The notes below the pieces were generated by a model. That model made no database searches. It saw nothing but the letters and a program-made list of their open reading frames with translations, and was not told where the DNA came from. From Betaproteobacteria bacterium (GTDB lineage Bacteria > Pseudomonadota > Gammaproteobacteria > Burkholderiales > Casimicrobiaceae), in contig JAAFIS010000001.1 in NCBI GenBank assembly GCA_013298695.1, positions 558,001-622,000 of the forward strand: a stretch of DNA of 64,000 nucleotides. The letters are read 5' to 3'. Below are positions 1 through 64,000 of this stretch, piece after piece. Numbering within the stretch: position 1 is the stretch's first letter; each line of letters begins with the position of its first letter. The position numbers were made by a program, and so were the translations under genes.

Positions 1-2
1 TT

Positions 3-626
3 GGATTCAATTTGCTGTTGATGCTTTTCTTTCGCAATGAAGAATGGCTCACCGGCGGTACGTTTGGCATTCAAAACATTAAGCGCCCCGAGTTGTTTGG
101 CTATTCGTTGATGGGGAATTTACCGTTTTATTACGTCGTGCTTGCGCTCACCGTGATCGCGGGCGCCGCGCTCGCGTATCTGCTGCGCTCACCGTGGGGG
201 CGCGCATTCGCGGCGCTGCGAGACAACCCGATTCGCGCGGAAAGCACGGGCGTCAACATCACCGCCTACACCTTGATGTCGTTTGCAATCGGTGCGGCGT
301 ACGCGGGTCTTGCAGGTGCGCTATTCGCACCGCTCGTCAACTTCATTGAGCCTGCGCCGTTCGGCATTGGCAATTCATTGCTGTTTTTGCTGATGGTGGT
401 CGTTGGTGGGTCGGGGCGCTTTTATGGACCTGTGCTCGGTTCGGCAATTGCATTGCTGCTACCTGAATATCTGCGCTTCGCAAAAGATTGGTATCTCGCG
501 GTGTTTGGTTTCGCGGTGGTCGTGATGATGATCTGGTTGCCGGGCGGTTTGCTTTCGATAAAAGAAACATGGCAGTTGCACCGTGCGAAACGCGACGTGA
601 AATCTGCGCGTCCGGAGGCCGCATGA
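3..626 (+). CDS. livM: Branched-chain amino acid ABC transporter permease LivM (3' part)
   Basis: C-terminal part of an inner-membrane permease of the Liv/HAAT importer; its 5' end lies outside the window, since the frame is open to the first bases. What remains shows several hydrophobic segments and the ABC-permease coupling region (WGRAFAALRDNPIRAESTGVN), typical of LivM. Its stop overlaps the next ATG (ATGA at 623-626), so translation with livG is coupled. Known role of the family: with LivH it forms the channel for leucine, isoleucine, valine or related amides and amino acids. The exact substrate cannot be read from the sequence. Confidence 0.9.
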   Translation, partial: GFNLLLMLFFRNEEWLTGGTFGIQNIKRPELFGYSLMGNLPFYYVVLALTVIAGAALAYLLRSPWGRAFAALRDNPIRAESTGVNITAYTLMSFAIGAAYAGLAGALFAPLVNFIEPAPFGIGNSLLFLLMVVVGGSGRFYGPVLGSAIALLLPEYLRFAKDWYLAVFGFAVVVMMIWLPGGLLSIKETWQLHRAKRDVKSARPEAA

Positions 627-1363
627 GCGTTCTTTCAGTTCACGACATTAAGAAAAGTTACGGTGCCATTCGTGCCGTAGACGGCGTGAGCTTCAACGTG
701 GAGCCCGGTGAAATTCTCGGCGTGATTGGCCCGAACGGCAGTGGCAAAACGACGCTTTTCAATTCGATTCTTGGTCAAATCAAACCCGACACAGGCCGCG
801 TTGAATTCGAAGGCGTGGACATTTCCGGCAAATCTCCGCTCGCGCTCTCGCGGCTCGGTGTTGGTCGCACGTTTCAGAATTTGCAAGTATTTAGCAAACT
901 CTCGTTGCGTGACAATTTGATCGCTGCCGCACAAGAATTTCACGGCGGATTGTGGGGGCGCATTTTTGCGCCTTCAGACAACGGCGTCGGTGCGCGCGCC
1001 GATGAAATGATCGAAATGTTTCGCTTGAAGCATGTCGCGGATTTGCCTGCAGGCTCGCTGTCGTACGGACAGCAAAAACTGGTGGACATTGCGATGGCGT
1101 TCATGCCCGCGCCGCGTCTCGTGTTGCTTGATGAACCTTGCGCTGGCGTGAACCCGTCGCTCGTCGACGGCCTGCGTGATTTGCTGATCGAGCTTAATCG
1201 AAAACAAGGCGGCAGCTTCGTGGTGATTGAGCACAACATGGATTTTGTGATGAAGCTCTGTCATCGCATTGTGTGCATGGTGGAAGGCAAAGTGCTCGCG
1301 GTAGGCAAGCCCGCTGAGATTCAAAATAATCGCGCCGTGCTCGAAGCGTATCTCGGGAACTGA
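623..1363 (+). CDS. livG: Branched-chain amino acid ABC transporter ATP-binding protein LivG
   Basis: Cytoplasmic ATPase of the Liv importer, 246 residues from the ATG at 623. The frame is open further upstream, but ATG 623 gives the standard LivG length, is preceded by GGAGG and overlaps the livM stop. Visible motifs: Walker A GPNGSGKTT, the LivG-like signature SYGQQKLVDIAMA, Walker B LVLLDEPCAGVNP and the H-loop IEHNMD. The C-terminal extension typical of the LivG/BCA_ABC_TP family is present (GKPAEIQNNRAVLEAYLG). It is followed after 2 nt by livF. Confidence 0.93.
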   Translation: MSVLSVHDIKKSYGAIRAVDGVSFNVEPGEILGVIGPNGSGKTTLFNSILGQIKPDTGRVEFEGVDISGKSPLALSRLGVGRTFQNLQVFSKLSLRDNLIAAAQEFHGGLWGRIFAPSDNGVGARADEMIEMFRLKHVADLPAGSLSYGQQKLVDIAMAFMPAPRLVLLDEPCAGVNPSLVDGLRDLLIELNRKQGGSFVVIEHNMDFVMKLCHRIVCMVEGKVLAVGKPAEIQNNRAVLEAYLGN

Positions 1364-1365
1364 TC

Positions 1366-2100
1366 GTGACAATCAACGCTTCCCCTCTCATCGAATTTGA
1401 TCGCGTGGTTGCCGGATACACGCATCTCACGATCTTGAACGAACTCAGTTTCACAGCGCGTAAAGGCGAGATTACGCTTTTGATCGGTCCGAATGGCGCA
1501 GGCAAATCTACAGTGCTCAAAACGCTTTTTGGCATGCTCACTCCGCGCGCGGGCGAAGTGCGGATGAACGGAAAAGTCATCAATGGCAAAACGCCTCGCG
1601 ACTTGCTCGCAGAAGGTATCGCCTTTGTGCCGCAAGGCCGCAATTTGTTTGGCAGTTTGTCGGTTTTACATAATTTAGAACTTGGCGCATTTCACCTCTC
1701 ATCGCCCATAAGAAATGGGCGAATCGCGGAAGTGTTAGAGCGATTTCCACGACTTAAGGAACGCATCGATTCACGCGCCGCGTCGCTCTCTGGCGGTGAG
1801 CAGAAACAGCTGGAAATTGGCCGCGCGTTGCTCGTTCATCCGGAGGTCTTACTCATTGATGAGCCCTCGATCGGGCTTGCGCCGATCATCGTGCAAGAGG
1901 TGATGCAGCTGTTGCGTGGCCTCGCAGCGTCGGGCAAAAGCGTGGTGATGGTGGAGCAAAACGTGCGCACGGCGCTCAAATACGCAGATCGCGCGCTGGC
2001 GTTGGAAATGGGACAGCTCGCGCTCGATAAACCCGCGAACGAGCTGCTCAATGATCCGAATTTAAATCGATTATTTTTAGGCGGTCAGATTACGAAGTGA
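1366..2100 (+). CDS. livF: Branched-chain amino acid ABC transporter ATP-binding protein LivF
   Basis: Second ATPase subunit of the Liv importer, 244 residues, starting at GTG 1366 two bases after the livG stop. Walker A GPNGAGKST, signature LSGGEQKQLEIGRAL, Walker B LLIDEPSIGLAP and H-loop VEQNV are all present, and the protein ends NRLFLGG as LivF proteins usually do. Order and spacing show one operon, livM-livG-livF followed by the binding protein. Confidence 0.93.
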   Translation: MTINASPLIEFDRVVAGYTHLTILNELSFTARKGEITLLIGPNGAGKSTVLKTLFGMLTPRAGEVRMNGKVINGKTPRDLLAEGIAFVPQGRNLFGSLSVLHNLELGAFHLSSPIRNGRIAEVLERFPRLKERIDSRAASLSGGEQKQLEIGRALLVHPEVLLIDEPSIGLAPIIVQEVMQLLRGLAASGKSVVMVEQNVRTALKYADRALALEMGQLALDKPANELLNDPNLNRLFLGGQITK

Positions 2101-2190
2101 AACTGTCGATCAGCGTGAGGCGCGTCAGCGAAAATTCAACTATGGTCGTTCAACGACTTACACAACAAACGTAAGCAACAAGGAGGCTTT

Positions 2191-3342
2191 ATGAAACCCA
2201 CAGCAACGAAACTATTCGCCGCAGCGCTCGCCTGCGCGGGCGCACTCGCGGCCAACGCGAGCTTGGCACAAGCGATCAAAGTCGCGCAGGTGCTTGAGCT
2301 TTCCGGCGGCGGCACAACCGCGGGCACGATGTATCGCAACGGCGTAAAGCTAGCGATGAACGAGATTAATGCCGCAGGCGGCATCATGGGGCGCAAGGTG
2401 GAAGTGAGCGAGATGGACACGCAGAGCCAACCCGCGGTTGCCAAAGCGATGACGATCAAAGCCATTGACGACGGTGTGTCCGCGATCTTCGGCCCGGTGT
2501 TTTCAGGCTCGATTTTGGTATCGATGACTGAGAGCCAGAAAGCAAGCATTCCAAATTTCACCGGTGGTGAGGCGGCGAATTTAACCGCGCAAGGCAATCC
2601 GTTTTTGTTCCGCTCATCGTTTAATCAAGCGATGGGGATGCCGAAAGTCGCCAACTATTTGGCCAACGATTTGAAGGTGAAATCGGTTGCGGTGGTCTTC
2701 ATTAACAACGATTTCGGCAAGGGCGGACGCGATGCGATCATCAAAGAACTCGGCGCGCGTAACATCAAAGTTGCTGCTGACATCTCCGCCGATCCGGGGC
2801 AGGTTGATTTTTCAAGCACAGTGCTTCGCGCGAAGCAGGCCAACGCTGACGCGGTGTTTGCTTATTTGAATGAAGAAGAATCAGCGCGTTTGTTGCGGGA
2901 GTTGCGCAAGCAGGGATATGACAAACCCATCGTCGGCGAAACAACGATCATGGGTGCGAAGGTGATCGAGCTTGCGGGCAGCGCCGCCAACGGCGTGCGC
3001 GGTCACGTCGGACTCACCGCCGAAGCGCCAACCGCATCGATTCAGGCATTCGCACAGAAGTTCGAAAAGGAGTTCAAAACGAAGAGCGATCACAACGGCA
3101 TCAAAGGCTATTTCTCTGCGTACGTGTACAAAGCGGCTGTTGAAAAAGCAAAGTCAACGGATGGCAAAGCCGTTGCCGCTGCGCTTAAGAATTCGTGCTT
3201 CAGCGCGAAGCAGTTTCCAGGCGTGTTGATGGATGTGTGCTTTGACGACAAAGGCGATATCGATCGCGAGAGCTTCTTGGTTGAAGTCAAAGAGGGCAAA
3301 CAAATCGTGACTGCGACGCTACCGCCGTTAACGAAAAGATAA
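2191..3342 (+). CDS. Periplasmic substrate-binding protein of the Liv-type ABC importer
   Basis: 383 residues with a Sec signal peptide (about residues 1-28, hydrophobic core ending ASLAQA) and a periplasmic-binding-protein fold of the Peripl_BP_6/LivJ-LivK family. Typical pieces include NEINAAGGIMGRKVE and the hinge-region IKGYFSAYVYKAAVEKA. An ideal ribosome-binding site AAGGAGG lies 4 nt before the ATG. It sits 90 nt after livF, so probably shares the operon, and is presumably expressed in excess from its strong site. The ligand (branched-chain or other amino acid, urea, amide) is not determinable here. Confidence 0.9.
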   Translation: MKPTATKLFAAALACAGALAANASLAQAIKVAQVLELSGGGTTAGTMYRNGVKLAMNEINAAGGIMGRKVEVSEMDTQSQPAVAKAMTIKAIDDGVSAIFGPVFSGSILVSMTESQKASIPNFTGGEAANLTAQGNPFLFRSSFNQAMGMPKVANYLANDLKVKSVAVVFINNDFGKGGRDAIIKELGARNIKVAADISADPGQVDFSSTVLRAKQANADAVFAYLNEEESARLLRELRKQGYDKPIVGETTIMGAKVIELAGSAANGVRGHVGLTAEAPTASIQAFAQKFEKEFKTKSDHNGIKGYFSAYVYKAAVEKAKSTDGKAVAAALKNSCFSAKQFPGVLMDVCFDDKGDIDRESFLVEVKEGKQIVTATLPPLTKR

Positions 3343-3407
3343 CTTGGCTCGAAACTGGTTCGTCTCGAACTCAGCAACGCAGAGACGAGCCTAAACCTTA
3401 GAAATTG

Positions 3408-3442
3408 AACGCCGATTTCGCGGATGCGAATCGGCGTTTTCA
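3408..3442 (+). terminator. Rho-independent terminator after the Liv operon
   Basis: Stem AACGCCGATT (3408-3417) pairs with AATCGGCGTT (3429-3438); inner bases TCGC/GCGA extend it with one bulge. It is followed by TTTTCATTT and lies 66 nt after the stop of the binding-protein gene. Confidence 0.8.
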
Positions 3443-3830
3443 TTTGTGCGTTGGTTCAGAGCGACGTGTGAAAAGGTTGTCGTTGGGATACGCAAATTCA
3501 ATTCCGCTGGTATACAGAACTATTTTTTATAATTTGGAAAGTATGGACAACTAGCAGATTTCGTATTAGTTACGAAATAGTAGTAAAAAAGCATCCAAGC
3601 CCAATTGAATGGTCGTTATATCTGAATTGCTGCTAACGATCACGAATGGGTAACGCTGACGTTCTGCCGGGGCGGACAAGCTGCGATTTGCCGCGTCTGA
3701 TCTCAAAAAAACCCAGTGAATACAGCGTTCCCGCGTTTCGTCACACCCTTGTTGACGAGTTTCTTATGTTCTATTAAAGTGATATCATTTTGATCGCATT
3801 TGCGGCAAAATGCCAGCTGAAAGGGATCGT
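3443..3830. other. Non-coding gap before the SPFH gene
   Basis: About 390 bases with an AT-rich part (3520-3600) and no convincing coding frame. The region near 3760-3800 probably contains the promoter of the SPFH gene, but no clear -35/-10 pair can be assigned by eye. Confidence 0.4.
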
Positions 3831-4739
3831 ATGAAACAGAACAATATGTCGTCGGGCGCAGTGAGTTTTCGGGAAAAGAGTGCACGAACGGCGAACGGTT
3901 ACACCATGGCTGTAATCGGCGCGATGCTTGTGCTGCTGCCGCTAGCAAGTTTTTTCCTTGCGCCTCTGGCCGGCGGTGTCGTGGGTATCGTTCTGCGTGT
4001 GGTGTTCATCGTGCTGGGCTTACTCGTGGTGTGTGGGCTCTACATGTTGCAGCCCAACGAAGCGGCGATTCTCAATTTGTTTGGCGAGTACGTTGGCACG
4101 GATCGCAGCGAAGGGTTGCGCTGGGCCAATCCGTTCTACGTGAAACGCAAGATCAGTTTGCGGCAGCGCAATTTGAACGCCCCGACGCTCAAAGTAAATG
4201 ACAAACGCGGCAATCCAGTGGAGATCTCAGCAGTCGTCGTGTGGCGTGTCGCAGACACCGCACAGGCCGTGTTTCAGGTCGATGATTACGAGCGCTACGT
4301 GCAGGTGCAAGCCGAGGCCGCGCTGCGGCACGTCGCCACCCAATTTGCGTACGATGAAGGCGAAGACTTACAAGCCGGTGAATCCACGCTGCGCGAAGGT
4401 AGCGCTGTGGTGCAAGCGCTTAAGTCTGAATTGCAAGACCGCTTCGAAGACGCAGGTGTTGTCGTTGAGGACGCGAAATTAAGCCACCTCGCCTACGCCC
4501 CCGAGATTGCGCAAGTTATGTTGCGTCGTCAACAAGCCGAAGCCATCATCAGCGCAAGGCAGAAAATTGTTCACGGTGCAGTTAGCATGGTGGAGGCCGC
4601 GTTGAAAGGTCTCTCAGAGAAAAAGATCGTTGAGCTTGATGATGAGCGCAAAGCGGCGATGGTAAGCAACCTACTCGTTGTGTTGTGTTCTGACAAAGAC
4701 GCGCAGCCCATCGTGAACACCGGCACGCTGTATAGCTAG
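3831..4739 (+). CDS. SPFH/band-7 domain membrane protein
   Basis: 302 residues from ATG 3831, chosen because AAAGGGA lies 6 nt upstream; an ATG at 3810 would add seven residues with no site. Two close hydrophobic segments (about residues 25-70) anchor the protein. The band-7/SPFH domain follows, with the typical entry MLQPNEAAILNLFGEYVG, then GLRWANPFYVKRKISLR and a helical coiled-coil region with EAIISARQKIV. Such proteins form membrane scaffolds of the prohibitin/stomatin/flotillin group. A ribbon-helix-helix protein gene follows after 31 nt. No NfeD protease partner is next to it. Confidence 0.85.
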   Translation: MKQNNMSSGAVSFREKSARTANGYTMAVIGAMLVLLPLASFFLAPLAGGVVGIVLRVVFIVLGLLVVCGLYMLQPNEAAILNLFGEYVGTDRSEGLRWANPFYVKRKISLRQRNLNAPTLKVNDKRGNPVEISAVVVWRVADTAQAVFQVDDYERYVQVQAEAALRHVATQFAYDEGEDLQAGESTLREGSAVVQALKSELQDRFEDAGVVVEDAKLSHLAYAPEIAQVMLRRQQAEAIISARQKIVHGAVSMVEAALKGLSEKKIVELDDERKAAMVSNLLVVLCSDKDAQPIVNTGTLYS

Positions 4740-4770
4740 CGCGGCTCACGACAACAAAGCCAACTTTCGC

Positions 4771-4959
4771 ATGGCAAGCCCGGGCAAGAAAAGCTTCTTA
4801 TTGCGTGTCGATCCCGGCCTGTGGGACGAGATCGAGCGCCTCGCCGCGCAGGAGCTACGTAGCGCAAACGCGCAAGTGGAATACTTGTTGCGCGAAGCGC
4901 TCGCGCGCCGTGGGCGCAGGTCTGACTCGAAACAAGACGGCGCGTCGACTACCGATTAA
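4771..4959 (+). CDS. Small ribbon-helix-helix (Arc-like) protein
   Basis: 62 residues. A short beta strand (KKSFLLRVDPGLWDEI) is followed by two helices (ERLAAQELRSANAQVEYLL, REALARRGR), the pattern of an Arc/MetJ-type DNA-binding domain. It lies 31 nt after the SPFH gene on the same strand, so probably in one transcript. No toxin gene accompanies it. A role as regulator of the SPFH gene or an uncharacterised partner of it is inference. Confidence 0.7.
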   Translation: MASPGKKSFLLRVDPGLWDEIERLAAQELRSANAQVEYLLREALARRGRRSDSKQDGASTTD

Positions 4960-5012
4960 GGGTGCGCGTGGTCACCCTTGCCGCACGATTGTGAACCGTG
5001 CGTTGGTATGGG

Positions 5013-6290
5013 CTACGCAATTCGCAGCAGCGCGTAGCGCTTCTTACCATTTCGCAGCACGATCACGCTCTCTGAGGCGCGATCTTCGTGGGTGAGCTGG
5101 CGATCGGCGTCGAGTTTGCGATTGTTAAGCGCCACCGCGCCTGAGCTGATCGCGCGCTTCGCGTCAGTTTTGCTCGCGCTCAACCCCGTTTTCGCGAGGG
5201 CGTCAACCACAGTGATCCCAATGTCGAACTCAGACTTCGTCACTGAAACGCTCGGCACGTCGGCGAAAATTTCGCTGAGTTGCGCGTCGTTGAGTGAATC
5301 AATTTCTGCACCGAAGAAAATGTCGGTGGCTTTCAACGCCGCATCAATGCCCGCTTTGCCGTGAATGAATTCGGTGAGCCAGCGTGCGAGTGATTTTTGC
5401 GCGGCGCGTTCACCGGGTTTAGTTTTCGTGCTTTCTTCGAGCGCTTCAATTTCATCGCGCGACAGTTCGGTTAGATAGCGCAAACACATCACGACGTCGC
5501 TATCGGCAACGTTGATCCAGTATTGGTAGAACGCGTAAGGCGAGGTGCGCTGCGCATCAAGCCACACCGCGCCGCGCTCGGTCTTGCCCATCTTGCGGCC
5601 GTCGCTTGTGAGTAACAAGGGGCAAGTCATTCCGAAGAGAGAAGCGCCATTCATGCGACGGCCCAAGTCAGTGCCCGCCGTGATGTTGCCCCACTGATCG
5701 CTGCCGCCAATTTGCAGCGTGCAACCCAGCGCTTTATTCAAATGCACAAAGTCATACGCTTGCAAAAGCATGTAGCTAAATTCGGTGTAGCTGATACCTG
5801 AGTCCGCACGTTCAATGCGAGATTTCACCGAATCTTTCGCGAGCATTGCGTTTACAGGAACGTGTTTACCGACATCGCGCAGAAACTCAAGAAAACTAAA
5901 ACCAGACATCCAGTCGAAATTGTTGACGACGTGCGCTGCGTTTGCGCCGTCGAAATCAAGGAAACGCGACATCTGTGCTTTAAGCCCTGCCACGTTCTCC
6001 GCGAGCGTTTCTTTCGACAGCAAATTTCGCTCTTCGCTTTTCCCTGTCGGATCGCCAATCATGCCCGTTGCACCGCCTACGAGCGCGAGCGGCTTGTGTC
6101 CGAAGCGCTGAAAACGACGCAGCAACATGAGCGGAAGCAAGCTACCAATGTGAAGGCTCGATGCCGTTGGATCAAATCCGCAATAGAGCGTGCGCGACTG
6201 ATTCAAATGGGTTTTTAGTTCTGCCTCGTCGGTGCTTTGATTGACGAGACCACGCCATTTCAGCTCGTCGATGATGTTGCTTGCGCTCAT
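5013..6290 (-). CDS. tyrS: Tyrosyl-tRNA synthetase
   Basis: 425 residues, the usual length of the TyrRS class that also includes the E. coli enzyme. It charges tRNA-Tyr with tyrosine. Class I signatures are present: HIGS in place of HIGH (SSLHIGSLLPL, near residue 47) and KMSKS as KMGKT. The tyrosine pocket GGSDQWGNITAG and a C-terminal S4 RNA-binding domain (ALAKTGLSASKTDAKRAI) are also visible. It is transcribed convergently with the SPFH/RHH pair. No T-box leader was seen upstream. Confidence 0.97.
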   Translation of the reverse strand: MSASNIIDELKWRGLVNQSTDEAELKTHLNQSRTLYCGFDPTASSLHIGSLLPLMLLRRFQRFGHKPLALVGGATGMIGDPTGKSEERNLLSKETLAENVAGLKAQMSRFLDFDGANAAHVVNNFDWMSGFSFLEFLRDVGKHVPVNAMLAKDSVKSRIERADSGISYTEFSYMLLQAYDFVHLNKALGCTLQIGGSDQWGNITAGTDLGRRMNGASLFGMTCPLLLTSDGRKMGKTERGAVWLDAQRTSPYAFYQYWINVADSDVVMCLRYLTELSRDEIEALEESTKTKPGERAAQKSLARWLTEFIHGKAGIDAALKATDIFFGAEIDSLNDAQLSEIFADVPSVSVTKSEFDIGITVVDALAKTGLSASKTDAKRAISSGAVALNNRKLDADRQLTHEDRASESVIVLRNGKKRYALLRIA

Positions 6291-6329
6291 GGATAGATTC
6301 GTATCTTCTTGATTGTTGAGCTCGCCTCG

Positions 6330-6358
6330 CGCGCGAATGCGCGAGCGAATCTCAGATT
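6330..6358 (-). other. Stem-loop between the DUF2855 gene and tyrS
   Basis: CTCGCGC and GCGCGAG form a GC-rich hairpin downstream of the DUF2855 stop and upstream of tyrS. It lacks a T tract on the minus strand, so termination is uncertain. Confidence 0.4.
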
Positions 6359-6403
6359 TTACTAAGCGAGTCGCGATCTAGTAAAAGTGCGACCGCATGA
6401 GCG

Positions 6404-7498
6404 TCATTTAAACCGTAATACGTGACCGACGTCAGGCGCTACTTTGCCTTGCACAACTTCGCTGACGACGCGGGCGATTGCGTCTGGCCCGGTCGATGTA
6501 GTGACCCGCAACCACGGCGCTTCGGCGTTCGAGACCTGCGCCATGAAGCGCTCCCACGCTTGCGAAAGCTTTGATTGGAATTCGATCAATCCCCAATCCG
6601 TCGCGCGCTTTTTTGCTTGACTCGGCGCAAAGAAAAACACTGGGCGCGGGCCAGGCAATTGCTGACCGCCCACTTGCTGATCCCAATGCGTTACACCGAT
6701 TGCGCAACTGTAGGTCAAAGAACCGCCGAAGTGCTCATGCACCTTTGCGCGCAACGCTGAGTTGCCCGCGAAATCACAATAGACGGTTTTTGTATTTCGG
6801 TCGAGCGACGCGAGTTCGTCGTAAGTCACCACTTTTGAATAGCAACCCAGCGACTTCACAAAATCGACGTTGCTAGTGGACGTGAGCCCGACGGGTAAGA
6901 CACCGTTGTTGCGCGCAGAAAGGCACGCCGCAGTGCCGTACGCCGTTTTGCTCGACGCGCTCGAGAGGATGACCTGACTCGCGCCATAAAAACCGTTGTC
7001 AGCCAAAAAGTCTTCCAGTAAAAAACTCGTTGCGAACAGCGGTCGCAGAATCGCGATTTCCGCCTCACGATCCGCGCGATAAATTGAATCGGAGGTCGTG
7101 CGAAGGTACTGGTTGTAGATCGCGGGCAACTCTGTGCGATGCGAAGCTGCATCCACAAATGAGTATTCGTTTACTCGAACCGGCTTCACCACGAGATGCG
7201 TTGACATCGGAAAGTAACCGTAGAAGCGCTCTCCAACGGCAACGCCTTCGACGTTCGAGTTAACAACACTCGCAAAACCCCACACCGGAATCGAACCGTA
7301 CGCAGCGTCATCCGTAGGAAAAAAATCCCAATAACGCATTTTTTCGCCAAACACCGCATAGGTGATGTTGTTTGCGGTGAAGGAAAACAGATCAATCTTT
7401 AGCAGCGCCTCTCCTTGCGCAAGCGTCTCAGGAAGCGAAGTTTGAGACCAACGATGTTGCGATGGATCAACGCGAAGGACTGTGAAATGTTCGATCAT
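6404..7498 (-). CDS. DUF2855 family protein
   Basis: 364 residues from ATG 7498 (MIEHFTVLRVDPS). The frame stays open for 96 more codons upstream, but that part looks non-coding and family members start near this Met. DUF2855 proteins resemble medium-chain reductases. Visible parts are a GroES-like segment (NNITYAVFGEKMRYWDFFP), a stretch like quinone-oxidoreductase cofactor regions (QVILSSASSKTAYGTAACLS) and SLTYSCAIGVTHWDQ. No enzymatic activity is firmly established for the family. The gene is monocistronic, divergent from clpB. Confidence 0.8.
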   Translation of the reverse strand: MIEHFTVLRVDPSQHRWSQTSLPETLAQGEALLKIDLFSFTANNITYAVFGEKMRYWDFFPTDDAAYGSIPVWGFASVVNSNVEGVAVGERFYGYFPMSTHLVVKPVRVNEYSFVDAASHRTELPAIYNQYLRTTSDSIYRADREAEIAILRPLFATSFLLEDFLADNGFYGASQVILSSASSKTAYGTAACLSARNNGVLPVGLTSTSNVDFVKSLGCYSKVVTYDELASLDRNTKTVYCDFAGNSALRAKVHEHFGGSLTYSCAIGVTHWDQQVGGQQLPGPRPVFFFAPSQAKKRATDWGLIEFQSKLSQAWERFMAQVSNAEAPWLRVTTSTGPDAIARVVSEVVQGKVAPDVGHVLRFK

Positions 7499-7821
7499 GC
7501 GTAGCACTCGAAAGCTTAAAAGTTGAGCATAACGCGTCGAGTGCGCTGCTGTTGGCTGTGGCCATGTCGGAGGTTGTGAGTGAAGACAAAAAGAGAGTAA
7601 GCTGTATGCTGAATACGCCCGTTGCATTGAGCTAAAAGCCAAGTAAGTGGGTAAATCAAAACGCTCAATAAATAGGGCTATAGCCCAATTGAATTGGGGT
7701 TTAACCGGTAAAGCTAAATACGATTTGATTGGGTTACCGACTCGCAAAAGCGGACAGTGCAGATTGAATTTTCGATGATCTCCCACAGATTACGTCTAAT
7801 CCTTTTTACGCGGAGGCGATG
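7499..7821. promoter_or_regulatory. Divergent promoter region of the DUF2855 gene and clpB
   Basis: About 320 bases without a gene. A sigma-32-like pair for clpB is plausible: TTGAA at 7764-7768, 13 nt, then CCCACA at 7782-7787, about 35 nt before the clpB ATG. This is judged by eye and not confirmed. Two palindromes, GGGCTATAGCCC and CCAATTGAATTGG, lie around 7675-7700. Confidence 0.4.
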
Positions 7822-10401
7822 ATGCGCTTCGACAAACTAACTACAAAATTTCAACAAGCTTTCGCCGATGCGCAATCACTTGCGCTCGGTCTTGATGCCA
7901 CGCAAATCGAGCCGCAACATCTGTTGATGGCGCTGCTCGAGCAACAAGATGGCGGCACCAAATCGCTATTGCAGCGCGCCGGTGTGAACGTGGCGAAGCT
8001 CGGCAAAGATTTGCAATCGAGCATTGAACGATTGCCGCGCCAGCAGGGTAGCGACGGCAACATCAACATCGGTCGCGATTTGAATTCGCTATTGAATCTC
8101 ACTGACAAAGAAGCAACGAAGCGCAACGATCAATTCATCGCGAGCGAGCTTTTCTTGCTCGCACTTGCGAACGACAAAACGGAGACGGGGCGTATTTTCA
8201 AAGATGCGGGCGCGACCGCGAAATCACTGCAGGCCGCAGTTGACGCAGTGCGCGGCGGTGCTAATGTGGAATCGCAAGAAGCGGAAGGTCAACGCCAAGC
8301 GTTGGAGAAATACACGGTCGATCTCACCGAGCGCGCGCGGTCGGGAAAACTCGACCCCGTCATCGGCCGCGATGATGAAATTCGTCGGGTGATTCAAGTG
8401 TTGCAGCGTCGCACGAAAAACAATCCGGTGCTAATTGGTGAACCCGGCGTTGGCAAAACTGCGATTGTTGAAGGGCTTGCCCAGCGCATCGTGAATGCGG
8501 AAGTGCCGGAAGGCTTGAAAGACAAACGCGTACTCTCGCTTGATTTCGCGGCGATGCTCGCGGGCGCGAAGTATCGCGGTGAGTTTGAGGAGCGCTTGAA
8601 AGCGGTGCTCAACGATCTTGCGAAAGACGAAGGTCAAACCATCGTTTTCATTGATGAACTGCACACAATGGTCGGCGCGGGCAAAGCCGAAGGCGCGATG
8701 GACGCAGGCAATATGCTGAAGCCCGCACTCGCGCGCGGCGAGCTGCACTGCGTTGGCGCAACTACGCTGGACGAATATCGGAAGTACGTTGAGAAAGACG
8801 CGGCGCTTGAACGACGCTTTCAGAAAGTACTCGTGGGCGAGCCCTCGGTTGAATCAACGATTGCAATTTTGCGCGGCTTGCAAGAGAAATACGAAGTTCA
8901 CCACGGCGTCGATATTACCGATCCCGCGATCATTGCCGCTGCGGAGCTTTCACATCGCTACATTACGGATCGCTTCTTACCGGACAAAGCGATCGACTTG
9001 ATCGATGAGGCCGCAAGCCGTATCAAGATGGAGATCGATTCGAAACCAGAAGTCATGGACAAGCTGGATCGTCGCATCATTCAATTGAAAATCGAACGCG
9101 AAGCGGTGAAAAAAGAAAAAGACGATGCTTCGAAAAAACGCCTCGCGTTGCTTGAAGAGGAGATCCTGAAGCTGGAGCGCGAATACGCCGACTTCGATGA
9201 AATCTTGCGCGGCGAAAAAGCGGCTGTGCAGGGAACGCAGGGCGTGAAAGAGCAAATTGAGAAACTGAAGCTCGAAATGGACGAAGCGCGTCGTCGCGGT
9301 GATTTCGCTGCGATGTCGGAAATTCAATATGGCAAGTTGCCGGATCTCGAACACAAACTAAAAGAAGCCGAAGCCAACAAGGGCGATGGAAAAGCGGCGA
9401 AACCGAAGTTGCTGCGCACTCAGGTCGGCGCCGAAGAAATCGCTGAGGTCGTCTCGCGTGCGACGGGCATTCCCGTGAGCAAAATGATGACGGGTGAGCG
9501 CGAAAAACTGCTGCATATTGAAGACGCGTTGCACAAACGCGTTGTGGGTCAAAACGAAGCGGTGCAACTCGTCGCCGATGCGATTCGTCGTTCACGCTCG
9601 GGGCTTGCCGATCCGAACAAACCGTACGGCTCGTTCTTGTTCTTAGGGCCAACAGGCGTTGGCAAAACTGAACTCACCAAAGCGCTCGCGGCCTTCATGT
9701 TCGATAGTGAAGACGCGTTGATCCGTATCGACATGAGCGAATACATGGAGAAGCATTCGGTTGCGCGCTTGATCGGCGCGCCGCCGGGCTACGTCGGCTT
9801 TGATGAGGGCGGTCAGCTCACCGAGCAAGTGCGTCGTAAACCGTATAGCGTGATCTTGTTCGACGAAGTCGAGAAAGCGCATCCTGATGTGTTCAACGTA
9901 CTCTTGCAAGCGCTTGACGACGGCCGCATGACGGATGGCCAAGGCCGCACGGTGGATTTCAAAAACACCGTGATGATCATGACGAGCAATCTCGGTGGCG
10001 CAAAGATTCAATCGATGGTTGAAGAGCCGCTTGAGCTCGTGAAGATTGCAGTGATGGCAGAAGTGAAATCGCATTTCCGCCCCGAATTCATCAATCGTAT
10101 CGATGAAATTGTCGTGTTCCACGCCCTCGGTAAAGACAACATCAAAGGCATCGCGAAAATCCAATTGCAACGCCTCGAAGCGCGCCTCGCTAAGCTTGAT
10201 CTCAAGCTCGAAGTATCAGACGCCGCGCTCGAACTCCTCTGCGAAGAAGGATTCGATCCTGTCTACGGCGCACGCCCATTAAAGCGCGCGATTCAGCAAT
10301 CGATCGAGAACCCACTCTCGAAAGAATTGCTCTCTGGAAAGTTTGCGCCAGAGGCGACGATTCGTGTAGATACAAAAAACGGGAATATCGTGTTTGCCTA
10401 G
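7822..10401 (+). CDS. clpB: ATP-dependent disaggregase ClpB
   Basis: 859 residues from ATG 7822. An ATG also stands at 7819, but 7822 has better spacing (5 nt) from GGAGG and matches the family start MRFDKLT. Hsp100 chaperone that works with DnaK to pull proteins out of aggregates. It has an N-terminal Clp_N repeat domain, AAA-1 with GEPGVGKT and FIDELHT, the long ClpB middle coiled coil (about residues 400-525), AAA-2 with GPTGVGKTE, the pore loop GYVGFDEGG, and a C-terminal D2-small domain. Complete and of normal length. A possible heat-shock promoter lies upstream. Confidence 0.97.
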
Positions 10402-10558
10402 TCGAGGTTGTAGGTCAACTCGAAGTAGCTTGTTCTTCGCGATGCGGTCAATACGGCGAAATCCTTTTGGATCGAGCCGCGGAACTTTCCGCATCGATTT
10501 GTGGGAACTTTGTGATTGCCGGAGCAGAATGACGGCATCGTAGTTCTTCGGGGTTTTT

Positions 10559-11656
10559 ATGAAAAAATTGCTTGCCATCTTGATTCTTGGAGTTGTTGCT
10601 GCGCTTGCGTGGAAAACATGGTCGGATTCGACCGCATTGAGCTCGTCGGCGAAAGCGGTGCGCAGCGCTGAAGCAGGTGCAGCTAAAAGTGATGCGCTTC
10701 CGCCGTCGGCCGTGTTCAAGATTGACCCGAGATTGGGCGCGCCAACGGGCGCGAGCAGTGCGGTCATCTCCGCTAAACGCGGGCAATTGCCCGCGCAGCT
10801 TTCGCCTTTAATGGCGGATTACATCGCGAAGAAAGACTTTCCGGCGCTCATGTCAAAGGTCTCGCAGATGCCAGACGATGGAGAAGCAAACTACATTCGT
10901 GCGCAGCTGCTCAATAGCTGCGCCACGAAAACGGATGCGGACGCCAATGCGAAACCCCGCAAATCGCGCGTGGATCGTCGAGCGGAATTTGTGGCCTCGC
11001 TGCGGCCAAATCACCCCGACACGCCGCTACGAATCAACGCGTGGGATCTCGCAAATCCAGATGCATGCGGCTCGCTACGCGACCTAAAGACCACAAAGAA
11101 AGAAATTGCTGACTTGCTTGCAAGAGCCGAAGAGCTAAAAGACGCCTCTGCACTCGCGCGCGAGCTGAACTGCGAAATCATTGCCACTAACAATCCGGCG
11201 ACGAATCCGGATGCGCGCGGCGTTGAGATCAATGATTCACGCACAGAACGAATTCGTCAAGCGATCGCGTCGCGCAAGCCAGATGCTGTGCGCGCTGGCG
11301 TCGGCATGCTTGCAAATACATATCGCAACGGTGCGTTTCGAGTTGGTAGTGAAGGTGCTTTCGTTGATCAATCGGCAATGCACCATGTCGCGAATCTATT
11401 GGCCTGCCAGTATGGCGGCGATTGCGTATCGGGTGTCCATCGTGCATGCGCCAACGAAGGGCGCTGCGCGACGAACAATTTCGAAGACTACCTCGCGTAT
11501 TACGAGCTCTCACCGAGTGCAGCGCAATTAGTAGAGCGTTACCGCGATCAACTCACGCGAATGATCGATAGCAACGATTTCTCACAGCTTCAGTTGGTGA
11601 AAGGCGATCAACCCACTGATTCTGTTCGGGTGGGCAGTTACTTTCAGTGCAATTAG
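10559..11656 (+). CDS. Hypothetical exported or membrane-anchored protein
   Basis: 365 residues, not recognised. It starts with a signal sequence or single anchor (MKKLLAILILGVVAALAW) followed by a Ser/Ala-rich linker, so the bulk is probably periplasmic. The C-terminal third has a cysteine pattern LACQYGGDCVSG / HRACANEGRC that could form disulfides in the periplasm. It lies 157 nt after clpB, with its own start and no strong Shine-Dalgarno. No domain can be named. Confidence 0.7.
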   Translation: MKKLLAILILGVVAALAWKTWSDSTALSSSAKAVRSAEAGAAKSDALPPSAVFKIDPRLGAPTGASSAVISAKRGQLPAQLSPLMADYIAKKDFPALMSKVSQMPDDGEANYIRAQLLNSCATKTDADANAKPRKSRVDRRAEFVASLRPNHPDTPLRINAWDLANPDACGSLRDLKTTKKEIADLLARAEELKDASALARELNCEIIATNNPATNPDARGVEINDSRTERIRQAIASRKPDAVRAGVGMLANTYRNGAFRVGSEGAFVDQSAMHHVANLLACQYGGDCVSGVHRACANEGRCATNNFEDYLAYYELSPSAAQLVERYRDQLTRMIDSNDFSQLQLVKGDQPTDSVRVGSYFQCN

Positions 11657-11773
11657 GCATCGGTAGCTTTGAGCAACGGCGTTCTGTCGTCTGTCGCTAT
11701 TAGACGACTCAGTCAGGGGAAATACCATATAGAAATATAATGAACTTGTTGGTATAAATTCAGTCACAGGCTA

Positions 11774-11817
11774 AGTTTGTCGAGAAAGCTTTCCCCCCGT
11801 GAGCTACTCGACAAACT
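11774..11817 (+). promoter_or_regulatory. Leader hairpin before the fasciclin gene
   Basis: A perfect 11-bp inverted repeat, AGTTTGTCGAG (11774-11784) and CTCGACAAACT (11807-11817), encloses a 22-nt loop. It ends 25 nt before the start codon at 11843, just ahead of the ribosome-binding site, so it would lie in the 5' untranslated RNA or act as an operator. Which one cannot be decided from sequence. Confidence 0.5.
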
Positions 11818-11842
11818 CCTTTTCTACCAATTGGAGTTCTCT

Positions 11843-12316
11843 ATGTCATTGAAATCATTAAAACTAATCGCTGCGGCCGGTCTTTCAACAGTCGCAATGG
11901 CGGCTGCGAATGCTGCGGGTACGATCGTTGACGTCGCCGCTGGTAATCCGCAGTTCTCCACCCTCGTGGCTGCTGTGAAGGCCGCTGGCTTGGTGGAAAC
12001 CTTGAACAGCAAGGGTCCATTCACCGTGTTTGCGCCGACCAACGCCGCATTCGACAAGCTCCCACCCGGAACCGTGGACTCGTTGCTCAAAGATCCAGCC
12101 AAGCTCAAGGCAATCCTTACGTATCACGTTGTTCCAGCACAAGTGATGGCTAAGGACGTTAAGCCGGGCGCTGTGAAAACCGCAAACGGGCAGTCGTTCA
12201 CTGTTGCTGCGAAAGATGGCAAGGTAATGGTTGACGGCGCAACGGTTACCGCAACTGACGTCAAAGCATCGAACGGCGTGATCCACGTGATCGACACCGT
12301 GATCCTGCCGAAGTAA
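11843..12316 (+). CDS. Secreted fasciclin (FAS1) domain protein
   Basis: 157 residues from ATG 11843 (GGAG 9 nt upstream); the frame is open to an earlier ATG at 11777 inside the leader hairpin, which is less likely. Signal peptide about residues 1-24 (ending ANAAG), then one complete FAS1 domain. H1 box: [17 protein letters not shown]; central [14 protein letters not shown]2 region [16 protein letters not shown]1 proteins are extracellular adhesion-type modules. A single-domain secreted form is common in Proteobacteria; ligand unknown. Confidence 0.9.
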
Positions 12317-12359
12317 TAGCGGTCACTATTCGTCAGCTGTAAAGCACTGCACATTTCGG

Positions 12360-12394
12360 CGTGCGTCTATCGATCCTCTAGCGATAGGCGCGCG
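12360..12394 (+). terminator. Stem-loop after the fasciclin gene
   Basis: CTATCG (12367-12372) pairs with CGATAG (12382-12387), and flanking GC-rich bases extend the stem to about 13 bp with G-T pairs. It lies 45 nt after the stop but lacks a clear T tract. Confidence 0.5.
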
Positions 12395-12551
12395 TCGAAA
12401 TGATTGCGAAAAGTGCAAGTTAGAGACCCGCAACCGTAGTGCCGCCGCAGATACACCTCGGCTTTCCTCCTCCGCCTTGCTTACTCCGGTTGCGATCCTG
12501 TATCGAGGGCCATCAATATGTTTATTAACTATTTGACTCACAAGGCCCAAT

Positions 12552-13136
12552 ATGAAATTTCGTTTCCTCTCCACGACTATCGCGTGCGCTGCGCTTGCGG
12601 TCACAGCGCAGGCCGCCCCCACGTTTGCGGTCGGCTATGGCGACACGTCGGTAAAACTTGACCCGATATTTGTCGGTGCGCTGCAGTCACTGTCAGTGAC
12701 ACCGAGCGCAATTGGCTACGCGCGATTGAAAAACGGTGTTGCAACGTTTCCAGTAACCGACGGTGATTTTGATTTCGGCACAGCGAAGGGTGAAATCACG
12801 CACGCAGGCGGTTTGATGCTCAAAGCCGGCACCACAACGGTCGAGCTACGCGACTTCAACATTGACACCAGCGGTTCGTCACCTGTGCTTACCGGTAAAG
12901 TGATCGCAAACGATAGTTTCGTTGCGCGTATTCCACTATTTGACTTGACCTTGCCGGCGCTCACTCTACCGCTCGCCGCTCCGCGCGGGTGGGGGCAACT
13001 CACGGTGCCCGGCGTGAAAGTAACACTGAACGCGGGCGCCGCCGCCGCTCTCAACGGCGTGTTTAACGTCATCGCGTTTACGGGTGGCATTCCGATTGGT
13101 GAAGCGACGGTAAAGACTTACGCGTTTGGCCACTAG
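12552..13136 (+). CDS. Hypothetical secreted protein
   Basis: 194 residues with a clear signal peptide (MKFRFLSTTIACAALAVTAQA). The mature part is rich in beta-strand-like, Gly/Thr/Val-rich sequence with repeated hydrophobic alternation, suggesting a beta-sandwich. The middle part (ATFPVTDGDFDFGTAKGEI, then HAGGLMLKAGTTTVELRDF) has the look of choice-of-anchor or HtaA-like surface domains, but no family can be assigned safely. It stands alone, with a 235-nt upstream gap that contains an 8-bp inverted repeat (CGCAACCG/CGGTTGCG, 12429-12494). Confidence 0.75.
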   Translation: MKFRFLSTTIACAALAVTAQAAPTFAVGYGDTSVKLDPIFVGALQSLSVTPSAIGYARLKNGVATFPVTDGDFDFGTAKGEITHAGGLMLKAGTTTVELRDFNIDTSGSSPVLTGKVIANDSFVARIPLFDLTLPALTLPLAAPRGWGQLTVPGVKVTLNAGAAAALNGVFNVIAFTGGIPIGEATVKTYAFGH

Positions 13137-13175
13137 CCTTTAGTTTTCAGCGGTTTCACGAATCGCCACTGAGAA

Positions 13176-13559
13176 TTATTTCTTATGCGAGGTGCCGTTG
13201 ATTTCAATGGCCTCGCGTACAAGAGCTTCGAACGCGCGTGGGTCGAGTTTGCTGGTTTCGAAAATATCGATAGCTCGCCTCATATTGCCATCAAGGCTTG
13301 AGTTGAAAAGATGGTTCGGATCGCTGAGGTGTGCGCCTTTCGCAAATGTAAGTTTGACTTTGTCCTTATACGTTTCGCCGGTGCAAATGATCCCGTCACG
13401 TGACCACACAGGCACCCCTTGCATGTTGTTCGAGGGCTTGCGCCATTTGACTTCCTCCACGATCTTAGCGTCGATATTCAGGAGGTGTTCGCGAACAGTG
13501 TTTAGGGCCGCCGCGCGCCAATCTGTATCGCTGTCATTGGGTGATTTGATCGCTTTCAC
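13176..13559 (-). CDS. DUF1801 domain protein
   Basis: 127 residues if translation starts at GTG 13559, which has GGGAGG 5 nt upstream. The frame stays open to 13691 but that extra part looks non-coding. The sequence matches the DUF1801 (YdhG-like) pattern: DWRAAALNTVREHLLNI, EVKWRKPSNNMQGVPVWS and KVKLTFAKGAHLSDPNHLFN. Family members are small cytoplasmic proteins of poorly known role, some linked to iron handling. Single gene on the minus strand. Confidence 0.75.
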   Translation of the reverse strand: MKAIKSPNDSDTDWRAAALNTVREHLLNIDAKIVEEVKWRKPSNNMQGVPVWSRDGIICTGETYKDKVKLTFAKGAHLSDPNHLFNSSLDGNMRRAIDIFETSKLDPRAFEALVREAIEINGTSHKK

Positions 13560-13754
13560 TACGGCCTCCCGACTACCTGCAAATAGATAAAAGTTTATGT
13601 GATGAGGTCGGGAGGAAACGCCTGCGCATAAGCGCTTTCCGCGCCACGTACACATAACATACGCTTTTAGTGGTTCACCGGGCAGAAGCACACCGTATCG
13701 ATGTAGGAGTAAAAGCGCTGGTCGCCCTCAAAACGCGGGACAGCGAGGCGAGAG

Positions 13755-15080
13755 TTATTTTTCGACGCGAATCATTCCCGCCGCCGCAGTCGCGTGCGTC
13801 CCGGGGTCGACGAGAACAATCGCGCCGCGAGTTTGGCTCGCGGAATAATCGGCGAGCGGAATGTTGCTTGCAAATTCGATAGTCGCTTCGACAATTTCGT
13901 TGCAGCTAACAGTTGCGCTCTCCGATCCCGCAGAAGGCAGATTCCATTGCGCAGTTTGTAAATTCAAGCGACGCTCAACCCGCGAGACCCGCGCTGGCAG
14001 CCAACGCGTGCCGTGTCGCGCGAGCAATCTACGGCCAACCACGAGCGGCGTGGTGTCAAGCCACGCGATCACTGCGCTCGCTTGCTGCGACGCCGCAATC
14101 GCTGTTTCCAATTTTGATCCAACGATCCAGTCGCCTCGCGCAACGTCGACTTGACGATCAAGCGCAATCGCGACTGCCTCGCCAATTTTCGCTGTTGCAA
14201 CTGAGCCGCGTGGTGTGCTGAGTTCAGCAACGACCGCTTGAGCGCCGCTCGGAAACACGCGGATTGCGTCGCCCACGGCAATCGCAGCATCAGCAACGTC
14301 GCCCGTGATCCAGCGGCGGTGATCGTCCGCCGCGTCGCGTGTAACGTACTGCACAGCGACAAGCGAATGTGGTTGTTCCTGACCCGTGCCCGAATCGTGT
14401 AACTCAATGGCTTCGAGCGACGCCAGCAGCGAAGCACCGTTAAACCACGAGGTGTTTTCCGAATGTGCAACTACACCGTCACCGCGCAGCGCGGAAATCG
14501 GAATCGCAGCGAACGGCGGCAGCGCGAGCGAAGCAGCGATCTGCGTAAAAGCATCAACGACGCGGTTGAACTTCGTTTCATCGAACGCAATCGCGTCCAT
14601 CTTGTTCACGGCAACGATAAGGTGACGAATACCGAGCAATCCCGCAATTGCGGCATGTCGTTTCGTCTGTGGCAACAATATGATTTCGTTCTGTGTGAAA
14701 TCAACTTTCGTGACATCAATCAAGATCACTGCGACATCGCTTTTCGATGCGCCTGTCACCATGTTGCGCGTGTATTGCTCATGGCCTGGCGCGTCGGCGA
14801 TGATGAATTTTCGCTTTGGTGTCGTGAAGTATCGATACGCAACATCAATCGTGATGCCTTGCTCGCGCTCGGCCTCTAAGCCGTCAGTTATGAGCGATAA
14901 ATCGAGTTCGCCTGTGAATGAACGCGCACCGCGTGCCGAATTGGTGTGGCGTGCAAGTGAGTCCAGTTGATCGATCATCAGCGCTTTGCTGTCGTAGAGC
15001 AAGCGCCCAATCAACGTGCTTTTGCCGTCGTCGACGCTGCCGCAGGTGATGAAACGAAGGGGGCGGGAGGAGATGGTCAT
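13755..15080 (-). CDS. cysN: Sulfate adenylyltransferase subunit 1 (GTPase)
   Basis: 441 residues. GTPase subunit of ATP sulfurylase, which with CysD converts sulfate to adenylyl sulfate (APS). Translation-factor-type G domain: G1 GSVDDGKST, G3 DAPGHEQYTRNM and G4 NKMD, followed by EF-Tu-like beta-barrel domains. There is no fused CysC (APS kinase) domain, consistent with a pathway that reduces APS directly. It is the last gene of the operon and lies 162 nt after cysD. Confidence 0.93.
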   Translation of the reverse strand: MTISSRPLRFITCGSVDDGKSTLIGRLLYDSKALMIDQLDSLARHTNSARGARSFTGELDLSLITDGLEAEREQGITIDVAYRYFTTPKRKFIIADAPGHEQYTRNMVTGASKSDVAVILIDVTKVDFTQNEIILLPQTKRHAAIAGLLGIRHLIVAVNKMDAIAFDETKFNRVVDAFTQIAASLALPPFAAIPISALRGDGVVAHSENTSWFNGASLLASLEAIELHDSGTGQEQPHSLVAVQYVTRDAADDHRRWITGDVADAAIAVGDAIRVFPSGAQAVVAELSTPRGSVATAKIGEAVAIALDRQVDVARGDWIVGSKLETAIAASQQASAVIAWLDTTPLVVGRRLLARHGTRWLPARVSRVERRLNLQTAQWNLPSAGSESATVSCNEIVEATIEFASNIPLADYSASQTRGAIVLVDPGTHATAAAGMIRVEK

Positions 15081-15242
15081 TTTTTGTGAATCTTAATTAC
15101 GTTTTATCGCTCCGTTGAACGATGGAAATAGCGACTGGTTAGAACATTGACGTTGAAGATCGCAGTAAAGTCAGCGAAGGTTTACGTACTAGCCGCGAAG
15201 TCGCGTCGTCAATCGTCCTCTCGCCCTTGCGCGAGAGCGCGA

Positions 15243-16178
15243 TCAAAAATACCCCTCTTTTTTTCGTCGCTCCATCGCCGAATCATTTGCGCGATCATCC
15301 ATCCGGGTCGCGCCGCGTTCGCTGTTTGTTGCGGCAATCGTTTCGATCACCACGTCGTGCGCGTTTGCTGCTGTGCTCGCTACCGGGCACGTGCATGAAA
15401 TGTCTCCGACCGTACGGAAACGTACATCGCGAGTAACAACTGTTTCGCCTTCTCTGGGTGGTGTGATGTCTGTCACCGGAACAAGTAGTCCACTTCGTTC
15501 GATCACTTCGCGTCGGTGCGTGTAGTAAATCGAGGGCAGCTCGATGTTTTCGCGAGCGATGTAATTCCAAACATCTAACTCCGTCCAATTTGAAATCGGA
15601 AACACGCGGAAGTTTTCATTCGGCGCGAGCTGCGTGTTGTAGAGATTCCAGAGCTCGGGGCGCTGCGCGCGCGGCTGCCATTGGCCGAAACTATCGCGGT
15701 GCGAAAACACACGCTCTTTAGCACGTGCTTTCTCTTCATCACGACGTGCGCCGCCGACGACCGCATCAAAGCGATTGGCCTCAATCGTTTCAAGCAATGT
15801 GACTGTCTGGTGACGATTGCGACTCTCCAGCGGATGCGCAAGGCGAATCGTGCCGCGACGAATCGAATCGTCGAGATGACCGACGATCAATTGCAACCCG
15901 TGTCGCGCAACAAGCGCCTCGCGAAATGAAATCACTTCAGGAAAGTTATGTCCGGTGTCGATGTGAACAATTGGCACAGGAAGTTTTCCGGGTGCAGCGG
16001 CTTTCATCGCAAGATGCAACACGACGAGCGAATCTTTCCCGCAGGAACAGAGGATTGCAGGTCGCTCAAATGCACCGAACACTTCGCGCAGGATGCTGAT
16101 CGCTTCGTCCTCAAGCCAGTTCAGATGCGTGTCTGATGCGCGAAACTCAGACGTTAAAAATGCGTCGCGTGCAGTCAT
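15243..16178 (-). CDS. cysD: Sulfate adenylyltransferase subunit 2
   Basis: 311 residues from ATG 16178 (AAAGGAT upstream; it overlaps the cysH stop by 4 nt). Catalytic subunit of ATP sulfurylase, an N-type PP-loop enzyme with SCGKDSLVVLHLA, HIDTGHNFPE and the C-terminal ERRKKEGYF typical of CysD. It works with CysN next to it. An open frame extends 46 codons upstream inside cysH, but those codons are not CysD-like. Confidence 0.95.
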   Translation of the reverse strand: MTARDAFLTSEFRASDTHLNWLEDEAISILREVFGAFERPAILCSCGKDSLVVLHLAMKAAAPGKLPVPIVHIDTGHNFPEVISFREALVARHGLQLIVGHLDDSIRRGTIRLAHPLESRNRHQTVTLLETIEANRFDAVVGGARRDEEKARAKERVFSHRDSFGQWQPRAQRPELWNLYNTQLAPNENFRVFPISNWTELDVWNYIARENIELPSIYYTHRREVIERSGLLVPVTDITPPREGETVVTRDVRFRTVGDISCTCPVASTAANAHDVVIETIAATNSERGATRMDDRANDSAMERRKKEGYF

Positions 16179-16960
16179 GGCACATCCTTTATGGTTGAGT
16201 TTGCGAATGTTGCAACGTGAATGCCGCACTCGCTGTGAATAGAGTCCGACGCGCTTTGCTCCCACCACCAACGACCGGCGCGTGGATGTTCGTTTTCGCG
16301 GATCGGACGCGTACACGGATCACAGCCTATGCTTGCATAGCCGATTTCGTATAGGCTATTGTGTGGAATATGGCGTTTATCGATATAAAACCAAACGTCC
16401 TCATCAGCCCAATTAATTAGAGGGTTAAATTTCAGTAGCTGAAATGATGTATCGAATTCTTGCGTGCCCACATTTGCGCGCCCGGTGCTTTGAGCGCGCC
16501 GCAATCCCGTGACCCACGCTTGCTTGCCGGAGAGCGCAGCGCGCAGAGGTGCGGTCTTTCGTAGTTCGCAGCAATATGCGCGCACGGTTTTGCTTTCGTA
16601 CAGGCCAGAGTCCGCACGCATGTCCACCAGTTCTTCAATATGTGCAGCGGTGGGTTCGATGCGCTCAATCCGCCGCGAATACATGGCTTCGACGCGATTC
16701 CAAAGTTCAAGCGTCGCCTCTGGCAGACGTCCGGTGTCGAGCGCGATTGCTTGAATGGGCAGGTTATGTTCAGCGATCAAATGAAAGATCACCATGTCTT
16801 CCGCGGAAAGGCTCTGCGCGAACGCGCACGGCGTGTACGAAGCCGCCAGCTTCAGCAAATCGATAGCGTCCTCAAGGCGGGCAGCGAAGCCGTCGGGCGC
16901 GCGATTTGGGCGCGGGCGACGATACCAAGTAACGGATGAAGTTGTGGAAGTGGAGTTCAT
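16175..16960 (-). CDS. cysH: Assimilatory APS/PAPS reductase
   Basis: 261 residues from ATG 16960. It reduces activated sulfate to sulfite. The protein carries the cysteine pairs of the [4Fe-4S] type (C130-C131 in YCCELRKTAPL, C213-C216 in IGCDPC) and the catalytic ECGIH (C245). By family rules this points to an APS reductase. The absence of a CysC kinase domain in the operon agrees. It overlaps cysD by ATGA and follows the permease gene after 4 nt. No sulfite reductase genes are nearby. Confidence 0.92.
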   Translation of the reverse strand: MNSTSTTSSVTWYRRPRPNRAPDGFAARLEDAIDLLKLAASYTPCAFAQSLSAEDMVIFHLIAEHNLPIQAIALDTGRLPEATLELWNRVEAMYSRRIERIEPTAAHIEELVDMRADSGLYESKTVRAYCCELRKTAPLRAALSGKQAWVTGLRRAQSTGRANVGTQEFDTSFQLLKFNPLINWADEDVWFYIDKRHIPHNSLYEIGYASIGCDPCTRPIRENEHPRAGRWWWEQSASDSIHSECGIHVATFANSTIKDVP

Positions 16961-16964
16961 GATT

Positions 16965-17759
16965 TCAATGCGTAAGCTTCCATCCGGCGAGTGTGAGCAT
17001 GACGATGAGTAATCCGCGCGTGGCAATTTCAGGAACTCGCACACAAAGCTTTGCGCCAATCAAAATCCCGGGTATTGATCCGACGAGTAGTGCTGCGAGT
17101 AAATTCACATCGAGATTTCCGAATCCTGCGTGCGCAGCGCCTGCGAGGAACGTGAGCGGCACTGCGTAGGCAACGTCAGTGCCAACGACGTTTCTCAGCG
17201 GCAGGAGCGGAAACAAAAGCATGAGTGCGGTAACACCAATCGCGCCCGCGCCGATCGATGAAACGGCGACGAGCGCGCCGATGATGAAGCCAAGAAAGAG
17301 CGTTGCGTATGCGTGAGATTTAGCCGCATCGGTCGTGTGCTTACTTGAAAAACTAAGTCGCCATTTCATTAACCACGGGCGAACGATGAGCGCAACTGCG
17401 GTCGCAAAAACCGCGATGCCGAGCGACACGCGAATGGTTTTGTTGAGCTGCGCGACGTCGGGTGACGCGAAATGCAGCCACGCAAAAAACGCAGTCGCGC
17501 CCAGCAGGCTGCTTCCGACGAGCCGCCAAAAGATGGGTTTCACGACGTGACCCGCGCGCCAATGCGAAACGCCGCCAAATGATTTGGTGATTGCTGCAAA
17601 GAGCAAATCAGTTCCGACCGCAATGGCTGGCGGCACGCCTACGACGCCGATCAGCATTGGCGTCATCAACGAGCCACCGCCAACGCCAGTGAGACCAACC
17701 ACGAGGCCGGTCAAAAAACCAATTGTCGGAAGTAAAAGGAGGGGAGTGCCTTCGAACAT
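16965..17759 (-). CDS. TauE/SafE family sulfur-compound permease
   Basis: 264 residues with about eight membrane segments and the paired glycine-rich motif of the family (GLTGVGGGSLMTPML near residue 23, then VSSIGAGAIGVTALMLLFPL). TauE/SafE proteins move sulfite, sulfonates or related anions. As first gene of the operon with cysH-cysD-cysN, it is likely to import sulfate or a sulfur compound, or export excess sulfite; direction is inference. Confidence 0.85.
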   Translation of the reverse strand: MFEGTPLLLLPTIGFLTGLVVGLTGVGGGSLMTPMLIGVVGVPPAIAVGTDLLFAAITKSFGGVSHWRAGHVVKPIFWRLVGSSLLGATAFFAWLHFASPDVAQLNKTIRVSLGIAVFATAVALIVRPWLMKWRLSFSSKHTTDAAKSHAYATLFLGFIIGALVAVSSIGAGAIGVTALMLLFPLLPLRNVVGTDVAYAVPLTFLAGAAHAGFGNLDVNLLAALLVGSIPGILIGAKLCVRVPEIATRGLLIVMLTLAGWKLTH

Positions 17760-17856
17760 GCTGTCATGCTAGGCAGCAGTCGCCGATTGCTAACGTTGCG
17801 TTGCAGAATACGTATTGTAGTGAAATCGAATATAGAACCGCTCTCTGCGTTCCATA

Positions 17857-17984
17857 CGTTGTCATCGCCGCGAAGGCGGGGATTCAGACCAGGAAATTTT
17901 CCGGGATTCGAGTTAAAGAATGTACGCGCCTGTTTTCGGAGGTGAATCCGGGCTGGATCCACGCCTTCGCGGGGATGACGACGG
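17857..17984. repeat. REP-like inverted pair
   Basis: Two imperfect copies face each other. The left copy (about 17857-17889) has the core CCGCGAAGGCGGGGATTCAG. The right copy (about 17951-17984) has the opposite-strand core CTGGATCCACGCCTTCGCGG. Each is itself partly palindromic. The form matches the widespread proteobacterial repeats built on GTCATCCCCGCGAAGGCGG. It lies between the divergent ends of the permease promoter and the pdxA 3' end. Confidence 0.75.
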
Positions 17985-18011
17985 TGGTTGCGTGACCATC
18001 TATAGATCGCG

Positions 18012-18959
18012 TTACGTAGAAATCACCTTGCGCGCCCAACGCATCACATATTGCAAATTCTCACTCGACGCTTTGCCTTGCCAGGCAATGTCATACGCCG
18101 TGCCGTGATCCACGCTTGCGCGTAAGAAAGGCAACCCTACCGTCACGTTCACTGCGCGCTCAATGCCTTCAAGTTTCACTGGGATCAAACCTTGGTCGTG
18201 GGTCATTGCGACCACGATGTCGAACTCTCCACCCCGCGCGCGCATGAAGATCGTATCGGGTGGATACGGCCCAGTGGCATCAATGCCATCTGCTCTGCAT
18301 GCTGCGATCGCAGGGGCAATAATCGTCGCTTCCTCATCGCCAAACAAGCCGTCTTCACTCGCGTGTGGATTGAGTCCGGCAACCGCAATCCGTGGCGCGC
18401 GATCATTGAGACCGAGGCTCGCGCGCGCTCGGTGTGCAAACTCAATCGTTCGCGCTACGCTTTCAATGTTGAGCGAATCAATCGCGCGTCGCAAAGATTG
18501 ATGAATGGTGACCAGAATCACGTTGAGCCGCTCAGAGGCAAACATCATCGCAACGTGTGGCACGCCCGCGAGCGACGCCAACATTTCTGTGTGTCCGGGA
18601 AACGATGAGCCCGCAAGTTTGAGTGCGGTTTTGTTGATCGGCGTGGTGATCAGCGCGGCACATTGCCCAGCGATACAAGCGCGTGTTGCCGCTTCAATCG
18701 CTGCAATTGAAGCGGCCCCTGACGCTGCGCTCGCGATTCCGGGTTTGAACTGCGTGTTGACGGACGTCTCTACAAGATCAATCGTTAGAGATTGCGCTTT
18801 CGGATGAGCGCTCACGGCGCGCGCGCGCTCCAGGATTGCGGGTTCACCAAAAACTCGAACGTTCGATGTGAATTCATCACCTAGTTCGCAAAGCGCGTCG
18901 ACGATGATTTCGGGGCCTACGCCTGCAGGGTCGCCCATCGTCAATGCGAAGCAACTCAT
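18012..18959 (-). CDS. pdxA: 4-hydroxythreonine-4-phosphate dehydrogenase
   Basis: 315 residues from ATG 18959 (a TTG one codon earlier is unlikely). NAD-dependent enzyme of the DXP-dependent vitamin B6 pathway; its product is condensed by PdxJ. Visible: the start LTMGDPAGVGPEI, the metal/substrate residues in FPGHTEMLA and GLNPHASEDGLFG, then HDQGLIPVKL and the C-terminal DHGTAYDIAWQGKA. Its ATG overlaps the pdxJ stop (TGATG), so the two are translated together. Confidence 0.95.
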   Translation of the reverse strand: MSCFALTMGDPAGVGPEIIVDALCELGDEFTSNVRVFGEPAILERARAVSAHPKAQSLTIDLVETSVNTQFKPGIASAASGAASIAAIEAATRACIAGQCAALITTPINKTALKLAGSSFPGHTEMLASLAGVPHVAMMFASERLNVILVTIHQSLRRAIDSLNIESVARTIEFAHRARASLGLNDRAPRIAVAGLNPHASEDGLFGDEEATIIAPAIAACRADGIDATGPYPPDTIFMRARGGEFDIVVAMTHDQGLIPVKLEGIERAVNVTVGLPFLRASVDHGTAYDIAWQGKASSENLQYVMRWARKVIST

Positions 18960-19690
18960 CAATGACTCACGGCAAGCAAATATTTGCGTACTGTCTCTGT
19001 CATTCCAAACATCAACGCATCGGCAATTAACGCATGCCCAATCGAAACTTCATCCGGTTTCACGGCGCGAACAAATGCTGGCAAATTTTCCAGATTCAGA
19101 TCATGCCCTGCGTTCACACCAAGTCCAAGCTCGCGTGCGTGTGAGGCAGCAGCAGCGAAGCGCGCTAGCGTTTCATCGAAGCTCCCGTTGTGCAACGACT
19201 CCGCGTACGGTTCGGTGTAGAGCTCAATGCGATCTGCGCCGGCGGCTTTTGCCGCGTCAATCGATGCGAAATCAGCATCGACAAAGATCGACACGCGCTT
19301 CGCGAATTTCTTTGCCTCGGAGATGAGCGGCGCTATTTGCGCCGAGTGATCGGGCGCGTAACCGTGGTCGGACGTTTTTTGCGTTGTGCTGTCGGGCACA
19401 AATGTGGCTTGTTGCGGAAGGTTTGCGGCGATGAGTTTCAACACGTTATGCTCGGGATTGCCTTCAATATTGAACTCGGCGCTGGGGAACTCACTTACAA
19501 GTTTTGCCAGCGGTGCGACGTCGCTCGCACGGATGTGGCGCTCGTCGGGGCGTGGATGAATGGTGATCCCGTGCGCCCCCGCCTCTAGAATGACGCGTGA
19601 CAGCGCAAGTAAATCTGGCGTCCAGCTGTGATCGCGGCTGTTACGCATAAGCGCGATTCGATTGACATTCACAGAGAGCAACGTGGGCAT
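18959..19690 (-). CDS. pdxJ: Pyridoxine 5'-phosphate synthase
   Basis: 243 residues from ATG 19690, the usual family length (MPTLLSVNVNRIALMRNSR). TIM-barrel enzyme that makes pyridoxine 5'-phosphate from 1-deoxyxylulose 5-phosphate and the PdxA product. Typical sites include GITIHPRPDERHI, EFNIEGNP, FVPDSTTQKTSDHG (here with T-T), GADRIELYTEPYA and GVNAGHDLNLENL. First gene of a pdxJ-pdxA unit. The start lies very close to, or overlaps, the divergent dioxygenase gene. Confidence 0.95.
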   Translation of the reverse strand: MPTLLSVNVNRIALMRNSRDHSWTPDLLALSRVILEAGAHGITIHPRPDERHIRASDVAPLAKLVSEFPSAEFNIEGNPEHNVLKLIAANLPQQATFVPDSTTQKTSDHGYAPDHSAQIAPLISEAKKFAKRVSIFVDADFASIDAAKAAGADRIELYTEPYAESLHNGSFDETLARFAAAASHARELGLGVNAGHDLNLENLPAFVRAVKPDEVSIGHALIADALMFGMTETVRKYLLAVSH

Positions 19691-20450
19691 GAGCGAAGCG
19701 CCAAAAAGTGCGGGGATGGAAACGAATTCAAGCGTGGCCGTGCGCCTACGCGAATCGGGATTTGTGATTGTATCGAGCCGAGAGCTCGCGGAAATCGTCG
19801 GTCTTAAGCACATCGATCACGAAGCGACCGATGCATTTCTCTCCGCTTGGAATGATCTGCCTATCGACGAATTCTTGGCCGATGGCGGTCGCTATCGTTT
19901 TCGCCGTCACGCGTCGCTGCGCTTGCACGCGGGGGGCGAAACTCGGTGGCAGGACGAGGCCTATCGTCCGCATTGGCAGCCAAAAGCCTACAACAAGCTG
20001 CACGGTGGTGTATTCCGCACCTTCGCGGAGGTAAAGTCCGAGACTACCGCCAATATTGTTTACCGAAATATTGTGTCTAGCTTCGGCGAAGTGTTTCGAG
20101 CGGCGTCCACCAACCAGCGCGAGCCTTGGTTTGTCGAAACACACCAATTCCGCATCGACGCGAGGCGAGGCGAGGGACGCCCTACACCCGAAGGGGCGCA
20201 TCGCGATGGGGTTGATTTTGTGTTGTTGCTGATGCTGGGTCGGCGTGACATTGAAGGTGCGGTGACCACGATTTATGACAATTCGGGCGCGTTGCTTGCG
20301 GAATTCATGCTGCACGAGCCGTTCACCGCGATGCTTCTCGACGACCAACGCGTGGTACATGCCACAACGCCGTTTCGAGCGACCGGAGCCAATCCCGAGC
20401 GCGATACGCTGGTGGTGACTTATCGAACTGGCGGATTTTTACAGCCTTGA
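19689..20450 (+). CDS. 2OG-Fe(II) dioxygenase family protein
   Basis: 253 residues from ATG 19689, or 244 from ATG 19716, which would avoid overlap with pdxJ and has GCGGGG just before it. The fold is that of the PF10014-type 2-oxoglutarate/iron dioxygenases, the family that includes bacterial amino-acid hydroxylases. Iron ligands appear as HRD in GAHRDGVDFVLLLML and the distal His in QRVVHATTPF. The 2OG-binding Arg is probably the one in PERDTLVVTYRTGG. The substrate is unknown; a free amino acid is a reasonable guess. Confidence 0.8.
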   Translation: MSEAPKSAGMETNSSVAVRLRESGFVIVSSRELAEIVGLKHIDHEATDAFLSAWNDLPIDEFLADGGRYRFRRHASLRLHAGGETRWQDEAYRPHWQPKAYNKLHGGVFRTFAEVKSETTANIVYRNIVSSFGEVFRAASTNQREPWFVETHQFRIDARRGEGRPTPEGAHRDGVDFVLLLMLGRRDIEGAVTTIYDNSGALLAEFMLHEPFTAMLLDDQRVVHATTPFRATGANPERDTLVVTYRTGGFLQP

Positions 20451-20530
20451 ACACGGCGCTGATGCCTGGGCGGCGTTGATTTCCGGAAATGAACAATCGC
20501 GCGACTCGGCTAACATTGCGGATTCCGCTC

Positions 20531-20621
20531 GGAGGGTTGGATGAGTGGTTTAAGTCGCACGCCTGGAAAGCGTGTTTAGGTTAATAGCCTAACCGGGGTT
20601 CGAATCCCCGACCCTCCGCCA
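20531..20621 (+). tRNA. tRNA-Ser (anticodon GGA)
   Basis: A 91-nt gene including an encoded CCA. Acceptor stem GGAGGGT (20531-20537) pairs with ACCCTCC (20611-20617), with discriminator G and CCA at 20619-20621. Anticodon stem CACGC/GCGTG encloses CTGGAAA, giving anticodon GGA for UCC/UCU. A long variable arm (TGTTTAGGTTAATAGCCTAA region) marks it as class II serine tRNA, and the T arm has GGTTCGAATCC. The 3' end borders a foreign-looking element, as tRNA integration sites often do. Confidence 0.95.
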
Positions 20622-20756
20622 AAAGACGCTGATAAGTCTTTGATTTTTCAAAGATTATTCGCTAAAGTGGAGAGTAAAAAAATCGCTATCCACTTTTCTA
20701 TCCATCTACATTGGTGTGCCTGGTTGAGACATGACGAGAGACTCTGATACAGCTTC

Positions 20757-21857
20757 TTAATTGCGTGCTTTCGTCTTTTTCGAAAGCCGTCTTTTGTTTC
20801 CCATTCGCGGTCGCCCTCTTGGGCATGCGACATACGCTGAAAGAGCTCGTTTAATATTGCTTGCGCTGCAATCACGAATAGATAAATACGATTTTTGCAG
20901 CGCTTCTACAAGCTGATCCAACGAGAGGTCACAATCATAAAGCCGTTTTTTGTCATGCGAAGGCGTAACCAATCTGCCTCGCGTTTTTTGTGCTTCTTTT
21001 TCCAGGCATTCGCGTAAATCTTCCATCACGATGCGACCGCATTTCACTTCGTAATTCTTGAGGCGAGTACTGGCATTAACAGGCGCTGAAGCATGAACTA
21101 ACAACGGTTTTTTTGGAACTACTACCGACGAGCACGTCTCATTATTGAGCGGGGCTCCATGTCGCGCGTTTTTCTTTGTAGTGAGTTCTTTGAATGATTG
21201 ACGTGATCGCGTTGTCTTCTGGGACGTTGCCGGTTTACTGGCGTCGTGAAATTTGAGTTTCCATTTGTCGACAAGCGACTTCGAAAAGCTTCGCCATTTT
21301 TTGCTGAGCACCTCTTCAGTTGTATATCCGAAGCCCCCGTTGTACGCGGGATCTGATTGCTTGAGACCTTTCCACGCAGCATCTTTTTCTGATTTACGGA
21401 GAAGCAACGGCACTATATGACTGCTTCGCTTCTCGCGATCCCAAAACAGTAAGGCTTCTTTTAGTGTGCTTGCTTGCGAAACCTCAGCCTCTAAAGCTAA
21501 TCGGATCCAGATTGCACCCGGAAACTTCGTTTCGTCTTTCTGTCTGCATGTGAAACCCGTGATCAACACGAGCTTTCGATAGTCATCCAGCATTTCGCGC
21601 GCATCTTGCGCAGAAAGCAGATCGTTGAGTTGGCTGAATTTCCCCAGCGTCGCTGCGGCATCAAATGCGTGTAACAACTGTGAGTCGCTGAAGACATCTT
21701 TGTGCCTAGAGCTACCAGGTACGCAAATCCATCTCACGGCATCCGCAATATTCCAGTCATCATTCCACGCAATATCGCTGCGTGCATTAGATCTTTTGAT
21801 GAAAAGTGGCTTGAATGCTTTCGCTTTTTTATTCACTATTGTCTTGAAACCTCGCAT
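20757..21857 (-). CDS. Hypothetical protein of the tRNA-Ser element
   Basis: 366 residues, not recognised. Lysine/arginine-rich and probably cytoplasmic. The N-terminal half (about 1-200) looks globular and helical (RWICVPGSSRHKDVFSDSQ, FSQLNDLLSAQDAREMLDDY). The middle (about 200-260) is low-complexity and Lys/Ser/Thr-rich. The C-terminal part (from about 270) includes SLDQLVEALQKSYLSIRDCS. It occupies the place next to the tRNA where an integrase usually sits, but the R...HxxR...Y pattern of tyrosine recombinases and a serine-recombinase start are not visible. Codon use is more AT-rich than in the flanking core genes. Confidence 0.65.
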   Translation of the reverse strand: MRGFKTIVNKKAKAFKPLFIKRSNARSDIAWNDDWNIADAVRWICVPGSSRHKDVFSDSQLLHAFDAAATLGKFSQLNDLLSAQDAREMLDDYRKLVLITGFTCRQKDETKFPGAIWIRLALEAEVSQASTLKEALLFWDREKRSSHIVPLLLRKSEKDAAWKGLKQSDPAYNGGFGYTTEEVLSKKWRSFSKSLVDKWKLKFHDASKPATSQKTTRSRQSFKELTTKKNARHGAPLNNETCSSVVVPKKPLLVHASAPVNASTRLKNYEVKCGRIVMEDLRECLEKEAQKTRGRLVTPSHDKKRLYDCDLSLDQLVEALQKSYLSIRDCSASNIKRALSAYVACPRGRPRMGNKRRLSKKTKARN

Positions 21858-22030
21858 TTACACCATTTTACCCCGCAGAAAAAAGAACCATTTCGCATTT
21901 TTGTAAAGAAGCGTTGTTGAGTGTTTTACGCATAGCGCGCACGACGCATCGACACATCACAAAACCATGCTGCATCTAGGTCTCGTCAATAGCTCGAGAA
22001 AGTCGCAGCCGAATCAACGCTTAGGAAAAA

Positions 22031-22708
22031 ATGAATATGACACTGATACTCCCGAAAAAACACAAACAACGCAACCTATATTTGCGTACGAACAATGACG
22101 GAATCCACGAAGTCGAGATCAACAATCAGAAAACAAGAATGCGCGGCGTTCTATCTGCACGCCATAAGCGCTTGGATGAAAAAACAGGCATCACCAAGAT
22201 AAAGCTTAAGCGGATGCATGTAACCGATGGGTATGTCGAAGGTAACGAACTCGAAGAGAGCTTGCTTATCTATGCGACCGATAACAAAACAACTTATAGG
22301 ATTCGCGGCGTCCGCGAACCCAGTAAGCCCATTCAAGAAGCAAAGAAAAAATCGCGCTCAGCGGAAGTGAATATTGACCGCGATGTGTTTCCACCTTTGA
22401 CTGAAGAAGAGCGTGTGAAACAAAAAAAACTTCGACAAGAATACGCCGCGTTACGAATGCAGCACGATGCAGGCGATGATCCGAAAATTAGTATTGCAAT
22501 GGTGTGCGCGATTACCTCGCGTTCGCGACCGACCATCTATCGCGATATCAAGGCGGGAAGATTTCGCATCATCAAAGTTGGAGAGAGCTCTCGCATCAGT
22601 TATGCATCAGTTGTTAAGTATATGAGCGGCAAAGCGATTGACCAGAATCGGCTGCGAAATGACGGCCATGAAGACGCTTCGGTGGATCTAGATGGTGATA
22701 CCGAATGA
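22031..22708 (+). CDS. HTH protein (excisionase/AlpA-like C-terminal domain)
   Basis: 225 residues. The first 110 have an unassigned mixed beta sequence with many charged residues. The C-terminal part (about 150-205) has a MerR/AlpA-like winged helix: ISIAMVCAITSRSRPTIYRD, then IKAGRFRIIKVGESSRISY. In integrative elements such domains serve as directionality factors or regulators. The stop overlaps the start of the next gene (ATGA at 22705-22708), so the pair is translated together. It is divergent from the 366-residue gene, with a 173-nt gap that should hold both promoters. Confidence 0.65.
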   Translation: MNMTLILPKKHKQRNLYLRTNNDGIHEVEINNQKTRMRGVLSARHKRLDEKTGITKIKLKRMHVTDGYVEGNELEESLLIYATDNKTTYRIRGVREPSKPIQEAKKKSRSAEVNIDRDVFPPLTEEERVKQKKLRQEYAALRMQHDAGDDPKISIAMVCAITSRSRPTIYRDIKAGRFRIIKVGESSRISYASVVKYMSGKAIDQNRLRNDGHEDASVDLDGDTE

Positions 22709-23664
22709 GCACGAGTTTCATAAAGATGAGCAAAGATGTACAAACGTCCAATCGCGTCGATTTCGTTTTCGCCAGCCGACCACTGCAGACTCGCCACCGC
22801 TTCGATGGTGGCGAGATCGTTATCGGTTTTGATCGCATCGATTTCTGGATTGATCGAAGCGATCTACCGCACGCACTCCTGAGCTTTGTCGACCGTGGTC
22901 TCTTGGTCGTCATCTCTACAAACGCGATGAAATACAACGCGCGTTTCAAAATGAAGCTCTCGATTCCGCGCGTAAAGCGAAGCACGCTCAAAAAAATAGT
23001 CGCCGCGCTCGGCCATGAAGTCGCAGTCTCTATCGTCTATGTTGAAGTATTTTTCGATGTAACGGTTGAGCGATTAGACGTATGGAGCGATATAAAGAGT
23101 GAACTGCTCACATCGCTCAAAATGCGTTGCCAACGCCAACCGGCAACCGACTACAAAAGCACTTGGTATTTCGGGCGTCGGAGGCTGTCTAAAACGAAGT
23201 CATCGCATGTGGTTGCGATCTACGACGACAAACCGCGCAAGGCTTTTGCAGATGCGAGACAGATCGATTCGAGGAAGCGAGCACGCCGTTGCTTGCACAT
23301 TGAATGGCGCACGACGGGCTCGAACAATTTGGCAAGGATCGGCATTCGAACCTTTCAGGATTTGCTCGATTTCGACCACCTGGCTTTTTGGAATCGTGAT
23401 GCGCGTATGTACCGACGACCCCCAAAAATCACCGTCGGTCAGGCGCTTCGCGAGATCAAAGGGAAAACTAACGAGGTCTCTAAAAGTGCGCTACGCGCAT
23501 TAGCGAATCGGTGGGTCCATCGGTACTCTTGTGACGGCAAGTTCGTGATGCATAACGCGCTTCTAGAAACGCCTAAGTTGGCGCGAAAACTGAAGTCGGT
23601 TCCGTTCAGCGCTTGGTGGAGTGAAAAACTCAACCGACCGCGCAAAAGCGAAAAAGCAGGGTAG
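22705..23664 (+). CDS. Putative replication initiation (Rep_trans/gpII-like) protein
   Basis: 319 residues, basic. The stretch STWYFGRRRLSKTKSSHVVA followed by IYDDKP and then RCLHIEWRTTG resembles the YFG...YDK...LEWR arrangement in rolling-circle initiators of small phages and mobilisable elements (Rep_trans and Phage_CRI families). That likeness is by eye only; a catalytic Tyr cannot be chosen with certainty. Co-translated with the HTH protein. An UvrD-like helicase gene follows on the same strand, a fitting partner for a nicking initiator. Confidence 0.5.
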   Translation: MSTSFIKMSKDVQTSNRVDFVFASRPLQTRHRFDGGEIVIGFDRIDFWIDRSDLPHALLSFVDRGLLVVISTNAMKYNARFKMKLSIPRVKRSTLKKIVAALGHEVAVSIVYVEVFFDVTVERLDVWSDIKSELLTSLKMRCQRQPATDYKSTWYFGRRRLSKTKSSHVVAIYDDKPRKAFADARQIDSRKRARRCLHIEWRTTGSNNLARIGIRTFQDLLDFDHLAFWNRDARMYRRPPKITVGQALREIKGKTNEVSKSALRALANRWVHRYSCDGKFVMHNALLETPKLARKLKSVPFSAWWSEKLNRPRKSEKAG

Positions 23665-24200
23665 TGTCTCAGCCTGTCTCATCGGTATTGGATCGTCGTT
23701 ACATGGCTCCTAGGACGCCACTGATATAGATGCGAAATTTTTCAATAAAACGATCAATTTTTAATTCAAAAAAATCCATAGAAAACCAAGTTTTGACCAA
23801 CGTGTAAGCGAAAAACAAGAATCTTAGGGAGGGAGTACCAACAAATAGGAATCAAAAACGCAACTTTTTTGACACTCTTAACCGGTTTAAGTTGAGAAAT
23901 AAGCACGTGCGCACGATTAGGCAAACTCACGCATTAGCAGTACTTGCTACAGGGTGAGACGTTGCATGTTTCTGATGTGCGCATGTGCTGCCCCCTCGCG
24001 TTCGTGGCCTTTATTGACTCAGGGTAGTCGGTGCAGTGTTATTTCTCCGATGTAGACGTTGAAAAACGTGAAGTAAGTTAATAAACACTGTAGCCCACTC
24101 GACCCTCTGTTTAGGGCTTGAATCGCTCTTCTATCGGGAGGGACTACGAGAATCAAGAACTGAGTGCTGATTCACACCTAGAAAGAAAACAGAAACAGAA
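23665..24200. other. AT-rich gap inside the tRNA-Ser element
   Basis: About 535 bases with no coding frame. AT-rich runs (23745-23790) and short direct and inverted repeats (ACGTGCGCACG near 23907) are present. It could hold an origin of replication/transfer or a promoter for the helicase gene, but nothing specific is recognisable. Confidence 0.4.
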
Positions 24201-26105
24201 ATGGATGGAAATTCGCTGAGTTCACAGCAACAAAACGCTCGAAACATCATTACTACTCGACACCGCAGGGTTGAGGTTTCGGCATCTCCCGGTAGCGGAA
24301 AAACTCGTAGCCTGATCGAACGACTCAAGCATTTGATGGTCGAGCGCGGGATAAGCGGAGAGGAAATTGCGGTCTTGAGCTTCTCTAACGCAACTGTTAA
24401 CGAACTAAAGCGACGTTTAGAAAAGGAGCAAGAGAAGTCAAAGATCGATTTCAGCGGGGTGACTCTTAACACGGTGCACGCGTATGCACTGAGTCTCAGT
24501 AGTCAACCTAAAGTTAAGTTAAAGAAATCGAGGGAGCATCCGAGAAAAAAGGGCGAACGGCTGAAAGGCTTAAAGAGCCATGTCCAACGCGGCAAATCCA
24601 TTAGCGACAAAGAACAGATCAAGCTGCTGAAACAAGCGACTCAAAAAGCTGCCTTGAAGCGCTCAATGAGAAAACGGTGGCCAAGTCTCAGCGTGTCTCA
24701 GCGTGAGGAGCACGGGGCGCGGTTGCTCACGCTCTGCAGCGATATTGGTTTGCTGAAGTTGTTGGGTGCTGCGTTTAGCTTTAAGTCGGCAACGTCAGAA
24801 AAGTTCGCCATCATCGCGAATCGCAGTCAATTTCACGCGCTGAAGCCTTTCGTCAAGGTATTCCCAGCGGTTCGAGCGGCGTACAACCGTCTGAAAGAAC
24901 GACGGTCGTTAATTGACTACGACGACATGCTGTCGAGCGCGCGGCAGTTAGTTGCCGAGAGCCCCGATTCGGTTAAACACCGACACTTCTTGGTGGACGA
25001 GTTTCAGGATTCGAGCCCCACGCAAATCGCGCTCATTGCGTCGCTCACTCAGTTCGAGGGGCGGACAGTGATGGCGTTCGGGGATCCGTTGCAGTCAATC
25101 TATGGGTTCATGGGGGCTTCGTACACGCCGCTACGAGAGCAATTGAGCGACGTGAAGACGTTGTCGATGCCGTGCTCACGTAGATTAACGAAAGAAGTAG
25201 CGGCGCTCGCTTCAGCAGTTATCGGAGCGAAGGGCGCGCAGCGAATTGAGACTCTAAAGCAAGGGGAGGTGCCGAGACTACTCGAATTCGAGTCAACGGA
25301 AGTGCAAGCGAAAGCGCTTGTAGCTGAGATACGCCGATTGATTGAATCCGGTATTCCCGCTTCGCACATTGCAATTCTCGCTCGGACAAAAGCGCAGTTA
25401 ACGGAGATCGAAGCGGCTTTACTTGTAACAACAGTAAATACGATGAGACTTAATGACACACGGCGTCTAGCTGATATACGGAACGTGTTGAAGCTAGTAC
25501 GTATTATCGATCGGCAATCCGACAAAGACACGAAGATCGACGTTGAATCAGTAAAAAGCGCTCTGCCGAAAGCAATACGAGCGGAAGTTTCAGTGCACGC
25601 AGTTAAAAAGCTTTGCGCATCGTTAAAGCGAGCTAAGAAAATGCCATCGTTTGGCGGGCGGTACATCGAGTGCGCGAAAGCTTATATGCGTCTTCACGGT
25701 GGCGTGCGCGCGAACAAGCACTTGCAGCACGATTTGAATCGTTGGCAGCCGATTGCGCTCAAGTATCAGAAGTCATCAGAAATGCAACGCGCGCTACGAA
25801 TCATGACAGACGACAATGCGGTCGTGACAGGCACCATTCATGCGGCAAAGGGGCAGGAGTGGTCGCGTGTGTACGTCATCGGGGTGACGGACGGCGTGTT
25901 GCCGATTCATTTTGCGATCGATGATGACGCGATGACACAAGAGCAAAAGTCGATGTATGTCGCTGTAACGCGTGCAATCGATACGCTCACGCTGTGTCAT
26001 GCGCCGATCACGGCGCCGGGCACGCGCGAACGGTTCGAGACACGAAGTCGTTTCATATCGTCTCATGCAGTATTGCGTTATCTCAACGTCGAAGCGGACG
26101 GTTAG
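24201..26105 (+). CDS. UvrD/Rep-family ATP-dependent DNA helicase
   Basis: 634 residues with the superfamily 1A helicase motifs in order. Q motif and motif I: LSSQQQNARNI and SASPGSGKT (about residues 28-36). Motif II: HFLVDEFQDSSPTQ. Motif III: FGDPLQSIYGFMGA. Motif V: GTIHAAKGQEWSRVYVIG. Motif VI: YVAVTRAIDTL. It is close to the minimal length for a UvrD-type helicase and has no fused nuclease domain. As last gene of the tRNA-Ser element it may unwind the element during replication, or act in defence as stand-alone UvrD-like helicases sometimes do. An inverted-repeat element starts 10 nt after its stop. Confidence 0.88.
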   Translation: MDGNSLSSQQQNARNIITTRHRRVEVSASPGSGKTRSLIERLKHLMVERGISGEEIAVLSFSNATVNELKRRLEKEQEKSKIDFSGVTLNTVHAYALSLSSQPKVKLKKSREHPRKKGERLKGLKSHVQRGKSISDKEQIKLLKQATQKAALKRSMRKRWPSLSVSQREEHGARLLTLCSDIGLLKLLGAAFSFKSATSEKFAIIANRSQFHALKPFVKVFPAVRAAYNRLKERRSLIDYDDMLSSARQLVAESPDSVKHRHFLVDEFQDSSPTQIALIASLTQFEGRTVMAFGDPLQSIYGFMGASYTPLREQLSDVKTLSMPCSRRLTKEVAALASAVIGAKGAQRIETLKQGEVPRLLEFESTEVQAKALVAEIRRLIESGIPASHIAILARTKAQLTEIEAALLVTTVNTMRLNDTRRLADIRNVLKLVRIIDRQSDKDTKIDVESVKSALPKAIRAEVSVHAVKKLCASLKRAKKMPSFGGRYIECAKAYMRLHGGVRANKHLQHDLNRWQPIALKYQKSSEMQRALRIMTDDNAVVTGTIHAAKGQEWSRVYVIGVTDGVLPIHFAIDDDAMTQEQKSMYVAVTRAIDTLTLCHAPITAPGTRERFETRSRFISSHAVLRYLNVEADG

Positions 26106-26115
26106 CGAGAGAAAA

Positions 26116-26155
26116 TCGCTAGCTCACGAGAAGTGTAGTTTTAGTGAGCTAGCGA
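26116..26155. repeat. Inverted-repeat element, copy 1
   Basis: A perfect 12-bp inverted repeat, TCGCTAGCTCAC (26116-26127) and GTGAGCTAGCGA (26144-26155), flanks the 16-nt centre GAGAAGTGTAGTTTTA. A near-identical copy in the opposite orientation lies at 59282-59317. It starts 10 nt after the helicase stop, so it could end transcription, but the second copy is not at a gene end. Confidence 0.8.
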
Positions 26156-26486
26156 TATCGAAGTTTGCGATAGCCGCAAGCATTCTGTACGCGTTAACTC
26201 GATTAAATGAGAAGAATTTATGGCAGCACGAAGCTGTGCAAAACCCTTGGCACTAGTGTCACTAGTTTTGCATTGCGAACGCGTGCTAGCGACCAGAAAC
26301 AGCCCCACGGCTGTGTGATCCGGCGGTCCACTTCAGGCTGAAAGCAGACACTGAGAATCCTGTCCGCGTGCGAACGTAGGTAGCCAAAGAGCGGTCATCC
26401 ACACGTTGCTTTTTTTGACGCAACGAACACGTCATCCCGAAAGCGCTCAAACTTGCTGTCCATCCACCTCCTAAAGGGAGAAATTT
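26156..26486. other. Gap between helicase and recombinase remnant
   Basis: About 330 bases without a gene. It contains one copy of the dispersed CTTCAGGCTGAAAGC repeat at 26331-26345 and ends with the ribosome-binding site AAAGGGAGA before the recombinase start at 26487. Confidence 0.5.
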
Positions 26487-27141
26487 ATGGACACGACTGT
26501 AATTTCTGTGGCGGCAAGAACTGGAACCGGGTCGTCGGAACGGCGCGATCCTTGGAACAAAGGCAAATTGATTGGTCAGAAAGCCCCCCCTGAAGCTGAA
26601 AGACATCTGGGCGATTCGGGTGCGATTGCAATTGCGCGAGGCTGCCCGCGATCTCGCGCTGTGCAACATCGCCATTGATAGTAAGTTGCGCGCCTGCGAT
26701 CTCGTGAAGCTGCGCGTGAGGGATCTATGTCACGGTGATGCGGTCTCTGCACGTGCAATTGTGATGCAGCAGAAAACACAACGCCCCGTTCAGTTCGAAA
26801 TCACTGAGCCCACCCGAGACACGATCAAACAATGGATCAAATCGAAACAGTTACGCCTGGAAGACTATTTGTTTCCCAGCCGCGTACACGATTCACCACA
26901 TCTCTCCACGCGTCAGTACGCGCGAATCGTACACGGATGGGTTCAAGAGATCGGGTTGGACGACACCGCTTACGGTACGCACACCATGCGTCGGACGAAG
27001 GTGTCTTTGATTTACAAACGCACGAAGAATCTGCGTGCGATTCAACTGTTGCTGGGGCACACCAAACTTGAAAGCACTGTTCGATACCTAGGCATTGAAG
27101 CGGATGACGCGCTCGAAATGGCGGAACAGACTGAGGTTTGA
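26487..27141 (+). pseudogene. Tyrosine recombinase/integrase, frameshifted
   Basis: A short (about 215-residue) site-specific recombinase of the phage integrase family, read in two frames. The first frame from ATG 26487 encodes DPWNKGKLIGQK; the rest (from about 26583) is in the second frame, PLKLKDIWAIRVRLQLR onward. The shift lies in the run of seven C at about 26584-26590; six would restore one frame. Catalytic residues survive: Arg in DSKLRACDLVKLR, HTMRRTK, LLGHTKLEST and Tyr in VRYLGIE. Many genomes carry such stand-alone copies. Without ribosomal slippage it is inactive; a sequencing error in the homopolymer is also possible. Confidence 0.85.
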
Positions 27142-27294
27142 GCGTTTCTCAAACGCGGATACAAAGCACATAAGCAAAACGGCTATGAGGCGGACGTATT
27201 GCAAATTGACGGTGTCCTGCGCGGGCAACTGATGAGGTCCTCGATTCGTTCTCAGCGACAATACTGCGACTGAATGATTGAGAAAGGTAATGCA

Positions 27295-28029
27295 ATGGTT
27301 AGGCAACACCATCTTCCATTTGCGTTTTTTCTATGTACGCTCTTCGGGATGTTCTTCCTCGTTTCCGACCTGCGGTCTGAAGTCGCGCGTTATGAGTCGA
27401 GCAAAGTCACCGTGGACGGTATCGGCAAACGCTATATGGGACGAGAAATAGCGGGCGTGATGGGGTGGCAAGGCGCGGCGTGGCTTGAGCGCGAGGAGCG
27501 GGAGAAAGAGGAGCGCACTGACATCCTGCTGAAAGCACTGGCACTGAAACCCGGCATGGTGGTTGCCGATATCGGCGCAGGTACGGGTTACCTGTCACGT
27601 TGTATGGCGAGCGTCGTTGCGCCTAGCGGGAAAGTGCTTGCCGTGGATGTGCAACCAGAAATGGTTCGCATGCTCAAGAAACTCGCCGAACAAAAAGGCT
27701 TGTCGAATATTGTGCCATCACTGGGCACAGAGACAGATGTGAAATTACCGCCGAGCTCGGTTGATTTGGCGATCATGGTGGATGTGTATCACGAGCTTGC
27801 ATATCCATTTGAGGTGATGGAAAGCATCATTCGCGCACTCAAACCCGGCGGTCAAATTGTATTTATCGAATACCGCGCAGAAGATCCCAACGTGCCGATT
27901 AAAGAGCTACACAAAATGAGCGAAGCACAGGTTAAACGCGAAGCAGAGGTGCACGCCACTTTGAAATGGGATCGTACTGTGAACAGCCTGCCGTGGCAGC
28001 ACATGATTGTGTTTCGAAAACTGCGTTAG
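27295..28029 (+). CDS. Class I SAM-dependent methyltransferase with N-terminal signal/anchor
   Basis: 244 residues from ATG 27295 (GAGAAAGG upstream; an ATG at 27274 is possible). The N-terminus is a hydrophobic signal or anchor (HLPFAFFLCTLFGMFFLVS), then YMGREIAGVMGWQGAAWLER, then a Rossmann methyltransferase core: motif I VVADIGAGTGYLS, acidic loop VLAVDVQPEMV, motif IV SSVDLAIMVDVYHELAYP, and ALKPGGQIVFIEYR. The family with this exported-looking N-terminus is widespread, but its substrate is not known and SAM supply outside the cytoplasm is a puzzle. Alternatively the segment is only a membrane anchor. Confidence 0.85.
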   Translation: MVRQHHLPFAFFLCTLFGMFFLVSDLRSEVARYESSKVTVDGIGKRYMGREIAGVMGWQGAAWLEREEREKEERTDILLKALALKPGMVVADIGAGTGYLSRCMASVVAPSGKVLAVDVQPEMVRMLKKLAEQKGLSNIVPSLGTETDVKLPPSSVDLAIMVDVYHELAYPFEVMESIIRALKPGGQIVFIEYRAEDPNVPIKELHKMSEAQVKREAEVHATLKWDRTVNSLPWQHMIVFRKLR

Positions 28030-28075
28030 CGATGTCTGATGTTTTTTCTTTGCACGCCATCTGACCACCGCGCCA

Positions 28076-28502
28076 CTAATAAATGTTCATACCGCATTGC
28101 GAGTTTAGATAGTCGCGGATCGTGTCCCAGCCTGTACGTATTGCGCTATTTGGAAATGAAACACCGTTGAGCACACTACTTCCGCGCATTCCCTGTGCGA
28201 TGCGCAATCCGATTAGGCTGTCAACTGTAGCTAGAACTTTTCCATCACCATCGATATCGAACGAGCATTGCCGCGCAGCAAATGGCCCACCGCTTCTGCG
28301 CGACGCGCAGAAGTAAAAAATGCCGTTGACCACACATTGACCAGCGACAAAGAGTTTGCCGTCTGGTTGTAACAACAACGCTGTGCCAACGTTCTCGCTT
28401 AATTCACCGGAAACCTGCATCCCAAAAAACTCTTTCCCGTTAGCAAATTGACCGTAACTTGTGTCGATACCACCATCCGGATTGAGCCGTAGCGAACTCA
28501 GC
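28076..28502 (-). pseudogene. C-terminal fragment of a delta-60-repeat/dockerin-like protein
   Basis: The readable part runs from LRLNPDGGIDTSYGQF through the delta-60 beta-propeller motif LLLQPDGKLFVAGQC into a dockerin-like module: FDIDGDGKVLATVDSLIGLR, then GMRGSSVLNGV, ending NSQCGMNIY. Recognisable sequence stops near 28490, with no signal peptide and no proper start, although an internal ATG at 28420 exists. A full protein would be secreted with many upstream repeats. The fragment stands head to head with a homologous one on the plus strand. Confidence 0.75.
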
Positions 28503-28977
28503 CGCCCTGCAACCCGACGGCAAAATCCTGATAGTCGGCAGTTGCGAGGTTAATTCGGTGCAGGGGTTTTGCGTTGTTCGCATCAATGCTGACGGCGCGC
28601 TTGACACATCGCTCAACGCTAGCGGGTTTATCTTCACCCAAATCAGTGGCGCGAATAACGAGGCAACATCTGTCGTCTTGCAGCCAGACGGAAAGATCTT
28701 GGCCGCTGGTGTCTGCCGGGGATCAAATAATTCTTTTGACTTCTGCGTCGTTCGCTACGACGGTGGCCCCTTTTCATATCGTGATTGTCCGTTGGACATT
28801 GACGGGGATGGAAAAGTGCTTGCAACTACTGATGCGCTGATCATGACCCGCATCGCCCTGGGAATGCGCGGCAGTAGCGTGCTGCAAGGCATCAATCTCG
28901 GAAACGCGCCACGAAACGATTGGGACAAGATTCGAACGCACTTGGTAAGTCAGTGCGGGATGAGTTTAGCGCCGTAA
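28486..28977 (+). pseudogene. C-terminal fragment of a second delta-60-repeat/dockerin-like protein
   Basis: The open frame starts after a stop at 28483 and begins mid-repeat (LQPDGKILIVGSCEV), without a start codon in place; the first ORF-like start is GTG 28558-region. It continues VVRINADGALDTSLNASG, VVLQPDGKILAAGVC, then the dockerin-like LDIDGDGKVLATTDALIM and GMRGSSVLQGI, ending VSQCGMSLAP. It is similar to, but clearly diverged from, the minus-strand fragment. Both copies lack their 5' parts and meet near 28490-28500. Confidence 0.75.
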
Positions 28978-29471
28978 CCTGCTTGAAAAGTTGCTCGAAC
29001 AAGCGAGTTCTTCGCTGGTTATGGAGCAAAATTTTCTTGCGCCGCAATAGCCGTATCTCCGCACGATAGCCACAATCAACTCGCCGGTTACTTTTTGTTT
29101 ATGCGCAGGCTCACAGTTTTTTGTGTACTTCTTACGACATGATTTTACCGAGACCGAGTTCGACAACGAGGCGCTTCAACTTGTTCACAGAGTCAGTCTA
29201 TCTGGCAGTAACTGAACGCAGCGATATGTCGCTCGTTCAGAAAAACGCACTCGACATCATGATCAAAAACGACACGCTTCACCACAGGCTTGCTTGATCC
29301 TCGAATGCCTACAACCAGGCATCCATCATAAGCTGGTCGCGGTCCGAAGCGGCGCATGATCCAGTCTTGGAGCGATAACGCCGCGCGATCTTTTTTATAC
29401 GCGCGATCACATTGGCGATTCTGGTCTTTTTAGGGAAACCTATGCGCCGCTGGGCAACTTAAACACCTAAT
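28978..29471. other. Non-coding, probably decayed stretch
   Basis: About 490 bases with no supported gene. Short open frames here have no family look. The position between two gene remnants suggests further decayed sequence. Confidence 0.4.
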
Positions 29472-30244
29472 CGGGTCGTCACACCATCGAACACGACCTT
29501 CTGCCCACATTAAACCGACCGTACGATCTCTGTGATGCTGAGGTACGGCTTTTTGTCAGAACCCATGGATGTGCTGCTACTTTAGTTGGGTTCGGAGACA
29601 GAGCCATAGCGACCATTCGACGATCGGAGATCCGCGGACGGGAGCGGTTTTCAATAGCGCACGAACTTGGCCACTGGCAAATGCATCGCGGCAGTTCCTT
29701 CCAGTATCGTGTCGATGAGCCCGATCGCAATTTTCCTTCTACGAATAAGGATCGCGAGCGTCAAGCGGATGACTATGCTGCACATCTGCTTTTGCCTGCA
29801 AATTTGTTCAATCCGGCAATCAACGGTTTTACGAGTATAGGATTCGCGCAGATCGACGAAATAAGAAAGCAATTTGATACAAGTTTGCTCGCGACCACCT
29901 TGCGACTCGTAAATATAAATTCTCGTCCGGTTATTTTTGCGTGTTACACCAAAGGCGGCTTAGTCTGGTCGTTACGCACGCGAGATGTGCCGCGTCGATG
30001 GCAGCTTTGTAAGCGACTCGACGAAGATAGCTTTGCGATAGATGTTGTACAGAGCGGTAAGGTTCACGCAGCCCCAGGCAAACAACCTGCCGAAGTATGG
30101 TTTAGCAACGACGAAGCCAACCACTATGAGATTACGGAATGCTGCATCAATGGTCAAAGCGGTGAAGTTTGGGTGCTTCTCACCTTGAACAGCGAAATGA
30201 TGGAAGAAACAGACACCGGCGTTTCATTGAGAAATTGCTTCTAA
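29472..30244 (+). pseudogene. ImmA/IrrE-family metallopeptidase, 5'-truncated
   Basis: The frame is open from a stop at about 29469 to 30244 (about 257 codons). The zinc-protease motif HEXXH is present as RFSIAHELGHWQMHRG (about 29645-29692), followed by DRERQADDYAAHLLLPANLF, the usual third-ligand region. No ATG, GTG or TTG precedes the motif in frame; the first ATG (29681) is inside it and would remove the active site. The gene has therefore lost its 5' end or uses an unusual start. Family members cleave repressor proteins, often beside an HTH gene, which is absent here. Confidence 0.65.
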
Positions 30245-30550
30245 GCTAGTCGCGGCCACTGTTGGCTCGATTGCAGCAAGTCGTGTCGGTCGAACTTGAA
30301 AGCTCGAAGATGGCTTCAGGCTAAAAAAAAGCAGCAAGCCTTTTGTTGCGTTATGTAACGTCGCGACAAAAGCGTTTATCTATCGAACACCGCCCTGTAT
30401 TGAGAGCCCGTACCGGATTGACCACGTCTCGGTACGCTTGACGAATCCTAAGCTATTTCGTTTCCTCAGCGCTCTTGACGAAACGAAGTCATCAAGAACT
30501 TGATCTGCGTGGTGCGTTCATTGTCACACTTTAGTAACAATCACGGCCAA
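30245..30550. other. Gap with a dispersed repeat
   Basis: No gene is seen. A copy of the dispersed repeat lies at about 30293-30326 (AACTTGAAAGCTCGAAGATG, then GCTTCAGGCTAAAAA). The right end should contain the promoter of the LacI-type regulator; TTGTCA near 30520 is a possible -35. Confidence 0.45.
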
Positions 30551-30551
30551 T

Positions 30552-30569
30552 AATGTAAACGTTTACATT
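30552..30569. promoter_or_regulatory. LacI-family operator
   Basis: Perfect 18-bp palindrome AATGTAAACGTTTACATT, with the central CG typical of LacI/GalR-family operators. It lies immediately before the regulator's start, so it should repress the regulator and the ABC operon behind it. Confidence 0.85.
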
Positions 30570-30575
30570 GTGAGC

Positions 30576-31604
30576 ATGTCAGTCGTAACCAGAAAACCCA
30601 TGTCGACTTCTATTCACCAAGTGGCTGAACGCGCGGGTGTCTCGATCGCAACGGTCTCGCGCGCATTCAATACGCCAGACGCTGTGCACTCAGATACGCG
30701 CGAACGCATCGCACAAGTCGCGCGCGCGCTGCGCTACGCGCCCAACCGTAGCGCAAGCACGCTGCGTTCACGCCGCAGCCGAACAATCGGCGTGGTGTTG
30801 CCAACACTATTGAATCCCGTGTTTGCCGAATGCTTCGAGGGTATCGCGCAGGCCTCGTGCGAAGCCGGATACGCAATCGTTCCGTACACCACGGAATATG
30901 ATCTCGAACGCGAGCGCCGAGCGATTGCGTGGCTGCGCGAACGCAGTGTCGAAGGCGTAGTGCTCACCGTTGCTAACGCGGCAAATTCGCCGCTCTTGGC
31001 AGAAATTACGCGGGCAAAACTGCCGTATGTATTGCTCTACAACCGACACCAAGAAAGGCCCTGCGTTTCAGTTGATCAAACAGCCGCGGTTCAAGAGTCG
31101 GTTACTTACTTGCACGATTTAGGCCATACGCGTATTGCGATGGCGACTGGCTCACTCGATACGTCGGATCGCGCGCAGCAACGCTATGACGGCTACGCGC
31201 AAGGTATGCGCGCGCTGGGTTTGACGCCACTTGCGGCAGCAGAGCAACCGTTTATGCATGCCAACACGGACGCGCTGAACGCATTGCTCTTACAGGCGAA
31301 ACGTCCGACCGCATTGATTTGCTCCAACGATTTACTCGCGGTGCGCGCGTTGCGCACGGCGCGAACGATGGAGATCGATGTACCTCGCGAGCTGAGCATC
31401 GTTGGCTTCGACGGCATCGCGTTAGGCGCTGAGCTCACACCATCTCTCACCAGCATTTCACAACCCAACGCAGAAATCGGGCGCTCGGGCGTCGAATTGC
31501 TGCTCGCAGGACGCACGCCCAAACCGCGCGACAGCATCACCCTCGCGCATGCCTTGCGGTTGGGCGAGACCGTCGCGGCTCGCACGTCTCAATCATCGGC
31601 ATAA
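30576..31604 (+). CDS. LacI-family transcriptional regulator
   Basis: 342 residues from ATG 30576; GTG 30570 and ATG 30600 are other possible starts, and none has a strong ribosome-binding site. N-terminal LacI helix-turn-helix (TSIHQVAERAGVSIATVSRAF), hinge region with YAPNRSASTLR, then a periplasmic-binding-like sensor domain (TIGVVLPTLLNPVFAE, ALICSNDLLAVRAL, ISIVGFDGI-like VGFDGIALG). Effector unknown. It lies at the head of, and 49 nt before, an importer operon on the same strand, and a perfect palindrome sits at its own start, which indicates autoregulation and control of the operon. Confidence 0.92.
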   Translation: MSVVTRKPMSTSIHQVAERAGVSIATVSRAFNTPDAVHSDTRERIAQVARALRYAPNRSASTLRSRRSRTIGVVLPTLLNPVFAECFEGIAQASCEAGYAIVPYTTEYDLERERRAIAWLRERSVEGVVLTVANAANSPLLAEITRAKLPYVLLYNRHQERPCVSVDQTAAVQESVTYLHDLGHTRIAMATGSLDTSDRAQQRYDGYAQGMRALGLTPLAAAEQPFMHANTDALNALLLQAKRPTALICSNDLLAVRALRTARTMEIDVPRELSIVGFDGIALGAELTPSLTSISQPNAEIGRSGVELLLAGRTPKPRDSITLAHALRLGETVAARTSQSSA

Positions 31605-31653
31605 CAACTCAACGAGTTACATCTCTCTTCACACAACCTTTCAGGAGAACATC

Positions 31654-32679
31654 GTGTTAGCTTTCAATTCACTCAAACGCATCACCGCAGTCGCGGGTGC
31701 TTTCGCGCTACTCGGTGCAACGACCGTAACCACCGCAAGCGCGCAAAACGCGATTTGCTACAACTGCCCCACGGAATGGGCGGACTGGGGCACGCAACTG
31801 CGCACCATCAAACAGCGTATTGGCATCACAGTGCCTGCTGATAACAAAAACTCGGGACAAACGCTTGCGCAATTGGTCGCTGAGAAAGCGAGCCCTGTGG
31901 CCGACGTCGCCTACTACGGGGTGACGTTCGGCATTCAGGCCGCTAAAGAAGGTGTCGTCACCAACTATCAACCGGCTGGCTGGAATGACATTCCTGCTGG
32001 GCTTAGAGACCCTAACGGCGCATGGTTCACGATCCATCAAGGTGCGCTTGGATTCATGGTGAATGTGGATGCACTGAAAGGCAAGCCTTTGCCGCAAAGT
32101 TGGGCTGACTTGTTGAAGCCCGAGTACAAAGGATTGGTGGGCTATCTTGACCCCGCAAGTGCATTTGTGGGCTACGTGGGCGCGGTTGCGGTTAATCAAG
32201 CGCGCGGCGGCTCACTCAACGATTTCACCCCAGCCATCAATTACTTCAAAGAGCTCAAGAAAAACGAGCCCATCGTGCCAAAGCAAACCGCCTACGCACG
32301 CGTGCTCTCCGGTGAAATTGCGATTCTCGTTGACTACGACTTCAACGCCTATCGCGCAAAACACAAAGACAAAGCCAACGTTCGTTTTGTGATTCCGACT
32401 GAGGGAAGTGTGATCGTGCCCTACGTGATGAGCCTCGTCAATAAAGGCCCGAACGCTGAAAACGGCAAAAAGGTACTTGACTTTGTGATGAGTGACGAAG
32501 GTCAACGCGTATGGGCAAACGCTTATCTGCGCCCCGTGCGAGCGAGCGCACTGTCGGCAGAAGCACGTTCAGTGTTTTTGCCGGACACCGAATATGCGCG
32601 TGTGAAAACTGTGGACTATGCAAAGATGGCCGACGTGCAGAAAGCGTTTTCTGAGCGCTACTTGAAGGAAGTGAATTAA
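31654..32679 (+). CDS. ABC transporter substrate-binding protein (family 1 type)
   Basis: 341 residues from GTG 31654 (AGGAGA 7 nt upstream). Signal peptide about residues 1-32 (ending TTASA), then a type II periplasmic-binding fold resembling the iron/spermidine/phosphonate group: GQTLAQLVAEKASPVADVAY, GALGFMVNVDAL, PQSWADLLKPEYKG. First structural gene of an operon with two permeases, an ATPase and a phosphoesterase. The phosphoesterase suggests an organophosphate ligand such as a glycerophosphodiester; this is inference, since binding residues cannot be matched by eye. Confidence 0.85.
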   Translation: MLAFNSLKRITAVAGAFALLGATTVTTASAQNAICYNCPTEWADWGTQLRTIKQRIGITVPADNKNSGQTLAQLVAEKASPVADVAYYGVTFGIQAAKEGVVTNYQPAGWNDIPAGLRDPNGAWFTIHQGALGFMVNVDALKGKPLPQSWADLLKPEYKGLVGYLDPASAFVGYVGAVAVNQARGGSLNDFTPAINYFKELKKNEPIVPKQTAYARVLSGEIAILVDYDFNAYRAKHKDKANVRFVIPTEGSVIVPYVMSLVNKGPNAENGKKVLDFVMSDEGQRVWANAYLRPVRASALSAEARSVFLPDTEYARVKTVDYAKMADVQKAFSERYLKEVN

Positions 32680-32681
32680 GC

Positions 32682-33527
32682 GTGCGCGCCATGTTGCAAC
32701 CGCGCCGCTTGCAATACGTTCATATCGCATTGCTCACGCCGGTTGCGACCCTGTTCGTTGCGTTTTGGTTGATCCCAGCATTCAATTTAATCCTGCTGCC
32801 ATTAAGCCGCTTGGGAGTCGCAGAGGGTCTTGCGCGCTACGCACAGGTCGTTGGCAATGCGCGCTATTTAGAAGCGCTATTCAACACCTTCGCGTTGTCG
32901 CTCGGCGTGACTCTTTGCACAATTGTGCTATCGGCGTGCGTCGGGTTTTACTTGTCTCGCTTCTGTAGCGCGCGCCATCGCGGATGGCTGCTTGCGGTGC
33001 TCACGCTGCCACTCTCGTTCCCCGGTGTCATCATTGGCTTCTACATCATTTTGTTGGGTGGTCGGCAAGGCGTTATTGCGGATCTCTCTGAGTTATCGGG
33101 CGGTGAGCGCATTACCTTTGCCTACGGTTTCATGGGACTTTTTCTCGGCTACATTTATTTTTCACTGCCGCGCGCGATTGCGAGTTTCGCGGCGGCGTCT
33201 GATGCGCTTGATAAAGCACTCGAAGAAGCCGCGATCACGCTCGGCGCGAGTCGATGGCAAGTGCTTTTTGACGTGATCATTCCTGGATTGCGCGAGACGG
33301 CGATTGCAAGTGCTGCAATTGTTTTCGCGACCGCAATGGGCGCTTTTGGCACCGCATTCACACTCTCGGCAAAGCTCGAAGTGTTGCCGATTACGATTTA
33401 CAACGAATTTACAAACTATGCGAACTTCGCAACCGCAGCGATTCTTTCGCTGTTACTCGGCGCAATCACTTGGCTTGTTTTGCTTGTTGCGCGTCGTATG
33501 ACTGATGCGAAAGGCGCGCTGCTATGA
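32682..33527 (+). CDS. ABC transporter permease
   Basis: 281 residues from GTG 32682, which has AAGGAAG 10 nt upstream; ATG 32691 is an alternative. Six-segment MetI-like permease with the EAA coupling loop (DKALEEAAITLGASRWQVLFDV). It overlaps the next permease gene by ATGA. With that gene it forms the membrane channel of the importer. Confidence 0.9.
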   Translation: MRAMLQPRRLQYVHIALLTPVATLFVAFWLIPAFNLILLPLSRLGVAEGLARYAQVVGNARYLEALFNTFALSLGVTLCTIVLSACVGFYLSRFCSARHRGWLLAVLTLPLSFPGVIIGFYIILLGGRQGVIADLSELSGGERITFAYGFMGLFLGYIYFSLPRAIASFAAASDALDKALEEAAITLGASRWQVLFDVIIPGLRETAIASAAIVFATAMGAFGTAFTLSAKLEVLPITIYNEFTNYANFATAAILSLLLGAITWLVLLVARRMTDAKGALL

Positions 33528-34339
33528 GCCGAGGACAAGGCAATGCGCGGCGCGCACCCGTCGCCTTGCGATTGTGCGTTGCCGCCACATTATTTTTTGT
33601 CATCACACCAATCATCCTGTCGATCCTCGCGGGCTTCGTGGTCAACTATCCCACGGGCCTCAAAAGCGGACTCACGACACGCTGGATTCAGGAAGTCTGG
33701 GCGGTGTATGGTGACACACTCGCTCGTTCGATCGTCCTAGCGTTCGCTTGTTTAGTCATCGCCATTCTGATTGGCACACCTTGCGCCTATGCGCTTTCGC
33801 AGATTCGTTCGCGTTGGGCGCGTGCTCTCGAAGAATTGCTGATGATGCCAGTCGCCGTGCCCGGTCTTGCCACTGCGCTCGCGTTGATTCTGATGTATGG
33901 GCATTTCAAGGGTTTTCGCTCCAGCACCGCATTCATTCTGGTGGGGCATGTGTTGTTCACGCTGCCGTTTCTGGTACGCACGCTCATTCCGGCATTCGCA
34001 AACGCTGAGCTTCGTGCCTTGGATGAAGCAGCTCGCACGCTTGGTGCAAACTTCGCCCAGCGCTTTCTTGGCGTGCTGGTTCCCGCCGTGCTTCCGGCGC
34101 TCGCAGCGGGAGCGCTGATGGTGTTCACGCTTTCAATCGGTGAATTTAACTTGACCTGGATGCTTCACACACCGCTGACGCGTACGCTCCCTGTTGGACT
34201 CGCCGATAGCTACGCCTCAATGCGGCTTGAAATTGGCTCTGCCTACACCGTTATTTTCATCGCCGTTGTAGTGCCGACTCTCTGGGCGCTGCAAGCGGGC
34301 GCCGACGCATTGCAGCGTTACTTCACGAAAAATCGATAA
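33524..34339 (+). CDS. ABC transporter permease
   Basis: 271 residues. Second MetI-like permease of the importer. It has about six membrane segments and an EAA loop reading LRALDEAARTLGANFAQRF. Its start overlaps the stop of the preceding permease gene by four bases. The ATPase gene follows after 6 nt. Confidence 0.9.
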   Translation: MSRGQGNARRAPVALRLCVAATLFFVITPIILSILAGFVVNYPTGLKSGLTTRWIQEVWAVYGDTLARSIVLAFACLVIAILIGTPCAYALSQIRSRWARALEELLMMPVAVPGLATALALILMYGHFKGFRSSTAFILVGHVLFTLPFLVRTLIPAFANAELRALDEAARTLGANFAQRFLGVLVPAVLPALAAGALMVFTLSIGEFNLTWMLHTPLTRTLPVGLADSYASMRLEIGSAYTVIFIAVVVPTLWALQAGADALQRYFTKNR

Positions 34340-34345
34340 TCACCG

Positions 34346-35362
34346 ATGAACCCCGACGCTACCTCTATTTCGATTCGAAACGTGGCCAAAACCTATGACG
34401 ACGGAACGGCAGCGCTCAAAGCCACCGACATCGACATCAAAGCGGGCGAAATCGTCGCCCTGCTCGGGCCCTCAGGTTGTGGCAAGACGACGTTGCTACG
34501 CAGCATTGCCGGGCTGGAAACACCAGACGTTGGAAGCGAAATCCTGTTTGGCAACGAAAACGTCGTCGATGTACCTTCGGAGAAGCGCCACATTGGCATG
34601 GTGTTTCAGCATTACGCGTTGTTTCCGACAATGAACGTCGCAGCGAACGTTGCGTACGGTTTGAAAGTGCGAGGTGTCGCCGCTGCTGATCGCAACGCGC
34701 GAGTTGACGAGTTGCTGGAGAAAGTGAGGCTTACCGCATTTGCGAACAAGCGAGTTCAGGAGCTGTCCGGCGGACAACGACAACGTGTGGCACTCGCACG
34801 GGCCATTGCACCCAGGCCACGAGTGCTGCTGCTCGATGAGCCGCTCACCGCGCTTGACGCAAAACTGAAAGAGTCGCTGCGTGATGAACTTGCGGAGCTG
34901 TTGCGACAGTTTGGTATTACTGCGATTCACGTAACGCACGATCAACAAGAAGCAATGGCGATTGCTGACCGCTTGGCCGTGATGAATCGCGGCGTGATTG
35001 AACAAGTAGCAGACGCGCGCACCTTGTACGAAAAACCTGCGACCGCCTTTGTCGCCGAGTTTTTGGGGCACATCAACGCGCTGGATTGCGATACTCTCAA
35101 ACGAATCGGCGTCGAGTCCGCTGCGGATTCGCTGTATATGCGCCCCGAGCACGTGCGCGTGGATGTGCAAGATCGCGGCGAGCTCACGGGCCAGGTTACG
35201 CGCATCATTTATCAAGGTGATCGACAACGCGCGTTGATCGCGATCGACGGCGCGCAGCTCATCAAAGCCGATGTAACCGCTGCAGAAACGATTCGAGTGG
35301 ATCAACGCGTAGGATTGTCATTTCCGCGCGAGCGATTGTTTGCGCTCTCAGATAAAAAGTAG
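34346..35362 (+). CDS. ABC transporter ATP-binding protein
   Basis: 338 residues. Walker A GPSGCGKTT, Q-loop MVFQHYALFPTMNV, signature LSGGQRQRVALARA, Walker B VLLLDEPLTALD and H-loop VTHDQQEAMAIA, followed by a C-terminal TOBE-like regulatory domain (LYMRPEHVRVDV). This is the PotA/FbpC/PhnT type of ATPase, consistent with the type of binding protein in the operon. Confidence 0.92.
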   Translation: MNPDATSISIRNVAKTYDDGTAALKATDIDIKAGEIVALLGPSGCGKTTLLRSIAGLETPDVGSEILFGNENVVDVPSEKRHIGMVFQHYALFPTMNVAANVAYGLKVRGVAAADRNARVDELLEKVRLTAFANKRVQELSGGQRQRVALARAIAPRPRVLLLDEPLTALDAKLKESLRDELAELLRQFGITAIHVTHDQQEAMAIADRLAVMNRGVIEQVADARTLYEKPATAFVAEFLGHINALDCDTLKRIGVESAADSLYMRPEHVRVDVQDRGELTGQVTRIIYQGDRQRALIAIDGAQLIKADVTAAETIRVDQRVGLSFPRERLFALSDKK

Positions 35363-35367
35363 AACCC

Positions 35368-36189
35368 ATGATTCGATTTGCACAACTCTCCGATCCGCAT
35401 ATCAAAGTGCCGGGAAAGCGCGCGTATGGTCGCGTCGATACCGCGACCGCGTTGCGTGACGCGGTGCAAGCCGTCAACAATCTTCGTCAGCGCGTAGATT
35501 TCACTGTAATCACTGGCGATCTCGTCGACTTCGGGACGATTGACGAGTACCAACATCTCTACGAATTGCTCGCGCCACTTGCGTCACCCTACTATTTGAT
35601 TCCAGGCAATCACGATGATCGTAGCGCGATGCGAACCGTGTTTGACGATCACGCGTACCTGGGCGAAAGCGAATTTGTGCAGTACGCAATCGACCTGGGC
35701 GGCCTTCGACTCGTCGCGCTAGACACTGTAGTTCCTCATGCGAGCCACGGCAAACTATGTGATCAACGATTGGATTGGTTAGCGGAAACGCTTTCATCCG
35801 CGCCAAGCGCCGCCACCGTGATCGCAATGCATCATCCACCATTCAAAACCTTCATCGGTCACATGGACGACATCGGTCTACTCGAAGGGCGCGAACGCTT
35901 GGAGCAGATCGTTACCACGCATCCTAACGTCGAACGCATTTTGTGCGGACATCTGCACCGTGCTATTGATGTGCGATTCGGCGGCACGATTGCAAGCACC
36001 TGCCCTGCGCCTGCGCATCAGGTGTCACTTGATCTTAGTGATGCAGCCGTGTCGCAATTCGAACTCGAACCGCCGGGATTCAAAGTTCATGTCTATACCT
36101 CAGACACAGGTATCGTGAGCCACAGCGCGCATATCGGCGTGTGGGAAGGGCCGTTTCCTTTTCATGATGCAGGTCGACTGATCGACTAA
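35368..36189 (+). CDS. Metallophosphoesterase (cyclic-nucleotide/glycerophosphodiesterase-like)
   Basis: 273 residues, cytoplasmic (no signal peptide). The five calcineurin-type motifs of class III phosphodiesterases (CpdA/GpdQ group) are in order: LSDPHI, TGDLVDFG, IPGNHDDRS, MHHPPF and CGHLHRAID; these bind two metal ions. It is the last gene of the LacI-controlled importer operon, 5 nt after the ATPase gene. The likely role is to hydrolyse an imported phosphodiester such as a glycerophosphodiester. Cyclic AMP hydrolysis cannot be excluded. Confidence 0.85.
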   Translation: MIRFAQLSDPHIKVPGKRAYGRVDTATALRDAVQAVNNLRQRVDFTVITGDLVDFGTIDEYQHLYELLAPLASPYYLIPGNHDDRSAMRTVFDDHAYLGESEFVQYAIDLGGLRLVALDTVVPHASHGKLCDQRLDWLAETLSSAPSAATVIAMHHPPFKTFIGHMDDIGLLEGRERLEQIVTTHPNVERILCGHLHRAIDVRFGGTIASTCPAPAHQVSLDLSDAAVSQFELEPPGFKVHVYTSDTGIVSHSAHIGVWEGPFPFHDAGRLID

Positions 36190-36771
36190 CTCGATGACGC
36201 CAGACATTTGACGGAGTGACGCAACAAGTTTTCTGTCACGAAGTCGCAGCGCAAAGTAAATCGTCTCTCGTTGTGTTGAATTCAATTTCGTCAAAGTGAT
36301 CGCGGCCCTCGCTTTGTGCTTGAATCGCGTCTTCACATTGAAAAGCGACAGTCGAAATTTCTCATGCGACCGCTATAAACAGCCCGGAGCGATCAGTCAG
36401 CGACGCTGTGGGAAATGAAATTTGCGAAATCAAGCAACACAAACAGCCATCGGCTTTTGCAGTCTTCCTCGCAACTGATGTGCGACTTAGATCTACGTTC
36501 TGCGTAACAGAGGAGTTCTAGGGTGCAAACGCGCACATTCAACCCCACATTGGAAGCTTGCTAGTTGCGGTGTTTCGAACGCCAACGTCCAACCCCACTC
36601 TTGTGGGTTTACGTTGAACACAAATCTGTTGATTCAAGGATCACTCGGTGCGCCCAAGTGTTTTACGTAGCATCAAGCGTAGCCACACGTATGGTCGAAA
36701 CTGTCGCCAAATCGTAGAGTTCTATTCGTCGCGCAACGCTTCGATTGCGCGCAAAATCAGGAAGAACCTTC
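36190..36771. other. Gap between phosphoesterase gene and HbpS-like remnant
   Basis: About 580 bases without a supported gene. A small hairpin, CCCAC-TCTT-GTGGG, lies near 36595-36610. Nothing else is recognised. Confidence 0.4.
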
Positions 36772-37115
36772 ATGCGTCGAATTTCCAAAACAACGTGCAC
36801 CATTTTCATAGCTGTTTCGCTAGTTGCCGCACTCGTTGACGCGCAGACAACCACAACAGCAGTTCGCGCCGAGAGCAACATTTCACTCGCGTTGGCTAAC
36901 GAAATCGCGGGCGCAACCGTTGCAGCGTGCACAGCCGACGGTTACGCGGTCACGGCAACGGTGGTGGATCGCGCGGGCGGCGTGCGTGCCGTGCAACGCG
37001 CTGACAACGCGGGCCCGCACACGCTCGCCGCGAGCCAGCAAAAAGCGTTCACGTCTGCATCTGCAAAAACTTGACGACAAACAGTCCCGTTTTCGCCGAC
37101 GCTGGCCTCAACACC
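36772..37115 (+). pseudogene. Heme-binding GlcG/HbpS-like protein, disrupted
   Basis: Starts at ATG 36772 with GGAAG upstream and a signal peptide (FIAVSLVAALVDAQ). The DUF336/GlcG pattern follows (ALANEIAGATVAACTADGYA, VTATVVDRAGGVRAVQRADN, HTLAASQQKAFTSAS) and stops at 37074 after only 101 residues, well short of the usual length. In another frame the next conserved piece, NSPVFADAGLNT, appears at 37080-37115 and is itself followed by a stop. The remaining C-terminal region is not recognisable. It is a decayed gene. Confidence 0.7.
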
Positions 37116-37339
37116 CGACCGCGCAAGTAGGCTGCGTTTTTTCTGGCACGATACATAGGTCTCGCTGCTCGCTACTGCCTCTTCTGTCTCTGGCCAGCGC
37201 CCGTGCGCGACGAGGCTACGCTCGTGTTTGGGCGCTTCGGTCGCCGCGTTAATCCCTACTTTGATTGGTGCAACCTGTGCGACGGTAAGCACTGAAGACT
37301 GCTCGATCAAACATATATTCGAAGGATTTAGCTGTAAAG
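37116..37339. other. Decayed stretch after the HbpS-like remnant
   Basis: Non-coding sequence where the missing C-terminal part of the HbpS-like gene would be expected. No frame is convincing. Confidence 0.4.
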
Positions 37340-37365
37340 GACGCAATGACTTTCGTCATTGCGCC
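37340..37365 (-). terminator. Rho-independent terminator of phoX
   Basis: Perfect stem GCAATGAC (37343-37350) and GTCATTGC (37355-37362) with a 4-nt loop. Read on the minus strand it is followed by TCCTTTACA. It starts about 9 nt after the phoX stop. Confidence 0.7.
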
Positions 37366-37373
37366 AACAAGCA

Positions 37374-39287
37374 CTACGTCCCGATCACACCACCATCGAT
37401 CTTGGTGATCACAACCGTCGCCGAGCGTGGACGAGCGTTGTCCGGCCAATTGGAGACCTTGGTAACTTCGGCGGGATTGCTGCGCTCACTGTCCGGCTCG
37501 CCCGGATGCTGGATGTTGACAAACATCGTCTTCATGTCCGGCGTCGTGATGACGCCGGTGAGCTCGCAACCACGCGGCCCAACCAGAAAGCGACGCACCT
37601 CACCGGTACTAATATCGGCAGCGTACATGCCGTTGTTCGGGGTCGTAGCGTAGTCGCCCTTGCCCAGCGCAGAGGTTGAGATATCGGTCTGAATCCACAT
37701 CGCGCCGCGGCCATCCACCCACAAGCCATCCGGGCTGCCAAACTTGTCGCCCTTGACGTTACCCTTCGCGTCGGAACGCGGCAACTCGCTGTCGCCTGCC
37801 AGGATGAAGTGATTCCAGCTGAACGTTGACCCGCTGAAATCGCCATCGTCCTTCCAGCGAATGATATTGCCCATCGTGTTCTCCGCACGCGGGTTGGCAG
37901 CGTCAATGCCGGGGAAGCCGGGCTTGCCACGATTGCTGTTGTTGGTGAGTGTGCAGTACACCCAGCCGGTTTTTACGTCGCTGGTGATCCATTCGGGGCG
38001 ATCCATTTTCGTCGCACCTACCAGATCGGAGGCCTGGCGGGTTTTGATCACCACATCGCCTTGCGACGCAAAGCCTTTGTCCGCCATCAGGCCGTTTTTG
38101 CCCTGCGTCAACTCGACCCATTGGCCGCGACCGTCGGCGTTAAATTTCGCCACATAGAGCGTGCCGTGATCGAGTATGTCGGCGTTGGCCCTGGCACCGC
38201 CCGTGCGCACCGCGTCGCGGCTGACAAATTTGTAGATGTACTCAAAGCGGGCATCTTCACCCATGTACACAACGACGCGGCCGTCTTTGGCTTGCGTCAC
38301 ATGTGCGCCTTCGTGCGCGGCGCGACCGAGCGCCGTGCGCTTGACCGGCGTCGAGTCAGGATCGTTCGGATCGATCTCTACCACCCAGCCAAAGCGGTTG
38401 TACTCATTCGGGTGCTTGGCGACTTCGAAGCGCTCATCGAACTCATGCCAGCGATAGCCCGCGCCGTTTTTGCGAACGCCCCATCGCGCCTGCTCGGCGT
38501 TCGGCGTATCCGGCCCGTTGAAATACCCATTGAAGTTTTCTTCGCAGGTCAGATACGTGCCCCACGGCGTGAAGCCGTGCGCGCAGTTGTTGATCGTGCC
38601 CAGCACAACCGCTCCTGACGCATCATCTTTGGTGCGCATCATCGCGTGTCCGCGCGCCGGCCCCATGATCAACATCGGCGTGGTAGCGGTGATACGCCGG
38701 GCGTATTTCGAAGGACGCACTACCTCCCAGCCGTTCGCACCTGCCGCCACTTCGACGATGGAAACACCCATCGCGGCCTGCGCCTTGGCCACTTTCTCAG
38801 CGCTCCAGTTTTGCATGCCGCCCACATGCAACAAACCATCGTCGGTGTACTCATGATTCACCGCGAGCAGGCCGCGACGATTGCCGTCAAGTGGAAAGTA
38901 GTGAATGCCGTCGTGATGCATGCCCGCCTGCAATTCCTGCTCGGCGGCGGTGTTGCTGGCATCGGCTTTGTACGCTGGCATTTTTCCGGCAACGCCAACT
39001 GCATCGCCCCAGCGATACAACACTTGCGCGCGGTAGCCCTCGGGCACGGTCACCGCGTCAAGGCCGTTCATCGAAATTGACTTGAACCCGAGAATCGGCC
39101 CGCTTGCGCTGCCTCCGGTGGTGGCGCAGCCGGACAACGCAGACGCGCCGAGCGGAGCAAGCAGCCCGGCGATCGTCGCGCCAAGACCGCCGCGCAAGAT
39201 TACGCGCCGCGACGGGCTGGACAGGTCGTGAATAGTGGGATTGCTAGAGGAGTTACTGAACTCCATCAGGGAGAAATCTTTGGCCAT
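37374..39287 (-). CDS. phoX: PhoX-family alkaline phosphatase
   Basis: 637 residues, usual for PhoX (DUF839), a calcium/iron-dependent periplasmic phosphatase that releases phosphate from organic esters. The N-terminus has a twin-arginine signal (SPSRRVILRGGLGATIAGLL) that runs into a lipobox-like LSGC at about residue 54, so a Tat-exported lipoprotein is likely. Family blocks: AVNHEYTDDGLLH, PWGTYLTCEENFNGYF, GRAAHEGAHVTQAKDGRVVV and FGSPDGLWVDGRGAMWIQTD. It is divergent from phoD. Base use differs visibly (richer in GC) from the decayed genes to the left. Confidence 0.93.
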   Translation of the reverse strand: MAKDFSLMEFSNSSSNPTIHDLSSPSRRVILRGGLGATIAGLLAPLGASALSGCATTGGSASGPILGFKSISMNGLDAVTVPEGYRAQVLYRWGDAVGVAGKMPAYKADASNTAAEQELQAGMHHDGIHYFPLDGNRRGLLAVNHEYTDDGLLHVGGMQNWSAEKVAKAQAAMGVSIVEVAAGANGWEVVRPSKYARRITATTPMLIMGPARGHAMMRTKDDASGAVVLGTINNCAHGFTPWGTYLTCEENFNGYFNGPDTPNAEQARWGVRKNGAGYRWHEFDERFEVAKHPNEYNRFGWVVEIDPNDPDSTPVKRTALGRAAHEGAHVTQAKDGRVVVYMGEDARFEYIYKFVSRDAVRTGGARANADILDHGTLYVAKFNADGRGQWVELTQGKNGLMADKGFASQGDVVIKTRQASDLVGATKMDRPEWITSDVKTGWVYCTLTNNSNRGKPGFPGIDAANPRAENTMGNIIRWKDDGDFSGSTFSWNHFILAGDSELPRSDAKGNVKGDKFGSPDGLWVDGRGAMWIQTDISTSALGKGDYATTPNNGMYAADISTGEVRRFLVGPRGCELTGVITTPDMKTMFVNIQHPGEPDSERSNPAEVTKVSNWPDNARPRSATVVITKIDGGVIGT

Positions 39288-39392
39288 GGTGATGCACTCG
39301 GTTGGGTGAAACTTAAGTGAGCATCATGGCAGTCGCAGGCTTCAGGACTGTGACAACTCCCATACTGAAGCAGCCTTCGAAGCGTCAAACCT

Positions 39393-39410
39393 CGATCATC
39401 AAGTTGTCAT
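39393..39410 (+). promoter_or_regulatory. Possible Pho box before phoD
   Basis: CGATCAT, CAAG, TTGTCAT: two 7-bp near-repeats of CTGTCAT separated by 4 bp, the PhoB-binding layout. A third weaker unit, CTCGTTT, follows with the same 11-bp period. It lies 39 nt before the phoD start. The match is imperfect. Confidence 0.4.
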
Positions 39411-39448
39411 GCAACTCGTTTTCAATCGTGGTTTTAAAGGGGCACGAC

Positions 39449-41239
39449 ATGACAGATGAAGTCAACACACAGCGCCGGGAATTTCTGGTCAGCAGCGCGA
39501 ACACGGCTGCGGCACTGCTCGTCACCGGCTCGCTCGTGGGCTGCGGCAGCGGCGACGATCCGTTTCCAGTGCCACCGGCGTTTTCCTACGGTGTGGCCAG
39601 CGGTGATCCGCTGAATGATCGCGTCATTTTGTGGACGCACGCCAAAGTACCGGACAGCGCGCGCACCGTTCCGCTCGTATGGCAAGTCGCGCTTGACCAG
39701 AATTTCAGCACTGTGGTGAGCAGTGGCAACGTTGAGGCGACCGAAGCCAGCGGATTCACAGCCAAAGTCGATGCCACCGGCCTCACGGCGGGCGCCAGCT
39801 ATTTCTATCGCTTTCTGGGACCACGTGACACCGTCTCGCCAGTTGGCAAAACGCGCACTCTGCCTGCGGCAAGCGTCGCATCGCTCAAGTTCGCGGTGTT
39901 CTCTTGTTCGTTGTATTCCGAAGGCTTTTTCAATGCCTACGACGATGCGCTGAAAACTGATGCGCAATACGCACTGCATCTGGGCGACTACATCTACGAA
40001 TACGGCGCAGGCCCGACGCAATATGGCAACACCGACGCGGTCGCCCTGGGCCGCGTCGTCACGCCCGCCAACGACATCGTGTCGCTCTCGGACTACCGCG
40101 CGCGCTATGCGCTGTACCGCTCGGACGCCAACGTTCGCGCGTTGCATGCAGCGATGCCTTGGATCACCATTTGGGATGATCACGAGTTCGCCAATAACGC
40201 CTACGTCAACGGCGCAGAAAATCACAGGCCCGCGACGCAGGGCGACTGGACCACGCGCAAGAACATCGCGGCCAAGGTTTATCACGAGTGGATGCCGATT
40301 CGCACAGACGCCTCAAACCTCCTGAAAATTTATCGCTCGTTTGATTTCGGTTCGTTGTTCTCGCTGCACATGCTCGACACCCGCATCGAAGGTCGCGATC
40401 AACAGTACGACAATTTTGGCGATGCCGACGGCGGCTTCGGTCGCTACATTGCGGGCGTCACGCCGAACCCCAGTAATGGTGCGCTTCCCGATGCCTCGCG
40501 CCGCATGATCAGCGCGACACAGCAATCGTGGCTGGCGTCGCAAATGTCGGCGTCGAAAGCGACGTGGCAATTTCTTGGCAATCAGGACATCATGGGCAAG
40601 ATGTGGATTCCCGTCTCGGTGACGCAGAATTTCAGCACCGGTAACGCGGCGGGTTTTGCTGCCGCCACGCAGGCGTACCTCACGGCCAAGGCCACACGCG
40701 CCGCCGCTGGCGCAGCCGCACTTACCCCGGCGCAGTCGGCGCTGCTCGACGCCTCAAAAAACCCGCGCCTGCCGTACAACCTGGACTCGTGGGACGGCTA
40801 TCCAGCCGACCGCGAACGCGTGTTGCAGTCAGTGAAGGCGCTCAACAAGAAACTCGTGGTGCTCTCTGGCGACTCACACAACGGCTGGTTCACAAACCTG
40901 ACCACATTCAACGGCGAAAAAATCGGCGTTGAATTTGCAGGCACATCGGTGACCTCAACCGGGTTTGAAAGCGTCGGCCTCGCCACCGTCGGCAGCTCGC
41001 TCGATGGCAGCGCGCTGGTGCCGCAACTGGGCAACGGCGCCATCGGCGCCGGTCTGGGTCTGATCGACGACCTGGCCTACGCCGACACCCTCAAACGCGG
41101 CTACCTGCTGATGACGGTGACGGCGAACGATGTCAAAGGCGAATACGTTTACGTGAGCACCGTGAAATCCACGACCTACACCCGCAGCATCGGCCGCACA
41201 ATCACCATTGATACCAGCGGCAAAACGACGTTCGCCTAG
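39449..41239 (+). CDS. phoD: PhoD-family alkaline phosphatase/phosphodiesterase
   Basis: 596 residues from ATG 39449 (AAAGGGG upstream; the frame is open to 39317 but that part is non-coding). Tat signal TQRREFLVSSANTAAALLV, then a lipobox-like LVGC (about residue 31), so probably a Tat lipoprotein. PhoD hallmarks: FSYGVASGDPLNDRVILWT, HLGDYIYEYG, WDDHEFANN, LDTRIEGRDQQ, GNQDIMGKM and LSGDSHNGWFTNL. It cleaves phosphate mono- and diesters outside the inner membrane. Divergent from phoX, with a 161-nt shared region. Confidence 0.92.
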   Translation: MTDEVNTQRREFLVSSANTAAALLVTGSLVGCGSGDDPFPVPPAFSYGVASGDPLNDRVILWTHAKVPDSARTVPLVWQVALDQNFSTVVSSGNVEATEASGFTAKVDATGLTAGASYFYRFLGPRDTVSPVGKTRTLPAASVASLKFAVFSCSLYSEGFFNAYDDALKTDAQYALHLGDYIYEYGAGPTQYGNTDAVALGRVVTPANDIVSLSDYRARYALYRSDANVRALHAAMPWITIWDDHEFANNAYVNGAENHRPATQGDWTTRKNIAAKVYHEWMPIRTDASNLLKIYRSFDFGSLFSLHMLDTRIEGRDQQYDNFGDADGGFGRYIAGVTPNPSNGALPDASRRMISATQQSWLASQMSASKATWQFLGNQDIMGKMWIPVSVTQNFSTGNAAGFAAATQAYLTAKATRAAAGAAALTPAQSALLDASKNPRLPYNLDSWDGYPADRERVLQSVKALNKKLVVLSGDSHNGWFTNLTTFNGEKIGVEFAGTSVTSTGFESVGLATVGSSLDGSALVPQLGNGAIGAGLGLIDDLAYADTLKRGYLLMTVTANDVKGEYVYVSTVKSTTYTRSIGRTITIDTSGKTTFA

Positions 41240-41250
41240 CCGGGAATCTT

Positions 41251-41281
41251 GCCGTCAGTTTGTCCAAAGACGGCTGACGGA
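41251..41281 (+). terminator. Stem-loop after phoD
   Basis: CCGTCAG (41252-41258) pairs with CTGACGG (41274-41280), and an inner GTC/GAC adds to it. It lies 12 nt after the stop, without a long T tract. Confidence 0.5.
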
Positions 41282-41620
41282 TCATTCGCAAGTCGGGTAA
41301 AAATTTCGTGTTCCAACGCCTTTGCGCTTGGGCTGAAGCTGCTTTTGGGTAGAGAAAGCGCCTCAGCGCGCCTGATTTAATAGGTCGCAGTCACCGCTGT
41401 ACTGAGCTTGAGAGCTCGAAGATCGCTTCAGGATGAAAGTAGTCGTTTGCATCGCGCGGACGTTTGACCGCAATCGCTGCGCGTATAGCACTGGTGAATC
41501 AAAGCGTTGATTCCGGTCTAGCTTGAACGTAGTGAACTGCCCCTATTGTTTCCCCAGAACGATTCTTGGCCAGCGATACACTCGCACGATATCAACGTCA
41601 GTCAACCTTGAAAGCCGTCT
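41282..41620. other. Gap with a dispersed repeat
   Basis: About 340 bases without a gene. A copy of the dispersed repeat lies at 41405-41441 (GAGAGCTCGAAGATCGCTTC, then AGGATGAAAG). Confidence 0.5.
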
Positions 41621-42871
41621 ATGCGTGGTTCGTCGGTAGGCATTTGCATCGTGATCTGTAGCTTGATGCTCAGTCAATGCGCTGACGCGCAACCAGTGCT
41701 ACCACTAACCAACGATGAATTAGCAGCGGTACAACAACGCGTGGCCGAGGCAAAGCGTGTGTTGGGCGACAAAGTGGGCGTACCGGAAGCGCGCGACAAG
41801 TTTGTGCCGATCCCGAAGCAGGGTCGCTGGCTGACACCCACTGAGGCGCGAGCTGCGTTCACAAAAGCAAACAGCGAGTTCGAGAAAGCGCGCTGGTGGA
41901 GACCCGGTATCGATCCCACCACGTTGGAGCACACCTTGCGGGAACCCGCAACCGTCCTATCAGGCTGCGTGGCGGCCTATGTCGCGGGTCTTGACGACGC
42001 GGCGCGCAGTCTTGCCATTGCAAAAGATGCAGCAGATTTTCTAATCTGGGCACAAGCGCAGGCTGGCTCTGGTGTATTTCCGTTTCCCTCCGTGCGCAGC
42101 GGAAAGAGCAAAGCCCTCGCGTCCGCCAAACGATTCCTGATCCGAGCCGAGCGTGCAGGGCGGCTCGATCAGGCGATTCGCAACGGCTGGGTGATTGATG
42201 ATGCGGATGATGGAGGTTTGCAGTTTGACAATGGCGAAGCCGGTTTTGCGATGTTTGAACTCTACGAGGCCACCCAAGAAACGAAATACCTGGACGCGGC
42301 GCGCAAGTCAGCGGACTGGGCACTCTCGCGGTTGATCGTCGCAAACTGGAACTACAACAGCTTCAGCGTGTATCTGCTGGCCAAGGCCTACTCATTGACT
42401 GGCGAGGAAAAGTATTTGACCGCCGCTACGCGCAAAGCGCTACTGGGTGTAGTGCCCGGTCAACTGACCGAGGGCGCGCGCACTGGCAGATGGTTCGACG
42501 CACACAACGCGAAACCCGCTTATCACTACATCATGCTGCGCGCGCTCGCCACACTCGCGATTGCAATGCCAAACACTCATGCCGACCGCCCCGCGATCAT
42601 GAAATCGCTAGCGCTCGGCTTGAGCGCACGTAACAAAGACTTTGTGAGCGCTGGTGCGCCGAACAAGGATAAAGCGATGGAGGCGCTGCTGCTGGTGAAC
42701 CAGCTCTCCGTGAGCGACAGGGAGATGTTGCGCGACACGCAATCAGCGGTGGCACTGGAGCGTTTGGGCGTACTGGTATCGGAGCAGTATCGTCGTGGCG
42801 TCTCGCCGCTTGGGCCGCGTGAATGGGGTCACTTTTCAGCGTTCGTGATGGCACGAGAAACTAAGAAGTAG
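41621..42871 (+). CDS. Secreted alpha/alpha-toroid (six-hairpin-like) hypothetical protein
   Basis: 416 residues. Signal peptide about residues 1-23 (ICIVICSLMLSQCADA). The mature protein is mostly helical with repeated pairs such as AGFAMFELYEATQETKYLDA and VYLLAKAYSLTGEEKYLTAA, the spacing seen in six-hairpin glycosidase and polysaccharide-lyase folds. Acidic clusters (DDADDGGLQFDNGE) could form a catalytic or binding face. No specific family can be named with confidence. It stands alone. Confidence 0.7.
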   Translation: MRGSSVGICIVICSLMLSQCADAQPVLPLTNDELAAVQQRVAEAKRVLGDKVGVPEARDKFVPIPKQGRWLTPTEARAAFTKANSEFEKARWWRPGIDPTTLEHTLREPATVLSGCVAAYVAGLDDAARSLAIAKDAADFLIWAQAQAGSGVFPFPSVRSGKSKALASAKRFLIRAERAGRLDQAIRNGWVIDDADDGGLQFDNGEAGFAMFELYEATQETKYLDAARKSADWALSRLIVANWNYNSFSVYLLAKAYSLTGEEKYLTAATRKALLGVVPGQLTEGARTGRWFDAHNAKPAYHYIMLRALATLAIAMPNTHADRPAIMKSLALGLSARNKDFVSAGAPNKDKAMEALLLVNQLSVSDREMLRDTQSAVALERLGVLVSEQYRRGVSPLGPREWGHFSAFVMARETKK

Positions 42872-43324
42872 ACACGTGTCGATTTCGGTCACTGCGGTTT
42901 TTTGCGCACTGTAACGGCGCTGAAAACAGCGCTCGCTAAGCCGAAGATCTGTGCTGTAAGACCACTCGAAATTCTGCGCAGGATCGGACTTCGCCTTTTC
43001 TGACTATGTTTGCCGTGCGGCGACGTGCAGGCATTGCTTGAACTTGATTGATTTTCAGCATCAGGCTGAAAAAAGTCTTTCGGAACTTCTCACGCAAACG
43101 TTCTAGTCGACCCAAACGTGCATTGATCGTTCCTTGTACAACCTGTCTAAGCTACGCGCGTATGCGGTCAAAACGGATATTTTCTTTGCCTTTTGTTGGA
43201 AATTGTTACACGCCGAATTTGTCCAGCATTTGTGAGACACTATTTAGATGTGGACAACCCTTTTTTGGGTTAGTTAGCCTCCTATTTTTGATAGGCGTAT
43301 TTCTATACGTGGGAGCTACTCATT
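42872..43324. other. Gap before the dockerin-like gene
   Basis: About 450 bases without a supported gene. A diverged copy of the dispersed repeat lies at 43041-43077 (CATCAGGCTGAAAAAAGTC). The right end should carry the promoter of the next operon. Confidence 0.45.
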
Positions 43325-44104
43325 GTGAAAGCATTTGATCGTATGAGAAAACGCGCATTTTGTTCCTGCAGACCTGCCGCAATCGCAGTGATTACTTCGT
43401 TTTTGTATGCGACTACTGGTCAGGCCATGTGTCCTTTCAATATCGATCAATCGAGCGCAGTGAACAGCACGCGTGCGACTACGGACGGGTTGCTATTCAT
43501 TCGCTACGCGTTAGGGCTTCCCGCCACCGCGCCGCCGGTGGCAAATGCAACCGAAAGTCCCTCGCTCACCCCAACGCAAGTTGCTCAGTTTATTGAAAAC
43601 AATAAAACCGCACTTGATCTTGATGGTGACGGCAAGTTCACGATCTTCGATACTCAAGTAATTGCGCGGTATGTCACGGGGTTCAGAGGCGATCGACTCT
43701 CCGCTGGACTAACCACCTTTGATTTTGGTTCTAGGTATGGCGGCGCTGCCTTGCAAACATACATTGATAACGGCTGCACTGGTTTGAACGATTTGCCAGA
43801 CCCACGCGTAGCAGTCAGGAACGCAATGAACGCTGCATTAGTAGGCGGCAACAACGCACTTGCGAAAACCTATCTAACACCGAATGGACTCGCGAATCAC
43901 GGCTCACCAATCGACTCACTCACATCACGAATGCCGCAAATTGTTGCGAGCTATAGCCCTCTAGCGGCATCTCTTGTCGAAGACGATTACGCCGAATACG
44001 TTGTTTCGCGACCCATACCAGGTTCAACGACTGGTGAGCTACAGGTTTTTATCGTTGTCTTTTTGCGCGATCCTAATGGCGTTTGGCTTATCGACGCAAT
44101 GTAG
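43325..44104 (+). CDS. Secreted dockerin-like protein
   Basis: 259 residues from GTG 43325; ATG 43343 is an alternative. Signal peptide ending TTGQAM. The N-terminal part carries two calcium-binding dockerin-like segments: STRATTDGLLFIRYALGL and DLDGDGKFTIFDTQVIARYV, then GFRGDRL, a form shared with the fragments near 28.5 kb and the gene at the window end. The C-terminal part (about 165-259) is a separate unassigned domain (NAMNAALVGGNNALAKTYLT, FIVVFLRDPNGVWLIDAM) like those that follow repeats in secreted proteins. A membrane protein gene starts 2 nt after its stop. Confidence 0.75.
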   Translation: MKAFDRMRKRAFCSCRPAAIAVITSFLYATTGQAMCPFNIDQSSAVNSTRATTDGLLFIRYALGLPATAPPVANATESPSLTPTQVAQFIENNKTALDLDGDGKFTIFDTQVIARYVTGFRGDRLSAGLTTFDFGSRYGGAALQTYIDNGCTGLNDLPDPRVAVRNAMNAALVGGNNALAKTYLTPNGLANHGSPIDSLTSRMPQIVASYSPLAASLVEDDYAEYVVSRPIPGSTTGELQVFIVVFLRDPNGVWLIDAM

Positions 44105-44106
44105 CC

Positions 44107-44499
44107 ATGTCGTACCAATCTTTTTATAGACATAAACTCTGTGCACTATCCACTCTGGTTTTAGCCTTGCACTTACCTTCTATGGCGTACGCATCCGATG
44201 GAGCTGGTCTAGTTCTAGGCCAGTTACTTATTAACGTGATTTTGCTTGCGATTGCCATCGGTACGTTGGCGGCAATTTGTCGTTCTATCGTGAGCGACCG
44301 TTGGGCGCAACCAGCAGCACTCACGACGTTTCTTGGCGGAGTCGTGGCCTACATCTGTCTGTTCCTTGCTTCTGGCTTGACGCTGATAGGTGTCTTCACG
44401 CTTTGGTGGTTTTTTTTAGTCTTCCTCGTTGTTCTATGTATTGCCTATACCGGGCTTCGATATGTCGTGCACCTGTTTCGCAAAAGAAGTCCGAAGTGA
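44107..44499 (+). CDS. Hypothetical small membrane protein
   Basis: 130 residues from ATG 44107, 2 nt after the previous stop. An N-terminal signal or anchor, then hydrophobic segments at about residues 35-60, 67-92 and 93-118 (LTLIGVFTLWWFFLVFLVVL). Function unknown. It lies in an apparent operon between the dockerin-like gene and the phospholipase-like gene. Confidence 0.65.
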   Translation: MSYQSFYRHKLCALSTLVLALHLPSMAYASDGAGLVLGQLLINVILLAIAIGTLAAICRSIVSDRWAQPAALTTFLGGVVAYICLFLASGLTLIGVFTLWWFFLVFLVVLCIAYTGLRYVVHLFRKRSPK

Positions 44500-44501
44500 G
44501 C

Positions 44502-46820
44502 ATGTCCATTAGCACTCAGTCTCTACCTGTGAAGAATCGGCGCTTACTCCTTCTCTTTAAAAACAAGCTGCGCATTTGCATGATGCTCGGTTCGATGGTT
44601 GCGTCCGTTGTTCATGCCTACGAAATCGGCAATCATGCCGATATGACGCAACGCGCACTCGAAATATCGAAGCTAAAAACAGACGCGAGTAAGCTCGCTC
44701 GCCTTGGTTTACGGCAGCTCGATGTATCAAGCCCGTCGCAGCTCTTCCCACGAGCGACTGTAGGGGCAGAGATTCCGACGTGCTATTCAACGCCGCCCGT
44801 CGCGTCGGACAAATACCAGATTCTTCAACTATTTCGACATGGTGCATGCTATGAAGATGACATAGAGAATGGTTTTCGTGTCTTCTCTCATTTTTACGAC
44901 CCCAAGAACGGTGGCGTTGGACTATCTCCACCACCACCATTACCGCAGCAGCCACCGTCCTTTACCTGGGCGCTTAGCGGCACGGGTGCTACCGCGCAAA
45001 CTGGTGTAAATCACTTTTCTTATAAGGACGCGCGAGATTCCTTTTACAAAGCCTTTACTGATTTATCGAAAATAGAGCGCAATAAATACTGGGGAATTGC
45101 GTTTCAATCGCTGGGGCATGTCATGCATCACTTGCAAGACATGGCACAGCCTCAGCACGTTCGCCAAGATGACCATTGCGATTCCTTTCAGTGCGTAGTC
45201 GCTGGTCAGTACAAACCGAGCAGCTATGAAAAGCTCATGATCACGCCGACGTTTGTGCAGATCGTGCGAGCACTCGCTCAGACGGCAACAACGCCGATAC
45301 TCTTTGGTTTACCAAAAGAATTTTGGAATGCGACAGGCACAGAAAACGTCAACACCTATGCCACTGCATCACAAGGTATCGCTGCCTATGCCTCTACCAA
45401 CTTCGTTAGTGCGGGTACTGACTATCGCTTTTCGAGCGCGGGAGGCGCAGTTCAAGCGCCGGGACACAACTACCCTATTCCGACCTCAGCGCCCACTGAA
45501 GTTACAAACATTGGCTCGCTCACAGGTTACACAAATACTGACGCCCCGTTTCGTTTGAAAACCGTATGCCCTGATTTAGCTAAGTGCCGTGTCGAGTTTT
45601 GGGGATCAACGAATCAGCCGAGCACACGAAAATCATCGACTTCAATTTTCGGGCAAGATTTGAAAGTTGTCGGCAGTGCCGTCGTTGGTTATCCCAATCA
45701 GTTTTCGCAAAACGCATTCACGTATGCGGCTACCGCCTCTGATCTTGTGCCGCTTACTACAAGATACAGCGCAGGCCTTATCGGCTATTTCTTTCGCGGT
45801 GAAATGCAAATACGTACTCCCGCTGAAGGTGTGTACGGCATTATCGACGGCGGCGATCCAGCGTCGAATTGCAAAGACGCTTGTGGGTTCAAGAAAATCA
45901 AATTGCGCGTGACGAACACGACACAACCGATTAACGGCACTGCACAAAACTTTACTGGTGGCGCCATGACCGCTGTCGTGAAGTTCTCGCGAAACGCCTG
46001 TTTTACCTCCGATTTCGCGAGTGATCCTGGCTCACTCTACCCGCTCAATACGAGTTGCTTCGCATACGCGAATAGTGAGCCCGTCGAAGAACAAGTGATT
46101 GCTGACCCTTTGCCCTTGTCGTTTAGTCTCGCATCGGGATCGGAAACCGCTGGGACTTTCAACTTCACGAACCCGATTCCAATCAACGCATGGAATGTCA
46201 AGTTGCAACTTATCTATCGCGGCCAAATTGGGCAAGAGGAAGACGGTGTGGCGGTACATACGCAGAGGCTTTCCACGCCGACACCCCTGCGCTATACGAA
46301 TGAATACGACTACCTGCTGATTAATCAGCGGCTGTACACACGAGCCGATGTCAATGCGAGCCAAACGCTTCTGAATCAGGTGGTTCCCACTAGTTGCGTT
46401 ACAGGCGCAGCCGGTAGCCGAACGCTAGCGGCCGGTTGCTTTAATCCTCAAACCGTTTCGACGAGCTGGGTTGGCGCAAACGGTGCAACGCTCGCTAGTT
46501 TGAACGCTTTGCCAACCAATTCACATACGCTCTTCGTCTATCTCGCAGATTACTTCGGAACGGTGAATGCAACGCTGCCAGGGCCGAGTGGCACATCGAT
46601 TGCCGTGGCGTTGGACGTTCGCGACATCATCGCGAGAAACGTTGACAACCAACTTGTGAGCGACTTAATGATAGCGTGGAGAAATTTGCAGGCGTGGCGC
46701 GTGTACAGTCGATACTACCTCGCAAGCGCCGATCAAACAGCAGCGCCGCTGGCTGTGTCGAACCAGCGCCCCGCATTCCCAACAACTACGCCGGTGAAGT
46801 TGACGAGCGTGAACTTTTAA
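44502..46820 (+). CDS. Exported zinc-dependent phospholipase C-like protein
   Basis: 772 residues from ATG 44502; the open frame reaches back to 44277 inside the preceding gene. Signal peptide about residues 10-47 (FKNKLRICMMLGSMVASVVH). The N-terminal 250 residues show zinc-ligand spacing of the zinc phospholipase C/P1-nuclease type: YEIGNHADMTQRAL, FQSLGHVMHHLQDMAQPQHV, followed by RQDDHC. The remaining 500 residues are beta-rich and unassigned. A lipid or nucleic-acid phosphodiester substrate is probable from the metal motif. It lies 3 nt after the small membrane protein gene, so the three form one operon. Confidence 0.65.
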   Translation: MSISTQSLPVKNRRLLLLFKNKLRICMMLGSMVASVVHAYEIGNHADMTQRALEISKLKTDASKLARLGLRQLDVSSPSQLFPRATVGAEIPTCYSTPPVASDKYQILQLFRHGACYEDDIENGFRVFSHFYDPKNGGVGLSPPPPLPQQPPSFTWALSGTGATAQTGVNHFSYKDARDSFYKAFTDLSKIERNKYWGIAFQSLGHVMHHLQDMAQPQHVRQDDHCDSFQCVVAGQYKPSSYEKLMITPTFVQIVRALAQTATTPILFGLPKEFWNATGTENVNTYATASQGIAAYASTNFVSAGTDYRFSSAGGAVQAPGHNYPIPTSAPTEVTNIGSLTGYTNTDAPFRLKTVCPDLAKCRVEFWGSTNQPSTRKSSTSIFGQDLKVVGSAVVGYPNQFSQNAFTYAATASDLVPLTTRYSAGLIGYFFRGEMQIRTPAEGVYGIIDGGDPASNCKDACGFKKIKLRVTNTTQPINGTAQNFTGGAMTAVVKFSRNACFTSDFASDPGSLYPLNTSCFAYANSEPVEEQVIADPLPLSFSLASGSETAGTFNFTNPIPINAWNVKLQLIYRGQIGQEEDGVAVHTQRLSTPTPLRYTNEYDYLLINQRLYTRADVNASQTLLNQVVPTSCVTGAAGSRTLAAGCFNPQTVSTSWVGANGATLASLNALPTNSHTLFVYLADYFGTVNATLPGPSGTSIAVALDVRDIIARNVDNQLVSDLMIAWRNLQAWRVYSRYYLASADQTAAPLAVSNQRPAFPTTTPVKLTSVNF

Positions 46821-47194
46821 ATCTTCTCAAGTCAATGTGACTCAGCCAAACGTGGCATTGGCATTTATGCCGCTCGCGGCAGCTCACATACCCAAACCCG
46901 CGTGGTGTCGACACGTGACTGTCCGCTTCTGACCGGGTGCCACGTCTTAGGACAGCCGACTTGACTAGCTGTAATCGCTGCTGCCGCGACTTCAGGCTGA
47001 AAGCACCTACTGGCGGCTATCGCTGCGAAGCTGAACCTCAAGGCTCATAGATCGCTTCAGGCTGATTGCGGCCGCCCTTCAAGGACTGTTCTGTGCGTCC
47101 CATATGGGGGAGTCAGGCAAGAGGAGTGTCGCGACCCTCCCAAGCCGGAAGGAATGTGCCGCGTCGAGTTGGCAAAAGTTGCTGTATGCAGTTC
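46821..47194. repeat. Gap with two dispersed-repeat copies
   Basis: About 370 bases without a gene. Copies of the dispersed repeat lie at 46989-47004 (ACTTCAGGCTGAAAGC) and 47033-47070 (CTCATAGATCGCTTCAGGCT). They sit at the left border of the defence-like island. Confidence 0.55.
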
Positions 47195-47884
47195 TCAGTC
47201 AGGCGGCTCACGCAGCCCCTCGACGTCTTGAGGTAGCGTTTTCCGCATCTCGCTGGCCAGGAGCAAGGCGGCGTTCGCAAAATTCTCCATCCGGTAGATT
47301 CGGTCGAGCATGACTGTTCGCTCGGCGGCTTCCTGGCCTTTCATCAAACCCTCCACTGCGAACCTCACAATCCGCAGCTCAACGTCGACGTCCAAGTTGC
47401 CTTTGAAAGCCTCTTCCAGCCACGGCCTAACCAGATCGACCGACCGCTCGGCGGCAACGCTGAGTACGTGACGGATCAGTTCCCTGGCGACGCGATCGAT
47501 GCCGACTGCGAACTCGAAGAGTTTCTTCTCATCCTCCGTCGCCACGTCAAGTTCTTCGCTGGTCGGGGAGCGCGAGAAGAACCTGAGTTCATCTTCGTCT
47601 GTCACGCCCAGGGAGTTGAGCGCGCGCAGCAACGGATTCAGCTCCCTCAGCGGTCGCATGTAAGGGGGCAACGTGTACCTGTGCGCCCAGAGTTTCAGGA
47701 TGACATCAACGCACACTGAAGCGGCCGCATCGCGCGTGACTTCGGATGCTTGTTCGGCAGCAGATATCTTCTCGGCGACCAGGTGCGCCATCCACTGGGC
47801 AGTGACATCGTCACTGAGCTTCAACCCGGCAACGACCCGCTTGCCGATTTCGATGACTGCCTTAGAGCGATCGAGTGATTCCAT
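47195..47884 (-). CDS. Hypothetical helical protein, partner of the STAND NTPase
   Basis: 229 residues, soluble and almost fully helical (DRSKAVIEIGKRVVAGLKLS, EFAVGIDRVARELIRHVLSV, RMENFANAALLLASEMRKTL). No signal peptide or membrane segment, and no domain recognised. Its start overlaps the 3' end of the giant NTPase gene by 23 nt, so it belongs to the same transcript and is probably a subunit or modulator. The codon and base use match those of the NTPase gene. In type III AVAST systems a second, smaller gene accompanies the Avs3 NTPase; whether this one corresponds is open. Confidence 0.75.
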   Translation of the reverse strand: MESLDRSKAVIEIGKRVVAGLKLSDDVTAQWMAHLVAEKISAAEQASEVTRDAAASVCVDVILKLWAHRYTLPPYMRPLRELNPLLRALNSLGVTDEDELRFFSRSPTSEELDVATEDEKKLFEFAVGIDRVARELIRHVLSVAAERSVDLVRPWLEEAFKGNLDVDVELRIVRFAVEGLMKGQEAAERTVMLDRIYRMENFANAALLLASEMRKTLPQDVEGLREPPD

Positions 47885-50800
47885 CTTGTCCGATCAGGTA
47901 GTACCGGTTGTACGGATAGTTATAAAAGCTGTAGTCGTCCCTGCCGGTTTCGTCTTTAGGCGGCTTGCGGCGGACATCGACGCGGACAATGAGGGAGGAG
48001 TCCGGGCGCCCTTCCAACAGTGCATGGATGAACTTGCCGTCGGCGCTGAGGCGAGTGCCGGTCAGGACGCCGCGCTCCTCGCCATAGCCCGCGCTGCGCG
48101 ACCATGTCTCGCTACGCATCCTGCCTCCGGCTGTTAGCGTCCACGACCTCGCATCGGGATCAGTCACCGGAGTCAGAAGGTCGAGGATTTCCTGGCAAGG
48201 GCGAGGACCCGGGCTGCTGATCGTGCCGGCCCAAGGGTCATATTCGTCAAGGCTCAAAGAATCACTTCCCGTCGTGACCCAACCGAACAACCTCAACTCT
48301 GGGTCATCAACCTTCTCTCCATGGTCCATGTGGTCCGCGTCTGGAACGTAGATTTCTCCTGGGTTAGGGCTGGTCTGCAGGGCAGCCAAAAGCGTCGCCG
48401 CGTGCCGCGAAGGAACGAGCGCGGACCCAACTGACACCGTTTCGCCGTTGGGCGAATCTGTGGTCGTCCAATGGCCCCACAGAGCAGTCATACCGTCGTC
48501 TGTTGTCAGTTGGTCATCCAGGTACTGCCTATCGACCTGCCAACACCAAGAGGCATCAACTCGATCGATGCTCACTGAGGCACCTTTCAAAATCTCGGGA
48601 TCGCGCCGTTCCGCAAGCCAGCGATCATCACCGCGGGTGAGCAACCGTCCGCTCAACCAGTCATCAAAAGGGTCCTCGTCCTCGTCTGCGCGACGGCGTA
48701 CCGGCTTGGTCTCCAAGAGCTGCCCGGCGACGAGCATCATCGCGTGATAGGACTGATACACGACGACGTCCTCCACCTCCGGCATGCTGCTGTGCCTGTA
48801 TGTTGTCTCTCTTCCTCGAAAGAGCCCGCGCTTGTAGCGCTGATCATCTTGACGACGGTGTCCAAGCGACAGTCGACCGCGCAAGACTGCCAGCGCTCGC
48901 TGTTCGATGGATTGCTCGTTCAGTCCAAATACACGGCCCAACGGTGCGAACCAATATGGGCCGATGTCGATGCCAAAGAAGTACCTGTCGTCGTCCACGG
49001 CAACGCTATCCAAGGCCTCGTCATCAACGATTTCATCCTCGCCGCGGTCGTAGATCTCCGTAGGCAGCGCAGGACGGTTCGCCCCGTTCGCGATGTCGAG
49101 CAAGTCCGTTGACAATGCACTGACTTCGTTCAGGCTCCTTAGTGCGCCTGAGGCGAAATGCCGAACGACGACGTGCTGCTCCCTTGCGGCGGCGTCAAGG
49201 AATGCGAGGAAATCAGCGGCTGCACGAGGAGCGTCCATCGCGCCTCGCGCCAAAGCAATGCAGAGCCATTGGCGAGCATGCCACTCATAGAACACCAGAC
49301 CGCGGTCAACAAATGGCTGCGGGTCAGCGCTCATTGCGCGGGTAGCCAGCGCGGACAACAGGGGCTGCCAATCGAGCGCAAGGCAGTTGCGGACGCAGTG
49401 GGCGTGTTCCCAGCGTTCCGGGTTAGACGGGCGCGCTAGACCTGCCCACAAGTAGCCAGCCAAAGCCTCCTCGCAAGACGAAGGCGCTGTGAGCGAGTCA
49501 TTCCACGGGCCATCGCCGTCTTCTCCCTCGAGAACTTCTTCGAGCAAGTCGAAGCCGAAGTTCAACACCTCATCGGCCTCGTCGTTGGTCAAGCGCCGCG
49601 CGAGCGGATCCACCAAGTGGAATAGGTCTTCGGCATCGAGCGTGTCGAGCTGCGACAGGTACCCTTTGATGCGGGCCATGGCGACGTCATTCTCCGAAAC
49701 GATGCCTTCGGCATAGAGGTCATCAAAGGGACCCTCACGCCCCCAGTCACGGCGTCCCACACGATTCGGCTCGCCCGCAGCCAGCGACAACGCAATCCTC
49801 TTGAGTTCATTGCGGACAGATTGGAGCCTCTTGCTCGGCCCAGGGAGATGCTTGATGACGTCCATGAAGCTAAACACACTGAACTCGTCATCCAACTGGA
49901 TTGCACGAAGGTATCCGTCGATCTCCGATAGCGTCGCGCGCCTACATCCTTGCTCATAGAACTCGCGGACGTACGAGCGATGGGCCACCTTCTTGAGCGA
50001 TCGTCGTGCCGCGAGGACCGCGGCCGCGTCGCGGAGATCGACTCCGCTGAAAACGGCATCCCAGTCAGGCTTCTGGATCTCTCCGTGCGGGGACGTCCAG
50101 AGCGCAGGAGCTGTCGTCACCGGTGGCATGGCTGCCTTAGCTTCAGCTGCCAGAAGCAGCCTGTCCAAATCTGGGAGCGACATCGTCAGCGAGTCGGCAA
50201 GCACCTTGAGTTCGCGCCAGGTAGACGCTTCATAGGTTTGGATGCGGAGGAATCGATAGGCGGTCCTCAGCATCAATCGCTTTCGATTGATGTCCGCCTC
50301 TGCGTCGATAGCCGCTTTGACGTCGTTGAGGCGTCTCCAGCCGCTCACGGTGCCGCTCAGGGCGACCGCGGCCATTCTTGGAAGAAGTCGGTGGTCGATC
50401 AGGCGGTAGATCGCGATCGGGAACAACTCACCAGCAAATCCAAACTCTCGATCCCGCCAGCGGCTCAAAACTGCAAGACTGGATGAAGGGCAGAGACCGA
50501 CCAGCCCCTGGACCAATCGGTGCCAGTCCATGTATTTGTCCCGGGCCATGTGCTCGTAGCTGAGCTCCGCGATGCGCGCCAACCGGTACGCGGTCCGAGG
50601 CCTCGACTTTCCCAGGCGGTGCGCGGCGTCCGTCAGATCCAGGAACGTTGTCCATCGAGAGAGATGCTCCTCTCCGATCTTGCTGGCAATGTCGATCGCC
50701 TTGTCGAAATAGGCAGCCGCCTCCAACTTGCTCACACAGAAGATGGCGCGCGCCAGCTCCTGGAGGTCGTCGACCCGTGTCTCCGCATCGCCGCGCGACG

Positions 50801-53405
50801 CTGCGAGCTGATCGAACGCTCTGGAGCTGAGTTGCAGTGAGAGGTCGCCCAGCCTTTCTGTTCGTGCAGTCACGCGGCACATCCTCGTGAGCGTGCTCGA
50901 GTAGATGCGGTCGTTCTTGTCGATCCATTTCAACAGGGCGTCGATCTGATATGGCTGTATGGAGCCTGCATCGCGCAGGATCTGCACCCACTCGATGGCA
51001 GCCACCTTCTCCAGATTGAAATTCCGCTGGTAGTCCAGTGACGAAGCAGATTGCGTCTGTCCCAGCGCGAGCTCGATCTCGTGATCGAGGTTGAGAAGCT
51101 GACGGCCACAGGCGATCTCCGCGGCCATGATGAACCAGGCGAGGACGCCCCCTGTCACATGCTCCAGCTGAGACGCTTGCTGACCCTTGACAGGAGAACT
51201 CTTCGTCGCGAACTCAGGTCGGACATCCTTGGGCGCCAGATCAATTAGCTCGATCCGTTGGCCGCGAAGCGCAGCTTCCAAAGCGTAAGCTCGGACGAAT
51301 ATCGCGCGCTCTGCGTCGAAATCATGGGACTGGCGAGGCGGATCTGCCAGCAGGTACCGGCGTAGCGTCGCTGCCCAAGCCTCGTCATCGCGCGGAAGGC
51401 ATCGAAGCGCTTGGGTGATCGCGGACCGAACCCCGTCCAGCACGCTGCTTCCTGATTTCCATGAGAGATCCTCTTCAGGCAACTTGACCTTGGGGTTGAC
51501 CAAGATGCCCATCAGATGGCGCAGCGGCTCTGCCGGCAGCAGATGCGCGATACAGGATGCTTCCGTCGCCAGGCCCAACAGCATCCAAACATCCCCCTCG
51601 GCGTGCTCGGCAAGCTCATCAAGCTGCTTGACGTCACCAACGTCTGCCAATCGCGCAGCCACCAGCTTCGTGGTTCTCAATACAGTGAATTTAGGACTCC
51701 ATCCTTTCAGGAAGCGCGTCGCCTCAGCGGGGCCGCGCAATCTCAGGACACCGAGGGCAAGCTCGGCGACGTCGGCGTCTTCGATCTTGTTTTCGTTGCG
51801 ACGCTTGGGTGGCAGCCTGCTCCAGGCGATCAACGATTCCCAGGCCATCCTCCACCTGCTGGCGGCCTCGGGGATGAGGTCGCCGTTGCCGGCAAGCAGC
51901 ACCGCCTCGTACGCATGATGCGAGCCATGGAATCCGCCGCCGAACGTGCGCCTAGAGACCAGTTCTTCGATGCGATCTGACGCGAGCAGCACGCCGGCAA
52001 TGTCGGTGTTCTCCTGGATGAGCTTGTTCTGGCGAGCCTCCCCAGCGACCTCGCCGCCGACCTTCAGCGCGAGCTTGGCGGCAGCAACATGCCGTCCCTG
52101 TTGTAGACACGCCCTGAGGGCGAACCTCAGCCGTTGCAGCTCAACGTCGCGGCGCTCGAGGGGGTTGTCGGGAAGGCTCTCATTCGAGAGGGCCAGCGCG
52201 ATCAACTCGTCCATCCGCCCGGCTGAAAGCAGCAGCTGCGGCAACGCCGCCGCGACGTAGGAGCTGGTCGCGGCGAGGGGCTTGAGCTTTGAAAGAAACG
52301 CGTCAAGCGAGGCCGCATCGGGCTTGAACGTCTCGTTGAACCACGTCTCGGCCGGCTCATCCATGAAGTGCAGGCCCGATTCCTTGACGAACAGCGGCCG
52401 CCCGAACTCTGTGGCGAACGTTCGGACGGCGCTCTCGGAAACTCCAGCGATCTGAGCCAAGATAGAAATCGGCACCAGGGGCCGGAGCACTGCGAGGCCC
52501 TTGCAGATGAGGTCTATCTGATTCGCCTCGGTCGGACCCCACTCGGCTCTCAGTCTGTTAATGGCCTTGGTCAGCAGCCCTGCAATCGCTTGCTGGACTG
52601 TCGTGGGTGTTGGCCCCAAGGCCCTGAGCATTTCTCCGATCGGCGGGGTGCCCTCCATGGCCAGCGCTTGAATTCGAGGGTTGTCGCTGCTGAGAAACGC
52701 GAACTCCGCTGCCTCAGCCTCCGTCGCGTCGGGATAGCTCAACCGAAGATGCGTGGCGGTCTCAGCCTTCGAGAACGACTCCAGCTTGATCACGATGGCG
52801 TCGAGTGGCGCTCCCAGGTGGTCCTGTCGGTGTGATCGGCATGTGAATGCAAACCGCACTCCGTCAGGGATATCCGTGTTGATCAGGTCATGGACAAAGG
52901 CACGCTCCCCGATCTCCTGCGCTGCCATGTATGCGTTGTCTGCCGCGTCGATGATGATGCAAAGGCTCGCTTGAGGCGTGCGGGCTCGGAGAACATCAAT
53001 GGCTTGCTTGAGCCGAGACACGAAGGCCCGCATGAATTGCTTGGGATCTGTGCCGTGGGACGGAATCAGCGGCAGGCAAAGCTTCTGTCCCGCGAGCTCG
53101 TTCGCGATCTGAACGAGCGCATCGCGGTATCGGTGGCGGTAATTCAGGGCTTGGCGGTAGGTGCCGTCACCGAAGCAGTCGTACAGGACCGCCACCGAAC
53201 CAGCAGGCATGGCACGCGCCAGGTGAGCAGATAGCGATGACTTGCCCACACCACCGTCTGCATGGATGACCACCGGGCGCTGCGCGACGAGCAGTGCGGC
53301 CAGGATGTCTGGCTGCTGCGCTCGGGGAAGCATGTGCTTCGGTTCCGAGATCATCGAGGGCGCTGGCAGGAGATCGCGTTCGCTCGCCCGCAGGGCTTGA
53401 AGCAC
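47862..53405 (-). CDS. Giant STAND NTPase (downstream part of a split Avs3-like protein)
   Basis: 1847 residues from ATG 53405, but the same frame is open up to a TAG at 53667-53669 and continues beyond it as the nuclease segment. Residues 46-58 hold Walker A (HADGGVGKSSLSA); Walker B is LCIIIDAADN (148-157). A winged-helix-like part follows (about 300-380), then more than a thousand residues of helical repeats, which in STAND proteins form the sensor, and a beta-rich C-terminus (NYPYNRYYLIGQDG). The architecture fits AVAST-type antiphage receptors. Whether it is made as a separate protein without the nuclease is uncertain. GC is higher than in neighbouring genes, a sign of transfer. Confidence 0.8.
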   Translation of the reverse strand: MLQALRASERDLLPAPSMISEPKHMLPRAQQPDILAALLVAQRPVVIHADGGVGKSSLSAHLARAMPAGSVAVLYDCFGDGTYRQALNYRHRYRDALVQIANELAGQKLCLPLIPSHGTDPKQFMRAFVSRLKQAIDVLRARTPQASLCIIIDAADNAYMAAQEIGERAFVHDLINTDIPDGVRFAFTCRSHRQDHLGAPLDAIVIKLESFSKAETATHLRLSYPDATEAEAAEFAFLSSDNPRIQALAMEGTPPIGEMLRALGPTPTTVQQAIAGLLTKAINRLRAEWGPTEANQIDLICKGLAVLRPLVPISILAQIAGVSESAVRTFATEFGRPLFVKESGLHFMDEPAETWFNETFKPDAASLDAFLSKLKPLAATSSYVAAALPQLLLSAGRMDELIALALSNESLPDNPLERRDVELQRLRFALRACLQQGRHVAAAKLALKVGGEVAGEARQNKLIQENTDIAGVLLASDRIEELVSRRTFGGGFHGSHHAYEAVLLAGNGDLIPEAASRWRMAWESLIAWSRLPPKRRNENKIEDADVAELALGVLRLRGPAEATRFLKGWSPKFTVLRTTKLVAARLADVGDVKQLDELAEHAEGDVWMLLGLATEASCIAHLLPAEPLRHLMGILVNPKVKLPEEDLSWKSGSSVLDGVRSAITQALRCLPRDDEAWAATLRRYLLADPPRQSHDFDAERAIFVRAYALEAALRGQRIELIDLAPKDVRPEFATKSSPVKGQQASQLEHVTGGVLAWFIMAAEIACGRQLLNLDHEIELALGQTQSASSLDYQRNFNLEKVAAIEWVQILRDAGSIQPYQIDALLKWIDKNDRIYSSTLTRMCRVTARTERLGDLSLQLSSRAFDQLAASRGDAETRVDDLQELARAIFCVSKLEAAAYFDKAIDIASKIGEEHLSRWTTFLDLTDAAHRLGKSRPRTAYRLARIAELSYEHMARDKYMDWHRLVQGLVGLCPSSSLAVLSRWRDREFGFAGELFPIAIYRLIDHRLLPRMAAVALSGTVSGWRRLNDVKAAIDAEADINRKRLMLRTAYRFLRIQTYEASTWRELKVLADSLTMSLPDLDRLLLAAEAKAAMPPVTTAPALWTSPHGEIQKPDWDAVFSGVDLRDAAAVLAARRSLKKVAHRSYVREFYEQGCRRATLSEIDGYLRAIQLDDEFSVFSFMDVIKHLPGPSKRLQSVRNELKRIALSLAAGEPNRVGRRDWGREGPFDDLYAEGIVSENDVAMARIKGYLSQLDTLDAEDLFHLVDPLARRLTNDEADEVLNFGFDLLEEVLEGEDGDGPWNDSLTAPSSCEEALAGYLWAGLARPSNPERWEHAHCVRNCLALDWQPLLSALATRAMSADPQPFVDRGLVFYEWHARQWLCIALARGAMDAPRAAADFLAFLDAAAREQHVVVRHFASGALRSLNEVSALSTDLLDIANGANRPALPTEIYDRGEDEIVDDEALDSVAVDDDRYFFGIDIGPYWFAPLGRVFGLNEQSIEQRALAVLRGRLSLGHRRQDDQRYKRGLFRGRETTYRHSSMPEVEDVVVYQSYHAMMLVAGQLLETKPVRRRADEDEDPFDDWLSGRLLTRGDDRWLAERRDPEILKGASVSIDRVDASWCWQVDRQYLDDQLTTDDGMTALWGHWTTTDSPNGETVSVGSALVPSRHAATLLAALQTSPNPGEIYVPDADHMDHGEKVDDPELRLFGWVTTGSDSLSLDEYDPWAGTISSPGPRPCQEILDLLTPVTDPDARSWTLTAGGRMRSETWSRSAGYGEERGVLTGTRLSADGKFIHALLEGRPDSSLIVRVDVRRKPPKDETGRDDYSFYNYPYNRYYLIGQDGITRSL

Positions 53406-53666
53406 GTCGTAGAGCCGGACGGAACGGTCCTTTGCGCCCTCGTCCGTCGCCCGGCGGGTGACCAGTTCCTTCAGTTGGAGCGCGGCCTCGGTATCAGTTT
53501 CGGAAAGGTACGCGCTCAGGTCTTGGCTCAGGAGGTTGCGCTGTTCCCATAAATCTGGCTCACCAGCTTCAACCGAAAAGGCAGCAAAGAAGCTCTGTAA
53601 GGTGCTGCCGGCTGATGCCCCGTAGCGCTTGAGTAACTCGTCAATCTCACGGTGCCGCGGTGCTGT

Positions 53667-53669
53667 CTA
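53667..53669 (-). other. In-frame TAG between nuclease and NTPase
   Basis: The codon (TAG on the minus strand, context GGA TAG ACA) lies in the same frame as the segments on both sides; the distance to ATG 53405 is 264 nt, exactly 88 codons. The 87 codons from here to 53405 have a plausible protein sequence. One change, for example from CAG, would restore the full gene. Confidence 0.85.
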
Positions 53670-54113
53670 TCCCGCAGCGAGATCGGCCAAAGCTTCAAGG
53701 ACATCCTCAGCCATAGGCCTGTTCGTCAGAAAAACGAACCGAACCTTCTCCTCCAGGGCGTTCAATCCGAGCGACGCCTCCAATTCCTTGAAACGCCCAG
53801 CGAAGCCTTCGATGGTTCCTTTGAGACCGCTGGCCGTCCAGGGATCGTGCGCGTGCTTGGACGAATGCTTGAGTTGCATGTAGCGGATGGCCTCTGCCGC
53901 TACGACGTCCTCGCTCCCATAGTACAGGCCGACGTCGATGACCTCGTCGCCGACGCTCGTGGACGCATCTCCCTCGTCCAGTGACGCTCCTTCGATCGTC
54001 ACCGCCACTAGGCCGTCCGCCCCGGTAAGCAGTCCGAGGCATTGCCGGGCAGCCCACTGATAGTGGAACTGGTCGCCGCTCCTGGAGGGACCAACAGAAC
54101 CTTGTTTAGCCAT
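53667..54113 (-). CDS. Cap4/DUF4297-like nuclease segment, N-terminal part of the split STAND protein
   Basis: 148 residues from ATG 54113 (MAKQGSVG); ATG 54152 is another possible start. It has the layout of the Cap4/DUF4297 dsDNA nuclease domain: GDQFHYQWAARQCLGLL, acidic E41, D60 in EVIDVGLYY and Q80-x-K82 in YMQLKHSSKH, a PD-(D/E)xK-type active site. The end, VFLTNRPMAEDVLEALADL, is the middle of that domain, and the frame runs on after the TAG as HREIDELLKRYGASAGSTL. It is therefore the front of one gene of about 2083 codons broken by a single nonsense codon. Confidence 0.75.
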   Translation of the reverse strand: MAKQGSVGPSRSGDQFHYQWAARQCLGLLTGADGLVAVTIEGASLDEGDASTSVGDEVIDVGLYYGSEDVVAAEAIRYMQLKHSSKHAHDPWTASGLKGTIEGFAGRFKELEASLGLNALEEKVRFVFLTNRPMAEDVLEALADLAAG

Positions 54114-54399
54114 ATCCTTGGCGCATCCTGCATCCGTCTTTTGACGGAGCATACAAGCCCGAGCTGTCGTCGCGGGAGCGGCTGGTAACCAGCTCCCTGC
54201 GTCGAACGGCGTGGGGCGCTTTCACGCGTCGAGTTTGACAATGCGAAGGGCAGCAATCGCTGCAAAGCCGACATCGAAACAGATTAATGACTGACCGCTT
54301 TGGGTCGACTGCACGCACTCACGACCGATAACTGCCGACCAAGAGCCGACTCTCAAAACCTCCTGCCGCCACCGCTGTATCGTCTGCGGCAACTTTCGT
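54114..54399. other. Gap between the two STAND genes
   Basis: About 290 bases. It must hold the promoter of the split STAND gene (minus strand) and the downstream region of the second. A phrase near 54290-54310 (GACCGCTTTGGGTCGACTGC) looks like degraded intergenic sequence; no gene is seen. Confidence 0.4.
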
Positions 54400-57300
54400 C
54401 TAGGGGCGCTCCGCGTCGAAAAGCCAGGCTTCAACATTTTGAAGCCCGAGGCTCAGGAACCCATCCTGAAGAGTAATGCAGCGACCAAGCATCGCACCGC
54501 CGTCGCTTAGTTCTCGTTCCTCGGCTTCGCGAAACAAACGAGTCAGTACCTGCGGCAATTCGTCCATGTACACGTGCGGCGTTTTCTTCAGTTTTAAGAA
54601 TGCAACGACACGCTCCGACGATTGAAGAGCTTCATCCGGATAGTTAACGACAAGTTCGCCCAGCCAATCGTCTATCCCGTGCAACGAGAAATTGTCTCGG
54701 CCGGCCTCGCTCTTCTCAAGTGTGGCGAAATACGCTTCGACGATGTCATCCGGCATAGGAGTTAGATCGCGGCATTTTTTGAACAGCGAACGCATTTCTG
54801 CGAGGAGTTCCTGGCTTTCACCAAACTCAGATGAGAACGCTGCGCGAATCCCGAACCAACAAACCGCAGTGCATTTCTTGGTGTAGGCGTTGCTTGTCCA
54901 GACTTGCGTGGCACCTAGCCATTTGTTGAGAGACTGTGCGACACGCAATTGATCAACAAAATTCTCGGCTCGAATGTGTCCCTCAAGCACTGCCAATGAC
55001 GAAATTCTCCCCCACATCTTTGCCGCTTCGCCGGTGAATGTTTGCCCGATGTGTGACAAATAGGTATCGACTCTTTGGAAGTTCTTGTTGTACGACCAGT
55101 AAAGGCACTTTTCTGCTTCGCACCATAGCTCCTCCTCGGCATCGGCCGTGGCGACTCGAAACAAATTCCATCCCTCTTCGGGATAGTGCCACTGCAAATT
55201 CGATAATTCGTGCAGTACTAGCGATTTCACTGCAGGATTCGGATCTAATGCGAACCGTTTTATTGCGGGCATCAGCAGCTCTGGCCACGGCGCCTTTTCG
55301 TCTATCGTGCGATGCATCAGAGTAAGTGCCGCCTGAACCGCTTCGCCTCGGGTCATGTTGATACCCGTCGCCATCAACCCATTCAGCGCGGTCTCATCTT
55401 GGTCATACGCTTCAACGAGACTTGCGAACCCTATTGCGAGGAACAATACACGGTACCGATCGGACTCGTTGATTACTACGTGAGCGCATGCGCTTATCGC
55501 CTTCGCCGCCTCTCGCCGTTCGCGCCAGAACGTCGGATGGCGATCGAGTTCATCAAGTAGCTGCAACGCTAATGCGTTCAAATTCGGTCTGTGAAGCGGC
55601 TCCCAGCCTTGCTGCGGTTGTAGCCTACCTCCAAGGTATGCGATGTGGTTTGCAGCTCCTTCCAAAATTTCCTTTCGATACCGATCCGGAATCAGTGTCC
55701 AGTGCGACACCAGCAAATTCATGAATCGTTCCGGATCGCGCGACGAGGCTTCATTAAGCACTCGTTCGACTTGCTCCGCACCGCCTACCAAACGATTCTC
55801 TTCGTGTGTCGACCACTCGTTGTCGGACTCGTAATGGGCCAGTAGCCGAAGTACGCCGAAATCGGAAACACGCAGGAATACCTCATGTGAAAACGGAGGA
55901 TGCACCATGCCACCCCGCGATCGTATTGCCGGTTCACCGATGGTCGGACCAAATTTGTTTTCCCAACATTTCAACATTTCCGATAGTCTCTCGGAGCGCA
56001 TATAGGCGGGAATGGCTCGGGCAAGCGCTGCGCAGCGTCTCGCGGAATACATTCTCTCTGGCAGCGGGCACGCCAGCCAGCGCCGGACAATGCCTTGTTC
56101 GAGGAAGTCATGAGTTGCGTTTCCTACTAGGACAATTGCGCGACTACAAAGCTCCGCGAATTCAAACGACAACGATGAATACGGCATCGTGCTGTCTCGC
56201 AAAACGCGCTCGGCATGGTCAATGTTTAACTCGACATGCTTCGTGATCGCACGCAATGCGATATAGCGCAACGCACCTTCGCGGCTCGAAGTTAGTCGCT
56301 CAGCATTTCGCGTCCACCACTCGCTCTTCGTAAGCGCATGAGTCTCAACTGCGTTTCCGACCACACGAAAAAGCTCGTTCATCGCGCCCACGTGGTACAT
56401 GTCGTGCTTGCTATGTGATAGGCGATAACTGGTGTCATCCAAAAACACATCGCACCATCCCGACTCGCTGTCTGTCCATCGGCACTTCTCGCTCCAACGC
56501 TCAATGTCGCCGATCGCCAGCGATAAGAGCGAATCGGAAGCGCACATTCTTTCTTCGAAAAACTTTTTGTCGTTTCCAAAGTCGTGAGGTTCACAATTGA
56601 GCTTTCCTCGAAACGAGCACTTCGAGAGATCTTCAGGCTTTATGCGTGACGTTATGTAACGCCAAAGTGTGTCGTCCCCCACTGCCCTCAAGCGCACGCC
56701 GTAGGCAAGCACATGCCCGAGAAAATCTCGGTCGCCGACAGGTTTAGCCAATAGTAGTTCGACGATCCGCGTTACGATGACCGGATCTTTCACTTGCATC
56801 TTCGGTAATTCGATTGACACCATCCAGGCAAGTTGGGAGTCATTCGACCACTCCATCTCTAATGCGTCGCACCAGAACCGAACCACCGAATCGGCATCTT
56901 GCTCTTTCCACTGTGCAATCCATCGCGCATGCGACGCCAAGGCACTAACGTCTTGTTTTTGGACGACATAGGATTGGTAGTTCTTACACATGAACGAATA
57001 CCATGCAAAGGAACTCAACTTTAAATAGAGTGAGTGGAATAGCTCGCGATGTCGATCAAACAGCCATTTGACTAGTGACCAATCCTCGTGGTCGGGCACG
57101 AGCTCAGCTAAGCACTCGACAACAAGTCGTTTGATGTGATAGGCCGCGCTGCCAACCACAATTGCGCGAATGTTTTTCCTGAGCTCGATTCGACTTGTCG
57201 CCGATACCACGAAAACGTAGCTCCTTATTACGGGCCGAACAAAGGGTAGAGGTGCCAGTTGATCGACTAACGTCTTTAGACTTTGTTGCTTTCGCATGGC

Positions 57301-58974
57301 ATCGCTGACGATCAACGTATCAAGTAGCGTTTGATGCCGAAAGCGCAAACGATCGCGCTCGTCTGGCTCGAGTACACCAGCACTTTGCAGCTTTCGCAAG
57401 AGCTGCTCATCAGCACATATCTCGTTTCTAGCGACGACGAGCTCGCGCTTTCTGAGCATGGCTACCGCGATTAGCTCAAGCGCGCGGACGCCAGCGTCAC
57501 CAATCGCGGTATCTCTCTGCAGTACCACGTCGAGGTAACGGTGTACAAGCATTTGCCTTGTACTAAAGCTCGCCACACTGACTTTTTTTGCGATCTCGAC
57601 GAAGAGAGCGAGATCGAGTGGAGTACAAATCAAATGGCGCGTCTCTGCATCGATGGTCTCGCAATCAATGGCTAAGTTTGAGAGCAGGGGTACTACACAC
57701 GTCAACCAATCCAACTCGTCACATCGCACGGTCTTGCTCCACGACAGGTTTGCGAGTCGCTGATCGTATTTGAGATCAAACTCGCGACACGCCGCAACGA
57801 CCGTGACTCGCGGAATCAGAGCAAGCTGGTCAATCAGCGATAGGAAATGAGAAAGTGCCGCTCCTTCTCTGGAAATTGAGAGCACGTCAAGCGAGTCAAT
57901 TACGACGACAACTCGCTGGAGGTCTGCAAGGCGAGCTACGAGCGAGCAAAATTCGCGCGGCAGTCCGTGCGCCTCGCGCTCTTCGTAGCTGGGTAGCGAC
58001 GCGTACTCGCGAGCTTGAACAAAAACAATTGTCGTATCGGTTTGCTGTTCAATATGTTCAACAAAATCGAGCAGCGCACACGTCTTTCCACCACCGGGGA
58101 TACCGGTTAGAAGTATCTTTTGTGATTCGTTTGCCACGGCTTCAATGAGGGCAGTTGTCGCTGGAAGTACGATTCGATGCCCCCCAGCGTCGCGCCGCCA
58201 CGCACGTCCAACCATTGACACCACTCGAAGCCGTTGACGCAGCGCTTTTTCGTCAACAGGAGCAGAAAGCACGCCACCGGTTGTTCGTACGATCTCGCGA
58301 AGATTTGCTTTTGAAAGTCGATCGACTCCCAACGAACTCCGCTCGTTGCTTGGTTTGCGTTTAGCAACTCGATCCAATTCGCGATACAGCGCGTTAAAGA
58401 TTTCTTCGTGGTTCGATACGATTAGGCCGAGGCGCTGTCGAAGCTTCGCTTCGAGTTGATCGGTTTCTCCCGTGACCTCAAACACCGCTGAACGCAAAAA
58501 GAAGTGCACATCCTTGTCAGTCATCACGTCACTCAGCGCTAGGAGCTTGTCGTGTGTTCCCCTTTGATTCACGGTTAGCGCTTGGAAGTAGGAGGTAAAG
58601 CTGACATGTACCTGCGCGTGCTCGTGCAACACCTTAAGTTCGCCAAAAGGAGATCGTGAGCAAAAGCGAATTCCCGCTGAAGTATTGGTCGCAAAAAGCG
58701 TGAGCGCTTTGTTGAGATCATCCGAGAGCTCTGCAACTGTCCAATTCGTGTGTCCAGGACTGTTTTTCTTCGTCTGACAACAAACCAGCACCTGTTCGCC
58801 TGACCCAACGACCACATCATCTACTTCTATCGCACTACCGCTCTTTCCAGGTAATACTGAGTCGACTTCAATCCAGTCATACTTTACGTCGAGCAACACG
58901 TTTATCGCCCAGTCCATCGCGACAAGTATCTGGTAGTCATCCCCTCTGTTCGAATGTATTCCGGCTTTGCTCAT
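54400..58974 (-). CDS. STAND NTPase with N-terminal Cap4-like nuclease domain (Avs-like)
   Basis: 1524 residues from ATG 58974; ATG 59049 upstream is possible but less likely. The N-terminus has the nuclease layout: GDDYQILVAMDWAINVLL, E36, D52-D53 in EVDDVVV and Q67-x-K69 in CCQTKK. Walker A GIPGGGKT lies at 291-298, Walker B VVVVIDSLD at 355-363, and AACREFD at about 394-400 is a STAND sensor Arg. The rest is a long helical-repeat sensor. Such proteins recognise a phage protein and then cleave DNA. This gene is intact and its base composition differs from the split STAND gene beside it, so the two were probably acquired separately. Confidence 0.85.
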   Translation of the reverse strand: MSKAGIHSNRGDDYQILVAMDWAINVLLDVKYDWIEVDSVLPGKSGSAIEVDDVVVGSGEQVLVCCQTKKNSPGHTNWTVAELSDDLNKALTLFATNTSAGIRFCSRSPFGELKVLHEHAQVHVSFTSYFQALTVNQRGTHDKLLALSDVMTDKDVHFFLRSAVFEVTGETDQLEAKLRQRLGLIVSNHEEIFNALYRELDRVAKRKPSNERSSLGVDRLSKANLREIVRTTGGVLSAPVDEKALRQRLRVVSMVGRAWRRDAGGHRIVLPATTALIEAVANESQKILLTGIPGGGKTCALLDFVEHIEQQTDTTIVFVQAREYASLPSYEEREAHGLPREFCSLVARLADLQRVVVVIDSLDVLSISREGAALSHFLSLIDQLALIPRVTVVAACREFDLKYDQRLANLSWSKTVRCDELDWLTCVVPLLSNLAIDCETIDAETRHLICTPLDLALFVEIAKKVSVASFSTRQMLVHRYLDVVLQRDTAIGDAGVRALELIAVAMLRKRELVVARNEICADEQLLRKLQSAGVLEPDERDRLRFRHQTLLDTLIVSDAMRKQQSLKTLVDQLAPLPFVRPVIRSYVFVVSATSRIELRKNIRAIVVGSAAYHIKRLVVECLAELVPDHEDWSLVKWLFDRHRELFHSLYLKLSSFAWYSFMCKNYQSYVVQKQDVSALASHARWIAQWKEQDADSVVRFWCDALEMEWSNDSQLAWMVSIELPKMQVKDPVIVTRIVELLLAKPVGDRDFLGHVLAYGVRLRAVGDDTLWRYITSRIKPEDLSKCSFRGKLNCEPHDFGNDKKFFEERMCASDSLLSLAIGDIERWSEKCRWTDSESGWCDVFLDDTSYRLSHSKHDMYHVGAMNELFRVVGNAVETHALTKSEWWTRNAERLTSSREGALRYIALRAITKHVELNIDHAERVLRDSTMPYSSLSFEFAELCSRAIVLVGNATHDFLEQGIVRRWLACPLPERMYSARRCAALARAIPAYMRSERLSEMLKCWENKFGPTIGEPAIRSRGGMVHPPFSHEVFLRVSDFGVLRLLAHYESDNEWSTHEENRLVGGAEQVERVLNEASSRDPERFMNLLVSHWTLIPDRYRKEILEGAANHIAYLGGRLQPQQGWEPLHRPNLNALALQLLDELDRHPTFWRERREAAKAISACAHVVINESDRYRVLFLAIGFASLVEAYDQDETALNGLMATGINMTRGEAVQAALTLMHRTIDEKAPWPELLMPAIKRFALDPNPAVKSLVLHELSNLQWHYPEEGWNLFRVATADAEEELWCEAEKCLYWSYNKNFQRVDTYLSHIGQTFTGEAAKMWGRISSLAVLEGHIRAENFVDQLRVAQSLNKWLGATQVWTSNAYTKKCTAVCWFGIRAAFSSEFGESQELLAEMRSLFKKCRDLTPMPDDIVEAYFATLEKSEAGRDNFSLHGIDDWLGELVVNYPDEALQSSERVVAFLKLKKTPHVYMDELPQVLTRLFREAEERELSDGGAMLGRCITLQDGFLSLGLQNVEAWLFDAERP

Positions 58975-59263
58975 GCGCGAAAATATACAGTTTGGCAGCC
59001 GCGCGAGAGAACAGTTCATCAGACATAGTTCGAATATCGCTTTCCACAACGCGATTGATCGTGACTACGGGAGAGCGGATCGCTCGTGATACCTCAAATG
59101 TCGATTTCTGCAGTTGAGGAAGACAACAGGGCTTGTTGCCTTTCGCGATGAATACGACGGCATCTCGCGAGCGCGATACGCGATAGTCTGCTTGTGCCCG
59201 AACTGAGACAGTCACACACTTTATTTCGTCACAAACATTGATTCGCGTTTTTTTTGAACTCAA
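58937..59263 (-). CDS. Possible small protein before the Avs-like gene
   Basis: 108 residues from a TTG at 59263, overlapping the start of the Avs-like gene by 38 nt. Composition is protein-like (DYRVSRSRDAVVFIAKGNKP), but no family is recognised, the start is weak and no good ribosome-binding site is present. It starts 19 nt after the inverted-repeat element. It may be chance. Confidence 0.3.
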   Translation of the reverse strand: MSSKKTRINVCDEIKCVTVSVRAQADYRVSRSRDAVVFIAKGNKPCCLPQLQKSTFEVSRAIRSPVVTINRVVESDIRTMSDELFSRAAAKLYIFAHEQSRNTFEQRG

Positions 59264-59281
59264 ACGACGCTTTGCGCTGTC

Positions 59282-59317
59282 GCTAGCTCACTAAAACTAT
59301 CATTCTCGTGAGCTAGC
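59282..59317. repeat. Inverted-repeat element, copy 2
   Basis: GCTAGCTCAC (59282-59291) and GTGAGCTAGC (59308-59317) flank a 16-nt centre. Read on the minus strand the centre is GAGAATGATAGTTTTA, which differs at only three positions from copy 1 at 26128-26143. It lies about 310 nt before the Avs-like gene. Confidence 0.8.
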
Positions 59318-59457
59318 AACTTTTGTGCGTCCCCGCACCAGATTTATTATGCGCGCAGCTCGGCGTCGTTCACTGCGGCAGTCAAGGAAATTGGCGCGTT
59401 AGCAAGTGCGGCCCGATCGGCGAGCACGTTCTTGTACGGCGCCGCCCAACTGAACGA

Positions 59458-60215
59458 TTAGATGACCGCGTGGGCAGCTGTCCGTCCGACGTCCGATATA
59501 CGTCGCTGCACCATCAGGAGGAGCTGATCAGTGGCGCTCAACAGGCAGTAGCGCAAAAAAAATCCAGCCTCGACGGTGCGGCGCGGTTCTCTGATTCGTG
59601 CACTGACTGACGGCGAGCGGTCAGCCAGTCGCCGAGCAAAGCGCGCAAGTGTCCAGTCCGAGAAGTCCTGCAGGTGCCGTTGAACATCAAGCGCATAGAG
59701 CGCTTCGATGCCCTCGAACCCGTCAGTAATCTGCCGAGTGGAGTGCTTAACGGGGCAGCCCTCAGCTAGCTTTGCGTAGATTGGACATCGCCGCGCACCG
59801 TGCTGAGCGCTGCGCGCCAGCGCTCAAGCAAGCTGTTCGGTACGTTGGTTGCAATGGCGTTGTGGGTTGCGCTTTCAAACGCAATCAGCGCGGCTGCCAC
59901 AATCGCGCACTGCGCTCGCGAATGCGGAATCAGGCGCTTTTGTTGATACCGCTAGGTCCAGGTAAAGACGAGCAATTGATCATTGTCGCCCGAGCGTTGC
60001 ACGTCGTCGCGCAGCGCTCGCACCAATGCGCGACGTTGATGTTCACGCATGCGCCCGACGCTGAGGCAATCGCAGGCTATACGTTGATGCTTGAGCGGCA
60101 TGCGGCCCCGTCGGTACATTGCTTTGCGCGAGGCGATCTGGGGATTCCGAACGCGGAGCTCGGTGCCGAGATGTCGCCACAGGCTCGCGGGGACGATGCG
60201 TTTGGCGTCAAGCAA
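59458..60215 (-). pseudogene. Decayed protein remnant, possibly a transposase
   Basis: The minus strand holds a broken coding region. The clearest piece (59458-59787, 109 codons) reads TRQITDGFEGIEALYALDVQ, RHLQDFSDWTLARFARRLAD, then RTVEAGFFLRYCLLSATDQ and RRISDV before a stop. Upstream pieces in other frames (about 59800-60215) probably belong to the same gene. The pattern recalls interior parts of large transposases, but I cannot assign a family. It lies at the right border of the defence-like island. Confidence 0.45.
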
Positions 60216-60368
60216 CTGTGCGCTGCGGGGAATGAAGCCGAATCGTGCGTTGCGCGATAAAGTTAATTATGAATTCTGCGCTCAATCTACATCGACGTAG
60301 CCCACCACGACCCAAGTCTCCCTGCCAGCCTCGCGGATTTGGCAGAAAAAACAAATGGCCCCCTGCAC

Positions 60369-60398
60369 CGGTTCCCCCGCGCGAGCGGGGATAGATCC
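60369..60398 (+). CRISPR. Orphan type I-E-like CRISPR repeat
   Basis: A single 30-nt unit with core GTTCCCCCGCGCGAGCGGGG followed by ATAGATCC, the palindrome and 3' end characteristic of type I-E repeats. No second copy is found at spacer distance on either side and no cas gene is in the window, so it is a remnant or a solitary repeat. An A-rich leader-like stretch (GCAGAAAAAACAAATGG) lies just upstream. Confidence 0.5.
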
Positions 60399-60478
60399 AA
60401 ATGGCTCCGGCAATTGGCGTAGCCACTCTTTCACAGTTCACGCGTTGTTGTGGACGGTCGTCGCGCCGCGCTTCTGCC

Positions 60479-61087
60479 CTACAGTAAAAAGAGTTTTTCG
60501 TCGGAATGTGACACGGTGGGTCTACTGGTTACGCTGGATGCGCTAGGCGGAGAAGCGACCACGCTGAGAGACGTTTTCGCCGGGAACCTGGTGAAAGTGC
60601 GCTGCACACCCAGAAAAACGCTGTTGTAACGTGACCACGTGGCCAAGCGAGTCACTAGCCGAAGCGCCGCCAAGCCGCCTTTCACCGGAAGATAGACTTG
60701 TCGAATCATCAAGTTTACGTCTGCGGCTTTGAAATGAAAATCAGCTTCATATGCACCCGTGTTGTCATGAATGATCGCCTCTTTGCGTTGCAGTGAGTAT
60801 TGGCTTGATTCAGCCTGTATCAGCTCATTGACCCTTTCTGCAAACAATAGCCTATCCAGATCAAAGAAACGAAGCTGAACCGCGGTTCGCGCATCATCCG
60901 GTGCGTGTAAGTCAAGTAAGTATTCACGCGTCGGATGATTCGACCATTCCGAGGGCACCATGAGCCCGACCCGGTTGCCAGGATCGATGTACTCTCGCCA
61001 AAATGGTTGCGCGGCTCTATAGGGGAGTGATTTGTTTGTACTTTGCACGAGGAGGCGCTTTCGTAGATTAAAAAAACAACGCAGCAC
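60479..61087 (-). CDS. Hypothetical protein, doubtful
   Basis: Up to 202 residues; a shorter start (for example at VGLMVPSEW) is likely. The central part (EYLLDLHAPDDARTAVQLRF, NDTGAYEADFHF-like NTGAYEADFHFKAAD) looks protein-like, while the last 40 residues are low-complexity. No family is recognised. It may be a remnant of the accessory region. Confidence 0.35.
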   Translation of the reverse strand: MLRCFFNLRKRLLVQSTNKSLPYRAAQPFWREYIDPGNRVGLMVPSEWSNHPTREYLLDLHAPDDARTAVQLRFFDLDRLLFAERVNELIQAESSQYSLQRKEAIIHDNTGAYEADFHFKAADVNLMIRQVYLPVKGGLAALRLVTRLATWSRYNSVFLGVQRTFTRFPAKTSLSVVASPPSASSVTSRPTVSHSDEKLFLL

Positions 61088-61466
61088 TCAATGTTTTGCT
61101 ACTGCTCACCTCGAACAACGAAATCAGCGACTTTTCCCGGACATGTACGCGCGCAACATCCGTTCTTTGAAAAACCGCGTTCTTATGTCCTGCTTCAAGC
61201 TTCCATTACGTTAGAAAGCTTTGTGCTCAATTGAACTGCGAACATCCGTACGCCCAAGGTCAGGTTTTGAACGACTATTCGGATCGACTTCTGAGTGCGT
61301 GTTGTACGATGAACGCTCAACGGCAACCGCGCGTATGACGCGTAGTTGAATCATCGATAGCATCTACGCGATCCGCCACAAAAAGTGGACGCGATGGCCG
61401 GCAACGAATTGTCTAGCGCCTCGCGAGGCCACCGTACGGTCGGTATAAACAGTCAGGATAAAAGCA
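61088..61466. other. Gap before the DMT transporter gene
   Basis: About 380 bases without a gene. Apart from the ribosome-binding region just before 61467, nothing is recognised. Confidence 0.4.
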
Positions 61467-62363
61467 ATGGTATGGAATAGATCACTCGTCATTGGGTTGC
61501 TCGCTGGTCTCGCGTCCGCGATCATCGGCGCTTCGTGGCAGGTTGCAACTCGTTACGGTGTTAGCTCCTCGTTGTTGCCCTCGGACTTAGCGCTTCTTCG
61601 GTACGTCACACCCGCCATTATTTTCCTCCCGCTGCTTTGGCGAAATGGAATCCTGCCGAAGGGGGTTGATTTCAAATGGTTGGTACTTCTTTTGATTGGT
61701 GGTGGCTTTCCCTTCGGATTGCTCGCGATGACGGGCGCATCAATGGCTCCAGCGTCGCACATGGGTGTGCTCCTTGCCGGAACAATGCCGCTGTTTACGG
61801 CGCTGCTTTTTTATGCGCTGTTTCGCGAAAAAATATCGCAGCGGCGGCTAATAGGTTATGCATTCATACTGCTCGGCACCCTCTCTTTTGGCTGGATCAG
61901 CAGCAAGCTCAACGCTGTGCCTGGTGCATGGCGTGGAGATCTACTTTTTCTCTGCGCCTCAATTGTGTGGGCGCTGTACACGCTTGCTTATCGTCAACTC
62001 GCGCTTTCGCCCTGGTACGTGACTGCGGTTGTTTGCTTCTGGTCCGCAATTTGCGCCGTCATTTGGGTGATCGCAACTGGCACAACGCAGTTATTTGTCG
62101 CGCCGGTAACCGACGTTGCACTTCAAATCGTGATGCAGGGGCTGGTCGCGGGCCTGCTTGGCTTATCCATTTACTCGATAAGCATCCGCCACCTCGGCCC
62201 TGATAACGCTTCGATTTTCGGTGCGTTGGTGCCGTTGCTGTCTACAGCTGGCGGCGTTGCGCTCTTGAACGAAAGTGTTTCAACCGGGGGTTTATGTGCG
62301 ATGTTGCTTGTTGTTGTCGGCATCGCGCTCGCGAGCCGGTTTGCGAGTGCGGCAAAGGTGTAG
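61467..62363 (+). CDS. EamA/DMT-family transporter
   Basis: 298 residues with about ten membrane segments in two EamA repeats; the second starts at GDLLFLCASIVWALYTLAYR. Typical pieces are LALLRYVTPAIIFLPLL at the first repeat and ALVPLLSTAGGVALLNESVS near the end. Drug/metabolite-type exporters of this family often move amino acids or metabolites. The substrate is not known. An aldo/keto reductase gene follows after 84 nt. Confidence 0.88.
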   Translation: MVWNRSLVIGLLAGLASAIIGASWQVATRYGVSSSLLPSDLALLRYVTPAIIFLPLLWRNGILPKGVDFKWLVLLLIGGGFPFGLLAMTGASMAPASHMGVLLAGTMPLFTALLFYALFREKISQRRLIGYAFILLGTLSFGWISSKLNAVPGAWRGDLLFLCASIVWALYTLAYRQLALSPWYVTAVVCFWSAICAVIWVIATGTTQLFVAPVTDVALQIVMQGLVAGLLGLSIYSISIRHLGPDNASIFGALVPLLSTAGGVALLNESVSTGGLCAMLLVVVGIALASRFASAAKV

Positions 62364-62447
62364 CCAATTCATGACATCTGTCAGCGGAACCTAACCTGCG
62401 GTGAAGTTACGGCAGCAGTCAATTCAATTTTTTACGAATAAACAGCC

Positions 62448-63440
62448 ATGAAAAAACTTGTTGAAACTCGCCGTATCGGGCTTGGCGGACGTTCCGTATT
62501 TCCGATTGGATTGGGCTGCATGGGCATGTCCGAGTTCTACGGCGCAACGGATGACATCGAATCCTTGGCCACCCTTGAAGCTGCGTTTGACCAAGGCGTT
62601 ACGTTCTACGATACCGCCGACATGTATGGTTCAGGACACAATGAAACATTGCTAGCCAAGTTCATCCACGGGAAACGCGACGCGTTGACCGTTGCAACCA
62701 AGTTTGCCATCGTGCGCAAACCCGGCGAATACACGCGCACGATTGACAACAGCCCCGCCTACATTCACGCCGCGTGCGACGCATCACTAAAACGTCTGGG
62801 CATCGACACGATCGATCTGTACTACGCACACCGAGTTAATCACGACACACCGTTAGAAGAATCCATCGGCGCACTTGCGGATTTGGTAAAGGCGGGCAAG
62901 ATTCGCGCGATTGGTTTGTGCGAGGTTTCCGCTCAGACTTTGCGCAGGGCACACACTATTCACCCCATCGCTGCGGTCCAATCGGAGTATTCGCTGTGGG
63001 CGCGTGAGCCCGAGGCGGAAGTGCTGCCCGCGTGTCTGGAACTTGGCACCAGCTTTGTGCCATACAGCCCGCTTGGGCGAGGTTTTTTGACAGGTTCACT
63101 GAACGTGTCAAACGACCCCAATGATTTCCGGCAGCACTTGCCGCGACTACAGGGTGAAAATCTCGCCAAGAACCAGCTGATCGTAGACGTTGTTACTGCG
63201 TTCGCGAAAAAGAAGAACTGCACGCCTGCGCAACTCGCACTCGCCTGGTTGCTTGCGCAGGGCGAGCATATCGTTCCAATCCCTGGGACGCGGCGGATCA
63301 AATATCTCACCGAAAATAATGCATCGATTTTTGTTCAACTCAGTAGCGAAGATCTTCGGTACATCGATCAAGCCATTCCAGTCAACGCTGCGGTAGGGCA
63401 GCGCTACCCCGACGCAGGCATGAAAGGACTGAATTCCTAA
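62448..63440 (+). CDS. Aldo/keto reductase
   Basis: 330 residues, a TIM-barrel NADPH-dependent oxidoreductase. The catalytic tetrad is visible: Asp and Tyr in FYDTADMYGSG, Lys in VATKFAIV, His in DLYYAHRVNHDTP. The C-terminal NADP-binding region is IVPIPGTRRIKYLTENN. It belongs to the group reducing small aldehydes (YghZ/AKR13-like). Start at ATG 62448. Substrate unknown. Confidence 0.9.
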   Translation: MKKLVETRRIGLGGRSVFPIGLGCMGMSEFYGATDDIESLATLEAAFDQGVTFYDTADMYGSGHNETLLAKFIHGKRDALTVATKFAIVRKPGEYTRTIDNSPAYIHAACDASLKRLGIDTIDLYYAHRVNHDTPLEESIGALADLVKAGKIRAIGLCEVSAQTLRRAHTIHPIAAVQSEYSLWAREPEAEVLPACLELGTSFVPYSPLGRGFLTGSLNVSNDPNDFRQHLPRLQGENLAKNQLIVDVVTAFAKKKNCTPAQLALAWLLAQGEHIVPIPGTRRIKYLTENNASIFVQLSSEDLRYIDQAIPVNAAVGQRYPDAGMKGLNS

Positions 63441-63542
63441 GCGCGCGCTTCGCGGCGATCAATGTCGGCTATCCGCCGCAATTTGATTGACGCTTAATTT
63501 CGGTATGCGCGACTTTGCGCGAGGCGACCGCCAAGCGCAACA

Positions 63543-63580
63543 GTTGACGATCATGGCGATTGCCGCCATTGATCGTCAAC
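63543..63580. terminator. Bidirectional terminator
   Basis: GTTGACGATCATGGCG (63543-63558) pairs with CGCCATTGATCGTCAAC (63564-63580) with one bulged base. It stands between the convergent aldo/keto reductase and dockerin-like genes. Confidence 0.75.
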
Positions 63581-63588
63581 CCAAATCG

Positions 63589-64000
63589 CTAGGGTGTTGT
63601 TAGCGTTCCCAATGTCTGCAGAATCTGATCGAGGGTGCGGGCGTTGCCGTTGGTTGCGTTTAGGATCAACGGAGCACCGCGGACGTTGCGCAAATAGCGG
63701 CTGATAATCACACCGTCGGTTGACGCGCGACGCATCCCATCGCCATCGACATCAAGCGCTGCATGCAATCCGGCCAAATGCGCGGTGATCGTTGCAGCTG
63801 TGGTGCGTGTCGCCCCGGGTCCAAGCGCTCCAGTGATGAGTGCGTCCCCCGTTATTCCCAGCATGTAGCGCGAAATCAACACACCATCAGTTGCGGCATC
63901 TAAGGTCCCGTTGCCATCGATGTCAAAAACAATCGGATTGAATTCAGCGGGAGTCAGCGGTGCGACAGTTGCGGGTGGTGTGACGGTATTGCCGTTGATC
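63589..64000 (-). CDS. Dockerin-like repeat protein, 3' part
   Basis: The C-terminal end of a gene that continues past the window edge; the minus frame is open to base 64000. Two calcium-binding repeats are visible: FDIDGNGTLDAATDGVLISR, YMLGITGDALI, then DVDGDGMRRASTDGVIISRY, NVRGAPLI. They match the pattern of the dockerin-like modules at 28.3, 28.8 and 43.5 kb. A Pro/Thr-rich linker (TPPATVAPLTPAEF) precedes them, so the missing N-terminal part is probably a secreted domain. Confidence 0.8.
   Translation of the reverse strand, partial: INGNTVTPPATVAPLTPAEFNPIVFDIDGNGTLDAATDGVLISRYMLGITGDALITGALGPGATRTTAATITAHLAGLHAALDVDGDGMRRASTDGVIISRYLRNVRGAPLILNATNGNARTLDQILQTLGTLTTP

What the first reader, a model, noticed from the sequence alone, without database searches (positions are those of the whole stretch)
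47862..54113. One nonsense codon splits a giant nuclease-STAND protein
The nuclease segment ending at 53667 and the 1847-residue NTPase frame are in the same reading frame, separated by one TAG and 87 further sense codons. Read through, they give one protein of about 2083 residues with a Cap4-like nuclease followed by a STAND NTPase, the layout of Avs3. The rest of the gene is not decayed. The stop may be a recent inactivating mutation, an assembly error, or a real expression switch that separates sensor from nuclease.
Basis: partly seen in the sequence, partly recalled or inferred. Interest (0 to 1): 0.75.

Follow-up and report, generated by a model that had tools for sequence, protein, structure and literature searches.

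The report
Phage-defence gene broken by stop codon
A bacterium carries what looks like an acquired copy of a known anti-phage gene (Avs3) that seems complete except for one early stop codon; this is probably a recent loss of function, or possibly a sequencing error, rather than a new genetic switch.

Summary
On the minus strand one frame is cut once, by a TAG at 53669-53667: 148 codons from the ATG at 54113 before it, 1934 sense codons after it. Searched apart, the pieces cover one family, Avs3a (NF041816 positions 1-142 and 144-2083), and the overlapping gene is Avs3b. So this is an AVAST type 3 (Avs3) cassette, probably acquired horizontally.

A switch or split is not supported. 16 of 16 relatives spanning the site have a sense codon. 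The next two in-frame starts lack an SD-like match and are start-type codons in 6 and 7 of 16 relatives. 0 of 36 tRNAs found read UAG; RF1 is present. The gene is otherwise undecayed: 597 of 604 invariant residues kept. Three other hosts have single frame lesions elsewhere in avs3a.

Most likely this is a recent inactivating nonsense mutation. A base error is the main rival (no reads), and weak read-through is not excluded. Against me: dN/dS to the closest relative is raised after the stop, and that relative lacks avs3b, so it is an imperfect yardstick. Interest is low.

The parts
53670..54113 (-). Avs3a N-terminal piece, 148 codons from the conserved ATG; first part of the Cap4-like nuclease region
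   Evidence: NCBIfam NF041816 1-142, E 4.6e-69; PADLOC Avs3a 1-149; 8DGC SeAvs3 7-148; the Met-Ala start is invariant in the 16 relatives of A1
53868..53936 (-). Putative nuclease active-site residues D60 (53934-53936) and Q80-L81-K82 (53868-53876), kept; the PD-(D/E)XK-type reading is recalled, not tested
   Evidence: Invariant columns D60, Q80, L81, K82 in A1; the window keeps 57 of 57 residues of this piece that are invariant in 15 relatives
53667..53669 (-). In-frame TAG at codon 149
   Evidence: reported as '1 TAG' inside the Avs3a match; sense codon in 16 of 16 relatives
47862..53666 (-). Rest of Avs3a, 1934 sense codons plus stop codon: rest of the nuclease region, STAND NTPase, C-terminal sensor part (domain roles recalled for Avs3)
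   Evidence: NF041816 144-2083, E 0; PADLOC 152-2090; 8DGC 161-2078; 540 of 547 residues invariant in 15 relatives kept
53238..53255 (-). Walker A motif GGVGKS of the STAND NTPase, intact
   Evidence: Translation; invariant columns G287-S292 in A1
47195..47884 (-). Avs3b, 229 aa, overlaps the 3' end of avs3a, open frame
   Evidence: NCBIfam NF041817, E 4.6e-74, 248.9 bits against a cut-off of 200; PADLOC Avs3b
54114..54268 (-). Leader conserved with the cassette in closer relatives; a block at 54124-54128, read by eye as SD-like, differs at two adjacent bases in the window only
   Evidence: blastn similarity ends at about 54263-54270 in the closer relatives; alignment A2 of 11 sequences

Best explanation
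This is an AVAST type 3 (Avs3) anti-phage cassette, avs3a plus avs3b, probably acquired horizontally, whose avs3a was recently interrupted by one nonsense mutation at codon 149. Working copies (known biology, partly recalled) make one large protein: the STAND and C-terminal part binds a phage protein, the large terminase, assembles, and switches on the N-terminal nuclease, which cuts phage and host DNA. Here ribosomes should stop after 148 codons, within the nuclease region. That leaves an incomplete nuclease fragment and no good start for the sensor, so the system is inactive or nearly so. Shown: the frame, the family, the single in-frame stop, intact relatives, no conserved stop. Inferred: loss of function, that it is recent, and that the cost of an abortive nuclease favoured it.
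For: The pieces match Avs3a consecutively; Avs3b is open beside it. Sense codon at the site in 16 of 16 spanning relatives; the 15 held in one piece have a single open frame of 2085-2241 codons. 597 of 604 residues invariant in 15 relatives are kept (57 of 57 and 540 of 547); left out one at a time, those relatives depart at 2 to 47 in the longer piece, L002 and L005 at 7 like the window. Polarised by three outgroups, the window branch shows 32 nonsynonymous and 24 synonymous changes, the sister branch 55 and 41 (Fisher p = 1); neutrality would give 3.6-4.9 to 1. In a model of an intact relative (L005) the stop column is a loop followed by two confidently modelled helices, 155-164 and 166-178. 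No SD-like match at the next two in-frame starts, which are not conserved as start codons. avs3a with a single frame lesion at other places occurs in L011, L052 and L054, against 20 unbroken copies looked at.
Against: No reads, so a base error cannot be excluded. Constraint looks nearly normal, so inactivation is inferred from the stop alone. After the stop, dN/dS to the closest relative (0.20 and 0.34) is about twice that to three others (0.08-0.15); this may mean relaxation in either lineage, including before the stop arose, or only the short distance. The sister (L018 and L007) is an imperfect control: it is split over two contigs and no avs3b was found in L007. The altered column is variable in relatives, so a read-through product could work; Belinky et al. 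(PMC7918605) argue that many bacterial in-frame stops are not pseudogenes.
Confidence: 0.7

Rival explanations
1. Sequencing or assembly error: the isolate has a sense codon and a working Avs3.
For: The rest of the gene looks like a working copy; the window branch is no more relaxed than the sister; the genome is a 22-contig draft.
Against: A base substitution in the interior of a 1.01-Mb contig (length) is a less common error than an indel (general knowledge). The window also departs at a conserved block just before the start codon, though that change need not lower expression.
Confidence: 0.17
2. Weak, unprogrammed read-through by near-cognate tRNAs still makes some full-length protein, so that the nonsense codon lowers the dose of a dangerous nuclease but does not remove it.
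For: The gene keeps its invariant residues; the site is a variable loop that would tolerate a substitution; in-frame stops in genes with dN/dS below 1 are reported as widespread in bacteria (PMC7918605, abstract and part 1 of Results read).
Against: No UAG-reading tRNA among the 36 tRNA genes found; RF1 present with an open frame; TAG ends 15 of the 38 largest mechanical ORFs of the window; no conservation of the stop. The same paper finds that such stops tend to persist only briefly.
Confidence: 0.1
3. A programmed switch or genuine two-gene split: nuclease fragment and STAND sensor made apart, or joined only when UAG is read through during infection, for example by a phage-supplied suppressor tRNA.
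For: Both halves keep their invariant residues and have dN/dS well below 1; phages with a predicted suppressor tRNA exist (PMC9022506, search listing with the start of the abstract only).
Against: 0 of 16 relatives have the stop; the next in-frame starts lack an SD-like match and are not conserved as starts; the cut lies inside a confidently modelled block of a relative; breaks in other hosts fall elsewhere.
Confidence: 0.02

Closest known systems
Avs3 / AVAST type 3 (SeAvs3, PDB 8DGC; NCBIfam NF041816 avs3a and NF041817 avs3b)
   Same: Length of 2083 codon positions, consecutive alignment over the family model, Walker A and invariant N-terminal residues kept, overlapping avs3b
   Different: avs3a is interrupted by one TAG at codon 149; the block before the start codon differs; each piece alone scores below the 2800-bit family cut-off
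Disrupted avs3a copies in other hosts (L011 Bordetella petrii, L052 Halomonas sp. PA16-9 plasmid, L054 E. coli CFIAFB20190157)
   Same: One frame lesion seen in an otherwise alignable avs3a
   Different: Those are frame changes at other positions; this is a nonsense codon. Any of them may be an assembly error (reads not seen); L011's copy is also cut by a contig end
In-frame stop codons in bacterial genes described as possibly read through (Belinky et al. 2021, PMC7918605; abstract and part 1 of Results read)
   Same: Single in-frame stop in a gene with dN/dS below 1
   Different: Their large-scale study is of stops shared by two or more species; here 0 of 16 relatives share the stop

Membership tests
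Avs3 (AVAST type 3) | avs3a family model covered from end to end | tested here: met
   Two pieces searched apart cover NF041816 1-142 and 144-2083 and PADLOC Avs3a 1-149 and 152-2090
Avs3 (AVAST type 3) | Score over the curated cut-off for the whole protein | tested here: inconclusive
   233 and 2681.4 bits for the pieces against a cut-off of 2800; neither piece alone reaches it because the gene is cut
Avs3 (AVAST type 3) | One continuous avs3a reading frame | tested here: not met
   TAG at 53669-53667; it is an interrupted member, not a working one by sequence
Avs3 (AVAST type 3) | N-terminal Cap4-like nuclease with conserved acidic and QxK residues (motif name recalled) | tested here: inconclusive
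   D60 and Q80-L81-K82 kept. The model of an intact relative finds 8DGC first (E 5.4e-21, rmsd 16 A) and LmuA, Hachiman, DUF4297 and Cap4 chains only weakly, E 1.6e-3 and above. In the window the domain is cut by the stop
Avs3 (AVAST type 3) | STAND NTPase with Walker A | tested here: met
   GGVGKS intact; AAA_16, NPHP3_N and NACHT match, all below their Pfam cut-offs
Avs3 (AVAST type 3) | Partner gene avs3b | tested here: met
   47195-47884, NF041817, 248.9 bits over the cut-off of 200
Avs3 (AVAST type 3) | Recognition of phage large terminase and abortive DNA cleavage | not testable with these tools
   Needs experiments; biology of Avs1-Avs4 seen in passages of PMC12931631
Programmed stop read-through or split gene | Stop conserved at the same place in relatives | tested here: not met
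   0 of 16 relatives
Programmed stop read-through or split gene | UAG-reading tRNA in the host | tested here: inconclusive
   0 of 36 tRNA genes found in the genome; some expected tRNAs are not among the 36, so the set may be incomplete
Programmed stop read-through or split gene | Conserved start codon with ribosome-binding site for the downstream piece | tested here: not met
   In-frame starts at 53405 and 53354 have no SD-like match and the one at 53333 only 3 bases; these codons are ATG, GTG or TTG in 6, 7 and 9 of 16 relatives

The most novel reading that the evidence does not exclude
The amber codon is a conditional safety catch: the suicidal nuclease-sensor is made whole only when UAG is read through, for instance when an infecting phage that brings a UAG suppressor tRNA supplies it, so the phage's own code change arms the defence.
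Probability: 0.01. Interest if true: 0.9.

Novelty: new member of a known kind. Interest (0 to 1): 0.14.

Why it matters
As it stands, it is one more case of a mobile abortive-infection gene that seems to have been lost by a single early lesion while the rest stays intact, and it shows how such a locus is read as two odd proteins. If read-through were real, it would be a dose or trigger control on an Avs protein, but nothing here requires that.

Tried and rejected
Natural two-gene split: rejected, since the 15 relatives held in one piece have a single open frame and the next in-frame starts are not conserved as starts. Genome-wide recoding of TAG: rejected, since prfA is present with an open frame and 15 of 38 mechanical ORFs of at least 200 codons (mutual overlap under 30%) end in TAG. 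Long-decayed pseudogene: rejected, since invariant residues are kept at the rate of intact copies and N:S on the window branch is below neutrality and equal to the sister's; the raised dN/dS to that sister after the stop and its missing avs3b are told as caveats. A second copy in the genome: one match only, to an 801-base DNA query and to the family model. Viral relatives: in viral contigs no pattern match for the long avs3a piece; for the neighbouring STAND gene one stretch matched a pattern and none was confirmed; both searches use short conserved peptides and find close relatives only. Literature: Avs3 with stop codon (2 of 2 listed, off topic), Avs3 with nuclease and terminase (1 of 1 listed, not opened), Avs3 with Avs4 and STAND (6 of 6 listed, off topic) and AVAST with pseudogene (15 of 37 listed) showed by title and abstract start nothing on a nonsense-split Avs3; some searches were background searches, of which parts were listed. 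The two founding Avs papers are not held, so their content is recalled. Not examined for frame: 15 of the 18 plasmid records with relatives and H37, seen only in a listing. L007 and L018 are two contigs of one MAG, their joint frame is undetermined, and they are left out of the count of copies. Three leader tallies were printed, with 11, 10 and 9 rows (L009, then L008 too, dropped).
Full report
On the minus strand the frame runs from the ATG at 54113 (or an upstream ATG at 54152 that the aligned relatives lack) to a TAG at 53669-53667. It continues for 87 sense codons without any ATG, GTG or TTG and on to 47862. That is 148 codons, one stop and 1934 codons. An 801-base query over the site matches the host genome once; that genome is a 4.08-Mb assembly of 22 contigs in which the window is C1:558001-622000.

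The identity is clear. Searched apart, the two pieces match NCBIfam Avs3a (NF041816) at positions 1-142 and 144-2083, PADLOC Avs3a at 1-149 and 152-2090, and a single PDB sequence, SeAvs3 of 8DGC, at 7-148 and 161-2078. The overlapping downstream gene 47195-47884 is Avs3b, over its curated cut-off. So this is an AVAST type 3 cassette with one interrupted gene. Pfam alone shows only NTPase matches below their cut-offs.

It was probably acquired horizontally. Relatives came from 18 loci in 17 genomes, labelled as Burkholderiales, Zoogloea, Pseudomonas and others, several of them MAGs. In the closer ones DNA similarity covers about 47150-54270 and nothing else of the window within the stretches held, at most about 9 kb on each side. 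In the host's own neighbourhood, of 99 other genomes (16 same genus, 43 same family, 40 same order) only one, of the same order, has any match: a distant one in two parts (6-785 and 1005-2062, best E 5.5e-98). In a class sample of 377 genomes, own genome included, 1 other has one. The cassette is 61% G+C, the window 55%.

Relatives have no stop at the site. In the alignment of about the first 330 residues from the 16 loci that span it, 16 of 16 have a sense codon, in a column that varies and lies next to a gap. The 15 relatives held in one piece have a single open frame of 2085-2241 codons. The relative with the most similar DNA (94-96%, L018 and L007) is split over two contigs. In it the first 686 codons are open across the site, but its joint frame is unknown. 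In L007 similarity ends at 47800, and no avs3b was found there, whereas 16 of 18 loci show one (L018 ends before it).

The stop does not sit at an evident seam. In a model of the first 329 residues of an intact relative (L005; mean pLDDT 63.5, pTM 0.54, but block means of 74-96 over residues 61-180), column 149 is a loop between helices 136-147 and 155-164. Helix 166-178 follows, and a strand at 179-183 lies at the edge of the confident part; beyond it the model is poor. Foldseek finds 8DGC first (E 5.4e-21, rmsd 16 A over 329 columns) and then, weakly, LmuA and other Cap4-like nucleases. That the 148-codon fragment lacks the end of the nuclease domain is therefore an inference. Starts for a separate sensor are poor: GTG 53405 and ATG 53354 have no SD-like match and ATG 53333 only a 3-base one; these codons are ATG, GTG or TTG in 6, 7 and 9 of 16 relatives.

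The host is not visibly set up to read UAG. Of 36 tRNA genes found in its genome, ARAGORN gives 0 with a CUA anticodon; some expected tRNAs are not in that list, so it may be incomplete. prfA is present with an open frame. Of 38 mechanical ORFs of at least 200 codons in the window, 15 end in TAG, among them the neighbouring 1549-codon gene.

The rest of the gene is not decayed. Of residues invariant in 15 relatives, the window keeps 57 of 57 before and 540 of 547 after the stop; left out one at a time, the relatives depart at 2 to 47 in the longer piece, L002 and L005 at 7. Polarised by three outgroups, the window branch has 32 nonsynonymous and 24 synonymous changes, the sister branch 55 and 41; neutrality would give 3.6-4.9 to 1. 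Not all of this is clean. Pairwise dN/dS to the closest relative is 0.14 before the stop and 0.20 and 0.34 after it, where three other relatives give 0.08-0.15 after it. That may be the usual effect of short distance, or some relaxation in either lineage. The sister may itself be impaired. The lesion is therefore young, or the sequence is wrong, or some function remains.

The leader gives a weak hint. Of 11 aligned leaders, a block at 54124-54128 that I read by eye as SD-like has its first four bases in common in 10 of 10 relatives and its fifth in 9 of 10 (L002 differs); the window differs at two adjacent bases. The window also has an AAGGA-like stretch nearer the start, so its initiation strength is undecided. 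It has 7 private changes there, L018 and L003 5 each, and L009, the most divergent row, 11.

Single frame lesions in avs3a recur elsewhere, at other places: L011 of Bordetella petrii, L052 of a Halomonas plasmid and L054 of an E. coli chromosome, where the match is one base longer than the query and two proteins are annotated. Against these three and the window stand 20 unbroken copies that I looked at: 15 loci by frame, L050 by frame, and L051, L053, L055 and L056 by annotation. So 4 of 24 are broken, not counting L007/L018, H37 and the 15 plasmid records not examined. Some may be assembly errors. The scatter of sites argues against a programmed break at codon 149.

Interpretation. Avs1-Avs4 cause altruistic cell death by cutting phage and host genomes once a phage protein is sensed (passages of PMC12931631; Avs3-specific facts are recalled because the founding papers are not held). 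The PADLOC authors note that many putative defence genes are annotated as pseudogenes and may be remnants or errors (passages of PMC9252829). The most likely reading is a recent inactivating nonsense mutation (0.70), then a base error (0.17), then weak unprogrammed read-through (0.10), then a switch (0.02). Belinky et al. (PMC7918605; abstract and part 1 of the Results read) is the main reason for not dismissing residual read-through; it also reports that in-frame stops tend to persist only briefly.

Noticed in passing
54400-59049 (-): A second large NTPase gene (1549 codons from the first TTG, probably starting later) with a weak N-terminal match to the Cap4-like nuclease LmuA and an AAA match just over its cut-off; no match in the 18 Avs3 loci as held (several are cut short), so it may be an independent STAND-type defence gene beside the cassette.
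   Followed up: partly
54124-54128 (-): A block before the avs3a start, read by eye as SD-like, is nearly invariant in 10 aligned relatives (one differs at one base) and differs at two adjacent bases in the window.
   Followed up: partly
54114-54268 (-): About 150 bases of leader stay similar with the cassette in the closer relatives from different genera; no sigma-70-like site was found by the scan.
   Followed up: partly
L054:1501-7780, L052:1039-7313, L011:3-5635: avs3a copies in other hosts broken by single frame changes at different places.
   Followed up: partly
L007:4195-12531: The relative with the most similar DNA, a contig binned as Kuenenia, has the end of avs3a but no avs3b match after it; the binning may be wrong.
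   Followed up: no
L048 and L049 (genome G075): A distant Avs3a-like protein in an uninterrupted frame of 2199 codons, matching the model in two separate parts.
   Followed up: no
44277-46820 (+): 847-codon ORF with no Pfam match at E 0.001.
   Followed up: no
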